Below, piece by piece: positions 1 to 64,000 of a stretch of 64,000 nt of DNA (its first letter is position 1; each line of letters opens with the position of its first letter). Under the pieces are notes generated by a model. That model was not told the origin of the DNA and made no database searches. It saw only the letters and a list, made by a program, of their open reading frames with translations. The stretch is from an uncultured Rikenellaceae bacterium. GTDB lineage: Bacteria; Bacteroidota; Bacteroidia; Bacteroidales; Rikenellaceae. A program made the position numbers and the translations under genes. Location: the NCBI GenBank assembly GCA_944325305.1, contig CALUZO010000004.1, positions 1 through 64,000 of the forward strand, in the 5' to 3' direction.

Positions 1-66
1 GGCTAAGCGTGTAGAAAGCCTTCGGGCTCCCTGTTTGGACGAGGGTTCGACTCCCTCCGTCTCCAC
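1..66 (+). ncRNA. ssrA: tmRNA (ssrA), 3' end only
   Basis: The first 66 bases end in a T-arm (GAGGG, loop TTCGACT, CCCTC) and an acceptor strand CGTCTCC followed by A, preceded by the GTAGAAAGC and TGTTTGGACG stretches typical of the 3' tRNA-like domain of Bacteroidetes tmRNA. The CCA end is not encoded (CAA follows the discriminator). The tag-coding part and 5' end lie before the window. tmRNA rescues ribosomes stalled on broken mRNAs. A long-arm tRNA is the alternative, but the upstream bases do not fit a tRNA anticodon arm. Confidence 0.85.
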
Positions 67-108
67 AATAAAGATCTATTCCAGCACAATCGCACAAACA
101 ACGAACTC

Positions 109-133
109 AAGACAGGAACCGGATTCCTGTCTT
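109..133 (+). terminator. terminator after tmRNA
   Basis: A 10-bp perfect stem (AAGACAGGAA with TTCCTGTCTT) around a 5-nt loop, followed by a T-rich stretch, about 40 nt after the tmRNA end. Confidence 0.7.
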
Positions 134-282
134 CTTGATTTATAGCCAGAACAAAAAACACATTCAAATTTACCGACCTACAATAATCCGAGAAACATCG
201 TTTTTCTCATTGTTCTGCAAACTATCCTCCCCCCTCACGCTCACTGCATCTACCTAAAAATCGTATAAATCTACCGTACATA

Positions 283-314
283 TTTGGCTCATCGTCCGAA
301 ATTTATTATCTTCG
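283..314 (+). promoter_or_regulatory. predicted promoter of the HIT gene
   Basis: TTTG at 283-286 and TATCTTCG at 307-314, 20 nt apart. This matches the Bacteroidetes TTTG / TAnnTTTG pattern with one mismatch. The start codon follows 33 nt later. Confidence 0.55.
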
Positions 315-347
315 TTTCAATACTAACACTATAAAAGTTCGAACATT

Positions 348-773
348 ATGCCCACTCCTGTTTCAGAATGCCTTTACTGTCAGCATCTTCCGCTGCTGGA
401 CGAACTGATGATAAAAATAGGCGACCTCGAAGTATCCCAGCTTTTCCTGTTCAAAGAACAAAGCCATCCCGGCCGTTGCAATGTCGTTTACAACAAGCAT
501 GGCATAGATTTCCAGCAACTCAGCGACGAGGAGCGAAACGCCTTTATGAGTGATGTAGCCCGGGTAGGCAAAGCCATCGACAAGGCTTTCGCCCCTACCA
601 AGATAAATTACGGCGCGTATGCCGATACCATCAGCCACCTACATGTGCATATAGTGCCAAAATATCAGGGTGAGTTCGAATTCGGCGGGGTTTTCGAAAT
701 GAACCCGAAGAAAACATATCTGTCCGACGAGGAATATGCCGCAACCATAGAAAAGATAAAAGCAGCGCTGTAA
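348..773 (+). CDS. HIT family (histidine triad) protein
   Basis: A 141-residue single-domain HIT protein. The triad HLHVHIVP begins at residue 97; the middle histidine normally attacks the alpha-phosphate of a nucleotidyl substrate. Family members hydrolyse nucleotide phosphoramidates or dinucleoside polyphosphates in the cytoplasm. An N-terminal C-x2-C pair (residues 8-11) resembles the partial zinc site of some HIT proteins, but its partner ligands are not clear. The gene is transcribed alone from its own promoter and is followed by a strong hairpin. The substrate cannot be read from the sequence. Confidence 0.85.
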   Translation: MPTPVSECLYCQHLPLLDELMIKIGDLEVSQLFLFKEQSHPGRCNVVYNKHGIDFQQLSDEERNAFMSDVARVGKAIDKAFAPTKINYGAYADTISHLHVHIVPKYQGEFEFGGVFEMNPKKTYLSDEEYAATIEKIKAAL

Positions 774-819
774 CGGGAGACCGATCAGCCAACGCTTTAA
801 CAAACAGCACTATATCTAA

Positions 820-855
820 GTAAGGCCATTATTTAAGATTAAATAATGGCCTTAC
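820..855. terminator. bidirectional terminator, 16-bp perfect stem
   Basis: GTAAGGCCATTATTTA and its exact complement flank a 4-nt loop, 47 nt after the HIT stop. The T-rich end of the stem suits termination from either side. It closes the HIT transcript and could also stop the minus-strand GH89 transcript. Confidence 0.75.
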
Positions 856-1344
856 TATTTCCGGAGCCGATAAAAGAGAGTAGCCATGTATCACTATGAC
901 CTCGGCTCATTTACGCGGTCAATGATCCTCGGACCATGCATATTCTTAATTATCAAATGGAACAAATCTACCGTTATCACCTCTGTTTTTCCCTTCCGGC
1001 CCGGACATCGAGCGACTCGACCATCAGCGAAAATGCAATGGCAAAATAGAAATCCCCCTTACGGTATCTCGTCGATCTGCGTTCCGGGGATGACTCATTC
1101 CCGGCAAAGGCACAGACTCCGACAAAGGCATAACAGCAATCAAAAGCAGAAGAGAAAACCGAAATCATTTCGAGAACCATGCAACGACAGGCAGTCGCAA
1201 TCCATGAAAAACAAATGCCAGACGATCGCCAAACAGGGTCAAAATCTCAACTGTCTTACTATCGGCCGACATGAAAAGACAACTGAAACACCCCATAATG
1301 GACGCTTCACAAACATTACTGCATGCAATCGGACAAATATCCGG
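856..1344. other. intergenic stretch with nothing recognised
   Basis: About 490 bases lie between the HIT terminator and the end of the GH89 gene. Open frames here have no family resemblance and no convincing start. I see no tRNA, repeat or hairpin. It may be decayed sequence. Confidence 0.5.
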
Positions 1345-4300
1345 TTACCTTTTCAGCAAAGAGGCTATCGAATCGTACAAACTCCAGTACACCGTATTTA
1401 TTTCGTCCGGCGGCGCAGCGTTATCAAACGACTCTTCAGCCGACGCAGCAAGTTCCGCTATACGCTCGGCCTGCGATTTCGTGAAATGACTCAAGTCAAT
1501 CTCCTTTACGGCCGCGACAAGCCGGCCCAGTTGGTCGAGCGACGGCAATATCCTTTCGCCGTAAACACGAAATTCGCTAACTACAAACTCAACATCCATG
1601 GGTTTAGGAATGTCGACACATGACAACTTGACAAACCGACCAACGACATTATCAACATCGATAATATTTTCACCATCGCCATCTATCTCATGTCCGCCAA
1701 TCGCCCTCCAATTCACACCATCCTCACTCACAAAGACACCATAAACGAGTCCGGACAATCTCTCGAAAAGCAAATTGATTTTGGATATTTGGAACTCGCC
1801 GATCAGATCCACTATTATTTCGGGATACTCTTCTTTTTCGGATTCCATGCTCGAAGCGGAAAAACTGAAAGAGGTATTTTCCATACCATCGGTAATCGCA
1901 GGACTTGTCTCTCCGGGACCATGATTTCCACCCTGGATGCTAACCTTCTTCTGTAGAGCGATATTGCCAGCATCAGGTTCTTGATGCGAATCGTAAGAAC
2001 AATATTCCAGGACCAGCCCCATAACCCTCTTGATATCTTCCGGCGAATCCTTGGCTGTTCTGGTGTAATCCTGCGTGCCCATGATCCAGTTCCAGTAAAA
2101 ATCGAAATACCCGGAAGCGGGGATTGTCTCTATCGGCACTCCTTCAGCAAGGTTTTTTTCGACCTTATCGAGATATTCCGTCCATATGGTTTTATAGATA
2201 TCGAGAAAAATACCCTCGTAATTACGCCAGCCGTAATCTTTCAGAGAACTTCCTCCGCGCGAGCCCCATGTGGTAATAAGGGTTTTGGCATTCACCGGAA
2301 ACATATCCCGAGCAAAATCATCATAGTCGGCGGCACGATCGACTGCTTTCCCTATCCATTCGCCACCCAACTGATCTTTCTGGGTTGCCTGAACGTCGTT
2401 CAGAATATCGAACGCCCGCAGGAAATCACTTTTACCTGCCACAAATTCGGCAAGATTTTTTTCGTCCCGTGCCTTCAGCACATCATTGTATCTCTGCACT
2501 GCATAATTGCTCACGACCTGCCTCATTATCTCCGTCATATCGTATCTGTAACACTCGCTGTCCTTGAACATGTCGAAATCGGCTGCAAGCAACCTGAAAG
2601 CCCTCTCGAGATTCTCGGCGCCGTACGGAATATCCTGCTTCCCGTAGTTCTGTGGCCCTTTGCCTTTCATACCGAACAGTTCGTTGGTATAGCGAACGCC
2701 GTAATCATAATTGGTCCCGCGCATTATCTTCCACGCCTGGCGAGCATTCTCCGATGTAGCCCCATATCTCCTTTCGATATATTTATCGAGCCATGCTCCC
2801 AACTCAAAAGAATCATCGGCCCACACAAGATCGAAAATAAGATCATAAAGCACGGGGTTGTCATGAGTGGCTTCGGAGATGATGCCGATACCCTGCATGT
2901 GACGACTCTCCTTCCGTGCTGTCAGAATATCCTCGACCATCACCTCCATCTGGCCGTGCATGGATGGGTTGCCGCCGAAATTCGCAAGCAGACACCATGC
3001 CCAATCCGTACCGTTGAACTCGAGCGAGTCGAGAGTCGTGCGATCGTATTTCAGTTTATTGTACTTCGTCCATGACTCGATCGGATATTTTATCAGATCG
3101 ACTATAAGCACATGTTTGTTGCGGTTTTCGCCCATCCCCTCGAGGAGGCTGTTCGTAGGGTTGCTCTGCCATCCCTGCACTATCCATACAGCGTCCCCGT
3201 CATAATCCAGCATCGATTCGAGCACCTCTGCAGCTATCGTATCGTCTGTAAGTCCTTTGGGACGGATCCCTCCTTCGTGGAACGGATCGACGGCATAATA
3301 GTGCGACGTCTTTCCGTAGACAAATTCTTGCGCCTCATAGAATTTACGGGCATAATCGTCGTAGTCGGGCGAATCGGTTGCGATCATCCAAGGTCGGGCA
3401 AAGCCGTTCCAGTTACCCTGTTTGATTAGTTCCGCATCCGGCTGAAACTCCCCGAAGTTTGTCGGCACCATCCCCGCATAACCCTGCAATACCGTTTGCA
3501 TTCCCAGCGAACGCTTCCAGCGCTGGGTCTTACGTGCCAACTCGATTCTGTCCTTCACATACCCGTCCGGGACCGGGCCGCCGAAACTCTCCATATTGTC
3601 CATGAACTGCCATGCATAGTAAGATGGACCGGTAAGCCAGTCTTTCGCGTCGTCGAACGAATATCCGAAGTTCATCAGAAACTTGATCCACGTAGCCTCC
3701 TGTCCTGCAAGGTCGAGTACGACATTCACCCCATTTAGTGCCAGCCAGTCGTTCTCGCGCTGCCACTCCTCCTCGCCGAAAAACGCGAAGGTATAATTCA
3801 ATGTGCAGTAATTGAATGCATACCGAATCCTATAAGGGGTTTCCTTGCGAATCGTCCTCCCTACCGGGACAATCCGGTCGGGCATCCTTACCTGTTTGGT
3901 CTGCTCCGAGATATGCACATTCGCGAAATTCTTGAAATAGTAGTTCAGACCCGTGGCTAACGACAATCCTTCATTGCCTCTTATTTTCACTTTTCCGTTC
4001 GCGTCGCTGAGTTCGAACCAGTCGTTCTCTCCGTCATTTTCTGCCAATTCGAATTCGAACCAACTGCGATAATCGGTTCCTATCGTACGGTCGATTATTC
4101 CATATATGTTTTCTATCACCTCCTTCTCGCCGATAGGCTTGGCATAAGGCGTTTTATCGAAATGCCTGACGTCGAGAATCTTCTCCAACGATCCTTGTCT
4201 CAGCTCCTTATTGTTTTTCTTCCGGCCCTTTGCTCCGTAAACCTCTATTTCGGAGAGATAAGCTTTTTTATCCGCGGCAGTAAACTCCACATTCACACGG

Positions 4301-4734
4301 ACAATGCGATATGTTCGTGGGGTTTCGAAAATGATCCGGTCGCCCTGACCTGCGGCAGGCTCAACCTCGCGCGTACGATATATACGATCGAAATTCTTGC
4401 CGTCATTACTTCCATAGATGCTGTAATAGACGCTCTTATCCTGGGGAAAATGCAAAACGATGCTATCTATGTCGTATACATCCAAAAGATCCACATCCAC
4501 ATAAGCCGGGAAGAAAACTCCAGACCAGAAAGACGAGGTATCGCCGTCGTTCACTTTACCGGCATCGGGTTTGGACAAATTACTCCTGACCGGCTTTTTA
4601 TAGGCCAGATTCTTCTTGTTTGTATCATTTATTACACTTAATAAAGTTTCGGTATTCTCTTTGCAGACGACTGAAAAAACGTCCAGCATCAAACACGACA
4701 GTACGACGACCGTTTTAGCGATGTATTTTTCCAC
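1345..4734 (-). CDS. secreted alpha-N-acetylglucosaminidase, GH89, with F5/8 C (CBM32-like) domains
   Basis: A 1129-residue exported enzyme expected to remove terminal alpha-linked GlcNAc from mucin O-glycan caps or heparan-sulfate ends. Order: signal peptide (about 1-24), discoidin/CBM32-like domain (about 42-168), small alpha/beta NAGLU domain (about 200-295), TIM-barrel catalytic domain (about 300-640), all-helical NAGLU domain (to about 905), a second discoidin-like module (about 930-1070), and a short three-helix FIVAR-like tail. E487 in DPFHEGG and E621 in ISEATHDNP match the acid/base and nucleophile of characterised GH89 enzymes by position and motif. The residue before Cys24 does not fit a lipobox, so cleavage by signal peptidase I is more likely. 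The gene stands alone, with no SusC/D neighbour. A host-glycan substrate is inferred from the family. Confidence 0.9.
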   Translation of the reverse strand: MEKYIAKTVVVLSCLMLDVFSVVCKENTETLLSVINDTNKKNLAYKKPVRSNLSKPDAGKVNDGDTSSFWSGVFFPAYVDVDLLDVYDIDSIVLHFPQDKSVYYSIYGSNDGKNFDRIYRTREVEPAAGQGDRIIFETPRTYRIVRVNVEFTAADKKAYLSEIEVYGAKGRKKNNKELRQGSLEKILDVRHFDKTPYAKPIGEKEVIENIYGIIDRTIGTDYRSWFEFELAENDGENDWFELSDANGKVKIRGNEGLSLATGLNYYFKNFANVHISEQTKQVRMPDRIVPVGRTIRKETPYRIRYAFNYCTLNYTFAFFGEEEWQRENDWLALNGVNVVLDLAGQEATWIKFLMNFGYSFDDAKDWLTGPSYYAWQFMDNMESFGGPVPDGYVKDRIELARKTQRWKRSLGMQTVLQGYAGMVPTNFGEFQPDAELIKQGNWNGFARPWMIATDSPDYDDYARKFYEAQEFVYGKTSHYYAVDPFHEGGIRPKGLTDDTIAAEVLESMLDYDGDAVWIVQGWQSNPTNSLLEGMGENRNKHVLIVDLIKYPIESWTKYNKLKYDRTTLDSLEFNGTDWAWCLLANFGGNPSMHGQMEVMVEDILTARKESRHMQGIGIISEATHDNPVLYDLIFDLVWADDSFELGAWLDKYIERRYGATSENARQAWKIMRGTNYDYGVRYTNELFGMKGKGPQNYGKQDIPYGAENLERAFRLLAADFDMFKDSECYRYDMTEIMRQVVSNYAVQRYNDVLKARDEKNLAEFVAGKSDFLRAFDILNDVQATQKDQLGGEWIGKAVDRAADYDDFARDMFPVNAKTLITTWGSRGGSSLKDYGWRNYEGIFLDIYKTIWTEYLDKVEKNLAEGVPIETIPASGYFDFYWNWIMGTQDYTRTAKDSPEDIKRVMGLVLEYCSYDSHQEPDAGNIALQKKVSIQGGNHGPGETSPAITDGMENTSFSFSASSMESEKEEYPEIIVDLIGEFQISKINLLFERLSGLVYGVFVSEDGVNWRAIGGHEIDGDGENIIDVDNVVGRFVKLSCVDIPKPMDVEFVVSEFRVYGERILPSLDQLGRLVAAVKEIDLSHFTKSQAERIAELAASAEESFDNAAPPDEINTVYWSLYDSIASLLKR

Positions 4735-5023
4735 AGTGTTTCTCTATTTCGTTCGGGTTATCAAATGAATTGCAAAATACATGTAATTTTCGTGATTTAA
4801 AAACAAATGGTCACGACACTTCAACATTATTCCACCCTGCCTGCCATCGCAACCGGAATTACAAAACCGCTTCAAATGTCCAAGGAGAGAGTTAAAACCA
4901 TTACTGAAAGAATATAAAAACACCCTATCATTTCTTATATGCACTGAAAGCGTTAGCCATGGCGGCCACCGCCGCAATCTATTAGAGGTCTGAGAATCAA
5001 CCTTATTGCAATATAATGCAGTA

Positions 5024-5063
5024 AACATCGATGTCCAGAGTTGAAACTCTGGACATCGATGTT
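5024..5063. terminator. terminator, 19-bp perfect inverted repeat
   Basis: AACATCGATGTCCAGAGTT and its exact complement are separated by 2 nt, 19 nt after the stop of the minus-strand aspartate decarboxylase gene. It terminates that gene. The rest of the 4735-5082 gap is the A/T-rich leader and promoter region of the GH89 gene, where I see no clear -7 box. Confidence 0.75.
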
Positions 5064-5082
5064 CTATCCGTTGCCCGATATG

Positions 5083-6738
5083 TTATGCCTGACCCGTTTG
5101 TTGTTTCCATGCATGAACATACTCGCCAAGCGTATAAGCCAGTATCTTCCCTATAAGAGTATAATCTTCATCATCGAGATTGGCAAGCGACACGCGCACG
5201 GACCATTCCGGTCCGGCAAAACCGCCACCGTTCAGCAATACAACCGAGCAACTCTCTGCAAGTCGGAATACCACATCTACAGGCTCGAAACTTTTCTCGA
5301 GCCATTCGAAGAATTTATCCCCGTGTTTCTGTTTCGCCCAAGAGGCAATATCGATCTCGCAATAGTAAGAAGCCCTGTTTGGATCCGGTATCACGGGCCA
5401 TTTCATCCCGTCCCAAAGCAGTTCATATCTGTGCCTGAGCAGCTCTATTGCACTCTGTTTATATTCGTTTTCCCTGTCGAAAAGAGCAAACGACGCGAAC
5501 AGCATCATCTGAATCTGCTGGGGAGTGGAAAGTCCGGCCGTATGATTGAGCGCTACGGCACGGCTGTCCGCCACCAGTCTGTCAATGAATTTGAGTTTCC
5601 CGGGAGTCAATGTAAGGCTTTCGTAAAGTTTGGCCAGACGCTCCTTCTCTTTTTGCGGGATAGCGGTCAGCATACCGTCGTAAATATTATCTTCATAGAG
5701 TGCAATTACCCCGAGACGCCAGCCTGTGGCACCGAAATATTTCGAGAACGAATAGACGCACAGCGTATTCTCGGGCAGGTCGTTCATAAGTGATGTGAAA
5801 CCCGGTACGAAAGTTCCGTACACGTCATCGGTCAGTATCATCAGATTTGGATTCAAGTTGCGCACCACCTTTACCAGATATTTACGGCTCTTGTCGGACA
5901 TCATGACCGACGTCGGATTCGACGGATTCACCAAGAAAAAGGCCTTTATGGATTTGTCTCCGAGTTTGTCGAGCTCTTCTTCCGGATACTGGAAGGTATG
6001 ATTTCCTTCAGCGTCGATGGCCGAACCGTTGACATTCACAACCTTAAGGTTATATTTTGCAAGTTCCGGAATCTCAAGATACGGCGTAAATACCGGAACG
6101 CCCAGAGCTATCTTGTCTCCTTTCTTGAGCAGACAGTTCTCAAAGAGCGAATCGAAGACATAGCACATTGCGGCAGTACCCCCTTCGACTGCAAACAGGT
6201 CATATCTCCCCGAATGCGACGGTTTGCCGGCACACATCTCCTGTATCAGATAATCGTGCACTATTTTTTCGCATCCGCGCAACATTCTAACGGGCACCGG
6301 ATACTGATCCCCGGCTATACCTTCCGTGAGTTCGAGGCCCCAACTGTCAGGCTCCATTTTGTGATGCTCCACGCCATAAAGATAAACCTTCCCCAGCAAA
6401 TCCGCTCCCGGAGTCTCTGAATTCTCTCTCAAGAAAGCCTCGAGTCGTTTTCCGATTCCATGTTTCTCGGGGATACCCGACAATCCGCTTGCGGCACTCA
6501 TAGTCCGGCGGCACTCCGACAGTGCAAACTGCCCGAGCAAATAAAAGGCCTCCCGTGGCGGCGTTGCAGTCCAGTTGGGATTGCCGCGCCCGGCATTAAG
6601 CATCGTAAGCGACGATTTTTTCTGTTTGTCCGCCGCGAGTGCAATCAAATTATCTTTGAGTTCGAACGGGCTGAGTTCTTCTAACCTGCGCTCTTTGGAT
6701 CTCGATGTGATTAGTTTCTCAAGTGTTGACATAGCCAT
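5083..6738 (-). CDS. asdA: aspartate 4-decarboxylase (bifunctional with aspartate aminotransferase)
   Basis: A PLP enzyme of fold type I, 551 residues, the usual length of the dodecameric L-aspartate beta-decarboxylases that turn aspartate into alanine plus CO2. Visible landmarks are AGRGNPNW (49-56), NPSNPTS (271-277), the cofactor-contacting TDDVYG (303-308), and the Schiff-base lysine K333 in YSFSKYFGATGWRLG, which contains the phosphate-binding R341. In several bacteria this enzyme works with the aspartate:alanine antiporter AspT to produce proton-motive force. No aspT lies beside it here, so the role may be alanine supply or acid consumption. ATG codons at 6738 and 6732 are both possible starts. 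A strong hairpin ends the gene, suggesting a single-gene transcript. Confidence 0.9.
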   Translation of the reverse strand: MAMSTLEKLITSRSKERRLEELSPFELKDNLIALAADKQKKSSLTMLNAGRGNPNWTATPPREAFYLLGQFALSECRRTMSAASGLSGIPEKHGIGKRLEAFLRENSETPGADLLGKVYLYGVEHHKMEPDSWGLELTEGIAGDQYPVPVRMLRGCEKIVHDYLIQEMCAGKPSHSGRYDLFAVEGGTAAMCYVFDSLFENCLLKKGDKIALGVPVFTPYLEIPELAKYNLKVVNVNGSAIDAEGNHTFQYPEEELDKLGDKSIKAFFLVNPSNPTSVMMSDKSRKYLVKVVRNLNPNLMILTDDVYGTFVPGFTSLMNDLPENTLCVYSFSKYFGATGWRLGVIALYEDNIYDGMLTAIPQKEKERLAKLYESLTLTPGKLKFIDRLVADSRAVALNHTAGLSTPQQIQMMLFASFALFDRENEYKQSAIELLRHRYELLWDGMKWPVIPDPNRASYYCEIDIASWAKQKHGDKFFEWLEKSFEPVDVVFRLAESCSVVLLNGGGFAGPEWSVRVSLANLDDEDYTLIGKILAYTLGEYVHAWKQQTGQA

Positions 6739-6828
6739 AATGTGTTTAATGATTCTGACACCCGGAACATATCAACACAATCTTTATGCCCGAAATTACG
6801 ATGCGGTTCAAACCGCACCGTCATGAAC

Positions 6829-6863
6829 AAAAAAATACCTTGCGACAACATTTAGCAAGGTAT
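6829..6863 (-). terminator. rho-independent terminator of the methyltransferase gene
   Basis: On the minus strand, ATACCTTGC pairs with GCAAGGTAT across an 11-nt loop and runs into a T tract. It begins about 30 nt after the methyltransferase stop. Confidence 0.8.
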
Positions 6864-6893
6864 GGCACTGTTCTGTCGGCCGGCACAACCGAA

Positions 6894-7670
6894 TCATATC
6901 TTGCGTCCTATATAGAACACATATCCGTAGTATCGGCAATACCTGTAATACAGATCTGCCTCCCACCTCTGATTATCGACCAGTTTACGGGCTGCTTCAT
7001 TGCCGGCATATTTTGCAAGAAACGCCTCCTGCACTGGATACATGGGTTCATAGAAATGTTCTTTCCAATCGCTGTCGGGAATAGCAAAAGTAGCCACCGG
7101 CACATATCCGGCCTGTTGCATCTGGGCAACCTTCACAGGAATCGTATCTATCTCCGGATAAGCGGCCCTCCACATCTCCTCGATCTCTTCGGGTCTGTCC
7201 TCGGTGAACCAGGAGACTTCCGACACAGCGATATATCCACCGGGTTCGAGGTATCTTCGCCAGATATTGATGCCATGCTCGAATCCGATGTTATAAATCG
7301 CCCCTTCGGACCAAATAAGATCGAGGCTCTCTTCATCGAAAGGCAGTTCGTCCATCGAACCCACTTCGCCGGTTATCCTGTCCTGAAGACCGGCAGCAGC
7401 GACCTTGTCATTCATGATATCTATGAACGGGGAAAATATATCCACCCCTGTAATGTGACCCGGCAAGGCCTGCGCCAAAGTAATGGTTTGCGTACCTGTT
7501 CCGCATCCGAGATCGACAATGCGGGAGTTGTTATTAAGTCCTTCGATAAAACTCGCAGCTTTACGTGTGGTATCGGCACTTCCCGGCCCTTGTCTGTCAA
7601 GACCCGTGAAATAGTCGCATACCATTTCGAAGTCATAATCATGCATCTCTGTCGTATTTCTGTCGCTCAT
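6894..7670 (-). CDS. class I SAM-dependent methyltransferase
   Basis: A protein of 258 residues with the SAM-binding motif I VDLGCGTGTQT near residue 51, an acidic strand-2 end (TGVDIF) and a motif IV-like WSEGAIYNIG. The C-terminal third is rich in Tyr/Trp. It resembles the UbiE/COQ5-like small-molecule methyltransferases; the substrate is unknown. The start at 7670 is chosen because an A-rich leader precedes that ATG and homology-like sequence begins after it. A frame extension upstream (to 7784) would add a hydrophobic stretch unlike the family. Its own terminator follows, so it is probably monocistronic. Confidence 0.8.
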   Translation of the reverse strand: MSDRNTTEMHDYDFEMVCDYFTGLDRQGPGSADTTRKAASFIEGLNNNSRIVDLGCGTGTQTITLAQALPGHITGVDIFSPFIDIMNDKVAAAGLQDRITGEVGSMDELPFDEESLDLIWSEGAIYNIGFEHGINIWRRYLEPGGYIAVSEVSWFTEDRPEEIEEMWRAAYPEIDTIPVKVAQMQQAGYVPVATFAIPDSDWKEHFYEPMYPVQEAFLAKYAGNEAARKLVDNQRWEADLYYRYCRYYGYVFYIGRKI

Positions 7671-7971
7671 GGCATTTTTATATTTTTGAATATGCTCGTC
7701 TATCAACCGATAACGGAAGGCAACGATATATCGTATAAAGATAATGAAAAGATTCCGGCCGCATAACCCGGATGCAGATTCCAACCTTTTTGCATTACCG
7801 CATCTTTCCCCGTTTTAACGCAAAAATGTTTTTATCATGTTTCAAAGATACGTCAGATTTTTAAAGAATATAAAAATATAACAGCTGCCTTATATCTTCA
7901 TTTCTCCAGCAGCTCCACCCCGATCTACCGTCCAAAAGCATGAAATATGCTGCATACTCCGAAAAAAAACG

Positions 7972-7979
7972 TATTTTTG
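7972..7979 (+). promoter_or_regulatory. predicted -7 element upstream of the barrel protein gene
   Basis: TATTTTTG fits TAnnTTTG and lies 50 nt before the start codon at 8029. No TTTG is seen at the -33 position. The rest of 7671-8028 is A/T-rich intergenic sequence with no other signal. Confidence 0.4.
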
Positions 7980-8028
7980 ATATCCGTCTGCATAGAGTCG
8001 ACAGATGTATAACCTCAATTATCTTTTT

Positions 8029-8637
8029 ATGAAAAGAGTCTGCAAAATATTAATCTGCCTTATAGCCATGACATACGCACCCTTTGTCGGCTCTGGCAAG
8101 GAAACGGACGAGGCCAACGGCGATAAAAAATATCACGAAATGGCATATCTCTCCCCTGCTCTTCCGCCCGCCTACACAAGGGCCGCTGTCACGACACCGA
8201 GCCGCTGGCGATTGGGCGGCAACATAGGCTTCGGGTTCAATGACGATTTCACAAACATCAACATCGCACCAAAGATAGGCTATGCACTGACCAAAGGAGT
8301 GACTGTTGGCGGCGGCGTGAGTTACAACTATTACGAAAACAAAAGATACGACTTCTCGGAAAATTATTTCGGCATGAACCTCTTCGCCAGTCTGCATCCC
8401 GTACAGTACATAACCATCTTCATACAGCCCGAAGGCCAAAGACGCTGGGGCAAAGACCAGTGGGGCCATAGCACAAGCGAGTTCCTGCCATGCTTTCTCG
8501 TTGGCGGCGGCGTGATCATCCCCACTGGCGGCCGGAGTGGCATGAGCATAACATTCTATTACGACGTAATCCGTAACGACCACTCACCATACGGCGACCA
8601 CATAGGATATTCAGTAGGCTATACATTCATGCTTTGA
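8029..8637 (+). CDS. small outer-membrane beta-barrel protein, function unknown
   Basis: A 202-residue exported protein. A signal peptide covers about residues 1-22 (KR followed by a hydrophobic stretch). The rest alternates polar and hydrophobic residues with Gly/Tyr-rich strands (GGNIGFGF, VGGGVSYNYY, VGGGVIIPTGG) and ends in a strand YSVGYTFML, as expected for an 8-strand outer-membrane barrel of the OprF-N/DUF6850-like type. ATG at 8029 is preferred over 8005 because it sits directly before the signal peptide. No ligand or enzymatic motif is visible. Roles as a structural porin or adhesion protein cannot be separated. Confidence 0.7.
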   Translation: MKRVCKILICLIAMTYAPFVGSGKETDEANGDKKYHEMAYLSPALPPAYTRAAVTTPSRWRLGGNIGFGFNDDFTNINIAPKIGYALTKGVTVGGGVSYNYYENKRYDFSENYFGMNLFASLHPVQYITIFIQPEGQRRWGKDQWGHSTSEFLPCFLVGGGVIIPTGGRSGMSITFYYDVIRNDHSPYGDHIGYSVGYTFML

Positions 8638-8773
8638 CGCAATGCAGTTGCATTGCACAACTTTTGCCTCACGACTGCCGTCACGATATCCACACAGACG
8701 CTGAACCCTACGCATTAATCGGCATTGACCCTCAATCAAGCACCGGAACTCCCGTGGAGCAAAACAACCCATA

Positions 8774-8804
8774 TTTGGATATCCGGTATTTATTTATACT
8801 TTTG
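8774..8804 (+). promoter_or_regulatory. promoter of the Crp/Fnr gene, full consensus
   Basis: TTTG at 8774-8777 and TACTTTTG at 8797-8804, separated by 19 nt: an exact match to the Bacteroidetes TTTG / TAnnTTTG pattern. The start codon lies 21 nt further on, giving a very short leader. Confidence 0.7.
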
Positions 8805-8825
8805 TAACCACACATTACAAAAAGC

Positions 8826-9497
8826 ATGAGCCGTTCGCTATCACATTTGAGCCTTTTCAATGGGATGAATACACTCGAGATTTCACGTCTTCTCGATGTT
8901 TGCCGGCATTCCGTCAAGACATATTCAAAAGGCGAAATAATCGCACTCAAAGGCGCCAGATACCACAGCCTCATGATACTCTCACAAGGCAGTATCTCGG
9001 CCGAAACCACCGATCGGGAAGACGCAGTACTGAAAAAAGAGACCATCCAGGCTCCGTCTCTCATAACTCCCACACACCTTTTCGCTGAAGACAATCGTCT
9101 GCCGGTCAATATCACCGCACGCACAGCAGTACAACTCATACTTATCGCACAGGACGACTTTTGCACGATGATGCAAAAAGACCAACGTGTGCTCAAGAAT
9201 TTCCTCGAGATAATATCTACTCCTAACAGTTACATATCCGAAAGCGTAGTCTATCTGACCTATAAGACCATAAAGGGGAAATTTGCCAACTATCTGCTCG
9301 ACCGCATCGAACGACACGGAAGCAACAGTTTCCGCAACGATCTGACACAACGCGAAATGGCCGAACTCTTCGGTGTAACACGACCGGCATTGGCCCGCGC
9401 CATAGGAGAACTGGTCGACGAAGGAACGATCTACGTGAAGGGCAAGGAGATAAACGTTCTGTTCATCGAGAAACTGCGTCACTATGCCAAATATTAA
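8826..9497 (+). CDS. Crp/Fnr family transcription regulator
   Basis: A 223-residue regulator with an N-terminal cyclic-nucleotide-binding-like beta-roll (about 8-125), a dimerisation helix (about 135-160) and a C-terminal winged helix (about 165-223). The recognition region reads LTQREMAELFGVTRPALARAI. The N-terminus lacks the four cysteines that hold an Fe-S cluster in FNR, and the PBC cassette (GE-x6-R-S) of cAMP binders is not evident. It resembles the Bacteroidetes Crp-like regulators with unknown effectors. The gene is 26 nt upstream of the YqaA-type gene and likely co-transcribed. Confidence 0.85.
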   Translation: MSRSLSHLSLFNGMNTLEISRLLDVCRHSVKTYSKGEIIALKGARYHSLMILSQGSISAETTDREDAVLKKETIQAPSLITPTHLFAEDNRLPVNITARTAVQLILIAQDDFCTMMQKDQRVLKNFLEIISTPNSYISESVVYLTYKTIKGKFANYLLDRIERHGSNSFRNDLTQREMAELFGVTRPALARAIGELVDEGTIYVKGKEINVLFIEKLRHYAKY

Positions 9498-9523
9498 CAC
9501 CTTCATGATTAATCCGGGAATAT

Positions 9524-10003
9524 ATGGAATGGCTGCTTGACTGGGGTTATCTGGGATTATTCATAGGCTCTTTTCTTGCCGCGACGATCATACCGTTCAG
9601 TTCCGACGTTCTGCTTGTCGGGATGCTGGTGGCAGGTGCTGACCCGGTGTCGTCGGTCATATGCGCCTCCATTGGGAACTGGCTGGGGGGACTGACATCT
9701 TTCGGACTGGGATGGCTAGGCAAGTGGGAATGGATAGAGAAGATCTTTAAGATCAGTCCCGAAAAACTCGCCAGGCAAAAAGCAAAAGTAGATAAATATG
9801 GCAGCGGACTGGCATTCTTCACATGGCTGCCTGGTGTGGGCGACGTCATGGCAATAGCCCTGGGATTCTACAAGACCAACCCCAAAAAAACAGCAATATT
9901 CATGTTGCTCGGCAAAAGCGCAAGATTCATTATGTGGGCCGTTGCCTACTATTACATACAACCCTACTTCCCCGACATTGTGAAATTCTTCAAGGATCTA
10001 TAA
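9524..10003 (+). CDS. YqaA/DedA-like (VTT domain) inner-membrane protein
   Basis: A 159-residue polytopic membrane protein with about four hydrophobic helices. The family marks are visible: a re-entrant loop region FLAATIIPFSSDVLL near residue 18, GNWLGGLTSFGLGW in the middle, and the second loop FFTWLPGVGDVMAIALG near residue 98. Proteins with this fold are linked to lipid scrambling or undecaprenyl-phosphate and membrane-potential homeostasis, but YqaA itself has no firm function. It follows the Crp/Fnr gene by 26 nt. Confidence 0.8.
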   Translation: MEWLLDWGYLGLFIGSFLAATIIPFSSDVLLVGMLVAGADPVSSVICASIGNWLGGLTSFGLGWLGKWEWIEKIFKISPEKLARQKAKVDKYGSGLAFFTWLPGVGDVMAIALGFYKTNPKKTAIFMLLGKSARFIMWAVAYYYIQPYFPDIVKFFKDL

Positions 10004-10064
10004 GCCTCCGGTTGCGACAGTGTACAATGCGAGAGGGACAAAACACTCCGCATACTCAATACCT

Positions 10065-10802
10065 TCAGAATACCCTGCATATTATGGCAGGTCCGGTAGT
10101 CGCAATAGAGAAACTGTCGGAAACCGCCTCGTTAAGCGTTCCGCTCCACCACCCTGCCAGCCTGGAATTTTCGAGCGGGTACATCAACCCCTGAGTGGAG
10201 ATCCTCACCCCCGGAATCGGTGTAAATATCGAGACCTGCTGTCCCGGCACACTCTCGAACCCGAACTCCTGCGCCCCAACTTCCGGGAACAACCCGGATC
10301 GTTCATAAATGGCATTGGCATCTTCCCAATCAAAGCACCATTCTGGTGCCACCGCATCGAGTACCATCCGTTCGGTCACCATCCTGACACTCTCCACTCC
10401 GGACATGGTAATATATTCGGCCATCAGTGAGATATTGGCCAGCGTATGGTCTTCGCGCTTTCCCGTAGCTCCCAATATAACAATATGCCCCAATCCATGC
10501 GAAATGCAAAAGTTTACGGTTTTCGTAAGATCATTGGTCTGCTGATCCGGGAAACGGTGTACGATGTCTGAGAACTCCGCCTGCAACCCGGCAGGCAGCG
10601 AATCGCAATCGCCCACAATCGCATAAGGGCGTCCCCCGCATGCAATATATTCAGCCGCTGCACCATCGCAGCAAACTACCTTCGCAGCACTTTGCAGGAT
10701 ATGCGATGTCACTACTCCGGACGGATAATCACCGGCGGCAAGTACTACAAGCGGGACATTATCAGAAAAATGAGGCAGCCTTATCATCTTCAGAACACCC
10801 AT
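10065..10802 (-). CDS. thiN: thiamine diphosphokinase
   Basis: Transfers pyrophosphate from ATP to thiamine to give thiamine diphosphate, the cofactor used for example by acetolactate synthase further along this window. The protein (245 residues) shows the active-site pattern GDCDS (64-68), PDQQTNDLTK (85-94) and GATGKREDH (111-119), all typical of the family. The C-terminal beta domain includes ISTQGLMYPLE. The frame overlaps the end of the M48 gene by 13 nt if ATG 10802 is used. A second ATG at 10787 starts 2 nt after the peptidase stop and gives a protein starting MIRLPHF; either implies translational coupling. It converges with the yqaA-like gene with only about 60 nt between. Confidence 0.9.
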   Translation of the reverse strand: MGVLKMIRLPHFSDNVPLVVLAAGDYPSGVVTSHILQSAAKVVCCDGAAAEYIACGGRPYAIVGDCDSLPAGLQAEFSDIVHRFPDQQTNDLTKTVNFCISHGLGHIVILGATGKREDHTLANISLMAEYITMSGVESVRMVTERMVLDAVAPEWCFDWEDANAIYERSGLFPEVGAQEFGFESVPGQQVSIFTPIPGVRISTQGLMYPLENSRLAGWWSGTLNEAVSDSFSIATTGPAIICRVF

Positions 10803-11677
10803 GTCTTAGAAGAGTCCGACTGGGCTGCCGGAACTATGCTTTGAGCAGGAGCGGCACTCGAGGGAGCAGACTCCACAATATTGGCATCTTCTCCCTGTCC
10901 GGGCTTTTCAAACCCCTCTTTTTCGGCTCTTTCTGCCATCCGTCCGGTGCGTGACACGATATCCGGATGTGTCGAAAAAAGCTGGTTGACCACACTGCCT
11001 TGTTCTCCGGCCTGTTGTTCGAGTTGTTTCAATTTATCGAGCGCCATCGACATAGCCCACGGATTCAGCCCGCACCCTTTTAAAAATTCGAAGCCGTAGT
11101 CATCTGCTGCATACTCCTGTTTCTGTGAATATTGCGACTGAAAAAATGCTTCTCCGAGATCGCCCAACTGAGATGCCGACAAGCGACCTAATTTCCCCGT
11201 AGTCGAGGAGATTCCATCGCGCAGAGCCGAAACGAGCAACGCCTTCTGGAAAGCATCGCGCGTATCTCTGTTCTTTACATGACCGATTTCATGACCTATC
11301 ACCCCCAGAATCTCCTCGTCGCTCATTATATCCATCAGTCCCGAATAGACTCGGATGCTTCCGTCAGCCGTGGCGAACGCATTTACCTCATCTTTCTTAT
11401 ACACTTTTATATTCAACCCGTCGCGATTATTGAATGCTTTGGTTATATTTTCTATTCTTACCGTATAAGGGTCGTCGGCAGCGGCAAGTTGGTTTTCTTT
11501 ATCACTCTGCTCTATAAACTCGCGCGTATACTGTTGTATCTGTTCGTCGGATACAGTCATAGCCTGCAAGGCTTTGAGTCCGGCAACCGAGGCTTGCGAC
11601 ATATTGACTGCCGTACATCCAGACATAAAAAACGCTGTGGAAATAAAAAGACTTAAAAAATATTTGTTCATAGCCAT
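10790..11677 (-). CDS. M48 family metallopeptidase, lipoprotein
   Basis: A zinc peptidase anchored to a membrane. The N-terminus is a lipoprotein signal with a lipobox ending FMSGC (Cys21), and the active site HEIGH lies at 129-133. The third zinc ligand is probably the Glu of QEYAADDYGFEF, as in BepA/LoiP-type peptidases that handle misfolded outer-membrane proteins. The C-terminal tail (about 40 residues, rich in Ala/Ser/Pro/Gln) looks disordered. ATG at 11677 or 11671 is the likely start, since the signal peptide begins there; the longer frame to 11737 adds non-signal sequence. It is followed directly by thiN. The coupling of a periplasmic peptidase with thiamine kinase has no obvious functional logic. 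Confidence 0.88.
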   Translation of the reverse strand: MAMNKYFLSLFISTAFFMSGCTAVNMSQASVAGLKALQAMTVSDEQIQQYTREFIEQSDKENQLAAADDPYTVRIENITKAFNNRDGLNIKVYKKDEVNAFATADGSIRVYSGLMDIMSDEEILGVIGHEIGHVKNRDTRDAFQKALLVSALRDGISSTTGKLGRLSASQLGDLGEAFFQSQYSQKQEYAADDYGFEFLKGCGLNPWAMSMALDKLKQLEQQAGEQGSVVNQLFSTHPDIVSRTGRMAERAEKEGFEKPGQGEDANIVESAPSSAAPAQSIVPAAQSDSSKTWVF

Positions 11678-11861
11678 AGATTTTATCTCATTCGCAAATA
11701 CAATTGGCTGTAGCGAGCCGCCTCCTGTATTCTGCAAATATACGAAAAGGCGAGAGCCGAGGCAAATGCCGAATCTGCTCGGTCGGTTTTCCAGAGGCGC
11801 CTGCCGACTAATATCAAAATGCCGGAGACTGTAAGAGAGATATCAATAAATCAAGAAAAAC

Positions 11862-12752
11862 CTAATTTTTTTTGCGTTTACGCCATATCTGCCAGCTGTT
11901 TACGATATTTTGCCAGAGTACATAAGAAGATGGACCTATTGAAGCAATAGGATGCAGATATGTTTGAGCCATCCATATGGCAAGTACGGTATTTTTTTGT
12001 CCGAGCGACTGCCCTCCGGCTACCGTATCTCCGTAACGGCGTCCGAGCGCACGGCCCCCGATGAACTGGCACAGGCAGACTGTCAATGCCCCAAGTGCTA
12101 TCAATATCTCCGTCGTATAATTGGAACTCTCCTGAGCTTTTACGAATTCAACTGTCTGCCCCGACACCACCATTAACGAGAACGCCCAGACATAAAATGA
12201 CATTATCTGATATTTCCCTATCGTATCATAGACTTTACGCGCAACCATGCGAAGCAAAATGGCAGTGACAAAAGGCAATACCAGCAGCAATACTACTTTT
12301 TTAAGAATGATAACAAATGACTCGATGAACGGCATGTCGGCATTGGTCCCCACAAGGGAGAAGATAATGGGCGCTACGATTGCCACAGTAACGTTGCTTA
12401 ATAACGAAAAAGTCGCCATGGTGGCTATGTTGGCCCCCAACATTCCTGCTATGACCACCGATGAGGTAGCTGTGGGAGCCATAACGCAAATCATAACTCC
12501 TTGAGCCATTGTCTCGTCGTACATCCTCAACAGTAAATATACTACGACGCAACCGAATATCTGGCAAACCAACAGCCAGAAATGAAGCATGGAGGGTTTC
12601 ATCTGCGAAAGGTCGATGCGACAAAACGTGATGAAAAGCATCGTGAATATCAAATACGGCGTCACGGATACAAGACCCGCAAAAAAACCGCTCAGCACCG
12701 AACCGGTGATCATCGCAATGGGTAGCGCAATAGATTTTACTAACTCGGACAT
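11862..12752 (-). CDS. bile acid:sodium symporter (BASS) family transporter
   Basis: A 296-residue inner-membrane protein with about nine hydrophobic helices. It shows the SBF/BASS marks: an early APTATSSVVIAGMLGANI loop (sodium-site crossover region) and GGQSLGQKNTVLAIWMA near residue 245, matching the conserved E/Q-x-G-x-QN pattern of the second crossover. Family substrates include bile acids, pantoate, pyruvate and other organic anions, so the name does not fix the substrate. It diverges from an AraC regulator across a 196-nt region, suggesting substrate-dependent control by that regulator. Confidence 0.8.
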   Translation of the reverse strand: MSELVKSIALPIAMITGSVLSGFFAGLVSVTPYLIFTMLFITFCRIDLSQMKPSMLHFWLLVCQIFGCVVVYLLLRMYDETMAQGVMICVMAPTATSSVVIAGMLGANIATMATFSLLSNVTVAIVAPIIFSLVGTNADMPFIESFVIILKKVVLLLVLPFVTAILLRMVARKVYDTIGKYQIMSFYVWAFSLMVVSGQTVEFVKAQESSNYTTEILIALGALTVCLCQFIGGRALGRRYGDTVAGGQSLGQKNTVLAIWMAQTYLHPIASIGPSSYVLWQNIVNSWQIWRKRKKN

Positions 12753-12779
12753 TTATTCTTAATTGTGTGAATCAGGATG

Positions 12780-12787
12780 CAAATTTA
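12780..12787 (-). promoter_or_regulatory. predicted -7 element of the BASS transporter
   Basis: On the minus strand this reads TAAATTTG (TAnnTTTG), 28 nt before the transporter start. It lies in the divergent region shared with the AraC gene. Confidence 0.5.
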
Positions 12788-12948
12788 GTAATCTGGAGAC
12801 ACTCGTCGTCCCGATTTAACGATTTCTTTACACCAAGAAAGAAAATTGGCATAATAAATCACGATTTTTTCTGTTATGTGATTAAACTATAACCTCACTT
12901 TCATTTCCCGACATTCGCGGCAGAGAGGAATAAGCATCGTCAAAATAT

Positions 12949-13842
12949 ATGGAAGCTATCAATTACAGCAACATCACAATGACCCAAATACACCACATGA
13001 TGGGTGGAATGAGTACGCAGACAGAAAATTTCGTAATCTGTAAAGATTATCGCTGGGAAAACAAGGCGGCAGGGAATACTTATTGTGCAGACGCTGCAGC
13101 GGTCATATTGTGCCGTAAGGGATACATAAAAATGAGGGTAAACCTCAGAGAACAACTTCTGAAAGAAGGAAGCATTATGTTGTATGGCCCACACAACATA
13201 ATTTCGGTAATAGAAAAGAGCGACGATACGGTTTGCGACTTCATCTTCTTCTCCTCCGAATTTATGAAAGACGCACGTTTCGATCTTCAGACTATAATGC
13301 CTATTTACAAATATGTGTCCGAGGACTCGAGCAGCCTGCTGAATCTCGAAACGGACGAAGCGGCTCTCATGGAACAATATTATATACTGCTACGCGATTC
13401 CATGCAATTCAACAAGCAGAATATTCTGCGCGAGATTGTATCTGTGATGATGCGCACTATCAGCGAATTGTATGCACGAAGACTCGAAGAGAGCGAACAT
13501 ACCTCGGTAAAAACCCGACAGCAGGAATATTTCGAACGTTTCATAAAACAGGTCGCACTTTTTTACCGTGAACATCGCAGCGTTAAATTCTATGCCGATT
13601 CTCTTTACATAACGCCCAAATACCTCTCGACAGTTATCAAAGAGATAAGCGGACGCTCGGCCGCGGAATGGATAAACGAATTCGTAATCCAGGAAGCCAA
13701 GATACTCTTAAACTACTCTACCAAAAGCATTCAGGAGATAACATACGATTTGAATTTCTCGAACCAATCTTTCTTCGGAAAGTATTTCAAGCGGCATACG
13801 GGCGTATCGCCAAGTGAATTCAGAGCGGCAAAAAATATTTAG
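12949..13842 (+). CDS. AraC family transcription regulator
   Basis: A 297-residue regulator with an N-terminal cupin-like sensing region (about 25-150) and a C-terminal AraC double helix-turn-helix (about 208-294). The first HTH is FYADSLYITPKYLSTVIKE; the second contains IQEITYDLNFSNQSFFGKYFKR followed by the family signature GVSPSEFR. The gene diverges from the BASS transporter, its most likely target. The effector is not deducible; a metabolite carried by the transporter is the natural guess. Confidence 0.88.
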   Translation: MEAINYSNITMTQIHHMMGGMSTQTENFVICKDYRWENKAAGNTYCADAAAVILCRKGYIKMRVNLREQLLKEGSIMLYGPHNIISVIEKSDDTVCDFIFFSSEFMKDARFDLQTIMPIYKYVSEDSSSLLNLETDEAALMEQYYILLRDSMQFNKQNILREIVSVMMRTISELYARRLEESEHTSVKTRQQEYFERFIKQVALFYREHRSVKFYADSLYITPKYLSTVIKEISGRSAAEWINEFVIQEAKILLNYSTKSIQEITYDLNFSNQSFFGKYFKRHTGVSPSEFRAAKNI

Positions 13843-13899
13843 ACATTTTACCACCGAAACATAATGGAAAAACTAATTGCTTAAAATGTTTTTTTCCAG

Positions 13900-13931
13900 A
13901 ATGCCGCCCGTCATTATTGACGGGCGGCATT
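13900..13931. terminator. 14-bp perfect hairpin after the AraC gene
   Basis: AATGCCGCCCGTCA pairs with TGACGGGCGGCATT around a 4-nt loop, 57 nt after the AraC stop. A T tract lies on the wrong (5') side for the plus strand, so it is either a T-poor terminator or an RNA-stability hairpin. Confidence 0.5.
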
Positions 13932-14120
13932 GTTCTGGCATTCCGAATCTACCCGGATACCTCCTCGCACAAAATTTGCATGACCTGTCTGCCGTGCTTG
14001 TGATTTATCTCCCCTCTTATTATTTATTGGTCACAGCAAAATTCCGTTATCTGTCCGATAATAGTTTCTAATGGCACAGGATGCGACTCGATACAGCCAA
14101 ATTCGAAAACCGTCTTTCAA

Positions 14121-14152
14121 TTTGCCTCGGCTCTCGCCTTTCGCTATATTTG
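14121..14152 (+). promoter_or_regulatory. promoter of rlmD, full consensus
   Basis: TTTG at 14121-14124 and TATATTTG at 14145-14152, 20 nt apart: an exact Bacteroidetes-type promoter. It lies only 18 nt before the ATG at 14171 and rules out the longer frame that would start at 14081. Confidence 0.75.
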
Positions 14153-14170
14153 CTCAAAAATTGGGTGAAA

Positions 14171-15577
14171 ATGTCAAGAAAACGTACATATCCGCTAATA
14201 GAAAGCCTCAAAATAACTACCCTGGCCGCCGAAGGCAAGGCCATGGGCAAACACAACGATATTGTAGTATTCGTTCCAATGACCGTCCCGGGAGATGTGG
14301 TAGACGTCCAGATACGCAACAAGCGTCGCCGTTATATGGAGGGATATGTCGTCAGATATGTCGAAAAATCGCCTCTGCGAGTGGAACCGTTCTGCGAGCA
14401 TTTCGGAGTGTGCGGTGGCTGCAAATGGCAGAACCTCCCTTATGACGAGCAGCTACGGTTCAAACGGGAACAGGTGCGCGACCAGCTCGTCCGTATCGGG
14501 AAACTCGATATTCCCGAAATTGCGCCGACACTCCCATCGGAAAAAACGACGTTCTACCGCAACAAACTCGAATTCACGTTTGCCGACCGCCGCTGGATGA
14601 CACCGGAAGAGATAGCCGAAGGAGACGAACTGAAGGATCCGGAGGCACTCGGGTTTCACATTCCGGGCATGTTCGACAAAGTGCTCGATATCCGCAAATG
14701 CTGGTTGCAAGCCGACCCGTCGAACCAGATAAGACTGGCGACAAAAAAATTCTGTCTGGATAACGGCTACGATTTTTACAATGTCCGTTCGCACGAGGGA
14801 TTGATGCGTAATATAATGATACGCACATCCACAACCGGCGAGGTTATGGTGATAGTCGTTTTTGCAAAACCGGAAAAGGAAAAGATAGAGGCACTGCTCG
14901 ACCATCTCTCAGAAATGTTCCCGCAAATCACATCGCTTATGTATGTCGTTAACGAGAAGCTGAACGATTCCATTGGCGACCAGGAAGTTATCCCTTATCG
15001 GGGCGAGGACCATATTTTCGAACAGATGGAAGGGCTCAGATTCAAGATAGGCAGCAAGTCGTTCTATCAGACCAACTCGGCACAGGCCTACAACCTCTAT
15101 AAAGTCGCGCGTGAAATGGCCGCACTCAAATCCGATGATGTGGTCTACGACCTTTACACCGGTACCGGAACCATAGCCAATTTCGTTGCCCGCCGATGTG
15201 CCAAAGTGGTCGGTATAGAATATGTCCCGGAAGCCATCGAGGACGCCAAATTCAATTCAAGGCTCAACGGTATAGACAATACCTCGTTCTTCGCAGGCGA
15301 CATGAAAGATGTTCTTACGGACGACTTTTTTGCCGAACACGGCCGTCCCGACGTAGTTATCCTCGACCCGCCCCGGGCCGGCATACATGAAGATGTGGCG
15401 CAGACAATTCTGAGAGCCGCCCCCGAACGCATCGTTTACGTAAGCTGCAACCCCGCTTCGCAGGCACGCGACCTGGCCATTTTCGCAAAAATGTATTCGG
15501 TCAATGCGGTGCAGCCTGTCGATATGTTCCCCCACACCCACCACGTCGAGAATGTCGTAAGGCTCACCAGAAGATAA
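14171..15577 (+). CDS. rlmD: 23S rRNA (uracil-C5)-methyltransferase, RlmD/RumA type
   Basis: Adds a methyl group from SAM to C5 of a uridine (U1939 in E. coli numbering) in 23S rRNA. Of 468 residues, an N-terminal TRAM RNA-binding domain (about 5-63) is followed by the [4Fe-4S] ligands C75, C81, C84 and probably C177. The Rossmann domain carries YDLYTGTGTIANFV and ILDPPRAG, and the catalytic cysteine C426 lies in VSCNPASQARDL. The final HHVENVVRL is the usual TrmA/RumA ending. The start is fixed by the promoter just upstream. Family members in Bacteroidetes may act on other uridines, including tRNA U54, so the exact position is inference. Confidence 0.9.
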   Translation: MSRKRTYPLIESLKITTLAAEGKAMGKHNDIVVFVPMTVPGDVVDVQIRNKRRRYMEGYVVRYVEKSPLRVEPFCEHFGVCGGCKWQNLPYDEQLRFKREQVRDQLVRIGKLDIPEIAPTLPSEKTTFYRNKLEFTFADRRWMTPEEIAEGDELKDPEALGFHIPGMFDKVLDIRKCWLQADPSNQIRLATKKFCLDNGYDFYNVRSHEGLMRNIMIRTSTTGEVMVIVVFAKPEKEKIEALLDHLSEMFPQITSLMYVVNEKLNDSIGDQEVIPYRGEDHIFEQMEGLRFKIGSKSFYQTNSAQAYNLYKVAREMAALKSDDVVYDLYTGTGTIANFVARRCAKVVGIEYVPEAIEDAKFNSRLNGIDNTSFFAGDMKDVLTDDFFAEHGRPDVVILDPPRAGIHEDVAQTILRAAPERIVYVSCNPASQARDLAIFAKMYSVNAVQPVDMFPHTHHVENVVRLTRR

Positions 15578-15692
15578 TAAACCACACAAGGGTACGTTAA
15601 TATAATTACAAACCGGACACGGCGAAAGCCGATACAGGCTTACTTTATCCAAAATACGGACGGATAAATCGCGTGCCACAAAAAAAAACGTT

Positions 15693-16433
15693 ATGAAAAA
15701 AATTATGTTTATGACGGCAGTTTTCTTCGCCGCGACAACCGTTAACGTATCGGCCTTCGATGGCGACATCACCACAACCGATCTTATAGAAATAGCCAAG
15801 GACTCACACTATTCGAATATCATCGAGGTGACAGGCCGCGCCCAAAAGGAGATAGTGCCTAACGAGATCTATATACGTATAGTCATAGACGAAACAGCAC
15901 TCAAACAAAATGAATCTGTCGAGGAGATGGAAAGCGACATGATAAAAAGCCTTAAATCTCTCGGTATCGACACCGACGAAAATCTCAAAATAGGCAACAT
16001 CTCGAGTAAATATAAGGACTATTTCCTGAAAAAGAACACTGCACGTACATCAGCAACATACGAACTCAAGGTCGACAGTGTACAACAACTCGGACATGTC
16101 TACCAGGCCCTCGAATCGCTCGGCATATCCAACCTGAGTATCGTCAAACTCAGCCACTCCGATCTCAAAGAGTATCAGAACGAGATGAGGATCGAGGCCA
16201 TCAAAAACGCACAGGAGGTGGCACAGGCACTTGCCGAAGCGATAGGACAAAAAGCCGGTCGCGCAGTCGAGATAACAGACTATAACAACGACATATACGT
16301 CCCGGGGCCCATGCCGCGTGCAGACATGTATATGGCAAAAGCCGCCGGTGCAAACGCCTCTTACGAAACCGAACTCGAATTCAGAAGCATAAAACTTACC
16401 TATACGGTAGAGGCAAAATTCGAGTTGCAGTAG
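15693..16433 (+). CDS. SIMPL (DUF541) domain protein, periplasmic
   Basis: A 246-residue exported protein with a signal peptide (about 1-21, ending VSA) and one SIMPL domain covering most of the mature part. It starts at IIEVTGRAQKEIVPNEIYI and ends in SIKLTYTVEAKFEL, both typical of the family. SIMPL proteins form oligomeric beta-rich rings in the periplasm or membrane; their biochemical role is poorly defined, with links to stress and signalling. It lies 115 nt after rlmD and before a terminator, so it may be an independent or a read-through unit. Confidence 0.85.
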   Translation: MKKIMFMTAVFFAATTVNVSAFDGDITTTDLIEIAKDSHYSNIIEVTGRAQKEIVPNEIYIRIVIDETALKQNESVEEMESDMIKSLKSLGIDTDENLKIGNISSKYKDYFLKKNTARTSATYELKVDSVQQLGHVYQALESLGISNLSIVKLSHSDLKEYQNEMRIEAIKNAQEVAQALAEAIGQKAGRAVEITDYNNDIYVPGPMPRADMYMAKAAGANASYETELEFRSIKLTYTVEAKFELQ

Positions 16434-16452
16434 ACAGCTCCGACATAGAAAA

Positions 16453-16488
16453 ATACGGCGGCTCACACATAAAGGTGCCGCCGTTATT
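16453..16488 (+). terminator. terminator after the SIMPL gene
   Basis: AATACGGCGGC pairs with GCCGCCGTTATT (8 core G/C-rich pairs extended by A/T pairs), followed by GTTT, 20 nt after the SIMPL stop. Confidence 0.7.
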
Positions 16489-16582
16489 GTTTATCCGGGC
16501 ATAACGGCGTAACTTCGCATCGTATAGTAGCCAGGCTCCAATCCGGGCGCCATGTGGATACAGGTCTCAACAGCAGAATAAA

Positions 16583-17233
16583 ATGACAGGCATACCAGAA
16601 ATAGTAGCGACTTCGGACGGTTCGCAAACCTTGCGCCATCACATCACCGGAGAGACTTACCACTCGGTGAACGGAGCGGTAGGCGAATCCATGCATGTCT
16701 TTATCCGCAACGGCTTCGAAGCACACCCCGCCAGACATGTAAGAATCCTCGAGGCAGGCTTCGGCAGCGGTCTGAATGCCCTGCTGACACTGCATGCAGC
16801 GGAAAACACTGGACGTAGCGTAGAGTACACCGCCATAGAGCTATATCCGCTCGGGCCGGAAATAGTCCGGGAAATGGACTACGCCTCCGACCCGTTGTTC
16901 GTAAAGATGCACGACACTCCCTGGAACGGAAAGTACGACATTACAGAATGGTTCTCACTGACCAAAATAGATGGAGATTTGGCAGACATGCAATTCACAA
17001 CTATATTTGACATAGTCTACTACGACGCTTTTGCTCCCGACAGCCAACCCGAGTTATGGACCGAAGAGATTTTCAGGCGGATATACGATGCGCTCGCACC
17101 CGAAGGGATATTGGTGACATATTCGGCCAAAGGCGATGTCAAACGCGCACTCCGCTCGGCAGGATTCACGGTCAGTCGACTCGAAGGAGCACCGGGAAAA
17201 AGACACATGCTGAGAGCGGTGAAAACAAAATAA
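16583..17233 (+). CDS. mnmD: tRNA U34 5-methylaminomethyl-2-thiouridine methyltransferase, MnmD type
   Basis: A 216-residue stand-alone MnmD (DUF752), corresponding to the methyltransferase half of the fused enterobacterial MnmC. It methylates nm5U34 to mnm5U in the anticodon of certain tRNAs. SAM-binding LEAGFGSGLNALLT lies near residue 55, and the family signature DAFAPDSQPELW near residue 153. The C-terminus carries GKRHMLRAVK. It comes first in a small RNA/nucleoside cluster with cdd and an RluA-type synthase, supporting a tRNA-modification role. Confidence 0.85.
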   Translation: MTGIPEIVATSDGSQTLRHHITGETYHSVNGAVGESMHVFIRNGFEAHPARHVRILEAGFGSGLNALLTLHAAENTGRSVEYTAIELYPLGPEIVREMDYASDPLFVKMHDTPWNGKYDITEWFSLTKIDGDLADMQFTTIFDIVYYDAFAPDSQPELWTEEIFRRIYDALAPEGILVTYSAKGDVKRALRSAGFTVSRLEGAPGKRHMLRAVKTK

Positions 17234-17274
17234 CACGCTCGGGACAATAGGACCGATCAACGAAAACACGCACT

Positions 17275-17736
17275 ATGGAACAGGAATATAAATTTACATT
17301 CGAATACTACGACTCTCTCGACACACTTCCCGCGGCAGACCGTCAGTTGGTCGACAAGGCACGCGAAGCATGCTCCCGCGCATACGCACCATTTTCCGGA
17401 TTCAAAGTAGGTGCGGCAGCAAGGCTCTCGAGCGGAAAAATCATAAGCGCCGCAAACCAAGAGAGCGTGGTCTTTCCGGCCGGGACATGCGCCGAGCAGA
17501 ATCTGCTCACCACATGGCAGTCGCAATACTGCAACGACCCGATAGAATCAATGGCAATAACCTCCATGCCGGGAAATACAGAGTGCCACCCTTGCGGAAT
17601 ATGCCGCCAGGTACTCAACGACACGGAAAAAAGACAAGGTTCGCCCATACGCATAATCATGGCAAGCGAAACGGAAGCATCGATAGTCTCCACCTCGGCC
17701 CACCTGATGCCTTTCAATTTTAAAATCAAAGAGTAA
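17275..17736 (+). CDS. cdd: cytidine deaminase
   Basis: A zinc enzyme converting (deoxy)cytidine to (deoxy)uridine in pyrimidine salvage. At 153 residues it is of the homotetrameric type. Zinc-site residues are visible as TCAEQ (C72, catalytic E74) and PCGICRQ (C107, C110). The substrate-ribose motif reads NQESVVFP rather than the usual N-x-E-N; E63 is kept. It follows mnmD by 41 nt and precedes the pseudouridine synthase by 5 nt, forming one transcription unit. Confidence 0.9.
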   Translation: MEQEYKFTFEYYDSLDTLPAADRQLVDKAREACSRAYAPFSGFKVGAAARLSSGKIISAANQESVVFPAGTCAEQNLLTTWQSQYCNDPIESMAITSMPGNTECHPCGICRQVLNDTEKRQGSPIRIIMASETEASIVSTSAHLMPFNFKIKE

Positions 17737-17741
17737 TAGTA

Positions 17742-18434
17742 ATGTTCACAAAAGAGGACATATTATACGAAGACAACCATCTTTTGGTCGTAAACAAACA
17801 TTGCGGCGACCTGGTGCAGCCAGACAAGGAAGGTGACTACGCACTGGAAGAGGAAATAAAGGCATGGATCAAAAAACGTGACAACAAACCGGGAGCAGTA
17901 TTTCTCGGTGTAGTGCACCGCATAGATCGTCCGGTGAGCGGAGCCGTGCTTTTCGCCAAGACAAGCAAAGCTCTCACCCGCCTCAACGACATGATAAAAA
18001 ATCGGAATATCGGCAAAACATACTGGGCTATCGTGGAGAACATGCCTCCGGCTGAAGAGGGCGAACTGATACACCATATTACCCGCGACAGCCGTACCAA
18101 CAAGGCAAAAGCACATACCAAACCCCAAAAAGACTCGAAAGAGGCACGACTGCACTACAAAATGATAGCGTCGAGCAAGAACTACCGCCTTCTGGAGATA
18201 GACCTGCAAACCGGACGACATCACCAAATACGCTGTCAGTTAGCGAAAATAGGAACACCCATACGCGGAGACCTGAAATACGGCGCGCCCCGTTCCAACA
18301 AGGGCGGAGGAATCTCACTGCACTCCCGTTCCCTCGAATTTACACATCCGGTAACAAAAGAGCATCTGAAAGTGACAGCCCCGGTACCGCAAGACGATAA
18401 TCTGTGGATGTTTTTCGAAGATGCGGTGAAATAG
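17742..18434 (+). CDS. RluA family pseudouridine synthase
   Basis: Isomerises specific uridines to pseudouridine in rRNA or tRNA. The 230-residue protein lacks an S4 domain, like RluA/TruC. The catalytic aspartate D62 is in HRIDRPVSGAVLFAKT, a version of the HRLDxxTSG box with Arg-Pro after the Asp. LQTGRHHQIRCQLA and GDLKYGAP follow, as expected. The target site cannot be predicted from this alone. It is the last gene of the mnmD-cdd unit. A GC-rich hairpin (arms CGACGAC at 18462-18468 and GTCGTCG at 18479-18485) lies 28 nt after the stop and may end transcription. Confidence 0.88.
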   Translation: MFTKEDILYEDNHLLVVNKHCGDLVQPDKEGDYALEEEIKAWIKKRDNKPGAVFLGVVHRIDRPVSGAVLFAKTSKALTRLNDMIKNRNIGKTYWAIVENMPPAEEGELIHHITRDSRTNKAKAHTKPQKDSKEARLHYKMIASSKNYRLLEIDLQTGRHHQIRCQLAKIGTPIRGDLKYGAPRSNKGGGISLHSRSLEFTHPVTKEHLKVTAPVPQDDNLWMFFEDAVK

Positions 18435-18537
18435 TTCAACATCTACGCCACAAGCAACTTACGACGACGGCAGCATCTGTCGTCGAGGGTTATCGTCGCG
18501 CGCCGGGCGATGCGCGCCTCTTCACCCAACATTATAT

Positions 18538-19029
18538 TCAGAGAATCTTGAGCGCTATGGCTGCGCACGCTTCGGCATCGGCCAATGCGTGATGGTGCTG
18601 CCGCAGGTCATATCCACAGCGAGCAGCGACTGTAGGCAGCTTGTGATTAGGCAAATCGGGAAACACCCGGCGTGCTGCCCGGCACGTGCAATGGAATTCG
18701 TACCCCGGATATCGCATCTCATATAGCCGGAACACAGCCCTGAGACACCTCTCATCGAAAGCACTGTTGTGAGCGACAAGCGGAAGTCCGAGGATCTTCG
18801 GTGCAATCTCGCACCATACGTCTGGAAAATCGGGAGCATAGAGCGTGTCTTCGAAAACCATTCCGTGAATCGAGGTTGTGAAACGCGAATAAAAATTCGG
18901 GCGGGGACGTATAAGCCGATGTATGGTGCCAGTTGTTTCACCGTTTTCCACCACGACAACACCCACGCTGCATATACTGGTGGGACTGCCGTTGGCTGTC
19001 TCGAAGTCTATGGCCGCAAAATCCAACAT
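18538..19029 (-). CDS. DnaQ-like 3'-5' exonuclease (DEDDh)
   Basis: A 163-residue exonuclease domain protein. Exo I is FAAIDFET (D8, E10), Exo II is AHNSAFDERCL, and Exo III is HHALADAEACA with the catalytic His and Asp. Such single-domain proteins resemble the epsilon subunit of DNA polymerase III or small RNases; which of the two cannot be told. ATG at 19029 is used because the family starts there; the longer frame adds ten residues of no clear origin. It is last in the orf99-mutL-rhomboid-EEP operon, 51 nt after its neighbour. Confidence 0.85.
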   Translation of the reverse strand: MLDFAAIDFETANGSPTSICSVGVVVVENGETTGTIHRLIRPRPNFYSRFTTSIHGMVFEDTLYAPDFPDVWCEIAPKILGLPLVAHNSAFDERCLRAVFRLYEMRYPGYEFHCTCRAARRVFPDLPNHKLPTVAARCGYDLRQHHHALADAEACAAIALKIL

Positions 19030-19080
19030 TACAGGAATCCTCAATCGACAATAATACACGAAAAGTCACCCGAAGCTGTA

Positions 19081-20211
19081 TCAAAAGCCGAATTGAACGA
19101 CCACCGGTTTATGGTCGGAATATGTGACCTCGGGAGAATCATAGCTCAGGGCTTTCAATCCGGGAGAGTACATCACATAGTCGATCCTGAACATATTGAA
19201 CAACCCGTTATATGTATTTGGCATACCTTTCCCTTTTTCCACAAATGCATCGAGCAAATCTCCTCGGATGGTCGTATAGACATAAGACATGGGGGTATCG
19301 TTGAAGTCTCCGCATACGATCACATCATAAGGAGAGGAAGCGATTGCTACCGCAAGTGAATCCGCCTGTCCGGCCCTTTGGGTAAATCCGCGCCAGAGTT
19401 TGCCTGCGATGTTGCGCACCTTTTCTTCGCGCCCTTCATCATGCAGGTACTCCTGGCTGTCGATGTATGCCCTGTCTTCCTTATTCACGGATGTGGTCTG
19501 CAGATGATTGTTGAAAATACGAAGGGTATCGCTGTCTATTCGCACATCGGCCCATATCGACGAATTGCTCGACTCGGGATAGTCTATCGTCCCCGAAGCG
19601 ATTATCGGATACTTGCTGTACACGGCAAGCCCCCATCCCTCTCCATAGCTGTTGGGGACCTTGTAGTGTATCATATCATAACGGAGATTCAACATGGAAT
19701 CTATCTTGGTTTTTGGGTTAAGATATGTAGTCTGGTATTCTTGAAGGCAAAGTATATCGGGTTCAAGTTCATTTATGAACGCTACCGTTTCATCGAGAGA
19801 GGAGGTCAGTCCGTCTTCCGCCTCTTTCAGAAAACCCATAACGTTGTAGGTGACGAAAGTAAATTCAGTCCCGTCGTATTCCTCGGGCACTCCATTCTTG
19901 GCGGATCGGAAAAACAGCTTCACATCGCCCAGACACAAAAGCAAGACAGCCAACGGAATCAGTACATAGAGACGCCATTTTACTATCCAGAACAGCATCA
20001 GAGCCACGTTGGCAAGAAATATGAGCGGAGCCCCCAATCCCGCAAAAGCAAAAAACCACGTATCAGCGGGATCTACATATTTTGCCATGAAGGCCGACAC
20101 CATCAAAACGGCAAAGAATATGGTAACCGCCACCATGACAAAGTTGAACAGATGCCCTATCTTGCGTCCACGTCTTCGTTTCTCGGAACCGTATGTGCCA
20201 TAATTTTCCAT
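19081..20211 (-). CDS. membrane-anchored endonuclease/exonuclease/phosphatase family protein
   Basis: A 376-residue protein with a basic N-terminus (RRRGRK), three hydrophobic helices (about 24-45, 52-76, 80-98) and an EEP domain facing away from the membrane. Catalytic motifs are visible in order: FVTYNVMGF (metal-contacting Asn), CLQEYQ (metal-binding Glu), FNNHLQ, CGDFNDTP (Asp/Asn), IDYVMYS and SDHKPVVV (final Asp-His). The family contains nucleases, sphingomyelinases and inositol phosphatases. Three helices before the domain are the common Bacteroidetes layout, for which no substrate is established. It lies 12 nt after the rhomboid gene. Confidence 0.85.
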   Translation of the reverse strand: MENYGTYGSEKRRRGRKIGHLFNFVMVAVTIFFAVLMVSAFMAKYVDPADTWFFAFAGLGAPLIFLANVALMLFWIVKWRLYVLIPLAVLLLCLGDVKLFFRSAKNGVPEEYDGTEFTFVTYNVMGFLKEAEDGLTSSLDETVAFINELEPDILCLQEYQTTYLNPKTKIDSMLNLRYDMIHYKVPNSYGEGWGLAVYSKYPIIASGTIDYPESSNSSIWADVRIDSDTLRIFNNHLQTTSVNKEDRAYIDSQEYLHDEGREEKVRNIAGKLWRGFTQRAGQADSLAVAIASSPYDVIVCGDFNDTPMSYVYTTIRGDLLDAFVEKGKGMPNTYNGLFNMFRIDYVMYSPGLKALSYDSPEVTYSDHKPVVVQFGF

Positions 20212-20223
20212 AGCCTATGCCGG

Positions 20224-20919
20224 TTAATAATATATCTTTCCTTTTTTCCTCCAGAACCAGAGCAGCAAAAAGCCCCATAACATACCGCCGAGATGGGCAA
20301 AATGCGCTATATTGTCCATCGTGCCCGAAACTCCGAAGAAGAGTTCCAATGCACCGTATATTATGACGAAATATTTGGCTTTGATCGGGATGGGAGGTAT
20401 AAGAAGCATAAGAGTCGCGTTCGGATACAACATGCCGAAGGCAAGCAATATCCCGAATACTGCTCCCGAGGCGCCCAATGTCGGCACATTAATACGATCC
20501 GCAAGAGTGCTGACGGAAGCCAAGCCTTCATGCACATTTTGTGCAATATTACTGATTTCTATCGCACTAACACCCAACTGGATAAGCGCCGCACCTACAC
20601 CCGTTACCAGATAATATATCAAAAAACGCCTGCTACCGAGACTCTGCTCGAGTATACGTCCGAACATCCACAGAGCGAACATATTAAAGAATATATGGTC
20701 CAGACTTCCGTGCATGAACATATAGGTCACCAACTGGTGCGGCATGAAAAAAGGACTTTCCGGATAGAAAAGTGCCAGATTTGCCAACATCCAGTTTTTC
20801 ACTCCTAACGGCAAAACCTCGAATGCCAGAAACACCAGTATATTTATCGCCAAAAGGTTGAGTACGACAGGCGGGGTTCGCAGAACCTGACTCATGCGGT
20901 TTGATTGCATGGCATTCAT
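20224..20919 (-). CDS. rhomboid intramembrane serine protease
   Basis: A six-helix intramembrane protease, 231 residues. The catalytic dyad is visible: S151 in LGASGAVFG and H209 in FAHLGG. The oxyanion-helping H70-x4-H75-x3-N79 pattern of loop 1/helix 2 is intact (HGSLDHIFFN). Rhomboids cleave transmembrane segments of membrane proteins; the target here is unknown. It sits 11 nt after mutL. The mutL-rhomboid pairing is common in Bacteroidales, to my knowledge, without a shown functional link. Confidence 0.92.
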   Translation of the reverse strand: MNAMQSNRMSQVLRTPPVVLNLLAINILVFLAFEVLPLGVKNWMLANLALFYPESPFFMPHQLVTYMFMHGSLDHIFFNMFALWMFGRILEQSLGSRRFLIYYLVTGVGAALIQLGVSAIEISNIAQNVHEGLASVSTLADRINVPTLGASGAVFGILLAFGMLYPNATLMLLIPPIPIKAKYFVIIYGALELFFGVSGTMDNIAHFAHLGGMLWGFLLLWFWRKKGKIYY

Positions 20920-20930
20920 ATAATAGTTGT

Positions 20931-22814
20931 TTATTTTAATCGTTTTTTAATTTCTTCATTGCTAAAAGCGGTCATTACAGCGAGACCGGAAGGGGTATAA
21001 CTGTAATCGGCACACGCCGAAAGCTGCTCTACCAGCGACATGAGTTCTTCCCGCGTAGGATTCTGCCCCTTGGCACGCGACCCCATGGCTGCCATTGCGG
21101 CCGCAACACGTTCCTTCTTCAGTTGGCCGGTATTTCGTCCGCCATCCCTGACAGCGTCGATAATGTCGTATATCAGCTCTTGCGGAGCGATGCCCGTCAG
21201 ATCGGCAGGCACACCGCCGATCTCAACAGTATGTTCATCGGGCAGGGATATATCGAATCCGAATGCCGCAAAATCCAGAAGATTTTCCTTAATCAAAATT
21301 ATATCGTCGAACGAAAGCGTAATCCGTTCCGGAAAAAGTAATTGCTGCGTAACGGCGCTGTCATTTCTGAGCATTGAAAGATAGCGGTCATAAAGCACGG
21401 CTTCCCAGGCACGGCAGCGATCGACAACGACGAGCATCCCTCCTACCGAAGTAGCGAAATAGCGCTGTCCGAGCGGAAGTATATCAATTGAATCTCCAAC
21501 ATCTTCGAGTTGCAGGGCCGTTTGACTGATATCGTCGCCGTCTATATATTCCATCACCGAATTACGGTAATCGTCTTCAAGAGTATCCGGATCCGCTATT
21601 CCTTCGAACTCATCGGAGCTTCTGCTTCCCCGAGAAGACAACGGAATCCCGAAGTCGGCAAGCCCTGCACGACTCGAACGGCCTTTCGGCTCATCGCTGC
21701 CATATTTCGTGAAAGGATTGAACTCGGGATTAGCGGTAATGCCGGGGATCTTGTAAGTCCCGTTATCCCTTGCCACCGGAATCTCGAATGAGGTATCCAT
21801 GTCGAAATCCATAGGAGGAACGGCACCCGACTTTGCAAGGCTCTCTCGTACCGCAGCGTTTATTATCTGCCATATTTCGAGACCATCCGTAAATTTAACT
21901 TCCGTCTTTTGCGGATGCACGTTAACGTCTATTTTTTCCGGGTCAATGATCAGGTAAATAAAATACGAAGGTTGTGTGTTGGCCGGGATCAACTTCTCAT
22001 AGGCCGACACAACTGCTTTGTGAAAATACGGGCTTTTGAAATAGCGACCATTCACAAACAGGAACTGCTCCTTATTCGTCTGGCGAGCCGAGTCCGGCGA
22101 ACCCGTAAAGCCTTCTATCCTGACGATAGAGGTATCGGTCTCCACGTCGAGTAGTTTCCTGGCTATATTCTTGCCTATAACGCCCACAATTCTCTGACGA
22201 AGAGTCGAAGGCGGCAATTTGGAAACAAGCGCATCGTTATCGTAAAGCGTGAAGGCAATCGAGGGATTGCACAAGGCCACACGTTGAAACTCGGCCATAA
22301 TATGTCGGGCTTCGGTAGAACTTTTCTCAAGGAATCGCCGACGGGCAGGAACATTATAGAAAAGGTTTTTAACGATGAACTGCGATCCGACTGGAACATT
22401 GACACTGTTCTGGCTCACGAATTTACCTCCGGCAAGCTCTACCTTGGTTCCCAATTCGCTGTCACACGGACGGGTACGCAATTCCACCTCTGCTACCGAG
22501 GCTATCGACGCAAGCGCCTCGCCGCGAAAGCCGAAAGTATGAAGTGTGTATATGTCCTCCGCTTCCCGTATCTTGCTGGTAGCGTGTCTGTCGAAGGCGA
22601 GACGCGCATCTACGGGAGACATCCCGCATCCGTCGTCGACGATCTGAATAAGCTCCTTCCCTCCGTCTCTGAAATTAACCGTAATGCTTTTTGCTCCGGC
22701 GTCGACGGCATTCTCCATCATCTCCTTGACTACTGAAGACGGCCTGTTTACGACCTCTCCCGCTGCTATCTGGTTAGCCACAGACTCGGATAACAACCTT
22801 ATTTTATCCGTCAT
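20931..22814 (-). CDS. mutL: DNA mismatch repair protein MutL
   Basis: A 627-residue MutL. The GHKL ATPase half is intact: EMMENAVDAGA (31-41, catalytic E31), DDGCGM (60-65) and GFRGEAL (95-101); NVHPQKTEVKF (298-308) marks the transducer domain. The C-terminal dimerisation domain retains the fold, but the usual endonuclease motif DQHAxxExxxxE is replaced by DRCRAWEAVLYD (465-476), and the CPHGRP zinc motif by CADYSYTPSG (601-610). It therefore probably lacks the nicking activity of MutL from most bacteria without MutH. ATG 22814 is chosen because the conserved N-terminus (IRLLSESVANQIAAGEV) starts right after it. It lies 13 nt after orf99. Confidence 0.93.
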   Translation of the reverse strand: MTDKIRLLSESVANQIAAGEVVNRPSSVVKEMMENAVDAGAKSITVNFRDGGKELIQIVDDGCGMSPVDARLAFDRHATSKIREAEDIYTLHTFGFRGEALASIASVAEVELRTRPCDSELGTKVELAGGKFVSQNSVNVPVGSQFIVKNLFYNVPARRRFLEKSSTEARHIMAEFQRVALCNPSIAFTLYDNDALVSKLPPSTLRQRIVGVIGKNIARKLLDVETDTSIVRIEGFTGSPDSARQTNKEQFLFVNGRYFKSPYFHKAVVSAYEKLIPANTQPSYFIYLIIDPEKIDVNVHPQKTEVKFTDGLEIWQIINAAVRESLAKSGAVPPMDFDMDTSFEIPVARDNGTYKIPGITANPEFNPFTKYGSDEPKGRSSRAGLADFGIPLSSRGSRSSDEFEGIADPDTLEDDYRNSVMEYIDGDDISQTALQLEDVGDSIDILPLGQRYFATSVGGMLVVVDRCRAWEAVLYDRYLSMLRNDSAVTQQLLFPERITLSFDDIILIKENLLDFAAFGFDISLPDEHTVEIGGVPADLTGIAPQELIYDIIDAVRDGGRNTGQLKKERVAAAMAAMGSRAKGQNPTREELMSLVEQLSACADYSYTPSGLAVMTAFSNEEIKKRLK

Positions 22815-22827
22815 GCTTTCTCTCCGG

Positions 22828-23127
22828 TTATAACTTGAACAACACCCACCATAAGGCCAAAAACAACAATACAATAAAGATCACTATCCTCAAAGGACGC
22901 GACGGATTGTGCCGTTTGCTGAGCGAACGGTCGGTTCCGCGCCTCACCGCTATGCTGCGAAGGAGGTATTGACCCGGCTTATATTCTCCTTCGGGCAAAG
23001 GCTCGTCACGCTCCCCGAGCAGTTCGCGTCGACGTTCCTCGCGACGTTCCTTTTCGGGATCGTAATGCCGCGGAATATAGGTAAACTGGCGCGGCTTCTG
23101 TGTACGGAAAGCTGTGAACTTTATCAT
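22828..23127 (-). CDS. small basic membrane protein upstream of mutL
   Basis: A 99-residue protein with a strongly charged N-terminal region (about 20-80, rich in Arg, Glu and Pro) and a single hydrophobic helix at the C-terminus (about 80-97), ending LALWWVLFKL. Proteins with a start like FRTQKPRQFTYIPRHYDPEKE are, to my knowledge, commonly found directly before mutL in Bacteroidales and have no assigned function. The topology suggests a tail-anchored inner-membrane protein with the charged part in the cytoplasm. It is the first gene of the mutL operon. Confidence 0.75.
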   Translation of the reverse strand: MIKFTAFRTQKPRQFTYIPRHYDPEKERREERRRELLGERDEPLPEGEYKPGQYLLRSIAVRRGTDRSLSKRHNPSRPLRIVIFIVLLFLALWWVLFKL

Positions 23128-23161
23128 GTCTGTTTATCGAATATTTCTTGAGACTGCAAAC

Positions 23162-23217
23162 AAAAAAAGCGCCCCATACAAAGATAACGAAATTTCTATC
23201 CTTTCAGTACGGGACGC
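23162..23217 (-). terminator. strand-specific terminator of grpE-dnaJ
   Basis: On the minus strand an 11-bp stem (nine Watson-Crick pairs and two G-U pairs) is followed by seven U residues, 27 nt after the dnaJ stop. The two positions that are G-U on the minus strand would be A-C mismatches on the plus strand, so the hairpin works in one direction only. Confidence 0.75.
23179..23186 (-). promoter_or_regulatory. predicted -7 element of the orf99-mutL operon
   Basis: On the minus strand this reads TATCTTTG, the commonest form of the Bacteroidetes -7 box. It lies inside the loop region of the dnaJ terminator and 52 nt before the orf99 start. No TTTG is seen at -33. Confidence 0.5.
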
Positions 23218-23243
23218 CTTGTTATTAATTCTCTTTAAACAGA

Positions 23244-24410
23244 TCAAGCTCTGAAAAAGCTACGCATTTTATCGAAGATATTCTGTTTCTTGTTTTCCGC
23301 TTTCGAGAACGACGGCATGGCAGACAACTGTTCCATAAGCCTTTTCTCGTCGGCCGACAACTTGGAGGGAACCGCTATGTCTACCACAGCGAGTATATCG
23401 CCACGTCCATAACCGTTCACATCCGGGATACCTTTACCCTTCAGGCGCAGAACCTGTCCTGCCTGCGTACCTGGCTGTATCTTAATCTTGGCCTTGCCGT
23501 CAATGGTCGGAACCTCAACGCTACCGCCCAAAACGGCAGTCGGGATCGTCAAATTGAGATTATAGAGAAGATCATTGCCGTCACGTTCCAGTTCGGGATG
23601 TTTTTCTTCCTCTATGACCACAAGCAAGTCTCCGTTCACGCCACCGTGGCGTGCCGCATTACCCTTGCCGCTTACCGACAGTTGCATGCCCTCGCCCACT
23701 CCGGCCGGTATTTTAATTTCGATAACCTCTTCTCCGCGGAAGATCCCCTCGCCTTTGCATTTCGGACACGGATCTGTTATGACCCTACCTTCACCGTGAC
23801 ACGTAGGACATGCAGAAGTGGTCTGGGTGCGTCCGAAGAAAGTATTGACTACCTGGGTCACATATCCGCTGCCATTGCATGTGGGGCATGTTTTATAAGA
23901 GTCCTTGTTTTTGGCCCCTGTTCCATTGCAGGCATCGCAGGCGACCATTTTGTTTATCTTGAGTTTTTTGGTTGTGCCATTGGCTATCTCCTTGAGTGTA
24001 AGTCTGACTTTAACTCTCAGATCCGATCCTCGGTTCATTCTTGGCGCACCTTCTGTCGACCCGCCGAATCCGCTGAAACCTCCACCGAAATGACCGCCGA
24101 AAATATCCCCGAAATTTCGGAAAATATCCTCCATCGTAAAGCCGCCAGCTCCGGAGAAACCGCCACTTCCACCTGCAGCACCGCTCATGCCGGCATGCCC
24201 GAACTGATCGTAACGCGCCTTCTTATCCGGATTGCTGAGGACATCGTATGCCTCGGCGGCCTCCTTGAATTTCTCTTCTGCCTCCTTGTTGCCAGGATTT
24301 TTATCCGGATGGTACTTTATCGCCGCCTTGCGGTAGGCTTTTTTAATATCATCCGCACTGGCGTTCTTGTCCACCCCAAGAACCTCGTAATAATCTCTTT
24401 TAGTTGCCAT
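23244..24410 (-). CDS. dnaJ: molecular chaperone DnaJ
   Basis: Hsp40 co-chaperone that stimulates DnaK ATP hydrolysis and delivers unfolded clients. A 388-residue type I protein: J domain (5-70) with HPD at 34-36, Gly/Phe-rich linker (about 76-125), four CxxCxGxG zinc repeats ([32 protein letters not shown]; about 158-227), and two C-terminal substrate-binding beta domains with tail. It follows grpE by 22 nt in a two-gene heat-shock operon. dnaK is not in the window, as is usual in Bacteroidetes. No CIRCE operator is seen upstream. Confidence 0.97.
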
Positions 24411-24432
24411 TTATACTATATCTCCTACGGAC

Positions 24433-25026
24433 TTATTCACCCACCACCACTTTGGCGTGGCGTATAACCTTGTCTTTAAGCTGATAACCCTTCTGGGCTA
24501 CATCTATTATCTTTCCTTTGTTTTCCGGATCTCCGGGGAACTTTGCGACAGCTTCGTGAAAATCTGTATTCAGTTCGAGTCCCAAAGCATCGATTTCACT
24601 CAAACCCTTGGCCTTGAGCATGCCTCTGAGTTTCTGAGAAATCAACTCTATTCCCGAACGCACCGATTCTATGTCATCTGTTTTATGCATGGCATCCATT
24701 GCACGGTCCAGGTCGTCAAGGACGGGAAGCATGGCTTTTATAACCTCTTCACCGCCGGCGGCGGCTATCTCCATCTTTTCTCTGAGTGTCCGTTTTCGGT
24801 AGTTGTCGAATTCCGCCGAAAGGCGCAGGTATTTATCCTGCCATTCGCGGGCCGCTTTGTCCGAATCTGCCATCTCTGCCGCTTTGTCAGTCCGTTCGCC
24901 TTCATTGTCTGACACATTGGCATTTTCGGCATTTTGTCCGGATTCGGCCTCATTCGCACCATCCATTTCCTGCTCGCATGCAACATCCTGCATTTCAGCA
25001 CCTTCTGGATATGTTTTCTTTTTCAT
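24433..25026 (-). CDS. grpE: nucleotide exchange factor GrpE
   Basis: Releases ADP from DnaK to reset the chaperone cycle. The 197-residue protein begins with an acidic, low-complexity stretch (1-55), continues with the long coiled-coil helix containing DKYLRLSAEFDNYRKRT (about 64-85), and ends with the compact beta domain (FHEAVAKFPGDPENKGKI; VIRHAKVVV). ATG at 25026 gives the normal family length. It leads the grpE-dnaJ operon. Confidence 0.95.
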   Translation of the reverse strand: MKKKTYPEGAEMQDVACEQEMDGANEAESGQNAENANVSDNEGERTDKAAEMADSDKAAREWQDKYLRLSAEFDNYRKRTLREKMEIAAAGGEEVIKAMLPVLDDLDRAMDAMHKTDDIESVRSGIELISQKLRGMLKAKGLSEIDALGLELNTDFHEAVAKFPGDPENKGKIIDVAQKGYQLKDKVIRHAKVVVGE

Positions 25027-25220
25027 AATACATTATCGAATTTTGCTGTTCATACATCTTCAAATAATATACCAATGATTTTATCGGCAAAAACATAGAG
25101 TAAGACATTAACGATCAAATACCTTGAAACTCAAGATACCATATTTATATGCAATCATACTGGCATTTTGCAAGGTTTTTGATAAAGTACAATTCCGAAC
25201 TACCAAAAAACATTGTAATC

Positions 25221-25508
25221 ATGGGAAAATTCATGGAACTCATAAACGGAGAGACTCCCGTACTTGTTGATTTCTTTGCCACCTGGTGCGGCCCCTGCAA
25301 GGTCATGCATCCCATTCTTGAAGAGTTGAAAAAATCGGTGGGCGACAAAGCGGTCATTCTCAAAGTAGACATAGACAAAAACCGTGAACTGGCCTCGCAG
25401 TACAACGTAGCCTCGGTTCCTACGCTTATCGTCTTCCGCAAAGGCAAAGTTGCGTGGAGACAGAGCGGCGTAACACAGGCTTCGGACCTTGAGAAGGTAC
25501 TTTTATAG
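25221..25508 (+). CDS. trxA: thioredoxin
   Basis: A 95-residue thioredoxin with the active site WCGPC (C23, C26) in FFATWCGPCKVMHP and the cis-proline in ASVPTLIVF. It is slightly shorter than E. coli thioredoxin because the first helix is reduced. It serves as cytoplasmic disulfide reductant. ATG 25221 is chosen because the fold begins there; an upstream frame to 25149 would add 24 residues of no similarity. It diverges from grpE and ends at a perfect palindromic terminator. Confidence 0.92.
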   Translation: MGKFMELINGETPVLVDFFATWCGPCKVMHPILEELKKSVGDKAVILKVDIDKNRELASQYNVASVPTLIVFRKGKVAWRQSGVTQASDLEKVLL

Positions 25509-25540
25509 AAGCAACTATCCTGTATGACACATTAAAAAAA

Positions 25541-25572
25541 ACAGGGATGCCCACTCGAGTGGGCATCCCTGT
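25541..25572. terminator. bidirectional terminator, perfect 32-bp palindrome
   Basis: ACAGGGATGCCCACTC is followed at once by its exact complement, with an A run before and a T run of eight after. A textbook bidirectional terminator 32 nt after the thioredoxin stop. Confidence 0.85.
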
Positions 25573-25648
25573 TTTTTTTAATTGCGCCATGATTCGGAGA
25601 TCTCTCCATGAACTTGCAGTTATGCAGGAAAAATAGCGCCGAACAGAA

Positions 25649-25677
25649 TTGACAAATAGAAATTTTTGTTATATTTG
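25649..25677 (+). promoter_or_regulatory. predicted promoter of the galactose operon
   Basis: TTGAC at 25649-25653 and TATATTTG at 25670-25677, 16 nt apart. The -7 box is an exact TAnnTTTG. The galM start follows 48 nt later. Confidence 0.55.
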
Positions 25678-25725
25678 GTGGTTGCTATTTTGAGCACGCT
25701 ACCTAAAACACTAAAAACCTAAAAT

Positions 25726-26790
25726 ATGAGCAAAATAGAGGTCAGCCAGATCGCCTCCGAAAAGGCGAAAGGCGGAAAATTATCTCTTTACACACTAACC
25801 AACGCTTCAGGCGCACAAGTCAAACTTACGGATATCGGTGCCGCTATCGTAGGCATCACTGTTCCTGACAAAAATGGAGAAATGAAAGACGTCGCCCTCG
25901 GTTATCGCAACCTGGACGACTATTTTTATGACGGTCCCGCAGCAGGAAAGAATGTAGGCCGTTATGCCAACCGAATAGCCAAGGGACGTTTCACGCTCGA
26001 CGGCAAAGAGTATGAACTGCCTATCAACAACGGTCCCAACAGCCTTCACGGCGGACCCGAAGGCTTCGGAAATCATGTATGGGATTCGAAGATAGAGGGC
26101 GATACGGTAGTCTTCAGCATAGATTCACCGGACGGCGACCAAGGTTATCCCGGGAATCTCAAAGCTCAAGTAACCTACAAATGGAGCGACAACAATGACC
26201 TCGAGATTACATATAAAGCGACTACCGACGCCCCTACCGTCATAAACCTCACCAACCACTGCTATTTCAACCTGTCGGGGCACGACGCAGGCAGCATCCA
26301 CGACCACAAACTGACCATCTGGGCAACAAAGTGGCTCCCCACCGACGAGACGCAAATTCCTGTCGGAATAGCTCCCGTAAAGGATACTCCCATGGATTTC
26401 ACGACAGCCAAAGCTATCGGCCGCGATATCGACGCCGATTTCGAAGCTCTCAAGATAGGCGTCGGCTACGACCATTGCTGGCTGGCAGACGGATACAAGA
26501 AAGAAGGCAGCCTCGCAGAACGCCTGCGTAAAGTAGCCCTGCTCGAAGATCCGAAATCGGGCCGCTACCTCGAAATATATACCACACAACCAGCCGCCCA
26601 GGTTTACACAGGCAACTGGCTTTTGGGCTGCCCGGTATCTAAAAGCGGTTACGAATACAAAAACCGCGACGGCGTGGCCATAGAGTGCCAGGGAGCTCCC
26701 GACGCACCGAATCAACCGGAACTCCCGTCTCAAAGACTCGACCCGGGACAAGAGTACAGCCAACAAATAGTATTCTCGTTCAGGAAATAA
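25726..26790 (+). CDS. galM: aldose 1-epimerase (galactose mutarotase)
   Basis: Interconverts the alpha and beta anomers of galactose so that galactokinase receives its alpha form. At 354 residues it shows GKNVGRYANRIAKGRF (about 65-80), the HGG of NSLHGGPEGF, the catalytic His in NLTNHCYFNLSG (about 175), VGYDHCWL and the catalytic Glu region VAIECQGAPDAPNQPEL near the end. There is no signal peptide, so it acts in the cytoplasm. It is the first gene of galM-transporter-galK (gaps 55 and 47 nt), an order also known from Bacteroides. Confidence 0.93.
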   Translation: MSKIEVSQIASEKAKGGKLSLYTLTNASGAQVKLTDIGAAIVGITVPDKNGEMKDVALGYRNLDDYFYDGPAAGKNVGRYANRIAKGRFTLDGKEYELPINNGPNSLHGGPEGFGNHVWDSKIEGDTVVFSIDSPDGDQGYPGNLKAQVTYKWSDNNDLEITYKATTDAPTVINLTNHCYFNLSGHDAGSIHDHKLTIWATKWLPTDETQIPVGIAPVKDTPMDFTTAKAIGRDIDADFEALKIGVGYDHCWLADGYKKEGSLAERLRKVALLEDPKSGRYLEIYTTQPAAQVYTGNWLLGCPVSKSGYEYKNRDGVAIECQGAPDAPNQPELPSQRLDPGQEYSQQIVFSFRK

Positions 26791-26845
26791 ACCCAAAACA
26801 AAAATATCATTCAACTAATATTAACCTTAAACTCAACTAAAGATT

Positions 26846-28117
26846 ATGACAGCACAACAAAAACAAGGTAATCTTGTTGGCATCATCACGATGATCTTCC
26901 TGTTCGGTATGATCTCTTTCGTGACCAATCTTGCCGCACCTATCGGCACCATATGGAAAAACAACCCCGATTTTGCATCGTTGGGTATGCTTGGCAACAT
27001 GATGAACTTCCTCGCCTATCTGATCATGGGTATCCCGGCAGGGAAGATGTTGGCCAAGATCGGTTACAAGAAGAGCGCGTTGGTGGCCATAGCCCTCGGT
27101 TTCCTTGGTATTTTCGTACAGTTCCTCTCGGGTAAAACCGGCGGCGCAGGTTTCTACGTCTATCTGCTCGGTGCATTCATAGCAGGTTTCTGCGTGTGCA
27201 TCCTCAACACCGTGGTTAACCCGATGCTCACCATCCTCGGAGGCGGCGGCAAAAAAGGTAACGCACTTCTGCAATTCGGAGGCGGTTTCAACTCCCTGAT
27301 GGCAACCATCACCCCAATTATCGTAATGGCCTTGATCGGCGATGCAGCAAAAGCAAGCATCGCAGACGTTAACCCGTTGCTTTACATTGCAATGGGCGTA
27401 TTCGTATTGGCCTTCATCATTCTCCTTTTCGTTCCTATCAAAGAGATCCACAAAACCGATAACGTTGTATACGAAAAAAGCCCATGGGCATTCCGTCACT
27501 TTGTTCTCGGTGCCATAGCAATCTTCTGCTACGTAGGTGTCGAAGTCGGCATACCGGCAGGTCTGTTGTACTGGCTCCCCGAAGGAGCAGGTGTTGCTTC
27601 AGCGACTGCAGGTTTCGTTGCAGGCATGTATTGGTTGCTGATGATGGTCGGACGTTTCCTCGGTAGCGCGGTAGGATCTAAAGTATCGAGCAAGGCGATG
27701 ATGGTATTCACTACTGCCCTTGCAACCATACTCATCGTGGCAGCCATATTCATACCGAAAGACATTCTTACATCCATGCCGGCATTCCAGTCGGATGAAT
27801 CATATGTAGGTTTCGTAATAACTCAGGTACCTGTAAGCGCACTGCTTTTGGTATTGTGCGGTCTTTGCACATCCATCATGTGGGGTTCGATCTTCAACCT
27901 CGCTACTGACGGATTGGGTAAATACACTCCGCTTGCATCCGGCATCTTCATGATGATGGTAGTAGGCGGCGGCGTTATTCCGCTGGTTCAGGAATGGATC
28001 GCAGGCGCAGCAGGCTGGATCAACAGTTACTGGCTCATCATCGCAGCTATCCTTTACATGCTGTTCTACTCGGCTGTCGGCAGCAAGAACGTCAACAAAG
28101 ACATCAAAGTAGACTAA
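26846..28117 (+). CDS. sugar MFS transporter, glucose/galactose (FucP/GluP) type
   Basis: A 423-residue inner-membrane protein with twelve hydrophobic helices and the FucP/GluP-like loops: GKMLAKIGYKKSALVAIALGF after helix 2 and ILNTVVNPMLTILGGGGKKGNALLQ (split by helix ends) between helices 4 and 5, with the conserved Asn/Gln residues. It should import galactose or glucose by cation symport. Its place between the mutarotase and galactokinase genes supports galactose as the main substrate. Confidence 0.88.
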   Translation: MTAQQKQGNLVGIITMIFLFGMISFVTNLAAPIGTIWKNNPDFASLGMLGNMMNFLAYLIMGIPAGKMLAKIGYKKSALVAIALGFLGIFVQFLSGKTGGAGFYVYLLGAFIAGFCVCILNTVVNPMLTILGGGGKKGNALLQFGGGFNSLMATITPIIVMALIGDAAKASIADVNPLLYIAMGVFVLAFIILLFVPIKEIHKTDNVVYEKSPWAFRHFVLGAIAIFCYVGVEVGIPAGLLYWLPEGAGVASATAGFVAGMYWLLMMVGRFLGSAVGSKVSSKAMMVFTTALATILIVAAIFIPKDILTSMPAFQSDESYVGFVITQVPVSALLLVLCGLCTSIMWGSIFNLATDGLGKYTPLASGIFMMMVVGGGVIPLVQEWIAGAAGWINSYWLIIAAILYMLFYSAVGSKNVNKDIKVD

Positions 28118-28164
28118 TCTTTTTGGGAATTTCGTTTTAAAACGATAAAAAACTAAGATACAAT

Positions 28165-29313
28165 ATGGATATCACTAAAATCAGAGAAAAATTCAAATCA
28201 CTGTACGGCACAACCGGCGATGTTTACACTTCGCCGGGCCGTATCAACATCATCGGCGAACATACAGATTACAACGGAGGTTTCGTGCTTCCGGGAGCGA
28301 TCGACAAAGCGATGTATTGCGAAATCAAACCCAACGGAACCGACAAGGTACGCGCGTTTGCACTCGACCTTAACGAGTCGGCCGAATTCGGTCTCGAAGA
28401 AGCAGATGCACCCCAACAACAATGGGCTCGCTACATCTTCGGCGTATGCCGTGAGATGGCCAAACGTGGCAAACCGGTAAAAGGTTTCGACACCGTATTT
28501 GCAGGCGACGTTCCGCTCGGCGCAGGCATGTCATCGTCGGCAGCACTCGAAAGCTGTTTCGGCTTCGCCCTCAACGAAATATACGGTCTCGGATTCGAAC
28601 GTTTCGAGATCGCGCTCATCGGCCAGGCTACCGAACACAACTACGTAGGAGTGAAATGCGGAATCATGGACCAGTTCGCATCCTGCTGCGGCAAGGAAGG
28701 CAACGTTATGAAACTCGACTGCCGTTCGCTCGAATACGAATACGTACCTTTCAACCCGAAGGGATACCGCCTCGTACTTATAAATACGTGCGTTACGCAT
28801 AACCTCGCAGGTGGCGAATACAACAAACGTCGCGAATCTTGCGAAAGGGTTGTGGCCGAAATAGCAAAGACCCATCCGGAAGTGAAACTTCTCCGTGATG
28901 CCAACATGGATATGCTTCAGGCAGTGAAGGGCAAGGTAGATCCTGTCGACTATATGCGTGCCGAATTCGTTGTTGGAGAGATCCAGCGTCTGCTTGATGC
29001 GACCAAGGCCATGGCAAAAGACGATTACGAAACCGTAGGCAAACTCATGTACCAGACACACGAAGGCCTCAGTAAGAAATATGAAGTCAGCTGCCCTGAA
29101 CTCGACTTCCTCAACGACCAGGCCAAAGAACTGGGCGTCAGCGGATCGCGCGTAATGGGCGGTGGTTTCGGAGGCTGCACCATCAACCTCGTGAAAGAAG
29201 AATTGTACGACAACTTCGTGAAAACAGCTACCGAAGCCTATAAAAAGAAATTCAACATCGATCCTAAGGTATACGATGTAGTTATCAAGGACGGCGCACG
29301 CAAGCTTGCATAA
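28165..29313 (+). CDS. galK: galactokinase
   Basis: Phosphorylates galactose to galactose 1-phosphate with ATP, the first Leloir step. The 382-residue GHMP kinase shows the galactokinase signature SPGRINIIGEHTDYNGG (near 23-39), the ATP loop VPLGAGMSSSAALES (about 114-128), the catalytic Asp region GVKCGIMDQFA (about 162-172), and the C-terminal GGGFGGCTINLV. It is the last gene of the galactose operon; galT/galE equivalents are not in the window. Confidence 0.95.
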   Translation: MDITKIREKFKSLYGTTGDVYTSPGRINIIGEHTDYNGGFVLPGAIDKAMYCEIKPNGTDKVRAFALDLNESAEFGLEEADAPQQQWARYIFGVCREMAKRGKPVKGFDTVFAGDVPLGAGMSSSAALESCFGFALNEIYGLGFERFEIALIGQATEHNYVGVKCGIMDQFASCCGKEGNVMKLDCRSLEYEYVPFNPKGYRLVLINTCVTHNLAGGEYNKRRESCERVVAEIAKTHPEVKLLRDANMDMLQAVKGKVDPVDYMRAEFVVGEIQRLLDATKAMAKDDYETVGKLMYQTHEGLSKKYEVSCPELDFLNDQAKELGVSGSRVMGGGFGGCTINLVKEELYDNFVKTATEAYKKKFNIDPKVYDVVIKDGARKLA

Positions 29314-29316
29314 ACT

Positions 29317-29380
29317 CTGAATTTCACCCAATAATAAAGGCGGCCCGGAAAGGCCGCCTTTATTATTGGGTGAAATTCAG
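29317..29380. terminator. terminator, 29-bp perfect inverted repeat
   Basis: Arms 29317-29345 and 29352-29380 are exact complements around a 6-nt loop, 3 nt after the galK stop. It is among the longest perfect stems in the window and ends the galactose operon. Confidence 0.85.
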
Positions 29381-29538
29381 CCATAACATTTTTCATCCAT
29401 CATAACGGTTCGTATGCCTCTGAGCAAAAAACACCCCCTCGGAAATGAGTCTGACAGGGGGCAATTATTCTCTCCCCCTCCTCGACGCTTGAATACACTG
29501 CACACATAACAATTTTCATTGCGTCCCTCATTGTACTC

Positions 29539-29587
29539 ATAACGAATGCTTAAGGCCCGGCATAACCGGGCCTTAAGCATTCGTTAT
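29539..29587. terminator. terminator, 22-bp perfect inverted repeat
   Basis: Arms 29539-29560 and 29566-29587 are exact complements with a 5-nt loop, 22 nt after the hexokinase stop on the minus strand. With the previous hairpin it separates the two converging operons. The 158 bases between them hold nothing I recognise. Confidence 0.8.
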
Positions 29588-29609
29588 ATATATAAATCAC
29601 AATCGACGA

Positions 29610-30839
29610 TTATGACAAACCTGCGATAGCCGATCCCACCAGATTTATGTTGGCCTGTTCGTCAACATTGACCTTCACGCCTTCCATACCCATTTCTTTG
29701 AGAAGCGTATGAAGTTCCTGCATCACCAGATCTTTATAGCTGGTAAAGCAATGTGTCACGCAATTGGTCTTATAATCCTTGCTCCAGAACAAACTTCCAT
29801 CGGCCATGAGGCGAACACTCTTGATAGAAGGATTGAATTTGACCATCTGTTGCACGAGGCCTGCCAACGAAGCTGCGACAAGTTTTGCCGAACGGTCGTA
29901 CACCTTCTGCGCCATTTCGACATATTCGCTTTTGAACATATCGGGATAGCTCAACATGTATGTGATCCTCGAAGCATCGAAACCTTCCTCAAACTCGTCG
30001 CACGAGAAAACATATTCGAGTATGCGGCCGAGGTAAAGGCCCGAGATTGCTTTTTCAAAACGCTGTGCGCCACGGGTTTCCGAATAACGGTCGATCTTTT
30101 CGTCAACAACCGACAGATACGGCGGCTTGAAATTACCGGACTCGAGGTTAACGGCTATAGAACCGCCCTGTTTGTACCCTTTGTCTATCTTTTTGATGTT
30201 CTTGGCATCGAAGAAAGCGGCCATATTGGTACCTGTACCGACAATAAGGCCTATCCATGCCTGCGCTTTGGTATCGGTCAACCCGGAGAAAAGGCTGGCA
30301 ACCGTATCGTTGATAACGTTGATCTTCTTTATATTCACTTTGCCTGCCAACTCTTTATTGAGGTGGTCGCGCAGAGTAGCTCCTATGGGTTTGCCTATCA
30401 TTTCGGGAATGTCGAAACCCTTTGTCCAGCGTACCAATATCGCATCGCCGTCGAGTGTCGAGTCTGCCGGGAAGGAGAAGCAATATCCTACCTTTTCCAC
30501 ACCGGTCAAGTCAAGTTGTGCAATTGGATCGGTGATCTCTTTGAAGAGGGTATCTTTGTCCCTCATAGCTTTGGGCGACAATTTGATCTTATAACCATTT
30601 TCCGGGTGAATCGTAGGCACGCCGTCCTTGAATTCCACAACGGCCACACGATAGTTCGTACCGCCAAGATCGAGCACTAAAACCTTTTCGTTCTTGATAT
30701 CCTTGCGCGGATTGATATAGGTAGGGATAGCCAATATCTCTTCGCCTTTCTTTTCAAGGCCTACCTCGATACGTTTCTGGAGCGTCTGGGCGATCTCTTT
30801 GAGCTGCTCGGTGCTCAGGTCAAAAATGTTCTTTTTCAT
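29610..30839 (-). CDS. hexokinase family protein
   Basis: An ATP-dependent sugar kinase of the hexokinase (eukaryotic-like) family, 409 residues. Phosphate loop 1 is VLDLGGTNYRVAVVE (about 55-69); the sugar-binding stretch is CFSFPADSTLDGDAILVRWTKGF (read with a gap at 127-149); INDTVASL holds the catalytic Asp (about 196); and GLIVGTGTN is the second phosphate loop. Glucose is the probable substrate. No signal or anchor is visible. The gene lies 68 nt after a nucleotidyltransferase gene on the same strand, suggesting a small glucose-activation unit that converges with the galactose operon. Confidence 0.9.
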   Translation of the reverse strand: MKKNIFDLSTEQLKEIAQTLQKRIEVGLEKKGEEILAIPTYINPRKDIKNEKVLVLDLGGTNYRVAVVEFKDGVPTIHPENGYKIKLSPKAMRDKDTLFKEITDPIAQLDLTGVEKVGYCFSFPADSTLDGDAILVRWTKGFDIPEMIGKPIGATLRDHLNKELAGKVNIKKINVINDTVASLFSGLTDTKAQAWIGLIVGTGTNMAAFFDAKNIKKIDKGYKQGGSIAVNLESGNFKPPYLSVVDEKIDRYSETRGAQRFEKAISGLYLGRILEYVFSCDEFEEGFDASRITYMLSYPDMFKSEYVEMAQKVYDRSAKLVAASLAGLVQQMVKFNPSIKSVRLMADGSLFWSKDYKTNCVTHCFTSYKDLVMQELHTLLKEMGMEGVKVNVDEQANINLVGSAIAGLS

Positions 30840-30907
30840 ATTCTTGAAGTTTTAAGTTTCATCGTAATTGTAGAGGGAGTATGCCTCGGTTTAAGCAATA
30901 TTCCTCT

Positions 30908-31819
30908 CTACTCCCAGAGCTTCTGCGGATATTCTCCCGCATCGATGAGAGCCTGGATTTTGGCGACCACCATAGGTTTGTCTTCCTTGTAAGTCACTCC
31001 GAACCACGGAGAGTCGGTCGTAAGCACTTTCATTTTAGCCTTGCCTTCGTTGACAAGTACATTCACCATTGTCGGTATGTAGAATTCGGATTTCAGATTT
31101 GCCACGTTTTCCCTGAGGAAGTTCTTGAAATAGGCTTCCGAATGTTCGAAATAATCGGGTGTGAACCCGAACATGTTCATCGAAACCGGGGTGTCGTCGT
31201 CGAGGAAATAATCTTTCCCATCCACCGTATAATAAATCTTGCCGTCAGCCTTACGTTCTATCGAGGTACGTTCCACGATCGAAGTCAGGAAACCGTTGTC
31301 ATCCACCGTACATTCGGCCCTCGATACCGTACCGTTATCCGAGAGAGTGTTTTTCACCTGATATCCAACGACACTGTACAAATCTTTCTTTCCGTCTACC
31401 GAACGGAGAAAATCTCCGACTGTCTGGTAAGCGCTCTTGCCATAGAAATCGTCTGCATTTATAACGGCAAAAGGTCCCTTTATAGTACCTGCTGCCATCA
31501 TAACCGCATGGTTCGTGCCCCACGGTTTTGCGCGACCTTCGGGAACGGTGAATCCGGCAGGCAGATTTTCGAGTTCCTGAAAAACGAAATCCACCTCTAT
31601 CTTGCCGCCAAAACGTTCCGGAGTGAAAACCTCACGAAAATCCTTCTCGAAAGAGTGTCTTATCACGAAAACGACGCGCCCGAAACCAGCGCGGATAGCG
31701 TCGTAGACAGAATAGTCGATAATAGCTTCACCATTTGGGCCGACTCCGTCCATTTGTTTGAGCGATCCGTAACGCGACCCCATGCCGGCTGCCAATACAA
31801 GAAGTGTTGGTTTATTCAT
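30908..31819 (-). CDS. sugar nucleotidyltransferase family protein
   Basis: A 303-residue protein with the nucleotidyltransferase A fold. The nucleotide-binding start is LLVLAAGMGSRYGSLKQ (about 5-21), then the metal-binding INADDFYG (about 106-113). It resembles proteins annotated in Bacteroidales as NDP-sugar pyrophosphorylases, which join a sugar phosphate with NTP; the exact sugar is unknown. ATG at 31819 is chosen since a longer GTG frame at 31906 would overlap the predicted promoter. It precedes hexokinase, so a hexose-phosphate substrate is plausible. Confidence 0.8.
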   Translation of the reverse strand: MNKPTLLVLAAGMGSRYGSLKQMDGVGPNGEAIIDYSVYDAIRAGFGRVVFVIRHSFEKDFREVFTPERFGGKIEVDFVFQELENLPAGFTVPEGRAKPWGTNHAVMMAAGTIKGPFAVINADDFYGKSAYQTVGDFLRSVDGKKDLYSVVGYQVKNTLSDNGTVSRAECTVDDNGFLTSIVERTSIERKADGKIYYTVDGKDYFLDDDTPVSMNMFGFTPDYFEHSEAYFKNFLRENVANLKSEFYIPTMVNVLVNEGKAKMKVLTTDSPWFGVTYKEDKPMVVAKIQALIDAGEYPQKLWE

Positions 31820-31905
31820 TTCAACAAGAAATTTTATAATTATTAAAAAAAATTTGTGCCAAATGAGTGCGGGAGCATCGTGTGCACCCCACCGTGCAAT
31901 AAGCA

Positions 31906-31913
31906 CAAATATA
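31906..31913 (-). promoter_or_regulatory. predicted -7 element of the nucleotidyltransferase-hexokinase unit
   Basis: On the minus strand this reads TATATTTG (TAnnTTTG), 86 nt before the ATG at 31819. It excludes the longer open frame that starts at 31906. Confidence 0.45.
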
Positions 31914-32346
31914 CGTTTTTTTAATTATTTATAAAATCCAGATACACCTAAAAACTCACATAAAGTTAACAATAACACAACCTACGACAATTTTGCAATC
32001 GTAACGACTTTCTCGTCTTCCCGAGAGTAGCATTTTTCTCTATTCGGTAGCGAACCCGACACCCGATTCTATTCATTATGAGTACAAATCCTCTTCATAT
32101 ATTAGCACTGCCACTAATACCTAAGACATCCGAATATAAATCACATACAAAATTCGCAATCGCACGCGCTCTCATTCATCGTCATATCCCGGCCTTCACC
32201 ATAACAATTCTATGTCATACATGAATCTCAACAAAAAAATATTCCAAATTCCACGCCCCATTCTTCTCCGCCACACATAAATATCTTCGACACCGCACTA
32301 ATCGACCGAAATTTCCGTTTATTGATGAAAGTCACCGGATAATAAT
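31914..32346. other. A/T-rich divergent intergenic region
   Basis: About 430 bases separate two divergent units. It is A/T-rich with no open frame showing coding character, no tRNA-like fold and no strong repeat. I see nothing in it beyond the flanking promoters. Confidence 0.5.
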
Positions 32347-32354
32347 TATCTTTG
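32347..32354 (+). promoter_or_regulatory. predicted -7 element of the LytM-dxr-rseP-radA operon
   Basis: TATCTTTG fits TAnnTTTG and lies 28 nt before the first start codon. TTGATG about 20 nt upstream could serve as a weak -33 element. Confidence 0.5.
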
Positions 32355-32382
32355 CATCTTACTAAACAAACCGAAAACAGGG

Positions 32383-33249
32383 ATGAGGTCGAACCGCAAT
32401 ATCATATATTTCCTGCGCAATTTCAACAAGAAACACAGGCTCAGTATGCGGAAGCAGCACGACGATGTGGAAGTGTGGTACATGCACACCAGTCCTGTCG
32501 AATTTCTGGGAGGATTGATAGCCGTAATACTGATTTTGTTCGTACTGATACTCACTCTGGCAGCCTATACCCCCATTCTCAACCTCATTCCAGGAAGAGG
32601 GGCTCAGTCGCGCGAGATGTTGATACACAGCATAATGCGCGTGGACTCCATAGAACAAAGGCTCAATGAACTTCAGTTATACACGAGCGACGTTTCGCGC
32701 ATACTCGACGGCAAAAGTCCGGTAGGACGCAGCCAGCCGGCGACAACAGATTCGGTCATTTCCAACGTCGATCTGGTCATGCCGAACAAAGCCGACAGCA
32801 TCCTGCGCGCACAAATGGAGGGAAGCGGCGTATACAGTCTGAGTCATGTGGCCTTCGGACGAAGCAACGTCCGCTCGGGGATGGACCTTACCTCACCTGT
32901 GAGAGGCGTGGTTGCCGAACATTTCAACCCGAAGGATAATCGCTACGGCACCAGGATCGCCACTGCCATAGACCAGCAGATACTTGCAGTGGACCAAGGC
33001 ACCATAGTACTTTCCAAATGGTCGCCTGGCAGCGGCTATACAATAGAAATACAACATTTCGGCAATCTTATTTCGATATACAAGAATTGCGCAAGAGCGC
33101 TCCATCCCGTAGGCACCAGAGTTCGCGGAGGTGAAGTCATAGGATACACCGGAGAGGGTATCTCGGGAGAAGGGAGCAAAGGCCTTTTCGAAATCGAACT
33201 GTGGCAGAACGGAACCCCCGTCGACCCGGAATCTTATATACTGTTCTAA
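32383..33249 (+). CDS. membrane-anchored M23 (LytM) domain protein without zinc ligands
   Basis: A 288-residue protein: a short cytoplasmic segment rich in Arg/Lys, one membrane helix (about 44-66), a coiled-coil-like stretch (about 75-110), and a C-terminal LytM fold (about 165-285). The LytM part keeps the fold markers (GTIVLSKWSPGSGYTIEI, VGTRVRGGEVIGYTG), but all three zinc-binding spots differ: NRYGTRIA stands where HxGxDI is expected, YKNCAR where YAHL is, and GLFEIELW where HLHFE is. It should therefore not be a peptidase. By analogy with EnvC/NlpD of E. coli it may activate a cell-wall amidase. It is first in an operon with dxr, rseP and radA. Confidence 0.85.
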   Translation: MRSNRNIIYFLRNFNKKHRLSMRKQHDDVEVWYMHTSPVEFLGGLIAVILILFVLILTLAAYTPILNLIPGRGAQSREMLIHSIMRVDSIEQRLNELQLYTSDVSRILDGKSPVGRSQPATTDSVISNVDLVMPNKADSILRAQMEGSGVYSLSHVAFGRSNVRSGMDLTSPVRGVVAEHFNPKDNRYGTRIATAIDQQILAVDQGTIVLSKWSPGSGYTIEIQHFGNLISIYKNCARALHPVGTRVRGGEVIGYTGEGISGEGSKGLFEIELWQNGTPVDPESYILF

Positions 33250-33272
33250 TCCACAATCCACATATCAGAGGC

Positions 33273-34427
33273 ATGAAACAACAGATAGCATTGTTAGGTT
33301 CGACAGGTTCGATCGGCCGCCAGACCCTTGATATCATCCGCCTCCATCCCGAACAATTCGAAGCCGTAACGCTTACGTCCAACAATAACTGGGAGATGCT
33401 TGCCAACCAGGCAGCGGAATTTCTTCCGGACAGCGTTGTCATAGCCAATAAGGAACACTACAGAAAACTCTCAGAAGCCATAGCCCACCTGCCGGTCAAG
33501 GTATATGCCGGCGAAGATGCACTGTGCCAGATAGTAGCCAACAGCAACATCACGACCGTAGTAAATGCCCTTGTCGGATACGCAGGCCTCGAACCGACTC
33601 TGTGCGCTATCGAAGCAGGCAAGAAAGTAGCCCTGGCAAACAAGGAAACATTGGTCGTAGCCGGCGACCTCGTAATGAAAGCGGCGCTCGACAAACAGGT
33701 TCCCATCGTCCCGATAGATTCCGAACACTCAGCAATCTTCCAATGCCTTGCCGGTGAGGCGAGCGCGCCTACGCGACTGATACTCACCGCCTCCGGAGGA
33801 CCTTTCCTGCACATGACAGCAGACGACATCGAAAATGCCTCCGTAGAACAGGCCCTTGCGCATCCGCACTGGACTATGGGTCAAAAGATAACGATAGACT
33901 CGGCAACGATGCTCAACAAGGGATTCGAGGTGATCGAAGCACGGTGGCTTTTCGGCATGCAACCAGAACATATCGAAGTAGCCATTCACCCTCAATGCGT
34001 TGTTCATTCGCTGGTCGAATTCCCCGACGGCGCGCTGAAAGCCCAGCTGGGGACTCCCGACATGCGTATTCCCATACAATACGCGCTCAGCTTTCCGCAA
34101 AGGTTGGAACTGCCCTACCCTAAATTCGACATTACGCAGGCAGGCAACTTAACGTTCTCCAAACCCGACACCGACCGTTTCCCGGCCCTTCGTATAGCAT
34201 ACGAATCATTGTTGCGAGGCGGCAACAGTTGCTGCGTGCTCAACGCAGCCAACGAAGCGGCGGTTGAGGCCTTTCTCTCCCGCAAAATAACCTTCGGCGA
34301 TATCCGCCGCACACTCGAACATACACTGGACAAAAGCATATTTATCGCCCGTCCCTCTTTGGACGATTACCGCGCGAGCAATACCGAAGCACGCCGCATA
34401 GCACAGCAATTTATCGACAGCAAATAA
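33273..34427 (+). CDS. dxr: 1-deoxy-D-xylulose 5-phosphate reductoisomerase
   Basis: Second enzyme of the MEP isoprenoid pathway, making 2-C-methyl-D-erythritol 4-phosphate with NADPH. Of 384 residues, the NADPH-binding start is LLGSTGSIGRQTLDI (6-20). ALANKETLV (about 121-129) and the metal-site PIDSEHSAIFQCL (about 149-161) follow, and the substrate-binding HPHWTMGQKITIDSATMLNKG region is complete. ATG 33273 fits the family start and lies 23 nt after the LytM gene. The dxr-rseP pairing is widely conserved in bacteria. Confidence 0.96.
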   Translation: MKQQIALLGSTGSIGRQTLDIIRLHPEQFEAVTLTSNNNWEMLANQAAEFLPDSVVIANKEHYRKLSEAIAHLPVKVYAGEDALCQIVANSNITTVVNALVGYAGLEPTLCAIEAGKKVALANKETLVVAGDLVMKAALDKQVPIVPIDSEHSAIFQCLAGEASAPTRLILTASGGPFLHMTADDIENASVEQALAHPHWTMGQKITIDSATMLNKGFEVIEARWLFGMQPEHIEVAIHPQCVVHSLVEFPDGALKAQLGTPDMRIPIQYALSFPQRLELPYPKFDITQAGNLTFSKPDTDRFPALRIAYESLLRGGNSCCVLNAANEAAVEAFLSRKITFGDIRRTLEHTLDKSIFIARPSLDDYRASNTEARRIAQQFIDSK

Positions 34428-34442
34428 TAAAAAATGATATAA

Positions 34443-35756
34443 ATGGACGTTTTAATAAAGATTCTCCAATTCATAGCAAGTTTTTCGCTTCTCGTATTCG
34501 TTCACGAGATGGGCCACTTCATCTTCGCCAAGATCTTCGGGATGAGGGTAAACAAGTTCTATCTGTTCTTCAATCCGTGGTTCTCGCTTGTAAAGTTCAA
34601 GATAGGCGAAACTGAATTCGGCATAGGCTGGATACCATTCGGAGGCTACTGCTCGATAGCCGGGATGGTAGACGAGACGATGGACACCGAAGCGCTCTCG
34701 AAACCCGCCCAGCCATGGGAATTCCGGTCGAAACCTGCGTGGCAGCGACTTTTTGTCATGCTCGGAGGCGTTCTGATGAATGTAGTACTGGCCGTTTTCA
34801 TATACATAGGCATGAGTCACCATTACGGCGAAAGCTACATCGCCAATAAAGATCTCGAATACGGGTGGCAATTCTCGGAACTCGCCCATGAAATAGGCTT
34901 CCGCGACGGCGACAAGATTATCGACATAGACGGTAAAGAGTATGAAAAATCGCAGGACGTAATCAAAAAGATCATCCTTTCCGATGGTGCCGAAGTAGGC
35001 GTTCTGCGCAACGGGCAACGTCTCGAAATCAGTATTTCGGAAGACTACACGGCCCGCAAGTTGCGCGATTCGGTATTCATGCTCGAACAGATTCCGTTCC
35101 TCGTTGCAGAAGTACCGGCCGAGGGCGGTGCAGCGGCAGCCGGCATAATGGCCGGAGACTCGATAGCAGCCATCAATGGAGAAGAGGGCTCCTACTTTCA
35201 GCTGATCGAGAAACTTTTAGGGTCGGCCGGCACCACGGCCGAAGTCACTGTCGCACGGGACTCTGCCGGCACGAAAGTGTTCAAAACATTCCCGGTAGCG
35301 ATCAACGATCAGGGACAGATGGGAGTAAAAACCCAACTTCCCGTTACCATCAAAGAGTATAATTTCTTCCAGTCCATACCCGTGGGCATCAAGAGAACAG
35401 GAGCGGAAATAGCCGAATATGCAGGACAGGTCAAGCTGATTTTCAATCCCAAAACGGAAGCATACAAAAACCTGGGCGGTCCACTGCTGATAGGGAATCT
35501 GTTCCCGAGCACATGGAGTTGGCCCGAATTCTGGCGTCTTACGGCCTTTCTTTCGGTGGTTCTGGCAGTGATGAATATCCTTCCGATACCGGCTCTCGAC
35601 GGCGGACACGTACTGTTCCTGCTGTACGAAATAATAACACGCCGCAAACCGAGCGACAAATTCATGGAATTCGCCCAAATGCTCGGACTGTTCATCCTTC
35701 TCGGGCTGATGATCTACGTCATGGGGAACGATATTTACCGAATATTTATCAAATAA
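34443..35756 (+). CDS. rseP: site-2 intramembrane metalloprotease RseP
   Basis: Zinc protease in the inner membrane that cleaves membrane-embedded signalling proteins (anti-sigma factors) and leftover signal peptides. In 437 residues it shows HEMGH at 21-25 in the first helix, the PDZ region (about 120-300, including EGGAAAAGIMAGDSI), and the third ligand in MNILPIPALDGGHVLF (about 376-391) near the C-terminal helices. It lies 15 nt after dxr and 6 nt before radA. Confidence 0.95.
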   Translation: MDVLIKILQFIASFSLLVFVHEMGHFIFAKIFGMRVNKFYLFFNPWFSLVKFKIGETEFGIGWIPFGGYCSIAGMVDETMDTEALSKPAQPWEFRSKPAWQRLFVMLGGVLMNVVLAVFIYIGMSHHYGESYIANKDLEYGWQFSELAHEIGFRDGDKIIDIDGKEYEKSQDVIKKIILSDGAEVGVLRNGQRLEISISEDYTARKLRDSVFMLEQIPFLVAEVPAEGGAAAAGIMAGDSIAAINGEEGSYFQLIEKLLGSAGTTAEVTVARDSAGTKVFKTFPVAINDQGQMGVKTQLPVTIKEYNFFQSIPVGIKRTGAEIAEYAGQVKLIFNPKTEAYKNLGGPLLIGNLFPSTWSWPEFWRLTAFLSVVLAVMNILPIPALDGGHVLFLLYEIITRRKPSDKFMEFAQMLGLFILLGLMIYVMGNDIYRIFIK

Positions 35757-35762
35757 CGCGAA

Positions 35763-37127
35763 ATGGCCAAGACAAAACGCGCGTTCTTTTGCCGGGCATG
35801 CGGCAACGAATCCCCCAAGTGGCTGGGCAAATGTCCGGCATGCGGAGAGTGGAACACCTATGTCGAGGAGGTGATCCAGAAAGAGAGCGGCGCAGCCTCC
35901 TCGCAACTGGTGCGTCCGGCACGCACGCAACCTCAAAAAGTGTCGGAAATCATCCAGTCCAACGTCAAACGCATCGACTTGGGCAACAGCGAGGTAAACC
36001 GGGTACTGGGTGGCGGTCTCGTCAAAGGCTCCCTCGTCCTACTGGGCGGAGAACCGGGGATAGGCAAATCCACCCTCAGCCTGCAAATAGCTCTGGCTGA
36101 TAACGGATTGAAAACTCTTTACGTTTCGGGCGAAGAATCGGCACAACAGATCAAAATGCGTGCTGAGAGACTGGGTGTCGGCAACGAAGAGTGTCTCATC
36201 TATCCCGAGACTCTGCTCGAGAATATCATAGCGCAGGCCGACGAGACACAACCCGATCTTATCATAATCGACTCCATACAAACGATATACACCGACCTGC
36301 TCGACTCGACCCCTGGCAGCGTTTCGCAAGTGCGCGAATGTGCAGCCACCCTGCTCAAATACGCCAAGAGCAATGGCATCTCGATAATTCTCATTGGACA
36401 CATTACCAAGGACGGAACCATCGCCGGACCAAAAATACTTGAACACATAGTCGATGTGGTACTCCAGTTCGAGGGCGACAACAACAATATATACCGCATT
36501 CTGCGCGGCATCAAGAACCGTTTCGGAGCCACCTTCGAGATCGGGGTTTTCGAAATGCGCGGACAAGGTCTGGTCAATGTCGAGAACCCGTCGGAAATAC
36601 TCCTCAGCCATTACGACGAGCCGTTGAGCGGTATAGCTGTCGGTGCGGCGGCCGACGGTCTGAGATCCTATCTTATCGAGACACAGGCCCTTGTCAGCAA
36701 TGCGGCATACGGTACCCCGCAGCGTTCGGCGACGGGTTACGACATGAAACGACTCAACATGATCGTGGCCGTACTCGAAAAACGGGTAGGCATGAAGATG
36801 TTCCAGAAAGACGTTTTTCTGAATTTCGCGGGAGGTTTCAAGATCTCCGATACGGGGTTGGACATGTCGGTAGTGGCGGCAATCATATCGTCATACTTCG
36901 ACCGACCGATAGCAGAGGGAGTGTGCTGCGCCGGAGAGATAGGACTATCTGGCGAGATACGTCCCGCACCGCGCAGCGAACAGCGCATAAGCGAAGCTGC
37001 GCGACTGGGATTCCGCAAAATCATAGTCTCCGGCTATCTGCGGAAGAGTCTGCCCAAGCCGCCAAAAGGAATAGAAATCGTTTACATCAACCGTATAGAC
37101 GAAATCCCGAAAGCTATATTCGGATAG
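35763..37127 (+). CDS. radA: DNA repair protein RadA (Sms)
   Basis: RecA-like helicase that extends branches during recombinational repair. The 454-residue protein has all expected parts: N-terminal zinc finger CRACG...CPACGEW (about 11-31), Walker A LGGEPGIGKSTLS (about 94-106), Walker B LIIIDSIQTIY, the RadA-specific KNRFG motif (about 250), and a Lon-protease-like C-terminal domain lacking the protease dyad. It is the last gene of the four-gene operon and ends at a 19-bp hairpin. Confidence 0.96.
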   Translation: MAKTKRAFFCRACGNESPKWLGKCPACGEWNTYVEEVIQKESGAASSQLVRPARTQPQKVSEIIQSNVKRIDLGNSEVNRVLGGGLVKGSLVLLGGEPGIGKSTLSLQIALADNGLKTLYVSGEESAQQIKMRAERLGVGNEECLIYPETLLENIIAQADETQPDLIIIDSIQTIYTDLLDSTPGSVSQVRECAATLLKYAKSNGISIILIGHITKDGTIAGPKILEHIVDVVLQFEGDNNNIYRILRGIKNRFGATFEIGVFEMRGQGLVNVENPSEILLSHYDEPLSGIAVGAAADGLRSYLIETQALVSNAAYGTPQRSATGYDMKRLNMIVAVLEKRVGMKMFQKDVFLNFAGGFKISDTGLDMSVVAAIISSYFDRPIAEGVCCAGEIGLSGEIRPAPRSEQRISEAARLGFRKIIVSGYLRKSLPKPPKGIEIVYINRIDEIPKAIFG

Positions 37128-37178
37128 GCAGCAGGCATCGTCTGTCGCTACACATGTATGGAGCACGAGACTTATAAG

Positions 37179-37219
37179 CAATACACAAAAGGCGGAAGGT
37201 TTCCGCCTTTTGTGTATTG
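37179..37219. terminator. terminator, 19-bp perfect inverted repeat
   Basis: CAATACACAAAAGGCGGAA and its exact complement flank a 3-nt loop, 52 nt after radA and 35 nt from the end of the converging minus-strand gene. It probably serves both. Confidence 0.8.
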
Positions 37220-37253
37220 TCCTGAACAATTGGACTCACAGGTCGTCTGCCAC

Positions 37254-37901
37254 TCATTTTTTCCCAGCCATCCGCTTTAACAACTTACCGTAATGGTTGA
37301 GTATGGCCGGCGTGGGCATCGTTTCGATTTGATGACGTATGATATCTTCCAGGTTTTCCCTGACCCAGTCGATACGTGGCGACAACTCGTAAAGTATCTC
37401 GGCAGCCCATATCCTCACGGCACTTTTGATCTTCCCGCCCGTCAGCAAATCGAAAGCTCTCTCGGCAATTTGAGCAGCCTGGAAATCATCCGGCACGAAC
37501 AGTCCGCACCTCAACATGTCGTAAAGTATCTTACCGTAATGTCGGTGCACACTCGGATTCGTGACACGCAGAAAATCCTCGAAGAAAGTAACACAATATG
37601 GTGCAAAAGCATCCCTGTTATGGAAGTAAGCCCACTCGAGTGCCCATGACGCCCGGGACGCTAACCGCATGTCATCATGGAAAGCCAGTGAAAGAGCCTC
37701 TTTCCAAAGAGCATTCTCCATAATAAGAGCCCCGTAACACCGATCCATCCCATCGCAGTACTTTTCCTGCAATTCGGCGGCAAGACCACCTGCCGAAGCT
37801 ACATTCTCCATCCGAAACCGGTCACGTTTCCCATCAGCCGCCAAACGCCATTCGCATACCCGATCGAATGAAGACATTGCATCCGTGCCGCACCTGTACA
37901 T
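37254..37901 (-). CDS. HEAT-repeat-like protein, function unknown
   Basis: A 215-residue, all-helical protein with repeated helix pairs (for example LALSFHDDMRLASRASWALEW-like units), typical of HEAT/ARM-type scaffolds. Proteins of this kind are, to my knowledge, found after rnz in Bacteroidales and have no experimental function. There is no signal peptide. The start is 1 nt after the rnz stop (TGATATG), so its translation is probably coupled to rnz. A second ATG eight codons in (residue 9) is possible. Confidence 0.7.
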   Translation of the reverse strand: MYRCGTDAMSSFDRVCEWRLAADGKRDRFRMENVASAGGLAAELQEKYCDGMDRCYGALIMENALWKEALSLAFHDDMRLASRASWALEWAYFHNRDAFAPYCVTFFEDFLRVTNPSVHRHYGKILYDMLRCGLFVPDDFQAAQIAERAFDLLTGGKIKSAVRIWAAEILYELSPRIDWVRENLEDIIRHQIETMPTPAILNHYGKLLKRMAGKK

Positions 37902-37902
37902 A

Positions 37903-38832
37903 TCATAAATTTCTTTTCGGGGCTATCTCGAATGTACTCCCTTCAGTGGCCTCTTCCGTATCGGGGAATACCGCACGAGCCTCTGAAACGAGTTCGCCCG
38001 TATCTTTGTAACGTCCCGAGAAATGTCCTATCAACAATCTCTTCGCCCCTGCTTTTCTGGCGACTTCCGCAGCCTGCACTGTCGTTGAATGGCCCGTCTG
38101 ACTTGCTAATGCTTTGTCGGCTGCAGCAAAAGTAGCCTCATGATAAAGCAGATCCACGCCCTCGACAAGCGAAGCCACTTTACCCGACGCCATCGTGTCA
38201 CTGCAATAAGCATAGGAACGAGGTTCGTAAGGGATATAAGAGAGTTGATCGTTCGGAATCGTCCTTCCGTCGTCTAATACAAGATCCTCACCTCTTTTTA
38301 CCGCGACTATTTGCGATATGTCGAGGCCGTAGGAATCAATCATATCCTTGCGAACATTCCTCGGAGGACGTTTTTCCCGGAAGATATACCCTGCAGCCGG
38401 AACCCGGTGACGTAACGGTACGGTCCACACCTCCATCACCTTATTCTCATAAATCATCATGTTTTGTCGCGTGTCGACCGGATGGAAATGCACCTCGAAT
38501 GCAGGAGTATCCCCAAGCATGACATACATGGATTCTAACAATTCGCCGAGCGGAGCCGGAGCGAACAGCTCCAACGGGGTTTTACGTCCGAGCAGACTCA
38601 ATGTGGATATCAGCGGAAACAATCCATAGAGATGGTCGCCATGAAGGTGTGTTATGAATACTGCGTTCAGTCTCATTGGATTAATGCCGCACTCGCCCAA
38701 TCTGGTTTGAGTCCCTTCGCCGCAATCCACCAAATAAAACTGCTCATGCACGTTAAGTGCATGAGCAGAGTGATGTCTTCCCCGAACAGGTAAGGCGGCA
38801 CTGCTTCCCAGTATGGTTACCTTAAAAGTCAT
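37903..38832 (-). CDS. rnz: ribonuclease Z
   Basis: Metallo-beta-lactamase-fold nuclease that trims tRNA precursors at their 3' ends. Of 309 residues, THLHGDH (61-67) is the zinc motif. HHSAHALNVHE near residue 20, HEATFA and GHST follow in the expected order, and ERG/exosite sequence (FREKRPPRNVRKDM) is present. ATG at 38832 is preferred over the GTG two codons upstream. It lies 27 nt after rpsA on the same strand and is directly followed by the HEAT-like gene. Confidence 0.92.
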   Translation of the reverse strand: MTFKVTILGSSAALPVRGRHHSAHALNVHEQFYLVDCGEGTQTRLGECGINPMRLNAVFITHLHGDHLYGLFPLISTLSLLGRKTPLELFAPAPLGELLESMYVMLGDTPAFEVHFHPVDTRQNMMIYENKVMEVWTVPLRHRVPAAGYIFREKRPPRNVRKDMIDSYGLDISQIVAVKRGEDLVLDDGRTIPNDQLSYIPYEPRSYAYCSDTMASGKVASLVEGVDLLYHEATFAAADKALASQTGHSTTVQAAEVARKAGAKRLLIGHFSGRYKDTGELVSEARAVFPDTEEATEGSTFEIAPKRNL

Positions 38833-38859
38833 GCGCACCCCTCTTGCGAGGATATTGAT

Positions 38860-40839
38860 TTATTCTGCAGTCTCTTCAGATTCTTTTTCTTTATCAGCTG
38901 CTGCCTTTTTAGGTTTTGCTTCAGCCTGTTCCATTTGAGCTTTCAGTTCGGCAAGACCGGCGATGTCACCGAGAGTCGTCTTCTCTACATTGGCATTGAT
39001 CTTCTTAACCGAAGCGCTTGCAGATTCAGCTGCTGCTTTCTTTTCAGCGCGTTCCGCTTTTTCTGCGGCACGTTTGCCTTCATCCCAGGTGCGTGTATGT
39101 GAAAGCATGATACGTTTGGTAGCCTTCGAGAATTCGATGACCTTGAAATCGAGTTTGTCACCGACTTTAGGCATCGAACCGTCCTCTTTCTGCAACTGAC
39201 GGCTGTTGGCGAAGCCTTCGACATTTTCACCCAACGATACTACAGCACCTTTGTCGTTCATTTCGGTGATAGTTCCTTCATGGACGCTGTCGATTGCGAA
39301 CTGCGCTTCGAATCCATCCCACGGATTTTCCTCGAGCTGTTTGTGACCGAGGCTAAGACGGCGATTTTCCTTGTCGATTTCGAGGACGATCACATCTATA
39401 TCGGCACCGATCTGAGTGAATTCAGCCGGATGTTTAACCTTTTTGGTCCAGCTGAGGTCAGAGATGTGAATGAGTCCGTCGATACCTTCTTCGATTTCAA
39501 CGAATACACCGAAGTTAGTGAAATTGCGTACTTTGGCCGTATGCTTCGAACCGACAGGATATTTTTCTTCGATACCTTCCCACGGATCGGGAGTAAGCTG
39601 CTTGATACCGAGACTCATCTTGCGTTCATCGCGGTCGAGGGTAAGGACAACGGCTTCTACCTCGTCGCCGACCTTCATGAATTCCTGGGCAGAACGCAGA
39701 TGCTGGCTCCACGACATTTCGCTTACATGGATAAGACCTTCAACGCCAGGAGCGATCTCAACGAATGCACCGTAATCGGCCATTACCACAACTTTGCCTT
39801 TCACTTTGTCACCGACCTTGAGGTCCGGGCTGAGTGCTTCCCACGGATGGGGCGAGAGTTGCTTGATACCGAGGGCTATGCGTTTCTTCTGATCGTCGAA
39901 GTCGAGAATTACGACATTGAGTTTCTGGTCGAGCTGAACGACCTCTTCGGGATGATTCACGCGGCCCCAGCTGAGGTCTGTAATGTGAACGAGACCGTCC
40001 ACACCGCCGAGGTCGATAAATACACCGTACGAGGTGATGTTCTTAACCGTACCTTCGAGTATCTGTCCTTTTTCGAGTTTGGACATGATCTCTTTCTTCT
40101 GCTGTTCGAGTTCGGCTTCGATCAGAGCCTTGTGCGAAACCACTACGTTGCGGAATTCCTGGTTGATCTTAACCACCTTGAATTCCATGGTTTTGTCTAC
40201 ATATATATCGTAATCGCGAATAGGTTTCACATCGATCTGCGATCCAGGGAGGAAGGCTTCGATACCGAATACATCCACGATCATACCGCCCTTCGTACGG
40301 CACTTGATGTAACCCTTGATAATTTCGTCGTTTTCGAGTGCGAGGTTAACGCGATCCCAAGATTTGAGCTGACGCGCTTTTTTATGAGAAAGAAGCAGCT
40401 GACCCTTCTTGTCTTCGGCACTTTCGACATAAACTTCTACCTTTTCGCCGATAGCGAGGTCGGGATTATAACGGAATTCGCTTACCGGGATGATACCTTC
40501 CGACTTGTAACCGATATTTACGACAACTTCGCGTTTGGTAATTCCGATAACCGTACCTTCCACCACTTCGCCTACCTGGATGTTCGAAAGGGTCTTGTCG
40601 TAAGCGGCTTCCACATCGGCCCTGCTGCCTTCGAAACCGACCATACCCTGTTCGTAAGCATCCCAGTCGAAAGTGTCAAGGTCTGCTTTAGCCGCAGTTT
40701 TTTTCGCAGGTTTATTTTCTGCCGCTTCAGCAGGATTTTCAGCGACAACCGAGTCGCTTACATTTTCTTCTGCGAAAACTTCGCCCGTTGCTGGAGCTTC
40801 GACCGCAGCCTGTGCTTCCAATTCTTTGTTTTCTACCAT
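38860..40839 (-). CDS. rpsA: 30S ribosomal protein S1
   Basis: Brings mRNA to the 30S subunit, which matters in a group whose mRNAs lack Shine-Dalgarno sequences. A 659-residue protein: an acidic N-terminal extension (1-70, rich in Glu/Ala/Lys), six S1 domains (about 88-160, 175-245, 258-330, 345-415, 430-500, 515-585) with repeats such as VEGLIHVSEMSW and IDGLIHISDLSW, then a charged Lys/Glu/Ala-rich tail. It is longer than the E. coli protein (557) because of both tails. ATG 40839 has an A/T-rich leader. It starts an rpsA-rnz-HEAT unit. Confidence 0.95.
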   Translation of the reverse strand: MVENKELEAQAAVEAPATGEVFAEENVSDSVVAENPAEAAENKPAKKTAAKADLDTFDWDAYEQGMVGFEGSRADVEAAYDKTLSNIQVGEVVEGTVIGITKREVVVNIGYKSEGIIPVSEFRYNPDLAIGEKVEVYVESAEDKKGQLLLSHKKARQLKSWDRVNLALENDEIIKGYIKCRTKGGMIVDVFGIEAFLPGSQIDVKPIRDYDIYVDKTMEFKVVKINQEFRNVVVSHKALIEAELEQQKKEIMSKLEKGQILEGTVKNITSYGVFIDLGGVDGLVHITDLSWGRVNHPEEVVQLDQKLNVVILDFDDQKKRIALGIKQLSPHPWEALSPDLKVGDKVKGKVVVMADYGAFVEIAPGVEGLIHVSEMSWSQHLRSAQEFMKVGDEVEAVVLTLDRDERKMSLGIKQLTPDPWEGIEEKYPVGSKHTAKVRNFTNFGVFVEIEEGIDGLIHISDLSWTKKVKHPAEFTQIGADIDVIVLEIDKENRRLSLGHKQLEENPWDGFEAQFAIDSVHEGTITEMNDKGAVVSLGENVEGFANSRQLQKEDGSMPKVGDKLDFKVIEFSKATKRIMLSHTRTWDEGKRAAEKAERAEKKAAAESASASVKKINANVEKTTLGDIAGLAELKAQMEQAEAKPKKAAADKEKESEETAE

Positions 40840-40921
40840 TAGTGTTAAAATTGCGCTGCCAGAGCGCCCGTTAATAAATTAGACAATCAATTGAACCGAT
40901 CCCATTATTGGGACAAGCGCA

Positions 40922-40929
40922 CAAAGATA
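40922..40929 (-). promoter_or_regulatory. predicted -7 element of rpsA
   Basis: On the minus strand this reads TATCTTTG, 82 nt before the rpsA start. The resulting leader (about 75 nt) could carry regulation of S1 synthesis, but I see only a short CCCAATAATGGG hairpin there. Confidence 0.5.
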
Positions 40930-40981
40930 AACAAAAAATCCGATTCGCGCGCTAATCTTCTTATTTTCCGTCATTTCAGAC

Positions 40982-41020
40982 AAAAAAAAACGCCCGGTAC
41001 GCTCTACGCGTATCCGGGCG
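40982..41020 (-). terminator. rho-independent terminator upstream of rpsA
   Basis: On the minus strand CGCCCGG-A-TACGC pairs with GCGTA-CCGGGCG (12 pairs, one bulge, 5-nt loop) and is followed by nine T residues. It must end a minus-strand transcript from upstream, best explained by the small gene at 41153. Confidence 0.75.
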
Positions 41021-41152
41021 ACCGGGTATATTTGAAGATATCTCGACATTGCTTGCTTCCCGTGGAAAACCAATCAATGTGCCACTCCGCCACCGAAAAA
41101 AGCGTCGCCATTCCCGCCAGCATCTTCCCTCACGAATAGTACAAATCCACTG

Positions 41153-41323
41153 TCAGTGGTTCCGATTTTTTCCTTTCTCATATTCCGACATATCTTCGGA
41201 CCAATCCGACTCTTCCCCGATAAATTCCTCTACCGACATGTCGTCTTTTCCAAGATCCCTGTTTTCGTTCTCTTCCTCCATAAGAATCTTTTCCTCTTTC
41301 CTTTTTTCACTGTGATTTTCCAT
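41153..41323 (-). CDS. small acidic hydrophilic protein, unknown
   Basis: A 56-residue open frame with high Glu/Asp/Lys content (EEKILMEEENENRD; EEFIGEESDWSED), no hydrophobic segment, and no family I recognise. Support for being real: a strong minus-strand terminator about 130 nt after its stop that no other gene explains, and an A-rich leader before ATG 41323. The composition could also come from A/G-rich non-coding sequence, so this stays tentative. Confidence 0.4.
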   Translation of the reverse strand: MENHSEKRKEEKILMEEENENRDLGKDDMSVEEFIGEESDWSEDMSEYEKGKNRNH

Positions 41324-41521
41324 AACTGTATGATTACATAGATTCGATGCAACACCTCGCAAATTTCATGCAATCTCCGACAAACCATACCGGCACACAT
41401 TCCATAATCTCCGCTTCTTGACAAGTTCACCAAAGCCATTAAATGAAATTATTTGGAAACGGCAAAAATGATCGTTATCTTAGATGATTCTTATCGATGA
41501 TTTATTTTTTCAAACGACATC

Positions 41522-42616
41522 ATGAAACACAACCTTCTCAAACATGCCATGCTGTTCTCAGCGATTCTGCTATTTCCATCGCTGACAAATGCTCAGATTA
41601 AATATTACGATGCCTCGTCATTCCCCGTATATGGCAGGGCTACGGAAGCAACCGCAAGCCGATATACGCGCCTGCCGGACTCGCTCGAACACATTTCACG
41701 CGAACCGATATGGAGACTGAGCCGCAATTCAACCGGAATGGCCGTGCGTTTCCGCTCCAATTCATCGACCATAACCGCAAGATGGAGCAACATCTTCAAC
41801 AACTACATGAACCATATGACAGAAACCGCCAAAAAAGGCCTCGACCTGTATGCCTTAGATAACGGCGAATGGAGGTTCGTAAACAGCGGCAGACCAGGCT
41901 CCGGCAAAGACAGCAAAGCAACAATAGTTTCGAACATGGAACCAACAGAAAGAGAATTCATGCTTTACCTGCCTCTTTGCGACGGCTTGACTTCTCTGGA
42001 GATCGGCATAGATTCCACGGCCTTCATAGCGGCCCCTGCCGTAGAGTCGCCCGTACGCACTAAACCGATAGTGTTTTACGGCACAAGCATACTCCAGGGG
42101 ATAGCCGCGAGCCGTCCCGGGATGGCCGCCAGCAACATATTATCCCGCAAACTGGGACGCGAAACCATTAACCTCGGGTTCAGCGGCAACGCCTTCCTCG
42201 ATCTCGAAGTGGCCGAAGTCATAGCAGAAGTAGATGCAGGATGCTTCGTACTCGATTTCGTCCCCAATGCCTCCGTGGATATGATGAACGCGCGGATGGA
42301 GAAATTTTACCGTATAATACGCGACAAACACCCCCTTACCCCGGTCATATTCATAGAAGACCCTATCTTCCCGCACTCACGTTTCGACAAACGCATAGCA
42401 TCGCAAGTAGCCGCCAAAAACGAAACCGTAGAACGCATATTCAACGAACTGAAAGCCAAAGGGGAAAAGAACATCTATTTCGTCAAGTCGACCGACATGA
42501 TCGGCTCGGACGGCGAAGCGACCGTCGACGGCATCCATTTCACCGACCTGGGAATGGTCCGTTATTCCGAACTTTTATGCCCCATGATAGAAGAATTAAT
42601 TAAAGACGGTAATTAG
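41522..42616 (+). CDS. secreted SGNH/GDSL hydrolase with GxDLY domain
   Basis: A 364-residue exported esterase. Signal peptide about 1-24 (ending NAQ). An N-terminal beta-sandwich (about 30-170) contains the GLDLY motif (106-110) that names the GxDLY domain, and a C-terminal SGNH fold follows. Catalytic blocks are visible: FYGTSILQG (S189), GFSGN (G222), DFVPNA (N249) and VDGIHFTD (D336, H339). Enzymes of this layout are carbohydrate esterases or lipases; deacetylation of a polysaccharide is plausible but unproven. Its 3' end overlaps a convergent small gene by 21 nt. Confidence 0.87.
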   Translation: MKHNLLKHAMLFSAILLFPSLTNAQIKYYDASSFPVYGRATEATASRYTRLPDSLEHISREPIWRLSRNSTGMAVRFRSNSSTITARWSNIFNNYMNHMTETAKKGLDLYALDNGEWRFVNSGRPGSGKDSKATIVSNMEPTEREFMLYLPLCDGLTSLEIGIDSTAFIAAPAVESPVRTKPIVFYGTSILQGIAASRPGMAASNILSRKLGRETINLGFSGNAFLDLEVAEVIAEVDAGCFVLDFVPNASVDMMNARMEKFYRIIRDKHPLTPVIFIEDPIFPHSRFDKRIASQVAAKNETVERIFNELKAKGEKNIYFVKSTDMIGSDGEATVDGIHFTDLGMVRYSELLCPMIEELIKDGN

Positions 42617-42889
42617 CAATATCCCGATTAATACGGCAACCACGAGCAGGATGACAAAGGACAATACCGCCTGTTTACGGCGTTGCTTCCTCGCGGTTTC
42701 ACGGATACTTTCTTTAACGCGGAGAATCTCTTTATTCGGGATCTCCTGAACGGAATTCGGGTATTGCTGCTTCGAAACGGAAATCGAACGCATACTCCGC
42801 AATTTCTTGCGCTTCTCCTGCCTTATCTTCAGTTCCTGCCGGTTCTGCTTGGAACGCCTCACCATATCGAAAGTGTGACCTGCTATCAT
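42596..42889 (-). CDS. small membrane protein with C-terminal helix
   Basis: A 97-residue protein: a highly basic hydrophilic part (1-70, many Arg/Lys/Gln) followed by one hydrophobic helix (about 75-95, VLSFVILLVVAVLIGILLITV). Probably tail-anchored in the inner membrane with the basic part inside. No family recognised. The 3' end overlaps the esterase gene by 21 nt on the other strand. ATG codons at residues 1 and 9 are both possible starts. Confidence 0.6.
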   Translation of the reverse strand: MIAGHTFDMVRRSKQNRQELKIRQEKRKKLRSMRSISVSKQQYPNSVQEIPNKEILRVKESIRETARKQRRKQAVLSFVILLVVAVLIGILLITVFN

Positions 42890-42973
42890 GGCGCTTATCT
42901 TTAAAAGGTTATCAATAAATTGCGTCTATCGTAATATAACGATTAGTTCTAAATATTCCAAATCGACACACAA

Positions 42974-43005
42974 TAAAAAAGTCCCGCATCAGAGACGCGG
43001 GACTT
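42974..43005 (-). terminator. terminator of the beta-eliminating lyase gene
   Basis: AAGTCCCGC pairs with GCGGGACTT across a 9-nt loop, running into T residues on the minus strand, 19 nt after the lyase stop. Confidence 0.8.
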
Positions 43006-43023
43006 AAATCATATTCAACCGAA

Positions 43024-44472
43024 TTATAGGCTTTCGCCGAAATCCTTGCGGAATTTAAGCATAAGTTTCTCGGGCCAATCGCTGAGAGGTTCGAGCGTAC
43101 CCATGAAGAAACGGAGCACAGGGGGTTCGTAATCGAACTTCAGACCGCCTATAAGTTCGCGATTTTCATACAGCCAAACCATGCGGTCGATAACATACTT
43201 TATCTGAGACAGCGTGAAAACACGACGTGGCACTGCAAGACGGAGAAGTTCGACATCGGCCAGTATCTCCTTGCCGTTCTCGTCGCGCACGCTCGATATT
43301 GTACCGCGTTCCATGCCGCGCACCCCTGAAATAAGATAGAATGCAGCTGCCAATGCGCCTGCCGGATACTGTTCCTGTGGGATGTGTTCACAGAATCTAC
43401 CTGCGTCAACATGACCGCCGAGCACCCCGGGAGGGGTTACGACCGGTATTCCGTGAGCCTTGAGATTGTTAACAAGATACGCTATGAACGAAGGACTTTG
43501 ACTTATCATGGTTTCATCCAGGGTTTCGTACAGCCCTACCGCCATGGCTTCAACCTCGCGGATCGAAATACCTCCGTAAGTAAGGAAGCCCTCGTAGAGC
43601 GGGATGAGTGCCTCCATTTTCTGATAAAGGTCCTTGCGGTTGGTGCAGATGCCGCCGCCACGCGAACTGCTCAACTTGCGGGCAGAGAAATATACGAGGT
43701 CGGCAAGACCTGTCATCATCTTAATGATGTCGGCCATGGAGTTTTCTTTCCACTGTTCTTCACGTTGTTTCACGAGATAGGCATTTTCGCCAAGGAGACT
43801 CGCGTCGAGCACCAGCATTATACCGTATTTGTCGCATACGCGGCGTACATCCATCATGTTGCTGATAGAGAATGGCTGGCCACCTATAAGGTTTGTCGAA
43901 GCCTCCATGCGAACGAACGGTATGTTTTCCGCACCGTGTTTCTGGATGCTGGCCTCGAGTTTGTCGATATCCATATTGCCCTTGAACGGATTGTCCGATT
44001 CAAGTATCAGCGCTTCGTCCGAAAGCAGTTCTTCGAGTTTACCCTTCTTATCCTCAACATGTGCGAGGAACGTAGTGAAGTGATAGTTGGTGATAACCGT
44101 CTGTCCCGGTTTGATAAAGGCGTTTGCGATGATGTTTTCCGCAGCGCGTCCCTGATGCACGGGGAGCAGGAATTTCTTGCCGAGTACCTCTTCGACAGCC
44201 TTTTGCAACCGTGCGAAACTCTGCGATCCGGCATATGCGTCGTCAGCCTGGAACATCGCTGCAATCTGGTTGTCGCTCATGGCGTTTGTTCCGCTGTCCG
44301 TAAGCATATCCAGAAACACATCCTTAGTGCTGAGTTTAAACGTATTGAAACCGGCCTCCTTGATAGCATCAAGGCGTCGTTCGATGGGTACGAGATGAAG
44401 TTTCTGAACTACCCTCACCTTGTGCAACTCGAGAGGAATGTTCTCTCCGAGATAAAATTTTACTTTGTCCAT
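43024..44472 (-). CDS. beta-eliminating lyase, tyrosine phenol-lyase/tryptophanase family
   Basis: A PLP enzyme of 482 residues in the family that splits tyrosine (to phenol) or tryptophan (to indole) with pyruvate and ammonia. LTDSGTNAMSD (57-67), DAYAGSQSF (78-86), HQGRAAEN (106-113) and the Schiff-base K266 in YFSARKLSSSRGGG are visible. Two residues that mark tyrosine phenol-lyase are present by alignment with the Citrobacter enzyme: T133 (its T124) and R389 in GMERGT (its R381, which is Ile in tryptophanase). But the cofactor-contacting Arg of the usual DATR motif is Leu (DASL, 223-226). This fits a separate Bacteroidetes subgroup generally annotated as tryptophanase; real specificity is open. 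It is monocistronic. Confidence 0.8.
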   Translation of the reverse strand: MDKVKFYLGENIPLELHKVRVVQKLHLVPIERRLDAIKEAGFNTFKLSTKDVFLDMLTDSGTNAMSDNQIAAMFQADDAYAGSQSFARLQKAVEEVLGKKFLLPVHQGRAAENIIANAFIKPGQTVITNYHFTTFLAHVEDKKGKLEELLSDEALILESDNPFKGNMDIDKLEASIQKHGAENIPFVRMEASTNLIGGQPFSISNMMDVRRVCDKYGIMLVLDASLLGENAYLVKQREEQWKENSMADIIKMMTGLADLVYFSARKLSSSRGGGICTNRKDLYQKMEALIPLYEGFLTYGGISIREVEAMAVGLYETLDETMISQSPSFIAYLVNNLKAHGIPVVTPPGVLGGHVDAGRFCEHIPQEQYPAGALAAAFYLISGVRGMERGTISSVRDENGKEILADVELLRLAVPRRVFTLSQIKYVIDRMVWLYENRELIGGLKFDYEPPVLRFFMGTLEPLSDWPEKLMLKFRKDFGESL

Positions 44473-44520
44473 TTTTGGGTTATTTTGAAAAATAATTTAA
44501 GTAGTTAGGTTACATTTAGA

Positions 44521-44528
44521 CAAAGTTA
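44521..44528 (-). promoter_or_regulatory. predicted -7 element of the lyase gene
   Basis: On the minus strand this reads TAACTTTG (TAnnTTTG), 48 nt before the lyase start. No TrnaC-like leader peptide with tryptophan is seen in the short leader. Confidence 0.5.
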
Positions 44529-45240
44529 AAATATTAAAGTGAAACGGGCAATTTTCTGTGAAATCGACAATTTTAAGCCTTAAACAGCCCGAAAAAAAGC
44601 GAAATCACAATCAAATCCAACCTAAAGAGTTACGTTTTGCAATTCGAGACGTTTTCCGAGGTCTACGACGTTTGCGTTGGGATATGTCGTATCATGAGGG
44701 TCAAAACGTACGTTGCCACTATCCGAATTCCACGACCGAATACAGAACATGCCGAGAAGTATCGCTTGGGGAAGAGATTCTTCCGATCCGACAAAACGAC
44801 TTTTATTGTTAGGACTTTATATATATGCCCTGCATGTACATATCGTCGAATATGACAAAACTCCTTCATGACATTCCGACAAAAGTCATGTCGAAGGTTA
44901 TTCCCGATATGCCTACGATTATCTAAGCAAACCACTTCGACCATGGGAAGAGAGTTCTTTCCGGCATCAAGCGTTCAGGTGACATGTCTGCCATAAAGCA
45001 AACTGCAGGAACGTGACATGCAACGACTTACCCGAGAATGATTACGCAAGGAGACGGCAACGACAGAATACCCGCCCCCTTTTCATTTACCAAGGTCGAT
45101 ACAGCAGTGAAAAAGCGTCCTCCGATTTATTTGACCGAGACTCTTCCGATCATGCAAGAGACAAGCATGAACAAAAAAGATACGACATCCGTAGGCCCGT
45201 CTTCACGATTCCCCAAAGCGCCCCCCTCTGAGGCAACCTC
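44529..45240. other. 712-bp intergenic region, unexplained
   Basis: Between the lyase promoter and the end of nadC. Short open frames on both strands have no resemblance to known families, unusual composition and poor starts. No tRNA, terminator for nadC or repeat is apparent; there is only an imperfect hairpin near 44863-44898 (CCTTCATGAC with GTCATGTCGAAGG). Possibly a decayed gene or a non-coding RNA. Confidence 0.45.
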
Positions 45241-46101
45241 CTAAACCACTTCGACAGCCTTGAGGCTCATATCGAGACTCTTGATCTGGTGAGTAAGGGC
45301 ACCGACAGATATGTAATCCACTCCGGCCTCGCCATATTCGCGCAACGTATCGAGGGTTATACCTCCGCTCGATTCGATCTCGGCACGTCCGTTTATGCGC
45401 CTTACGGCCTCGCGCGTAAGCGGAAGAGAAAAATTATCGAGCATTATGCGATCGACGCCGCCTGCTTCGAAAACCTCTTCAATATCCTTCAGCGAACGCA
45501 CTTCAACCTCTACAGGAAGATTCTTTCCCTTGGATGCAAGATACTTACGCACTTTCTCTATGGCAGGTTTTATGCCCCCCGCGAAATCGATATGATTATC
45601 CTTCAGCAATATCATGTCGAAGAGCCCCATACGGTGGTTCTCGCCGCCACCGAGTTTGACCGCCATTTTGTCAAGCACCCTCATCCCCGGCGTTGTCTTG
45701 CGTGTATCCAGGACCTTGGCCTTGAGCCCTTCGAGTTCCTTGACATAAACAGAGGTCTGAGTAGCCACACCGCTCATGCGCTGCATTATATTGAGCACTA
45801 TGCGCTCGGCCTGAAGCAGTGAAATCACACGCCCCTCGACATAGAAAGCTATATCACCCGGTTTCACTCTTGCGCCGTCCTCGATCTTCTGTTCGAATTT
45901 CACGTCCGGATCGAGCCTGCGCATTACCATTTGCGCCACCTCGATGCCGGCAATGATCCCTTCCTGCTTAACGAGCAACTTCATCCGTCCGCGTTCTTCG
46001 GCCGGTATGGATGCAAGAGAAGTGTGATCTCCGTCGCCTATGTCTTCTTTGATCGCAAGTTCTATTAGTCCCTCAACGTAAGGCAGATACTCTTTTTTCA
46101 T
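45241..46101 (-). CDS. nadC: nicotinate-nucleotide pyrophosphorylase (carboxylating)
   Basis: Quinolinate phosphoribosyltransferase, making nicotinate mononucleotide for NAD. The 286-residue protein shows the family sequence from EDIGDGDHTSL (18-28) through RKTTPGMRVLDKMAVKLGGGENHRMGLFDMILLKDNH (read in parts, about 133-170; H157 and R-x-G near the phosphate) to the ESSGGITLDTLREY and DYISVGALTH C-terminal phosphate loops. nadA and nadB are not in the window. The gene shares a divergent control region with ilvD. Confidence 0.95.
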   Translation of the reverse strand: MKKEYLPYVEGLIELAIKEDIGDGDHTSLASIPAEERGRMKLLVKQEGIIAGIEVAQMVMRRLDPDVKFEQKIEDGARVKPGDIAFYVEGRVISLLQAERIVLNIMQRMSGVATQTSVYVKELEGLKAKVLDTRKTTPGMRVLDKMAVKLGGGENHRMGLFDMILLKDNHIDFAGGIKPAIEKVRKYLASKGKNLPVEVEVRSLKDIEEVFEAGGVDRIMLDNFSLPLTREAVRRINGRAEIESSGGITLDTLREYGEAGVDYISVGALTHQIKSLDMSLKAVEVV

Positions 46102-46313
46102 TTTTTTTAATAATTATTAAATGCCGTTTTTTCGTTTCATGAAAAATTCGTACCTTGTGCACGATTTCCGGCAGTGGATTAATTTTGCTTTTGGCTGATA
46201 TGGAGTGTCCGAGCATAATACGCGGAATTTCAACACATTAACTCAAACAAAATCTGCACTGGACATCATATAGAGTAGCGAATTATCATTCACAGGTATG
46301 CGTCTGTTTAACG

Positions 46314-46332
46314 CAACTTTGCAGCAAAGATA
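46314..46332. promoter_or_regulatory. overlapping divergent promoter elements, nadC / ilvD
   Basis: On the minus strand TATCTTTG (46325-46332) is an exact -7 box toward nadC. On the plus strand CAACTTTG (46314-46321) is a near match toward ilvD, 90 nt before its start. The two are joined in a symmetric CTTTGCAGCAAAG (46317-46329), which would also fit a small operator. The rest of 46102-46411 is A/T-rich leader sequence. Confidence 0.4.
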
Positions 46333-46411
46333 ATGCAAGCTGAGCTAAAATGAGAACTCGTTCGCAATTTTCAAAAGACGCAGTCTGTATTCTTTTAAAG
46401 ATCATAAAAAC

Positions 46412-48226
46412 ATGAGACCACTTAGAAGCAGTAAATCACTCGAAGGACGCAAAATGGCAGGGGCACGCAGCCTCTGGCGTGCAAATGGCATGAAGGAAGA
46501 ACAAATGGGGAAACCGGTGATCGCAGTGGTCAATTCGTTTACACAATTCGTACCCGGACATGTCCATCTCCATGAAATAGGCCAAAAGATAAAAGGCTGG
46601 ATCGAAGAACAGGGTTGTTTCGCCGCCGAGTTCGACACCATAGCCATCGACGACGGCATAGCAATGGGCCACAGCGGAATGCTCTATTCGCTCCCCTCGC
46701 GCGAAATAATTGCCGACAGCGTTGAATATATGTGCAACGCTCACTGCGTGGATGCGATGATCTGCATCAGCAACTGCGACAAGATAACCCCCGGTATGCT
46801 CATGGCTGCCATGAGACTAAACATTCCGACCGTTTTCGTGTCGGGCGGTCCTATGGAATCAGGCAAAATAGGCGATCGGGAATACGACCTTATCGACGTA
46901 ATGGTTATAGGTGCCGATGACAAAGTTTCCGACAAACAACTCCTCGAAATAGAGCGCGGAGCGTGCCCTACGTGCGGCAGTTGCTCGGGGATGTTCACCG
47001 CGAACTCGATGAACTGCCTTACAGAAGCGCTCGGACTTGCATTGCCCGGTAACGGTACGCTGATAGCAACCCACGAAGAACGCATGAAACTCTACCGCAA
47101 AGGCGCCGACCTGATCGTCAAAATCGCAAAACAATACTATTTCGAAGACGACGACACGGTACTTCCACGTTCGATAGCCACCAAAGAGGCATTCATAAAT
47201 GCCATGTCGCTCGACATAGCCATGGGCGGCTCTACAAACACCGTTCTGCACCTGCTCGCCGTGGCTTACGAAGCGCATGTCGACTTCACCATGGCCGACA
47301 TAGACAAGCTATCGCGTCAAATTCCCGTATTGTGCAAGGTCGCTCCAAATACGCAGAAATACCATATCCAGGATGTGAACCGCGCCGGAGGAATCCTTTC
47401 CATCATGGGCGAACTCGCCAGAGCCGGGAAAATAAATACCAAAGTAAAACGCATAGATTACCCCTCTCTGGCAGACGCCATAGACAAAAACGACATCCTG
47501 AGCCCGAACATTACTGACGAGGCAAAGAAAAGAATCCTCGCAGCGCCGGGCCGCAAATTCAATATTACCCTTGCGTCGCAGGGCGCTTACTACGACTCTG
47601 CCGACACCGACCGTGCAGAAGGCTGCATCCGCGACATCGACCATCCCTACTCGAAAGACGGTGGACTGGCCGTACTGTTCGGCAATCTGGCACAGAAAGG
47701 CTGTATCGTAAAAACGGCCGGCGTCGACGCATCCATCCTTCACTTCGAAGGTACGGCCCGCGTATTCGAATCACAGGAACAGGCAGCGGCAGGAATCCTC
47801 GGCGGCAAAGTGAATGCCGGCGACGTGGTTATCATCCGTTACGAAGGTCCCAAGGGCGGACCCGGCATGCAGGAAATGCTCTACCCTACATCCTATCTCA
47901 AAACCGTCAAACTGGACAAAGCATGCGCCCTGATTACAGACGGACGCTTCTCAGGTGGCACCTCAGGCCTTTCGATAGGACACGTCTCCCCGGAAGCGGC
48001 AGCCGGAGGCAACATAGCCCTTGTTCAGGACGGAGACAAGATCGTCATAGACATTCCGTCTCGCACCATCGAGATGCAGGTCTCGGATGAAGAACTGCAA
48101 GAACGTCGCAACAAACTGCCAGCATTCCAACCAGTCAGCCGTGACCGAGTCGTCAGTCGCTCCCTGAAGGCATATGCCGCTATGGTAGCCTCTGCAGACT
48201 TGGGCGGGGTTCGCATAGTCGAATAA
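46412..48226 (+). CDS. ilvD: dihydroxy-acid dehydratase
   Basis: Dehydrates 2,3-dihydroxy-isovalerate and -methylvalerate to the keto acids of valine and isoleucine. The 604-residue protein carries the Fe-S cysteines in [12 protein letters not shown] (about 117-128) and [19 protein letters not shown] (about 189-207); [20 protein letters not shown] is the C-terminal signature. First gene of ilvD-ilvB-ilvN-ilvC. The usual Bacteroides order is the same. The cluster is oxygen-sensitive in many species, as suits an anaerobe. Confidence 0.96.
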
Positions 48227-48364
48227 GCCTTCTCACACAGGGAGCAAGTTTTCAGGAAAACATTCGGTAACAGATTTCTGACGTGCCAAGTAACGTCTAA
48301 AAAACAGATGCCGAATCATAAGCCAGGAAAGGTAAAAAGAAGGCATCGCAAATGCGTTACAAGA

Positions 48365-48574
48365 ATGGATACCAAAATAAGGATCACCGGAGCCGAAGCG
48401 CTGTTTATGGCGCTGGAGGTCGAAGGTACAGAAGCAATCTTCTGATACCCCGGAAGCCAGGCAATACCCATATATGATCTTTTATATGATTGCGGGAAAG
48501 GGGAAAAAGACGGCAACGACACCGACAGCCCTGCAGCCGCAAAAGGACAAAGCTTAGAAAAACGACAAAATATA
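48365..48574 (+). pseudogene. decayed 5' end of a second ilvB, in frame with ilvB
   Basis: From ATG 48365 the frame encodes a close relative of the IlvB N-terminus: 24 of 42 positions agree with the downstream gene (RITGAEAL against RISGSDAL; EGTEAIF against EGTDVIF; YPGSQAIPIYDLLYD against YPGGQVIPLYDRLYD). One stop codon, TGA at 48443-48445, replaces the GGA glycine codon. Similarity ends near 48493. After that stop the frame stays open for another 43 codons and runs straight into the ilvB ATG at 48575. Most codons differ silently from ilvB, so this is an old paralog that was later cut down, not a recent tandem copy. A leftover leader-peptide role is possible but no Ile/Val/Leu run is present. 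Confidence 0.8.
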
Positions 48575-50275
48575 ATGGCAAACAAAACAAGAATCTCAGG
48601 TTCGGACGCACTCTTAAAATCGCTTATGGCAGAGGGTACCGACGTGATTTTCGGATACCCTGGAGGACAGGTCATTCCGCTATACGACCGCCTGTACGAC
48701 TATAAAGACAAAATAACACACATCCTCACACGACATGAACAGGGTGCAGCCCATGCAGCCCAGGGATACGCAAGGGCTACCGGGAAGGTCGGCGTGTGCA
48801 TCTCGACATCGGGACCTGGCGCAACCAACCTCCTCACCGGCATCGCCGATGCAATGCTCGACTCGACACCGTTGGTATGCATCACAGGGCAGGTTCCGTC
48901 GTCCATACTCGGAACCGATGCCTTTCAGGAAGCCGACATCGTCAGCATGAGCATGCCGATAACCAAGTGGAACTATCAAGTTACCACCGCATCGGAAATA
49001 GCGTCGGCAGTTGCCAAAGCATTCTACATAGCACGCTCCGGAAGACCCGGCCCGGTGCTCATCGACATTACAAAGAACGCCCAGGTAGAAGAGGTGGATT
49101 TCGCATATCGCCCTTGCACCGGACTACGCAGCTATAATCCCAAGCCCAAAATGAACTGCCCGACATCCGAGGTAGTTGAACTTATCAACGCATCGAAACG
49201 CCCGTTGATCCTTGCAGGACAGGGCGTCAAACTCGCCGGTGCGGAACAGGCGCTGATAGAATTTGCCGAGATCGGCAATATCCCGGTAGCAACGACGCTT
49301 ATGGGCATATCGGCAATCCCGAATTCGCATCCGCTTTTCGTGGGAAACCTCGGAATGCACGGCAATGTGGCTCCTAACGAGATGACGCAAGAGGCTGACC
49401 TTCTCATAGCAGTCGGAATGCGTTTCAGCGACCGAATAACCGGCGCCATAAAAGATTATGCCCCCAACGCCAAAATCATTCATATCGACATAGACCCGGC
49501 CGAATTGGGCAAAAACCTTCGATGCGACATTCCTGTGCATGCCGATGCACTCGATGCGCTGGAGGCTTTCAAAGTAGGTCTCAAGTACGTCGAACGCAAA
49601 GAATGGTTTGCATTCGCAAAAGAAAAAGCGGAAATCGAAAAGGAAAACGTAAAAGGCTTCTGTGGCGAGGCTCGCGACGGATTCATCACGATGTCGCAGG
49701 TCATACAGAAACTGGCCGAAGTGGAAGAAGCCAATGCCGTGATAGTTACCGACGTTGGACAGAACCAGATGTTCAGCGCGCGCTACTCAAAATTCAACCA
49801 AACCCGCAGCTTCATCACCTCCGGCGGACTCGGTACGATGGGATTCGGATTGCCGGCAGCAATGGGCGCAAAGGTAGGAGTCCCCGAACGCGAAGTGGTA
49901 GCAGTACTCGGCGATGGAGGTTTCCAGATGACGATGCAGGAACTGGGCACTATCATGCAAAATAAAATAGGTGTCAAGATACTCGTACTGAACAACTCTT
50001 ATTTGGGCATGGTGCGTCAGTGGCAACAGCTTTTCTTCAATTCCCGCTATTCGTTCACGGAGCTGGAGAATCCCGATTTTGCCAAAATAGCCGCAGCCTA
50101 CAACATACCCTCCAAGAGGATCATCAAACCGGAAGAACTCGAAAGCGCACTGCGTGAAATGAAAGAGGCAAAAGGCTCGTATTTCCTCGAAGTAGCCGTA
50201 TTCCCGCAGGAAAACGTCTTCCCGATGGTTCCGGCAGGAGCATCACTGTCCAATTTATTAATGAGTGAAGACTAA
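48575..50275 (+). CDS. ilvB: acetolactate synthase, large (catalytic) subunit
   Basis: Thiamine-diphosphate enzyme that joins two pyruvates, or pyruvate and 2-oxobutyrate, in valine/isoleucine synthesis. In 566 residues it shows GYPGGQVIPLYD (27-38), the catalytic Glu E55 in LTRHEQGAAHAAQGYAR, the FAD-binding middle domain, and the ThDP motif GDGGFQMTMQEL with NNSYLGMVRQWQ. ATG 48575 is chosen because homology to the family begins there; the same frame runs upstream into the ilvB remnant but is closed by TGA. It is followed by ilvN after 4 nt. Confidence 0.96.
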   Translation: MANKTRISGSDALLKSLMAEGTDVIFGYPGGQVIPLYDRLYDYKDKITHILTRHEQGAAHAAQGYARATGKVGVCISTSGPGATNLLTGIADAMLDSTPLVCITGQVPSSILGTDAFQEADIVSMSMPITKWNYQVTTASEIASAVAKAFYIARSGRPGPVLIDITKNAQVEEVDFAYRPCTGLRSYNPKPKMNCPTSEVVELINASKRPLILAGQGVKLAGAEQALIEFAEIGNIPVATTLMGISAIPNSHPLFVGNLGMHGNVAPNEMTQEADLLIAVGMRFSDRITGAIKDYAPNAKIIHIDIDPAELGKNLRCDIPVHADALDALEAFKVGLKYVERKEWFAFAKEKAEIEKENVKGFCGEARDGFITMSQVIQKLAEVEEANAVIVTDVGQNQMFSARYSKFNQTRSFITSGGLGTMGFGLPAAMGAKVGVPEREVVAVLGDGGFQMTMQELGTIMQNKIGVKILVLNNSYLGMVRQWQQLFFNSRYSFTELENPDFAKIAAAYNIPSKRIIKPEELESALREMKEAKGSYFLEVAVFPQENVFPMVPAGASLSNLLMSED

Positions 50276-50279
50276 GGCC

Positions 50280-50804
50280 ATGAACAAGGAATATATTATC
50301 ATAGCATTTACAGAGAATCAAGTTGGTGTCCTCAACAGAATAACAATCGCCTATCTTCGCCGCAAGATCAATATCGAAAGCCTCAAGGTGAGCGAAACAT
50401 CGATGAAAGGCATCAGTATGTTCGTCATCTCGGCGTTCACAACCGAACAGACAGTGCAGAAACTCGCAAGAGCCATCAATAATATAGTGGAAGTCATACA
50501 GGTCTCTTACTATACCCCCGATGAACTTATCACCCAGGAGATTGCACTCTACAAAATATCATCCAAGTTCTTCGACAAGGGCGGCCGCATAGATTCCGTA
50601 TCGAGGGAACTCGGAGCACGCATGATAGAGATCAGTCCCGGATATGTTGTTATGGAGAAAACAGGAACCCGTGAAGAGATCGAAGAGTTGCGCAACAGGC
50701 TCGAACGCCAAGGAGTATTGCAGGAATTCACCCGCTCGGGCAGCGTAGTACTGCACCGCGATTCATTAGGCGATATTTTAGGTTTCGAACAAACAAAAGA
50801 ATAA
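50280..50804 (+). CDS. ilvN: acetolactate synthase, small (regulatory) subunit
   Basis: Regulatory partner of IlvB that gives feedback inhibition by valine. A 174-residue protein with an N-terminal ACT domain (about 3-75: ENQVGVLNRITIAYLRR; SMKGISMFVI) and the C-terminal ALS small-subunit domain (about 85-165), containing DKGGRIDSVSRELGARMIEISPGYVVMEKTG (read in parts). ATG 50280 follows the ilvB stop by 4 nt; a start 15 nt upstream would overlap ilvB. The acyl-ACP thioesterase gene that I recall between ilvN and ilvC in Bacteroides is absent. Confidence 0.94.
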   Translation: MNKEYIIIAFTENQVGVLNRITIAYLRRKINIESLKVSETSMKGISMFVISAFTTEQTVQKLARAINNIVEVIQVSYYTPDELITQEIALYKISSKFFDKGGRIDSVSRELGARMIEISPGYVVMEKTGTREEIEELRNRLERQGVLQEFTRSGSVVLHRDSLGDILGFEQTKE

Positions 50805-50902
50805 TTTACCAACACAAGGCGCGGACGTTAGTAAATTATGCAATAAATACGCATGGATATTTTTAAATTTTTCAAATAAATCACACTTAATTTTCAATAA
50901 TT

Positions 50903-51955
50903 ATGGCAAAGATGAATTTTGGGGGCGTTGTTGAAAACGTCATTACCCGTGAAGAATTCCCATTGGAAAAAGCACGTGAAGTACTCAAAGACGAAACTAT
51001 CGCCGTTATCGGTTATGGCGTTCAGGGTCCTGGGCAGTCGCTCAACCTGCGTGACAACGGGTTCAATGTGATAGTTGGCCAGCGCAAAAACTCCAAAAGC
51101 TGGGACAAAGCAGTTGCCGACGGATGGGTTCCCGGCGAAACTCTCTTCGAGATAGAAGAAGCCTGCAAACGCGCAACCATCATACAGTACCTTCTCTCTG
51201 ACGCAGCTCAGATAGAAATGTGGCCCAAAATCAAAAAATATCTGACTCCCGGTAAAGCCCTCTACTTCTCGCACGGCTTCGGCATAACCTACAAGGAACG
51301 TACAGGAATTATACCTCCGGCCGACATCGACGTTATCCTTATCGCACCGAAAGGATCAGGCACCTCCCTTCGTCGCCTCTTCCTCGAAGGCCGCGGACTC
51401 AACTCGAGCTACGCTATTTTCCAGGACGCTACAGGCAAAGCATGGGATCGCGTAATAGCTCTCGGTATCGGTATCGGTTCGGGTTATCTGTTCGAAACCG
51501 ATTTCAAACGCGAAGTTTACTCCGACCTCACTGGTGAACGCGGAACACTCATGGGCGCTATACAGGGTATATTTGCAGCACAGTATCAGGTACTCCGCGA
51601 AAACGGCCACACTCCTTCGGAAGCATTCAACGAAACTATCGAGGAACTCACCCAGAGCCTCATGCCGCTCGTCGGAGAAAATGGTATGGACTGGATGTAT
51701 GCCAACTGCTCGACAACAGCACAGCGCGGTGCCCTCGACTGGTGGAAACCTTTCCGTGACGCAACACTCCCGGTATTCAAGAAACTGTATGCCGAAGTAG
51801 CTGCAGGTAACGAAGCGCAGCGTTCGATCGACACCAACAGCAAACCGGACTATCGCGCAGGCCTGGATCAGGAACTCAAAGAACTCCGCGAAAGCGAAAT
51901 GTGGCAGGCAGGCGAAGCTGTCCGCGCACTCCGCCCGGAACGCAACAAGAAATAA
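50903..51955 (+). CDS. ilvC: ketol-acid reductoisomerase
   Basis: Rearranges and reduces acetolactate to dihydroxy-isovalerate with NAD(P)H and Mg. The 350-residue class I-size enzyme has the Bacteroidetes form of the nucleotide loop, GYGVQGPGQSLNLRDNG (about 35-51) instead of GYGSQGHAHALN, followed by VGQRKNSKSW. The Mg ligands lie in YSDLTGERGTLMGAIQG (Asp, Glu), and the C-terminal knot in YANCSTTAQRGALDWW is normal. It lies 98 nt after ilvN and ends at a 20-bp hairpin. Confidence 0.95.
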   Translation: MAKMNFGGVVENVITREEFPLEKAREVLKDETIAVIGYGVQGPGQSLNLRDNGFNVIVGQRKNSKSWDKAVADGWVPGETLFEIEEACKRATIIQYLLSDAAQIEMWPKIKKYLTPGKALYFSHGFGITYKERTGIIPPADIDVILIAPKGSGTSLRRLFLEGRGLNSSYAIFQDATGKAWDRVIALGIGIGSGYLFETDFKREVYSDLTGERGTLMGAIQGIFAAQYQVLRENGHTPSEAFNETIEELTQSLMPLVGENGMDWMYANCSTTAQRGALDWWKPFRDATLPVFKKLYAEVAAGNEAQRSIDTNSKPDYRAGLDQELKELRESEMWQAGEAVRALRPERNKK

Positions 51956-51970
51956 TTCGAGAAATCAACC

Positions 51971-52022
51971 TGCATAAAAATATCCCTTGTCCCAGTTACG
52001 GAACAAGGGATATTTTTATGCA
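51971..52022. terminator. terminator, 20-bp perfect inverted repeat
   Basis: Arms 51971-51990 and 52003-52022 are exact complements with a 12-nt loop, 15 nt after ilvC. The A/T-rich end gives a T tract for the ilv transcript. Confidence 0.8.
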
Positions 52023-52032
52023 TACATCAACC

Positions 52033-52089
52033 GTCTTGCGAGTAAAGAGGGATGCCACATTGTGTGGCATCCCTCTTTACTCGCAAGAC
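52033..52089. terminator. terminator, 27-bp perfect inverted repeat
   Basis: Arms 52033-52059 and 52063-52089 are exact complements with a 3-nt loop, 40 nt past the stop of the minus-strand GH43 gene. It forms a tandem pair with the ilvC hairpin 10 nt away, yet the stems are unrelated in sequence. Confidence 0.8.
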
Positions 52090-52129
52090 AATCCTTTATC
52101 TCTCTTCAAAAGAGACGATCATTTATTTC

Positions 52130-53221
52130 TCAGTTTATCGTCTGTTCATCGGTTGTCGGACCGTTCACGGTCAGGATACCGTCTTTAATCTCCATCTTGT
52201 CGATGAATACGACACGTTCATCACCAGTCTCCGCGGTACGTCCGTGGTACACACAATAGAGTTGTTTCCCGTCACGCGACCAGGTAATACTGTTATGACC
52301 CACGCCGGTAACGATACCGCCCTTGGCCGTATTCTTTTCGAGCACGGGATTATTGGATGCCTTGGTATAGGGACCGAGCGGAGAATCGGATGTAGCGTAA
52401 CCCACCGCATAATTTTCGCCGCCAAAGAAGTTGGCCGAATACATCATATAGTAAACGCCGTCACGTTTAATAAGGAACGAACCTTCCGTCCAGCGGCGGT
52501 TCACCTCGCCGGAAGTAACCGAACGGCTTTCCCATTCCGCCTGTTGGTCCGACATGCTTACAGGCGGGCGCAACAGCAATACAGGTTCTCCGATCACGCT
52601 CTTGAAATCCGGACTGAGTTCGATACCGTAGACCCAACTTTCTTCGATTTCGTCGAACATGCCCTGTTCTTTCGCCCAGTCAGCAATCTCGCTCTCTACC
52701 GGATGTTTGTAGCAGCACCTCGAAAAATAGAGGTAGAACTTACCGTCATCATCCTTGAATACATTGGCGTCGATAATGGGATAACCGGGATTGAAAAGCG
52801 GCTCATCGCTGATTTCGACAAAAGGACCGGTAGGTGAATCCGACACGGCCACACCTATCAAGAAATTTTCCAGTTCATCGTTAGGGTTCACCTTCCAGTC
52901 GGCGCTGAAAAACATATAGAATTTTCCGTCTTTCTCATACACCTCCGGTGCCCAGAAATTGGATTTTGCCCATGATTCAGGGGTATTCCCCTGATAAACG
53001 GCACCTTTGTATTCCCAATCGACAAGGTTGTCGGAGACATAACATCCGAAACCGTCCTTAACGCCGCCGGTGCCGTACATGTAATAACGGCCATCGGAAG
53101 CCAGCAACACATACGGATCGCCGAACTTGACGTCGAGAGGATTCTGGTAAGTTATTTTCTGCTCCGTACTCTTACAGGCAGCCATCGCGACAACGGCAAA
53201 AAGCAATAAAAGTTTTCTCAT
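52130..53221 (-). CDS. GH43 family glycosidase, lipoprotein
   Basis: A 363-residue five-bladed beta-propeller glycosidase, anchored as a lipoprotein (signal with lipobox MAAC, Cys16). Visible catalytic residues match GH43: base D35 in KFGDPYVLL, pKa-setting D151 in YPIIDANVFKDDDGKFY, and acid E245 in RRWTEGSFLIKRDGVYYMM. Members cleave arabinofuranosyl, xylosyl or galactosyl linkages; the subfamily cannot be fixed here. The gene is the last of a minus-strand operon with three sulfatases (gap 64 nt), so it likely trims a sulfated or host-type glycan at the surface. Confidence 0.87.
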   Translation of the reverse strand: MRKLLLLFAVVAMAACKSTEQKITYQNPLDVKFGDPYVLLASDGRYYMYGTGGVKDGFGCYVSDNLVDWEYKGAVYQGNTPESWAKSNFWAPEVYEKDGKFYMFFSADWKVNPNDELENFLIGVAVSDSPTGPFVEISDEPLFNPGYPIIDANVFKDDDGKFYLYFSRCCYKHPVESEIADWAKEQGMFDEIEESWVYGIELSPDFKSVIGEPVLLLRPPVSMSDQQAEWESRSVTSGEVNRRWTEGSFLIKRDGVYYMMYSANFFGGENYAVGYATSDSPLGPYTKASNNPVLEKNTAKGGIVTGVGHNSITWSRDGKQLYCVYHGRTAETGDERVVFIDKMEIKDGILTVNGPTTDEQTIN

Positions 53222-53285
53222 ATTAATTCAGGATTAGGTTTATAAAATACATATTTGTCTTGTCATCAACACGCAACAACCGACA

Positions 53286-54851
53286 CTATTCTTTGTAAAA
53301 CAGATAGTTATGCGGGTTACGTTTAAAGTAATACCTGTTTCTGGGGACAGGTATCGGATCTACAGTAGCGATCTCCCACTTCAACAATTCTTTCAAAAGT
53401 TCTTCACGCTGCCTCGCATATCTCTTTTTATCGAAAAGGTTCCTGATCTCTGCCGGATCTTGCTCGACATTGTACAATTCGCCGTTGCCATGCATATCGT
53501 ATACGAGTTTCCAGTCGCCCATGCGCACCATACGCATCGAACCGCTCTGGCTCCATGTGTTCAGTTCGTCAAAGAAGTAAGGTTTTTTCTGCACCGCACC
53601 CTCCTTGATGTAGTCATCGTCGTCGGCCTTGGTATAATACTCCCCTCCATAACCTGTTTCGGCCATCACGCTACGGAACTCCTCTTGAGGATAAGACTCT
53701 CCGCCGAGCATATTCTTAAGACTGCGACCCTGAACCCCAAGAGGAATCTCTCCTCCCATCATCTCGCACACGGTAGGGAATACGTCCACCATCGAAACAT
53801 GATCATCGCGAAGGCCAACGGCCTCTATGCCGGGACCGAACCACACCATCGGAACACGGGCTATCGGGTCTACAAGTCCGGCTCCCTTTTTCATCAATCC
53901 GTACTCTCCGGCATAATCGCCATGATCCGACATTATCACGAATACCGTATTTTCGTAAACGCCCATCTTTTTGAGTTCGTCCACGAGACGTGCCATCTGG
54001 TCGTCGAGCATCCGGATCATTCCCATGTATGTAGTTCGAAGGCGCTCGAGATTTTTTTCGAAGTCTTTGTGTCCCTGCCCCATCATTTCGGCAAGCTGCA
54101 CGAATTTCTCGCCTTTCGTCTCGCGTGCCGAGGCATCTGTTAGGGCAGGCGGGACCTTGCCTTCGAACATCGAGAAATAGGGTTCGCACACCTGATACGG
54201 ATTGTGCGGTTCCGGGAATGAGAGCCACATCAAAAACGGACGATCCCTATTCTCCCCTATCCACTCTACGGCGTCATCCACCATACGATAAGGCAACTGC
54301 TGCTCCACAGTGCCCGGCGAAGGCTCGAACCAGGCGTAAAAGTCCGTCCCGCCAAGAAACTTATCGAAATCGGCATTCGCCCGGCCTTTGCGCTCATCCG
54401 ATACCGGCTGTCCAAGATGATCGTACGGGCACCAGAAATCCGCACTCTCCTTATTCATGAAAGAGTGATTCTTGCCGACAAGCGCCGTCAGATAACCGTT
54501 TTCTCGGGCATAGCCGAACATGTCAGCACCATAAACCGCATCGTTTATATTATGATTTGAGTCGGCATGAGTCACCTTCGGATAGCGTCCCGTGAGGAAC
54601 GACACCCTCGAAGGGCCACTGGCCGGAGCGGCGCAATATGCCCTGTTGAACCATGCGCCTTCTTGAGCCGCTCTGTCGGCAAAAGGAGTGAGATCCAACG
54701 GAAAACCTTCTCTTGCGCAGAGATCGGCTCTTTGCTGATCGGTCATTATAAGTATGAAGTTAGGCTTTTTTTGCACCTCCCGGGCACTAACGCCCAAGGC
54801 CGACCCTAACGCCAATGCAGCAAGGGGCACTATCTTGTGTCTGCAATTCAT
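53286..54851 (-). CDS. secreted sulfatase, serine-type
   Basis: A type I sulfatase, 521 residues from ATG 54851 (a TTG frame two codons longer exists). Signal peptide about 1-23 (ending VSA). The maturation motif is SGPSR in APASGPSRVSFLTGRYP, so S78 should become formylglycine through an anaerobic radical-SAM enzyme. Metal-site residues are visible in IMTDQQRAD (start), VIMSDHGDYAGEYGLMKKG and the KGAGL helix. It hydrolyses a sulfate ester on a carbohydrate; the sugar is unknown. The stretch LMKKGAGLVDPIARVPMVWFG is typical of the larger arylsulfatase/iduronate-sulfatase-like clan. Second-to-last gene of the operon. Confidence 0.88.
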   Translation of the reverse strand: MNCRHKIVPLAALALGSALGVSAREVQKKPNFILIMTDQQRADLCAREGFPLDLTPFADRAAQEGAWFNRAYCAAPASGPSRVSFLTGRYPKVTHADSNHNINDAVYGADMFGYARENGYLTALVGKNHSFMNKESADFWCPYDHLGQPVSDERKGRANADFDKFLGGTDFYAWFEPSPGTVEQQLPYRMVDDAVEWIGENRDRPFLMWLSFPEPHNPYQVCEPYFSMFEGKVPPALTDASARETKGEKFVQLAEMMGQGHKDFEKNLERLRTTYMGMIRMLDDQMARLVDELKKMGVYENTVFVIMSDHGDYAGEYGLMKKGAGLVDPIARVPMVWFGPGIEAVGLRDDHVSMVDVFPTVCEMMGGEIPLGVQGRSLKNMLGGESYPQEEFRSVMAETGYGGEYYTKADDDDYIKEGAVQKKPYFFDELNTWSQSGSMRMVRMGDWKLVYDMHGNGELYNVEQDPAEIRNLFDKKRYARQREELLKELLKWEIATVDPIPVPRNRYYFKRNPHNYLFYKE

Positions 54852-54879
54852 TGTCAACTCTTATTTACTGATAATTCAT

Positions 54880-56265
54880 TTACGGTTGTGTCACGCGCCA
54901 CTCATCGGGAGCCACGAAACCCTTGCTCCCATGACCATAAGGCTCTTCAGGGTAGGCAGGAGTGATCGTATCGTACTTGAAGACAATCTCTTTCATACGT
55001 CGGGCAACCTCGGGGCTGTTCTCTATATTGTTTTTAGTTTCATACGGGTCGTCGGCATAACGCACCAGGAAATCCTTTTTGGGCATTTTGCTGTTTCGTC
55101 CTGTCAGAATAAGTTTCCAGTCGCTGTTGACCAAAGCTCCGCAACCCAAATACATATCCCGGTCTATATGATCTTTGCGACCTTTCAACACAGAGTACAT
55201 GCTTATACCGTCATACGCGGGTTCAGGCCGATCCTTCACACCGATGATATCGGCAAGAGTGGGCAAAATATCGACAAAACCCATAACCTGCTTTTCGAGT
55301 TTACGTCCGTTCTTGAAGCCGTTCTTCCAGTATATCGCCGCAGGGACCCTCACGCCTCCATCCCATTCCGTAAACTTGGTTCCTCTCAGCGGCGCGTTCG
55401 ACGAAGCGGCCAGATCGCCCCCGTTATCGCTGCTGAACAGCACTATGGTATTATCGAGTTGTCCGGATTCCTCCAGCGCATCCCATATCCGGCCGATTCC
55501 GCTGTCCATCCTCGTCACCATAGCCGTATAGATCCATCTGTTCCTTTCCTTTTGATTTTCGATAGCTCTGAATTTGTCGAGCGGAATATGTTTGGCTATC
55601 TCATCTTCCGGTGCCTGGAACGGCGTATGCGGTGCATTATATGCCACATAGATAAAAAAAGGTCCCTCGTCGGCATACTTGCCTATCTGCTCGACAGCCT
55701 TATCCGTTATAAGGTCTGTGGAATATCCCTCGTCGTAATTCGACTCCCAGTTCTCGTGCCAATCGAGTTCGCCATCACGTTTATGGCTAAAATAGTCTAT
55801 TGCCCCGTTGAGATGCCCGTAAAAATATGTGAATCCCCTGTTGATCGGATAAAACGCCTTACGACTATGTCCCAGATGCCATTTGCCGATTATGGCACGG
55901 TTAGGGTATCCGTTTTCCCCAAGCACATCCGCAATGGTACGCTCGCCCTCAGGCAATCCCACATTCCGCCATGGCGGAATTACAGCCTCGCGGAAACCGA
56001 AACGGCTGGGATAACGCCCGGTCATCAGACCGGCTCGGGTCGGCGAACTTATCGGCGCTACGTAATAGCGGTCAAGTTCGATTCCCTCTCTTGCTATACG
56101 ATCTATATTAGGTGTAGGAATCTCGCTGCCGTGATAGCCGACATCCCCCCACCCCAGATCGTCTGCAAGAATAATTACGACGTTGGGCTTCTGCTGTGCA
56201 TCGATCATGTTTATGCCACCTGCAAAAACCAACGCAGACAAAGGCAATGCTTTACAAATGTTCAT
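54880..56265 (-). CDS. secreted sulfatase, serine-type (arylsulfatase B-like)
   Basis: A 461-residue type I sulfatase, one of three in tandem. Signal peptide about 1-23. The maturation site is SSPTR (S73-R77) in VAPISSPTRAGLMTGRYP; ILADDLGWGDVGYHG at 32-46 and TPNIDRIA give the metal ligands, and VLFSSDNGG carries the later pair. KWHLGHSRKAFYPINRGF is the usual Lys-His loop. It resembles N-acetylgalactosamine-4-sulfatase-like proteins, which suggests chondroitin/dermatan-type or mucin sugars, but that is only a guess. It lies 28 nt before the next sulfatase and 72 nt after the third one. Confidence 0.9.
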   Translation of the reverse strand: MNICKALPLSALVFAGGINMIDAQQKPNVVIILADDLGWGDVGYHGSEIPTPNIDRIAREGIELDRYYVAPISSPTRAGLMTGRYPSRFGFREAVIPPWRNVGLPEGERTIADVLGENGYPNRAIIGKWHLGHSRKAFYPINRGFTYFYGHLNGAIDYFSHKRDGELDWHENWESNYDEGYSTDLITDKAVEQIGKYADEGPFFIYVAYNAPHTPFQAPEDEIAKHIPLDKFRAIENQKERNRWIYTAMVTRMDSGIGRIWDALEESGQLDNTIVLFSSDNGGDLAASSNAPLRGTKFTEWDGGVRVPAAIYWKNGFKNGRKLEKQVMGFVDILPTLADIIGVKDRPEPAYDGISMYSVLKGRKDHIDRDMYLGCGALVNSDWKLILTGRNSKMPKKDFLVRYADDPYETKNNIENSPEVARRMKEIVFKYDTITPAYPEEPYGHGSKGFVAPDEWRVTQP

Positions 56266-56337
56266 AGTAACGCCTGTTCAATAGGCCCCTTTTTCGAACT
56301 ATAATCCGAAAGAGAAGCGGCACCTTTACCCTCGAAG

Positions 56338-57711
56338 TTACATACTGCTGGGCCTGACCTTGCGAGTATCCCACCACTTAAGAAGTTCCGTTTTGAGCTT
56401 CTCGACAAGTTTTGGGTTGGCATCCGCGACATTGGTCGTTTCATTTATATCGTCGCAGAGATTATAAAGTTCGATTCTTGTTCCGTCGGAGTTCATGAGA
56501 AGTTTCCAGTCGCCTCGTCTTATTGCCAGATGAGGGCTGTAGTTGCCGTTACCCGGACGTGCAAAAGTCGCATTACGTCCGAAATCCCACATCATATCCT
56601 TTTTGCGGGTCTGCTTCTTACCCATAAGAGCCTTGCTCATATCCTCTCCCCCAGGGTTGTAACCATCAGGCAGTTCGACACCCGCCATTTTGCAAAGCGA
56701 CGGGAAGAGGTCCAATGCCGTCACGATACTCCTATCGTTAACCTGGCCTCCCTTTATCCTGTCAGGCCACCTGATAATGAACGGCATACGGATACCGCCC
56801 TCATACAAACTGTTTTTGGTTCCGCGCATCATGTTGGCACGTATCTGTTTGAAACTCGGCGCCGGACCGTTATCGCTGGTGAAGATCACTATCGTATTGT
56901 CTTCGATGCCGAGTTCTTTCAGGCCATCCATCAAGCGTCCCATCTGCCTGTCGTATTCGGCAAGGACCTTCTCGAAATTGGGTTGAGTGCTGAAGGTACC
57001 GTTCTTATCGAGAACCTCGGGACCATACACCCACGGATCATGCATGTCGTCCGGCCAGAGATTCACAAAACAAGGCTCGCCCTTATGGCGTTTAAAGAAA
57101 TCGAGCGTAAGGTCAACGAAATATGCCGTTCTGTCCCAACGTTTTATTTCATCGTTTTTCTGCCATATCCAATTACCGGCCGTTATACGAGGATCGGGAT
57201 CGGGACTTTCGTATGTAGATTTATATTCGTCAAAACCGTATAAAGTTATGGAAGGCGCATCATCCACATCGCGTCCTCCACCCATGTGCCATTTTCCGAA
57301 ATGTCCGGTAACGTAACCGCCGTCTTTAAACGCACGGGCCATCGAAGGTGCCGAAGCGTCGAGATAATCGAACTGTTCGACAGCACGATTCATACGTCGG
57401 TCGTTCAGGAAAGTATTAATACCCCACTGGAGAGGATATTGCCCCGTGGTAAGGCCCACGCGCGAGGGGGAACTGACAGGCGCCGCAGAATAATACTGAT
57501 CTATTACCAGCCCCTGCTGAGCAAGACGATCTATATTGGGAGTTTTTACCCAACCGGAATTGAGAAAAGACACATCTCCGACCCCCATGTCATCGGTATA
57601 AATTATGAGTACGTTGGGCTTGTCTTGTTTTTTTTGAGCTAAAACAGCTCCAGGCAGAGACGCACAGACAGCCAATCCTGTCAAGCCTCTCACAAAATTA
57701 TTACTGGACAT
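56338..57711 (-). CDS. secreted sulfatase, serine-type
   Basis: A 457-residue type I sulfatase and the first gene of the operon. Signal peptide about 1-25 (ending VLA). The maturation site is SSPSR (S80-R84) in AAPVSSPSRVGLTTGQYP, IYTDDMGVGDVSFLN (37-51) and TPNIDRLAQQG hold metal ligands, and FGKWHMGGGRDVDDAPS and VIFTSDNGPAPSFK the rest of the site. The three sulfatases share this layout but differ in loop sequences, so they probably act on different sulfate positions of one glycan. The divergent GH43 gene lies 170 nt away. Confidence 0.9.
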   Translation of the reverse strand: MSSNNFVRGLTGLAVCASLPGAVLAQKKQDKPNVLIIYTDDMGVGDVSFLNSGWVKTPNIDRLAQQGLVIDQYYSAAPVSSPSRVGLTTGQYPLQWGINTFLNDRRMNRAVEQFDYLDASAPSMARAFKDGGYVTGHFGKWHMGGGRDVDDAPSITLYGFDEYKSTYESPDPDPRITAGNWIWQKNDEIKRWDRTAYFVDLTLDFFKRHKGEPCFVNLWPDDMHDPWVYGPEVLDKNGTFSTQPNFEKVLAEYDRQMGRLMDGLKELGIEDNTIVIFTSDNGPAPSFKQIRANMMRGTKNSLYEGGIRMPFIIRWPDRIKGGQVNDRSIVTALDLFPSLCKMAGVELPDGYNPGGEDMSKALMGKKQTRKKDMMWDFGRNATFARPGNGNYSPHLAIRRGDWKLLMNSDGTRIELYNLCDDINETTNVADANPKLVEKLKTELLKWWDTRKVRPSSM

Positions 57712-57881
57712 TTTAAGATTATTGAGGTTTAGGCAATAAAATTAATAAAATTATATATACAATCATGTCTGCAATAAACTTTTTCGCACAGAACTCCACG
57801 TTTGATTACGCAATATTGAAAAATATTACTACATTCGTATTTTATGCTATTTTGGTCAAAATTTACCAAACAAACACCGAT

Positions 57882-59006
57882 ATGAAGATAATAAAAACAG
57901 TCATTCTGTCTCTCCCATGCATATTACTATGCACAACCATGACTCTTGCCCAACAAAGATCGCGTTCGTCACAGTTAGGTGTAGTGCAAGAACTAAATAA
58001 CGGGCCCAAAGAGATCAAGGAAGTTTCAAAAACATTCGAAAATCCTTTGGGTAGAGGTGCCGACCCCTTCATTATTAAACATAACGGATTGTATTATCGT
58101 GTGTACAACAGTCGCGGCGGTTTCAAAGTGACCGAGTCGAGATTTCTGACACGTCCGGAGCGCGTAGCTCAAGTCTGGTTCGCACCTCCGAGCGGACCTT
58201 CGGCACATCAGATCTGGGCTCCCGAAATTCATCCTATCAATGGCAAATGGTACATATATGCAGCCGGCTCCGACCTCAATAACGGGCATTACCAGAACCA
58301 ACGCACATTCGTACTCGAATCCGATTCTCCGTTCGGACCGTATGAGAACAAAGGCGTGATATACACCGGAGACGACCCCGAACACATGATAGGCAACCGT
58401 TGGGCCATAGACATGACAGTTCTCGAACATAATGGGAAACTTTATACCATTTGGTCCGGATGGGCAGGGACACGCAATGTCGCTCAACTGTTATATATCG
58501 CCGAAATGGAAAACCCATGGACTATAAAGGGAACTCGTGTACTACTCTCTGTGCCCGATTATTCTTGGGAAAAGGGAGATAATATACAACTGCTGGAAGG
58601 TCCTCAGGTACTCAAACATGGTGACGATGTGTTCATTCTGTATTCCACACGAGGTTCATGGACAAGACACTATAAATTAGGACAGCTCAGACTCAAAAAG
58701 GATGGCGATCCGTTAGATCCACAGGCGTGGGTCAAAAAATCCGAACCAGTATTCGTAGGAGCAGACAAAGCATACGGTGTGGGGCATGCAAGCTTCACAA
58801 CGTCACCGGACGATACGGAGTATTGGATTTATTATCATTTCAAAACGGCACCCGACGGCGGATGGTCGAACAGACATGTGGCTCTGCAAAGTTTCGGTTT
58901 CGATAAGGCCGGAAACCCCGTATTCGGGAAACCTAAGGCATACGGAAATACGAAACGCCCGTCCGGCGAGTATGAAATAGAAAAGGCGGATTTCGATAAA
59001 AAATAA
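57882..59006 (+). CDS. GH43 family glycosidase, secreted
   Basis: A 374-residue secreted GH43 enzyme. Signal peptide about 1-23 (TLAQ). Catalytic residues are visible: D61 in GRGADPFIIK, D177 in NRWAIDMTVLEH and E239 in QLLEGPQVLKHG. The overall sequence fits the branch with exo-arabinofuranosidases and related enzymes; substrate is open. ATG 57882 is chosen because the signal peptide starts there; upstream codons to 57765 are A/T-rich without function. It is transcribed divergently from the sulfatase operon and could share its control region (57712-57881). Confidence 0.87.
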   Translation: MKIIKTVILSLPCILLCTTMTLAQQRSRSSQLGVVQELNNGPKEIKEVSKTFENPLGRGADPFIIKHNGLYYRVYNSRGGFKVTESRFLTRPERVAQVWFAPPSGPSAHQIWAPEIHPINGKWYIYAAGSDLNNGHYQNQRTFVLESDSPFGPYENKGVIYTGDDPEHMIGNRWAIDMTVLEHNGKLYTIWSGWAGTRNVAQLLYIAEMENPWTIKGTRVLLSVPDYSWEKGDNIQLLEGPQVLKHGDDVFILYSTRGSWTRHYKLGQLRLKKDGDPLDPQAWVKKSEPVFVGADKAYGVGHASFTTSPDDTEYWIYYHFKTAPDGGWSNRHVALQSFGFDKAGNPVFGKPKAYGNTKRPSGEYEIEKADFDKK

Positions 59007-59062
59007 AAAACAAATTCCCTTGTTCAAGGGCCGGGGGACTTCTGCACAAGAAAATTGACTCC

Positions 59063-59114
59063 GAAACCAATCAATAAGGCCGGCATATTATTGCCGGCCT
59101 TATTGATTGGTTTC
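59063..59114. terminator. terminator, 23-bp perfect inverted repeat
   Basis: Arms 59063-59085 and 59092-59114 are exact complements with a 6-nt loop, 57 nt after the GH43 stop. Confidence 0.8.
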
Positions 59115-59322
59115 TCTACCATCGCTGCCTTCATGCAGCGAATGTTTCTCGTCAACTATTTACCGCATTACGCAAACATCTCGGTTCAACCCTCAGGACA
59201 ATCTTCTGTTAACAGCCGATAACCTTCCCTTGCCACGCCCATCAAACCTGATTAAAAAATCAGGATGTTCGTGCAACGCTTGCCAACCAGATTGTTATCC
59301 TGCATTGAGAACACCAGACCAT

Positions 59323-59376
59323 ATAATCATAGAAAAACGGGGCGGAAATATTTCCGCCCCGTTTTTCTATGATTAT
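59323..59376. terminator. terminator, perfect 54-bp palindrome
   Basis: A 54-bp sequence identical to its own complement, centred at 59349/59350, 10 nt past the minus-strand DUF1080 stop. It carries long A and T tracts within the arms. The 208 bases between this and the previous hairpin hold nothing I recognise. Confidence 0.8.
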
Positions 59377-59385
59377 ACCCGGATC

Positions 59386-60762
59386 TTATTCGAGTTCGAG
59401 AATCTTAATGTTCTTGAACCATACTTCATTACCATGATCCTGGAGAAGGATGTGTCCTCTTTCGTGGTTACCGAAGTTAGGCCAGTTGCGATATTTGCTG
59501 TATGCAACCAGTGCATTGAACATCTGATTGTTGCGGGTATATTCAACAACTTTGACCCCATTAAGCCAGTGTTCTACCTTGTCACCTTTAACAACGATTG
59601 TAGCATTGTTAAAGTCATTGTGACGGAAATAAGCCTCGTCCTTGTCAGCCCTGATCAGGTCGTAAAGAGAACCAAGCGTACGGTTACCCTTTACACCGAG
59701 TTTTGCATCCGGATGGCGCAGGTCATCCAGTATCTGGAACTCGCAACCTATCGCAGAACCTTCGCCTTTGTTCAGGTCAGGCTGAACGAAGTATTTTATA
59801 CCGCTATTAGCACCATCGGTAATCTTGAAGTCTACTGAAAGGATAAAGTTCTTGTAGGTTTCGGTAGTAATGATGTCGCCACCGTTGCCAGACTCTTTGC
59901 CATCAGCTTTTTCTACGATAAGGATGCCGTCCTTGATGCTCCAGCCTTTTTTCGGGAATTCATCGAGTTTGGCACCTCTCCAACCGTTGGTTGTCTTACC
60001 GTCCCAAAGGAGTTTCCAACCTTCCTTAACTTCGTTTTCGGTCAAGGTATTCGGGATAAGATTGAGCTGCTTAACATCTTTATTCGCAGGAGTTGCATAC
60101 TGTGCTGGATTTTCGGTAATGATGCGGATATCGCGCCATGCAACAGTTTTACCTGCTTTGGCTGCATCATTGCCGATGCTATGAACCTGAAGACCGATAA
60201 TACCTTCAAGATTCTTGTCATCCCAGATAGATGCGCATTCGACACCGTTTACGAAAGTACGGATGGAATTGCCGATAGCTTCGATACGGGCTTTGTTCCA
60301 TTCGCCGGGTTTATATACGTCCAGTTCACGTGCGGCCTGATTATAAGTCAGAGGATAGAGCCATCCGCGACCTGCTTCGTCATAGATACCGCCTGTCCAA
60401 CGACGTTTTCCAGCCTTATCCATTTCCATTTCGAACTGGTAACCTCTCACACGACCCAGGTCTTTCTTGTCTTTTTTGTCGACAACGCTGCGGAACTGTA
60501 CTCCCGAGTTCAGTCCATCGTCCAATTTGAATTCGAATTCCAGGATAAAGTCGCCGAAAGTTCCTTTGGGAGAGAGGAATGTGTTGTTGGTGCCGGTTTT
60601 AGTGGTACCGACGATAGTACCGTCGACAACTTTATATTCTGCCGTTCCCCCGTACTTTTCCCAGCCTCTGAGATTCTTGCCGTTAAAAAGAGGAGTCCAT
60701 TCCTGAGCAAATGCCCCTACAGCCATTGCGCAGAGTGCAGCCGATAAAATATACTTTTTCAT
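59386..60762 (-). CDS. secreted protein with two DUF1080 (3-keto-disaccharide hydrolase) domains
   Basis: A 458-residue secreted protein with signal peptide about 1-19 (FAQ) and two tandem DUF1080 beta-sandwich domains (about 22-215 and 246-457). Both begin with the typical start ([35 protein letters not shown]), have a middle FxLxFEFKxxxGxNSGVQFR-type strand pair ([40 protein letters not shown]), and close with [16 protein letters not shown]1080 proteins hydrolyse 3-keto-glycosides formed by Gfo/Idh/MocA dehydrogenases, as described for B. thetaiotaomicron. Here such a dehydrogenase gene lies 15 nt upstream, and this is the last gene of the operon. Confidence 0.88.
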
Positions 60763-60777
60763 TCTTTTTATAATTTT

Positions 60778-62211
60778 TTAAAGTTTATAATATTCTTCCC
60801 AGCCCGAACGTGGAGGTATGCCTGTCAACATTGCGTTGGCGAACGGGTTGTTCGTGATTTCTTTGGTGTTGCGGTCGAATTTGATCGTAGTGTTGAGACG
60901 CTGAGCCATCACACCGAGAGAGAATACCTGGCTGAGCACACCTGCAATTTCGAATGGCGAACGGGTCTTTTCCTTGCCCATACATGCCAACAGGAAGTTA
61001 GCATAATGGTTCGACGGGCTCTTGGGCACTTCAGGAAGTTTCGATGCCATCTCTTTAGCTTTTTCTTCCGGTATGATCGACAACGTACTGCCGTGCGAAC
61101 CACCTTTGAAGATCAGATCCTTGCTGTAGATGATCTTGCCAGGATTGAGTTTGGCAGGCTGAATCGTGCCTCCGGCAACCGACGGGATGTTCGGGTCGAG
61201 TTCGCTCACGCCATAACCTTCCGGAACGGCCGGGATATTGTCCACACCGTCATACCATGTAATGTCGCATGCGGGCATGTTCTTCCTGCGCGGGAAACGG
61301 AACAGAATGGTCGACGACATCGGATAGAAGTAGTCGTTGTGGCCCGTTGCCTTCAGCATCTGCACTTCATACGGCAGGCCGAGTTCGAGGAATTCGTGTG
61401 CGGTGTCTATGATATGCGCGCCCCAGTCGCCGAGAGCCCCCATACCGAAGTCATACCAGCAACGCCAGTTTCCTTCGTCGAACTTTTCGTTGTAATCATG
61501 ATACATCTGGGCCATCAACCATGTATCCCAGTCCATATTTTTGGGGATAGGCTGAGCTTCCGGGAATTTCTTGATATTCGGATCCCACGGGTGCCAGCGG
61601 CGTGACGAGTTCATGTGTGCGGTGATGGCGGTTACATCTTTGATGATGCCGGCTTTTTTCCACTCTTTGAACTGGAAGTAGTTGGCTTCCGAGTGACCCT
61701 GGTTACCCATCTGGGTTACGACTTTAGGATTCTTGAGGGCTGCCTGTATAAGAAGTTCGTTTTCGAGGAACGTACGTGCCATCGGTTTTTCCGTGAAGAC
61801 ATGGATACCTTCCTTGATTGCCCTCATGCATATCGGGAAATGCGAGTGGTCGGGAGTACAAACGACAACGGCGTCTATCTTGCCCGACATTTCGTCGAAC
61901 ATCTTGCGGAAGTCCTTGTATTTCTTCGCATTGGGATATTTGTTCATAACCCTCTGGGTGTATTTTTCTCCCATTGCGACGTCGCAAATCGCAACGACAT
62001 TTATCATATTGGTTCTGGCGAATTCTTTTTCCACCTCGTCTCCGCGGTGTCCTATACCCACCAATGCTACATCGACCTTTCCGTTAGCGCCGACTACACG
62101 TTTCTTACTTTTCTCCTGGCCGAGTGCGGCAAGAGGAGTCCCCAGGCTTGAGAGTGCCACAGATGCCGCTGCAATTCCGGCAGTCTTTAAAAAATCTCTG
62201 CGTGTGACCAT
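60778..62211 (-). CDS. Gfo/Idh/MocA family oxidoreductase, Tat-exported
   Basis: A 477-residue NAD(P)-dependent oxidoreductase. The N-terminus is a Tat signal (RRDFLKTAG at 4-12, then an Ala/Leu-rich helix). The Rossmann start is VALVGIGHRGDEV (48-60, G52-x-G54-x2-G57). FTEKPMAR (E141-K142-P143) holds the catalytic Lys region, QGHSE and GALGDWGAHIIDTAHEFL the substrate His/Asp region. Export suggests that it carries its cofactor folded across the membrane and oxidises a sugar at C3 in the periplasm, giving the substrate for the DUF1080 protein next door. Regeneration of the bound NAD there is an open question. It lies 27 nt after the ApbE-like gene. Confidence 0.9.
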   Translation of the reverse strand: MVTRRDFLKTAGIAAASVALSSLGTPLAALGQEKSKKRVVGANGKVDVALVGIGHRGDEVEKEFARTNMINVVAICDVAMGEKYTQRVMNKYPNAKKYKDFRKMFDEMSGKIDAVVVCTPDHSHFPICMRAIKEGIHVFTEKPMARTFLENELLIQAALKNPKVVTQMGNQGHSEANYFQFKEWKKAGIIKDVTAITAHMNSSRRWHPWDPNIKKFPEAQPIPKNMDWDTWLMAQMYHDYNEKFDEGNWRCWYDFGMGALGDWGAHIIDTAHEFLELGLPYEVQMLKATGHNDYFYPMSSTILFRFPRRKNMPACDITWYDGVDNIPAVPEGYGVSELDPNIPSVAGGTIQPAKLNPGKIIYSKDLIFKGGSHGSTLSIIPEEKAKEMASKLPEVPKSPSNHYANFLLACMGKEKTRSPFEIAGVLSQVFSLGVMAQRLNTTIKFDRNTKEITNNPFANAMLTGIPPRSGWEEYYKL

Positions 62212-62238
62212 AATAATATTAGTTTTAAGGTTAAAATG

Positions 62239-63084
62239 TTAGTCCAAATTGTTAATTGTAGCCATCAGACGGGCTCCCTCGAAACGACCGAGAATCGCAT
62301 CCCTTTTCGCCGGATCCCTCTCTACAAACATGGCAGTTGCCAAGGCTTCGCCTTCTGCTCCTTTGCGCGTGACTACCGAAACCATGCCGGCGCCCTCGAT
62401 AAGTTTTCCGCTGGAAGGAGACAATATATGCATCCTCTTTGAGCTCGAGTTGCCAGATGTACTCAGGCATTCGTTGTGAAGTGCGACCTCGATATTGTTA
62501 TCCTCGGCCCCCGGATATGCCACCAGCCAGCCTTCGCCGAACGGATGGTTTCCCAGGGCAAGTATGGAACTGTTGCCGATGCTCAGAAGGGTATCCCTAA
62601 CGGCATATCTTTCGAGTATGTTTCGGGCCTCATCCAAAGCATAACCCTTCAGAAATCCGGAAAGATCGAACCGGATGCCGTAGCGATGTTTAGCCAGTGT
62701 ACCATTACACAAATCTATCTCCACATCGACGCACATATCGTTCTTATAGCCGTCAGACTTTATACATATATCGAAATTGCCGTCGGTAAGTTCGTTATAT
62801 CTCATCGAAAGATACAGCATCGACAGCAGTTCGTCGCTGACCTCTGCCGTAGTACCGGCCGTAATGTCATTAAGGTTTGCCAGTTCGCTGTCGGGATCGT
62901 AAAAATTTGCCAGTTTTTCCAACTGAACAATCTTATCCTGTACCTTACCTGCTATGGCTTTAAGGTCGTTTTCGTTTCTTCCGCATATCGCAATATCGAC
63001 GCGCGTATGCATGGCCGTGAACCATGCGTAAAGCATACCACGTCCATTGTCGATATTCTTATATATATGCTCGAACGAACTCAT
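62239..63084 (-). CDS. divergent ApbE family (FAD:protein FMN transferase-like) protein
   Basis: A 281-residue member of the ApbE fold, which normally attaches FMN to Thr/Ser of periplasmic redox proteins. Recognisable parts are FDLSGFLKGYALDEA (for the common DLGGIAKGYAVD), LSTSGNSSSKRMHILSPSSGK, and GEALATAMFV (for the usual D-A-L-x-T-A-x-F-V; Glu replaces the metal-binding Asp). Two oddities: there is no signal peptide or lipobox, unlike most ApbE, and the usual MGT start is HTRVDIAICG. Its target is not evident; no protein in the window has a visible DxxTGA[ST] flavinylation motif. ATG 63084 is used rather than GTG one codon earlier. Confidence 0.78.
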   Translation of the reverse strand: MSSFEHIYKNIDNGRGMLYAWFTAMHTRVDIAICGRNENDLKAIAGKVQDKIVQLEKLANFYDPDSELANLNDITAGTTAEVSDELLSMLYLSMRYNELTDGNFDICIKSDGYKNDMCVDVEIDLCNGTLAKHRYGIRFDLSGFLKGYALDEARNILERYAVRDTLLSIGNSSILALGNHPFGEGWLVAYPGAEDNNIEVALHNECLSTSGNSSSKRMHILSPSSGKLIEGAGMVSVVTRKGAEGEALATAMFVERDPAKRDAILGRFEGARLMATINNLD

Positions 63085-63099
63085 CACTCTGTCGGTAGA

Positions 63100-63342
63100 T
63101 TATCTACGTTTTTTACGGAACAAACCGATGATGCCGTATACGACAAGACGGATAACGCTCCATATGCAATATATGACGACTGTTGTGGTTACAACGTAAC
63201 CCAGCGACCAGAAGAGTTCATTCCAGGGCGTATCGAATTTTTGTATTGCATAGACGTTCACGAGATTCGCTATCACGAAACACACAACCAACGTCCAAAT
63301 TTCTATCTTTTTTCTTCTGACTGTAATTACTGTCTCTTTCAT
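63100..63342 (-). CDS. small two-helix inner-membrane protein
   Basis: An 80-residue protein with two hydrophobic helices (about 15-32 and 46-72) joined by a polar loop YAIQKFDTPWNELFWSLG, both ends basic (MKETVITVRRKKIE; FRKKRR). Proteins of this kind occur beside Gfo/Idh/MocA genes in Bacteroidales, to my knowledge, and have no assigned function. The first codon overlaps the stop of the upstream oxidoreductase (ATGA), so translation is coupled. No cysteine pairs, histidines or flavin motif are visible, so an electron-carrying role would need a bound partner. Confidence 0.75.
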   Translation of the reverse strand: MKETVITVRRKKIEIWTLVVCFVIANLVNVYAIQKFDTPWNELFWSLGYVVTTTVVIYCIWSVIRLVVYGIIGLFRKKRR

Positions 63343-64000
63343 AACGTCTGTTTCGCTTGGTGTTTGTGATTAAGATAATTGAGTCTGTATTCGTGCGGGA
63401 ATGTAAGTATTTTGCCCTGTTCGACAGCATCATATCCCAAAAGCACCATGGCACTCGCATAATAGCACTCTTCGGCTATCCGTTCAGGCTGCTTCTGGGT
63501 GATGACCGACTCGATGAAGGCATTGATGGCTTCCTGAGTACCGTCGGTCGTAATCTTGTAGTCTTCGCCCATGATATAGTTGCCCTTGACATCCTTGGCC
63601 ACTTCGGGTTCCCAGCTCGTACCGGCAAAAGGAAGTTTTTCGAAAATCCTGTTTTGTACGTCGGTCATCATCTGCATGAATCCCGGAGCCGGTTTGGCCG
63701 GCGACCCGTCTTTAGTCCCGCTTTCGTAGTAATACATTCCCTTTTCGGGTTCTACGGTTCCGAGGTTACCCATGATCTGCTCTTCGAGGCCATAGAACTT
63801 GTTCGAGATGACTGATTCATAGGTAATGCGTCGTCCGTCGTCCATCGAGAATATACAGCTGACGTTATCCCACACTTCGCGACCGTCTTTCCAGAAGGTA
63901 ATGCCGCCGGCGCCCATCACTTGTTCCGGCAATTTCTGCATCGCCCAGGTTCCGACCTGCAAAAGGTGGCCGCCCAGTTCGGTCAGAAGACCGCGTGAAT
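63339..64000 (-). CDS. Gfo/Idh/MocA family oxidoreductase, C-terminal part (runs off the window)
   Basis: The frame is open to the window edge, so only about the last 220 residues are present. It holds the C-terminal substrate-binding domain of a Gfo/Idh/MocA enzyme, beginning in the GGHLLQVGTWAMQK helix. That helix carries the catalytic His region in family relatives, followed by the beta-sheet sequence VSCIFSMDDGRRITYES. The N-terminal NAD-binding half and any signal lie outside. It starts the visible part of an operon with the membrane protein (4-nt overlap), ApbE-like protein, second oxidoreductase and DUF1080 protein. Confidence 0.88.
   Translation of the reverse strand, partial: SRGLLTELGGHLLQVGTWAMQKLPEQVMGAGGITFWKDGREVWDNVSCIFSMDDGRRITYESVISNKFYGLEEQIMGNLGTVEPEKGMYYYESGTKDGSPAKPAPGFMQMMTDVQNRIFEKLPFAGTSWEPEVAKDVKGNYIMGEDYKITTDGTQEAINAFIESVITQKQPERIAEECYYASAMVLLGYDAVEQGKILTFPHEYRLNYLNHKHQAKQTL

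Follow-up and report, generated by a model that had tools for sequence, protein, structure and literature searches.

In Escherichia coli, operons for branched-chain amino acids have the leader peptides ilvL and ivbL. The segment considered here, positions 48365-48490 (+ strand) of the window (the whole 64,000-nucleotide stretch of DNA analysed, from an uncultured Rikenellaceae bacterium), resembles them in that it opens a short reading frame in front of an acetolactate synthase gene; unlike them, it showed neither a terminator/antiterminator pair nor a run of Ile/Leu/Val control codons nor conservation, and its sequence is derived from the enzyme itself. With the biosynthetic IlvB (TIGR00118) it shares 42 codons that align without gaps and most of the conserved N-terminal motif, but it is cut at codon 42-43, has a stop in the FGYPGG motif and a glycine changed to serine, and encodes no enzyme. 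Like the gene-fragment pseudogenes of bacteria (partial duplicates or transferred fragments), it is a short, truncated and stop-bearing homolog of its neighbour that occurs in one lineage; nothing essential distinguishes it from these, the remnant merely lying in frame before an intact gene. Most likely, the remnant is a genuine pseudogene fragment that is specific to its lineage and stems from a diverged ilvB, possibly a foreign one; a function is unlikely for it. The observation made in an earlier note on this DNA is correct, and the biology is ordinary.

Organization of the ilvD-ilvB region

The genes are arranged in the order ilvD, spacer, ilvB, ilvN, ilvC. The dihydroxy-acid dehydratase gene ilvD (46412-48226, + strand; open reading frame of 604 aa) takes the same place before ilvB in the relatives examined and is annotated so in Parabacteroides distasonis. 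The intact ilvB (48575-50275, + strand) encodes a biosynthetic acetolactate synthase large subunit of 566 aa (TIGR00118: 717 bits, cut-off 538); the following open reading frame (50280-50804, + strand; ATG near 50280, listed from a GTG at 50265) is assigned by its position after ilvB to the small subunit gene ilvN. Convergent to the ilv operon lies a 363-aa open reading frame (52130-53221, - strand), by eye similar to a lipoprotein of the family 43 type of glycoside hydrolases, which is adjoined by a sulfatase-like open reading frame (53286-54857, - strand).

The left part of the spacer (48227-48291, + strand) is common to the sister species: the segment 48240-48291 aligns to the spacer of the latter with a score of 33 (null mean near 15; reached by none of 500 shuffles). 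The adjoining left flank of the remnant (48292-48364, + strand; left end approximate) matched neither the sister spacer (p 0.86 for 48311-48364) nor ilv proteins nor, over its length, DNA of the family, and is probably part of the inserted stretch. The right flank (48491-48574, + strand), which is open in frame to ilvB, resembled none of IlvB, IlvC, IlvD and IlvN in any frame and had no DNA match over its length in the family. The extra DNA in the spacer thus amounts to approximately 250 bases, and 48365-48490 is its only recognisable part. A search of the flanks for traces of a donor ilvD upstream of the fragment, or of other IlvB sequence downstream of it, gave no result. No clear target duplication was found around the insert, only imperfect direct repeats of 11-21 nt; an imperfect 21-nt direct repeat (81%) flanks the remnant at 48328-48348 and 48498-48518 and may be due to chance in A-rich sequence.

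Homology and inactivation of the IlvB remnant

Translation from the ATG at 48365 yields MDTKIRITGAEALFMALEVEGTEAIF*YPGSQAIPIYDLLYD, and the product encoded from 48575 begins with MANKTRISGSDALLKSLMAEGTDVIFGYPGGQVIPLYDRLYD. Codons 1-42 of the remnant align without gaps to codons 1-42 of the adjacent ilvB, with 24 of the 42 residues and 81 of the 126 bases identical; the TGA at 48443-48445 (codon 27) stands opposite a GGA glycine codon of ilvB, and no further stop occurs in the 129 nt between the end of the TGA and the ilvB ATG. The codon-level match, the single stop at a glycine position and the frame staying open into ilvB, as described in the earlier note, were thereby confirmed. The homology is far beyond chance, because the remnant was matched in its own genome by tblastn with the own IlvB at E = 7.5e-9 and its residues 3-44 were matched by NCBIfam acetolactate synthase models at E values down to 4e-8; its identity to the IlvB of other Bacteroidales reaches 67%. 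The homology is confined to 48365-48490 and ends at codon 42-43: codons 43-70 of the frame matched nothing. It is unremarkable that these last 28 codons form an open frame continuous with ilvB, since according to a simple calculation roughly one in four runs of 28 random codons is free of stops and the chance of being in frame is one third.

The mismatches between the remnant and the own ilvB are distributed over codon positions 1, 2 and 3 as 8, 9 and 28, with an excess at the third (binomial p = 7e-5), and among the 24 identical residues the codon, too, agrees in only 8; judged from the codons, these figures show that both sequences diverged mostly under protein-level selection. This divergence apparently predates the separation from the sister species, which has no remnant, since 28 of 42 third positions differ between the remnant and the own ilvB versus 18 of 42 between the own ilvB and that of the sister.

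For comparison, 102 homologous N-termini were collected by a pattern that required F26 and G30 and allowed alternatives at 27, 28 and 31. Columns 9, 26, 27, 28, 30 and 31 were invariant in all 102, F26 and G30 being fixed by the collecting pattern. In the remnant, the first glycine of FGYPGG (G27) is replaced by the TGA and the last one (G31) by serine, with glycine present at each position in 102/102 homologs; in columns 18, 19 and 24 the remnant contains residues found in none of them. On these grounds, i.e. the broken invariant residues together with the truncation, a functional enzyme from the remnant is excluded.

Distribution and phylogenetic placement

Only the window's own genome carried the remnant among 268 Rikenellaceae genomes. 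In 98 other genomes of the family the remnant was matched through the N-terminus of IlvB, once each, and none of these contained a second ilvB; a full second copy at this locus in relatives, for which the earlier note had proposed a search, was thus not encountered. The sister species (G006, L039; IlvB 90% identical) has an ilvD-ilvB spacer of 110 nt devoid of the remnant, as are 19 other measured Rikenellaceae spacers of 11-254 nt, and no DNA match over the length of the insert, flanks included, was obtained in the 268 family genomes. The remnant is accordingly absent from the sister and the other genomes of the family, its own species being represented by one assembly. The own genome (approximately 83% complete) contained nothing else of a second ilvB; its two other TPP-enzyme N domains are located elsewhere and matched weakly.

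Among 65 IlvB N-termini, the remnant was closest to those of the “GQAIPIYD” type, which belong to one Bacteroidales family; this family is taken to be the Tannerellaceae because Parabacteroides distasonis (L194) nests within it. The remnant was placed on each of the 119 branches of a tree of full-length IlvB, the signal being 42 residues. The best placement was next to L165 of the Tannerellaceae-type family; the branch of the own ilvB was 10.97 lnL units worse (AU 0.036, KH 0.033, c-ELW 0.002, SH 0.27) and the best branch within the Rikenellaceae 7.9 lnL units worse, this latter margin shrinking to approximately 2-5 lnL units if L165 was left out. The placement thus favors derivation from a Tannerellaceae-type IlvB rather than from the adjacent gene, but is only suggestive, since it depends on 42 sites, is not accompanied by a rejection in the SH test, and the Tannerellaceae rows had been selected for their resemblance to the remnant, a choice that biases the comparison in their favor. 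As regards the second IlvB postulated in the earlier note, its truncation, its frame and its protein-level selection before decay are upheld by the homology and the codon pattern; as to its description as a paralog, the placement leans towards a foreign origin rather than a paralog of the adjacent gene, without settling the matter.

No donor of high DNA identity was present among the Rikenellaceae genomes, plasmids or other sequences searched. Plasmids gave no DNA match to the insert, and a 27-base piece of the remnant had no exact match in viral contigs. A mobile element, phage or plasmid as carrier was considered and discarded: the plasmid and phage matches were weak and fell on acetolactate synthase genes or on unannotated records.

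Origin and possible function of the remnant

Very probably, 48365-48490 is the dead 5' fragment of a second, diverged ilvB, either foreign or an old paralog, within a lineage-specific insertion. Most likely, a fragment of foreign ilv DNA (Bacteroidales, perhaps Tannerellaceae-like) would have entered by illegitimate recombination, giving rise in one lineage to the insertion of approximately 250 bases between ilvD and the working ilvB; alternatively, it may be all that is left of an old paralog lost elsewhere. After its entry the fragment would have gained the stop codon and changed the second otherwise invariant glycine, the enzyme function being supplied by the neighbouring intact ilvB. It is unlikely that the adjacent ilvB recently underwent a tandem duplication of its 5' end in this species, with subsequent decay of the copy: the remnant lies directly in front of ilvB on the same strand and in the same frame, its match to the own IlvB (55% identity) belongs to the better ones, and the SH test does not reject this origin, but the pile-up of differences at third positions is unlike neutral decay, the remnant is at these positions farther from the own ilvB than is the sister's ilvB, several IlvB of other genera and families match it better, and the AU test speaks against the own-ilvB placement. 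An assembly artefact, with different strains or species combined into a chimera in a draft of 18 contigs that is incomplete and the single available assembly of its species, is highly improbable, as the remnant is interior to a 108-kb contig with the usual ilvD-ilvB-ilvN arrangement, and a misjoin would need the clean insertion of approximately 250 bases in one spacer. Beyond annotation, a short, possibly foreign scrap of ilvB in a branched-chain amino acid operon is of little importance; if a donor were found, it would illustrate on a small scale how gene fragments are transferred among Bacteroidales.

The absence of a function is argued from the lack of signs that would support one, and caution is advised against annotating an extended IlvB or a leader peptide at this locus. 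Readthrough of the TGA, as considered in the earlier note, is given a virtually negligible probability: no further stop separates the TGA from the ilvB ATG in this frame, but the resulting extension would be an odd repeat of the N-terminus with a broken FGYPGG motif and an unrelated linker, nothing similar exists in relatives, and TGA is expected to serve as a stop in this bacterial group. The other role put forward there, a regulatory leader in which the 26-codon peptide with its Ile, Leu and Val residues or the RNA around the stop would act on ilvB through attenuation or translational coupling, is very unlikely. In its favor are the position of the 26-codon open reading frame in front of ilvB and the fold z-scores of the 374-nt leader (-2.7) and of the stable predicted hairpin 48410-48465 around the TGA (-3.2); however, the open reading frame is absent from all relatives searched, the leader region has no Rfam match, no terminator-like site and thus no terminator/antiterminator hairpins follow it on the + strand, and the Ile, Leu and Val residues are those of any IlvB N-terminus. 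The literature search on an ilvB leader in Bacteroidetes yielded nothing relevant. That a foreign ilvB fragment was co-opted in this single lineage to tune the resident ilvB, serving as a leader that is translated or structured, is considered extremely unlikely. The hairpin is not specific to the remnant: it is built on the EG..IFGYPG codons, occurs also in intact ilvB genes, and is regarded as a property of the coding motif, since the same stretch of the own ilvB folds better than that of the remnant (-14.1 versus -11.6 kcal/mol; median of 65 homologs -10.5 kcal/mol).
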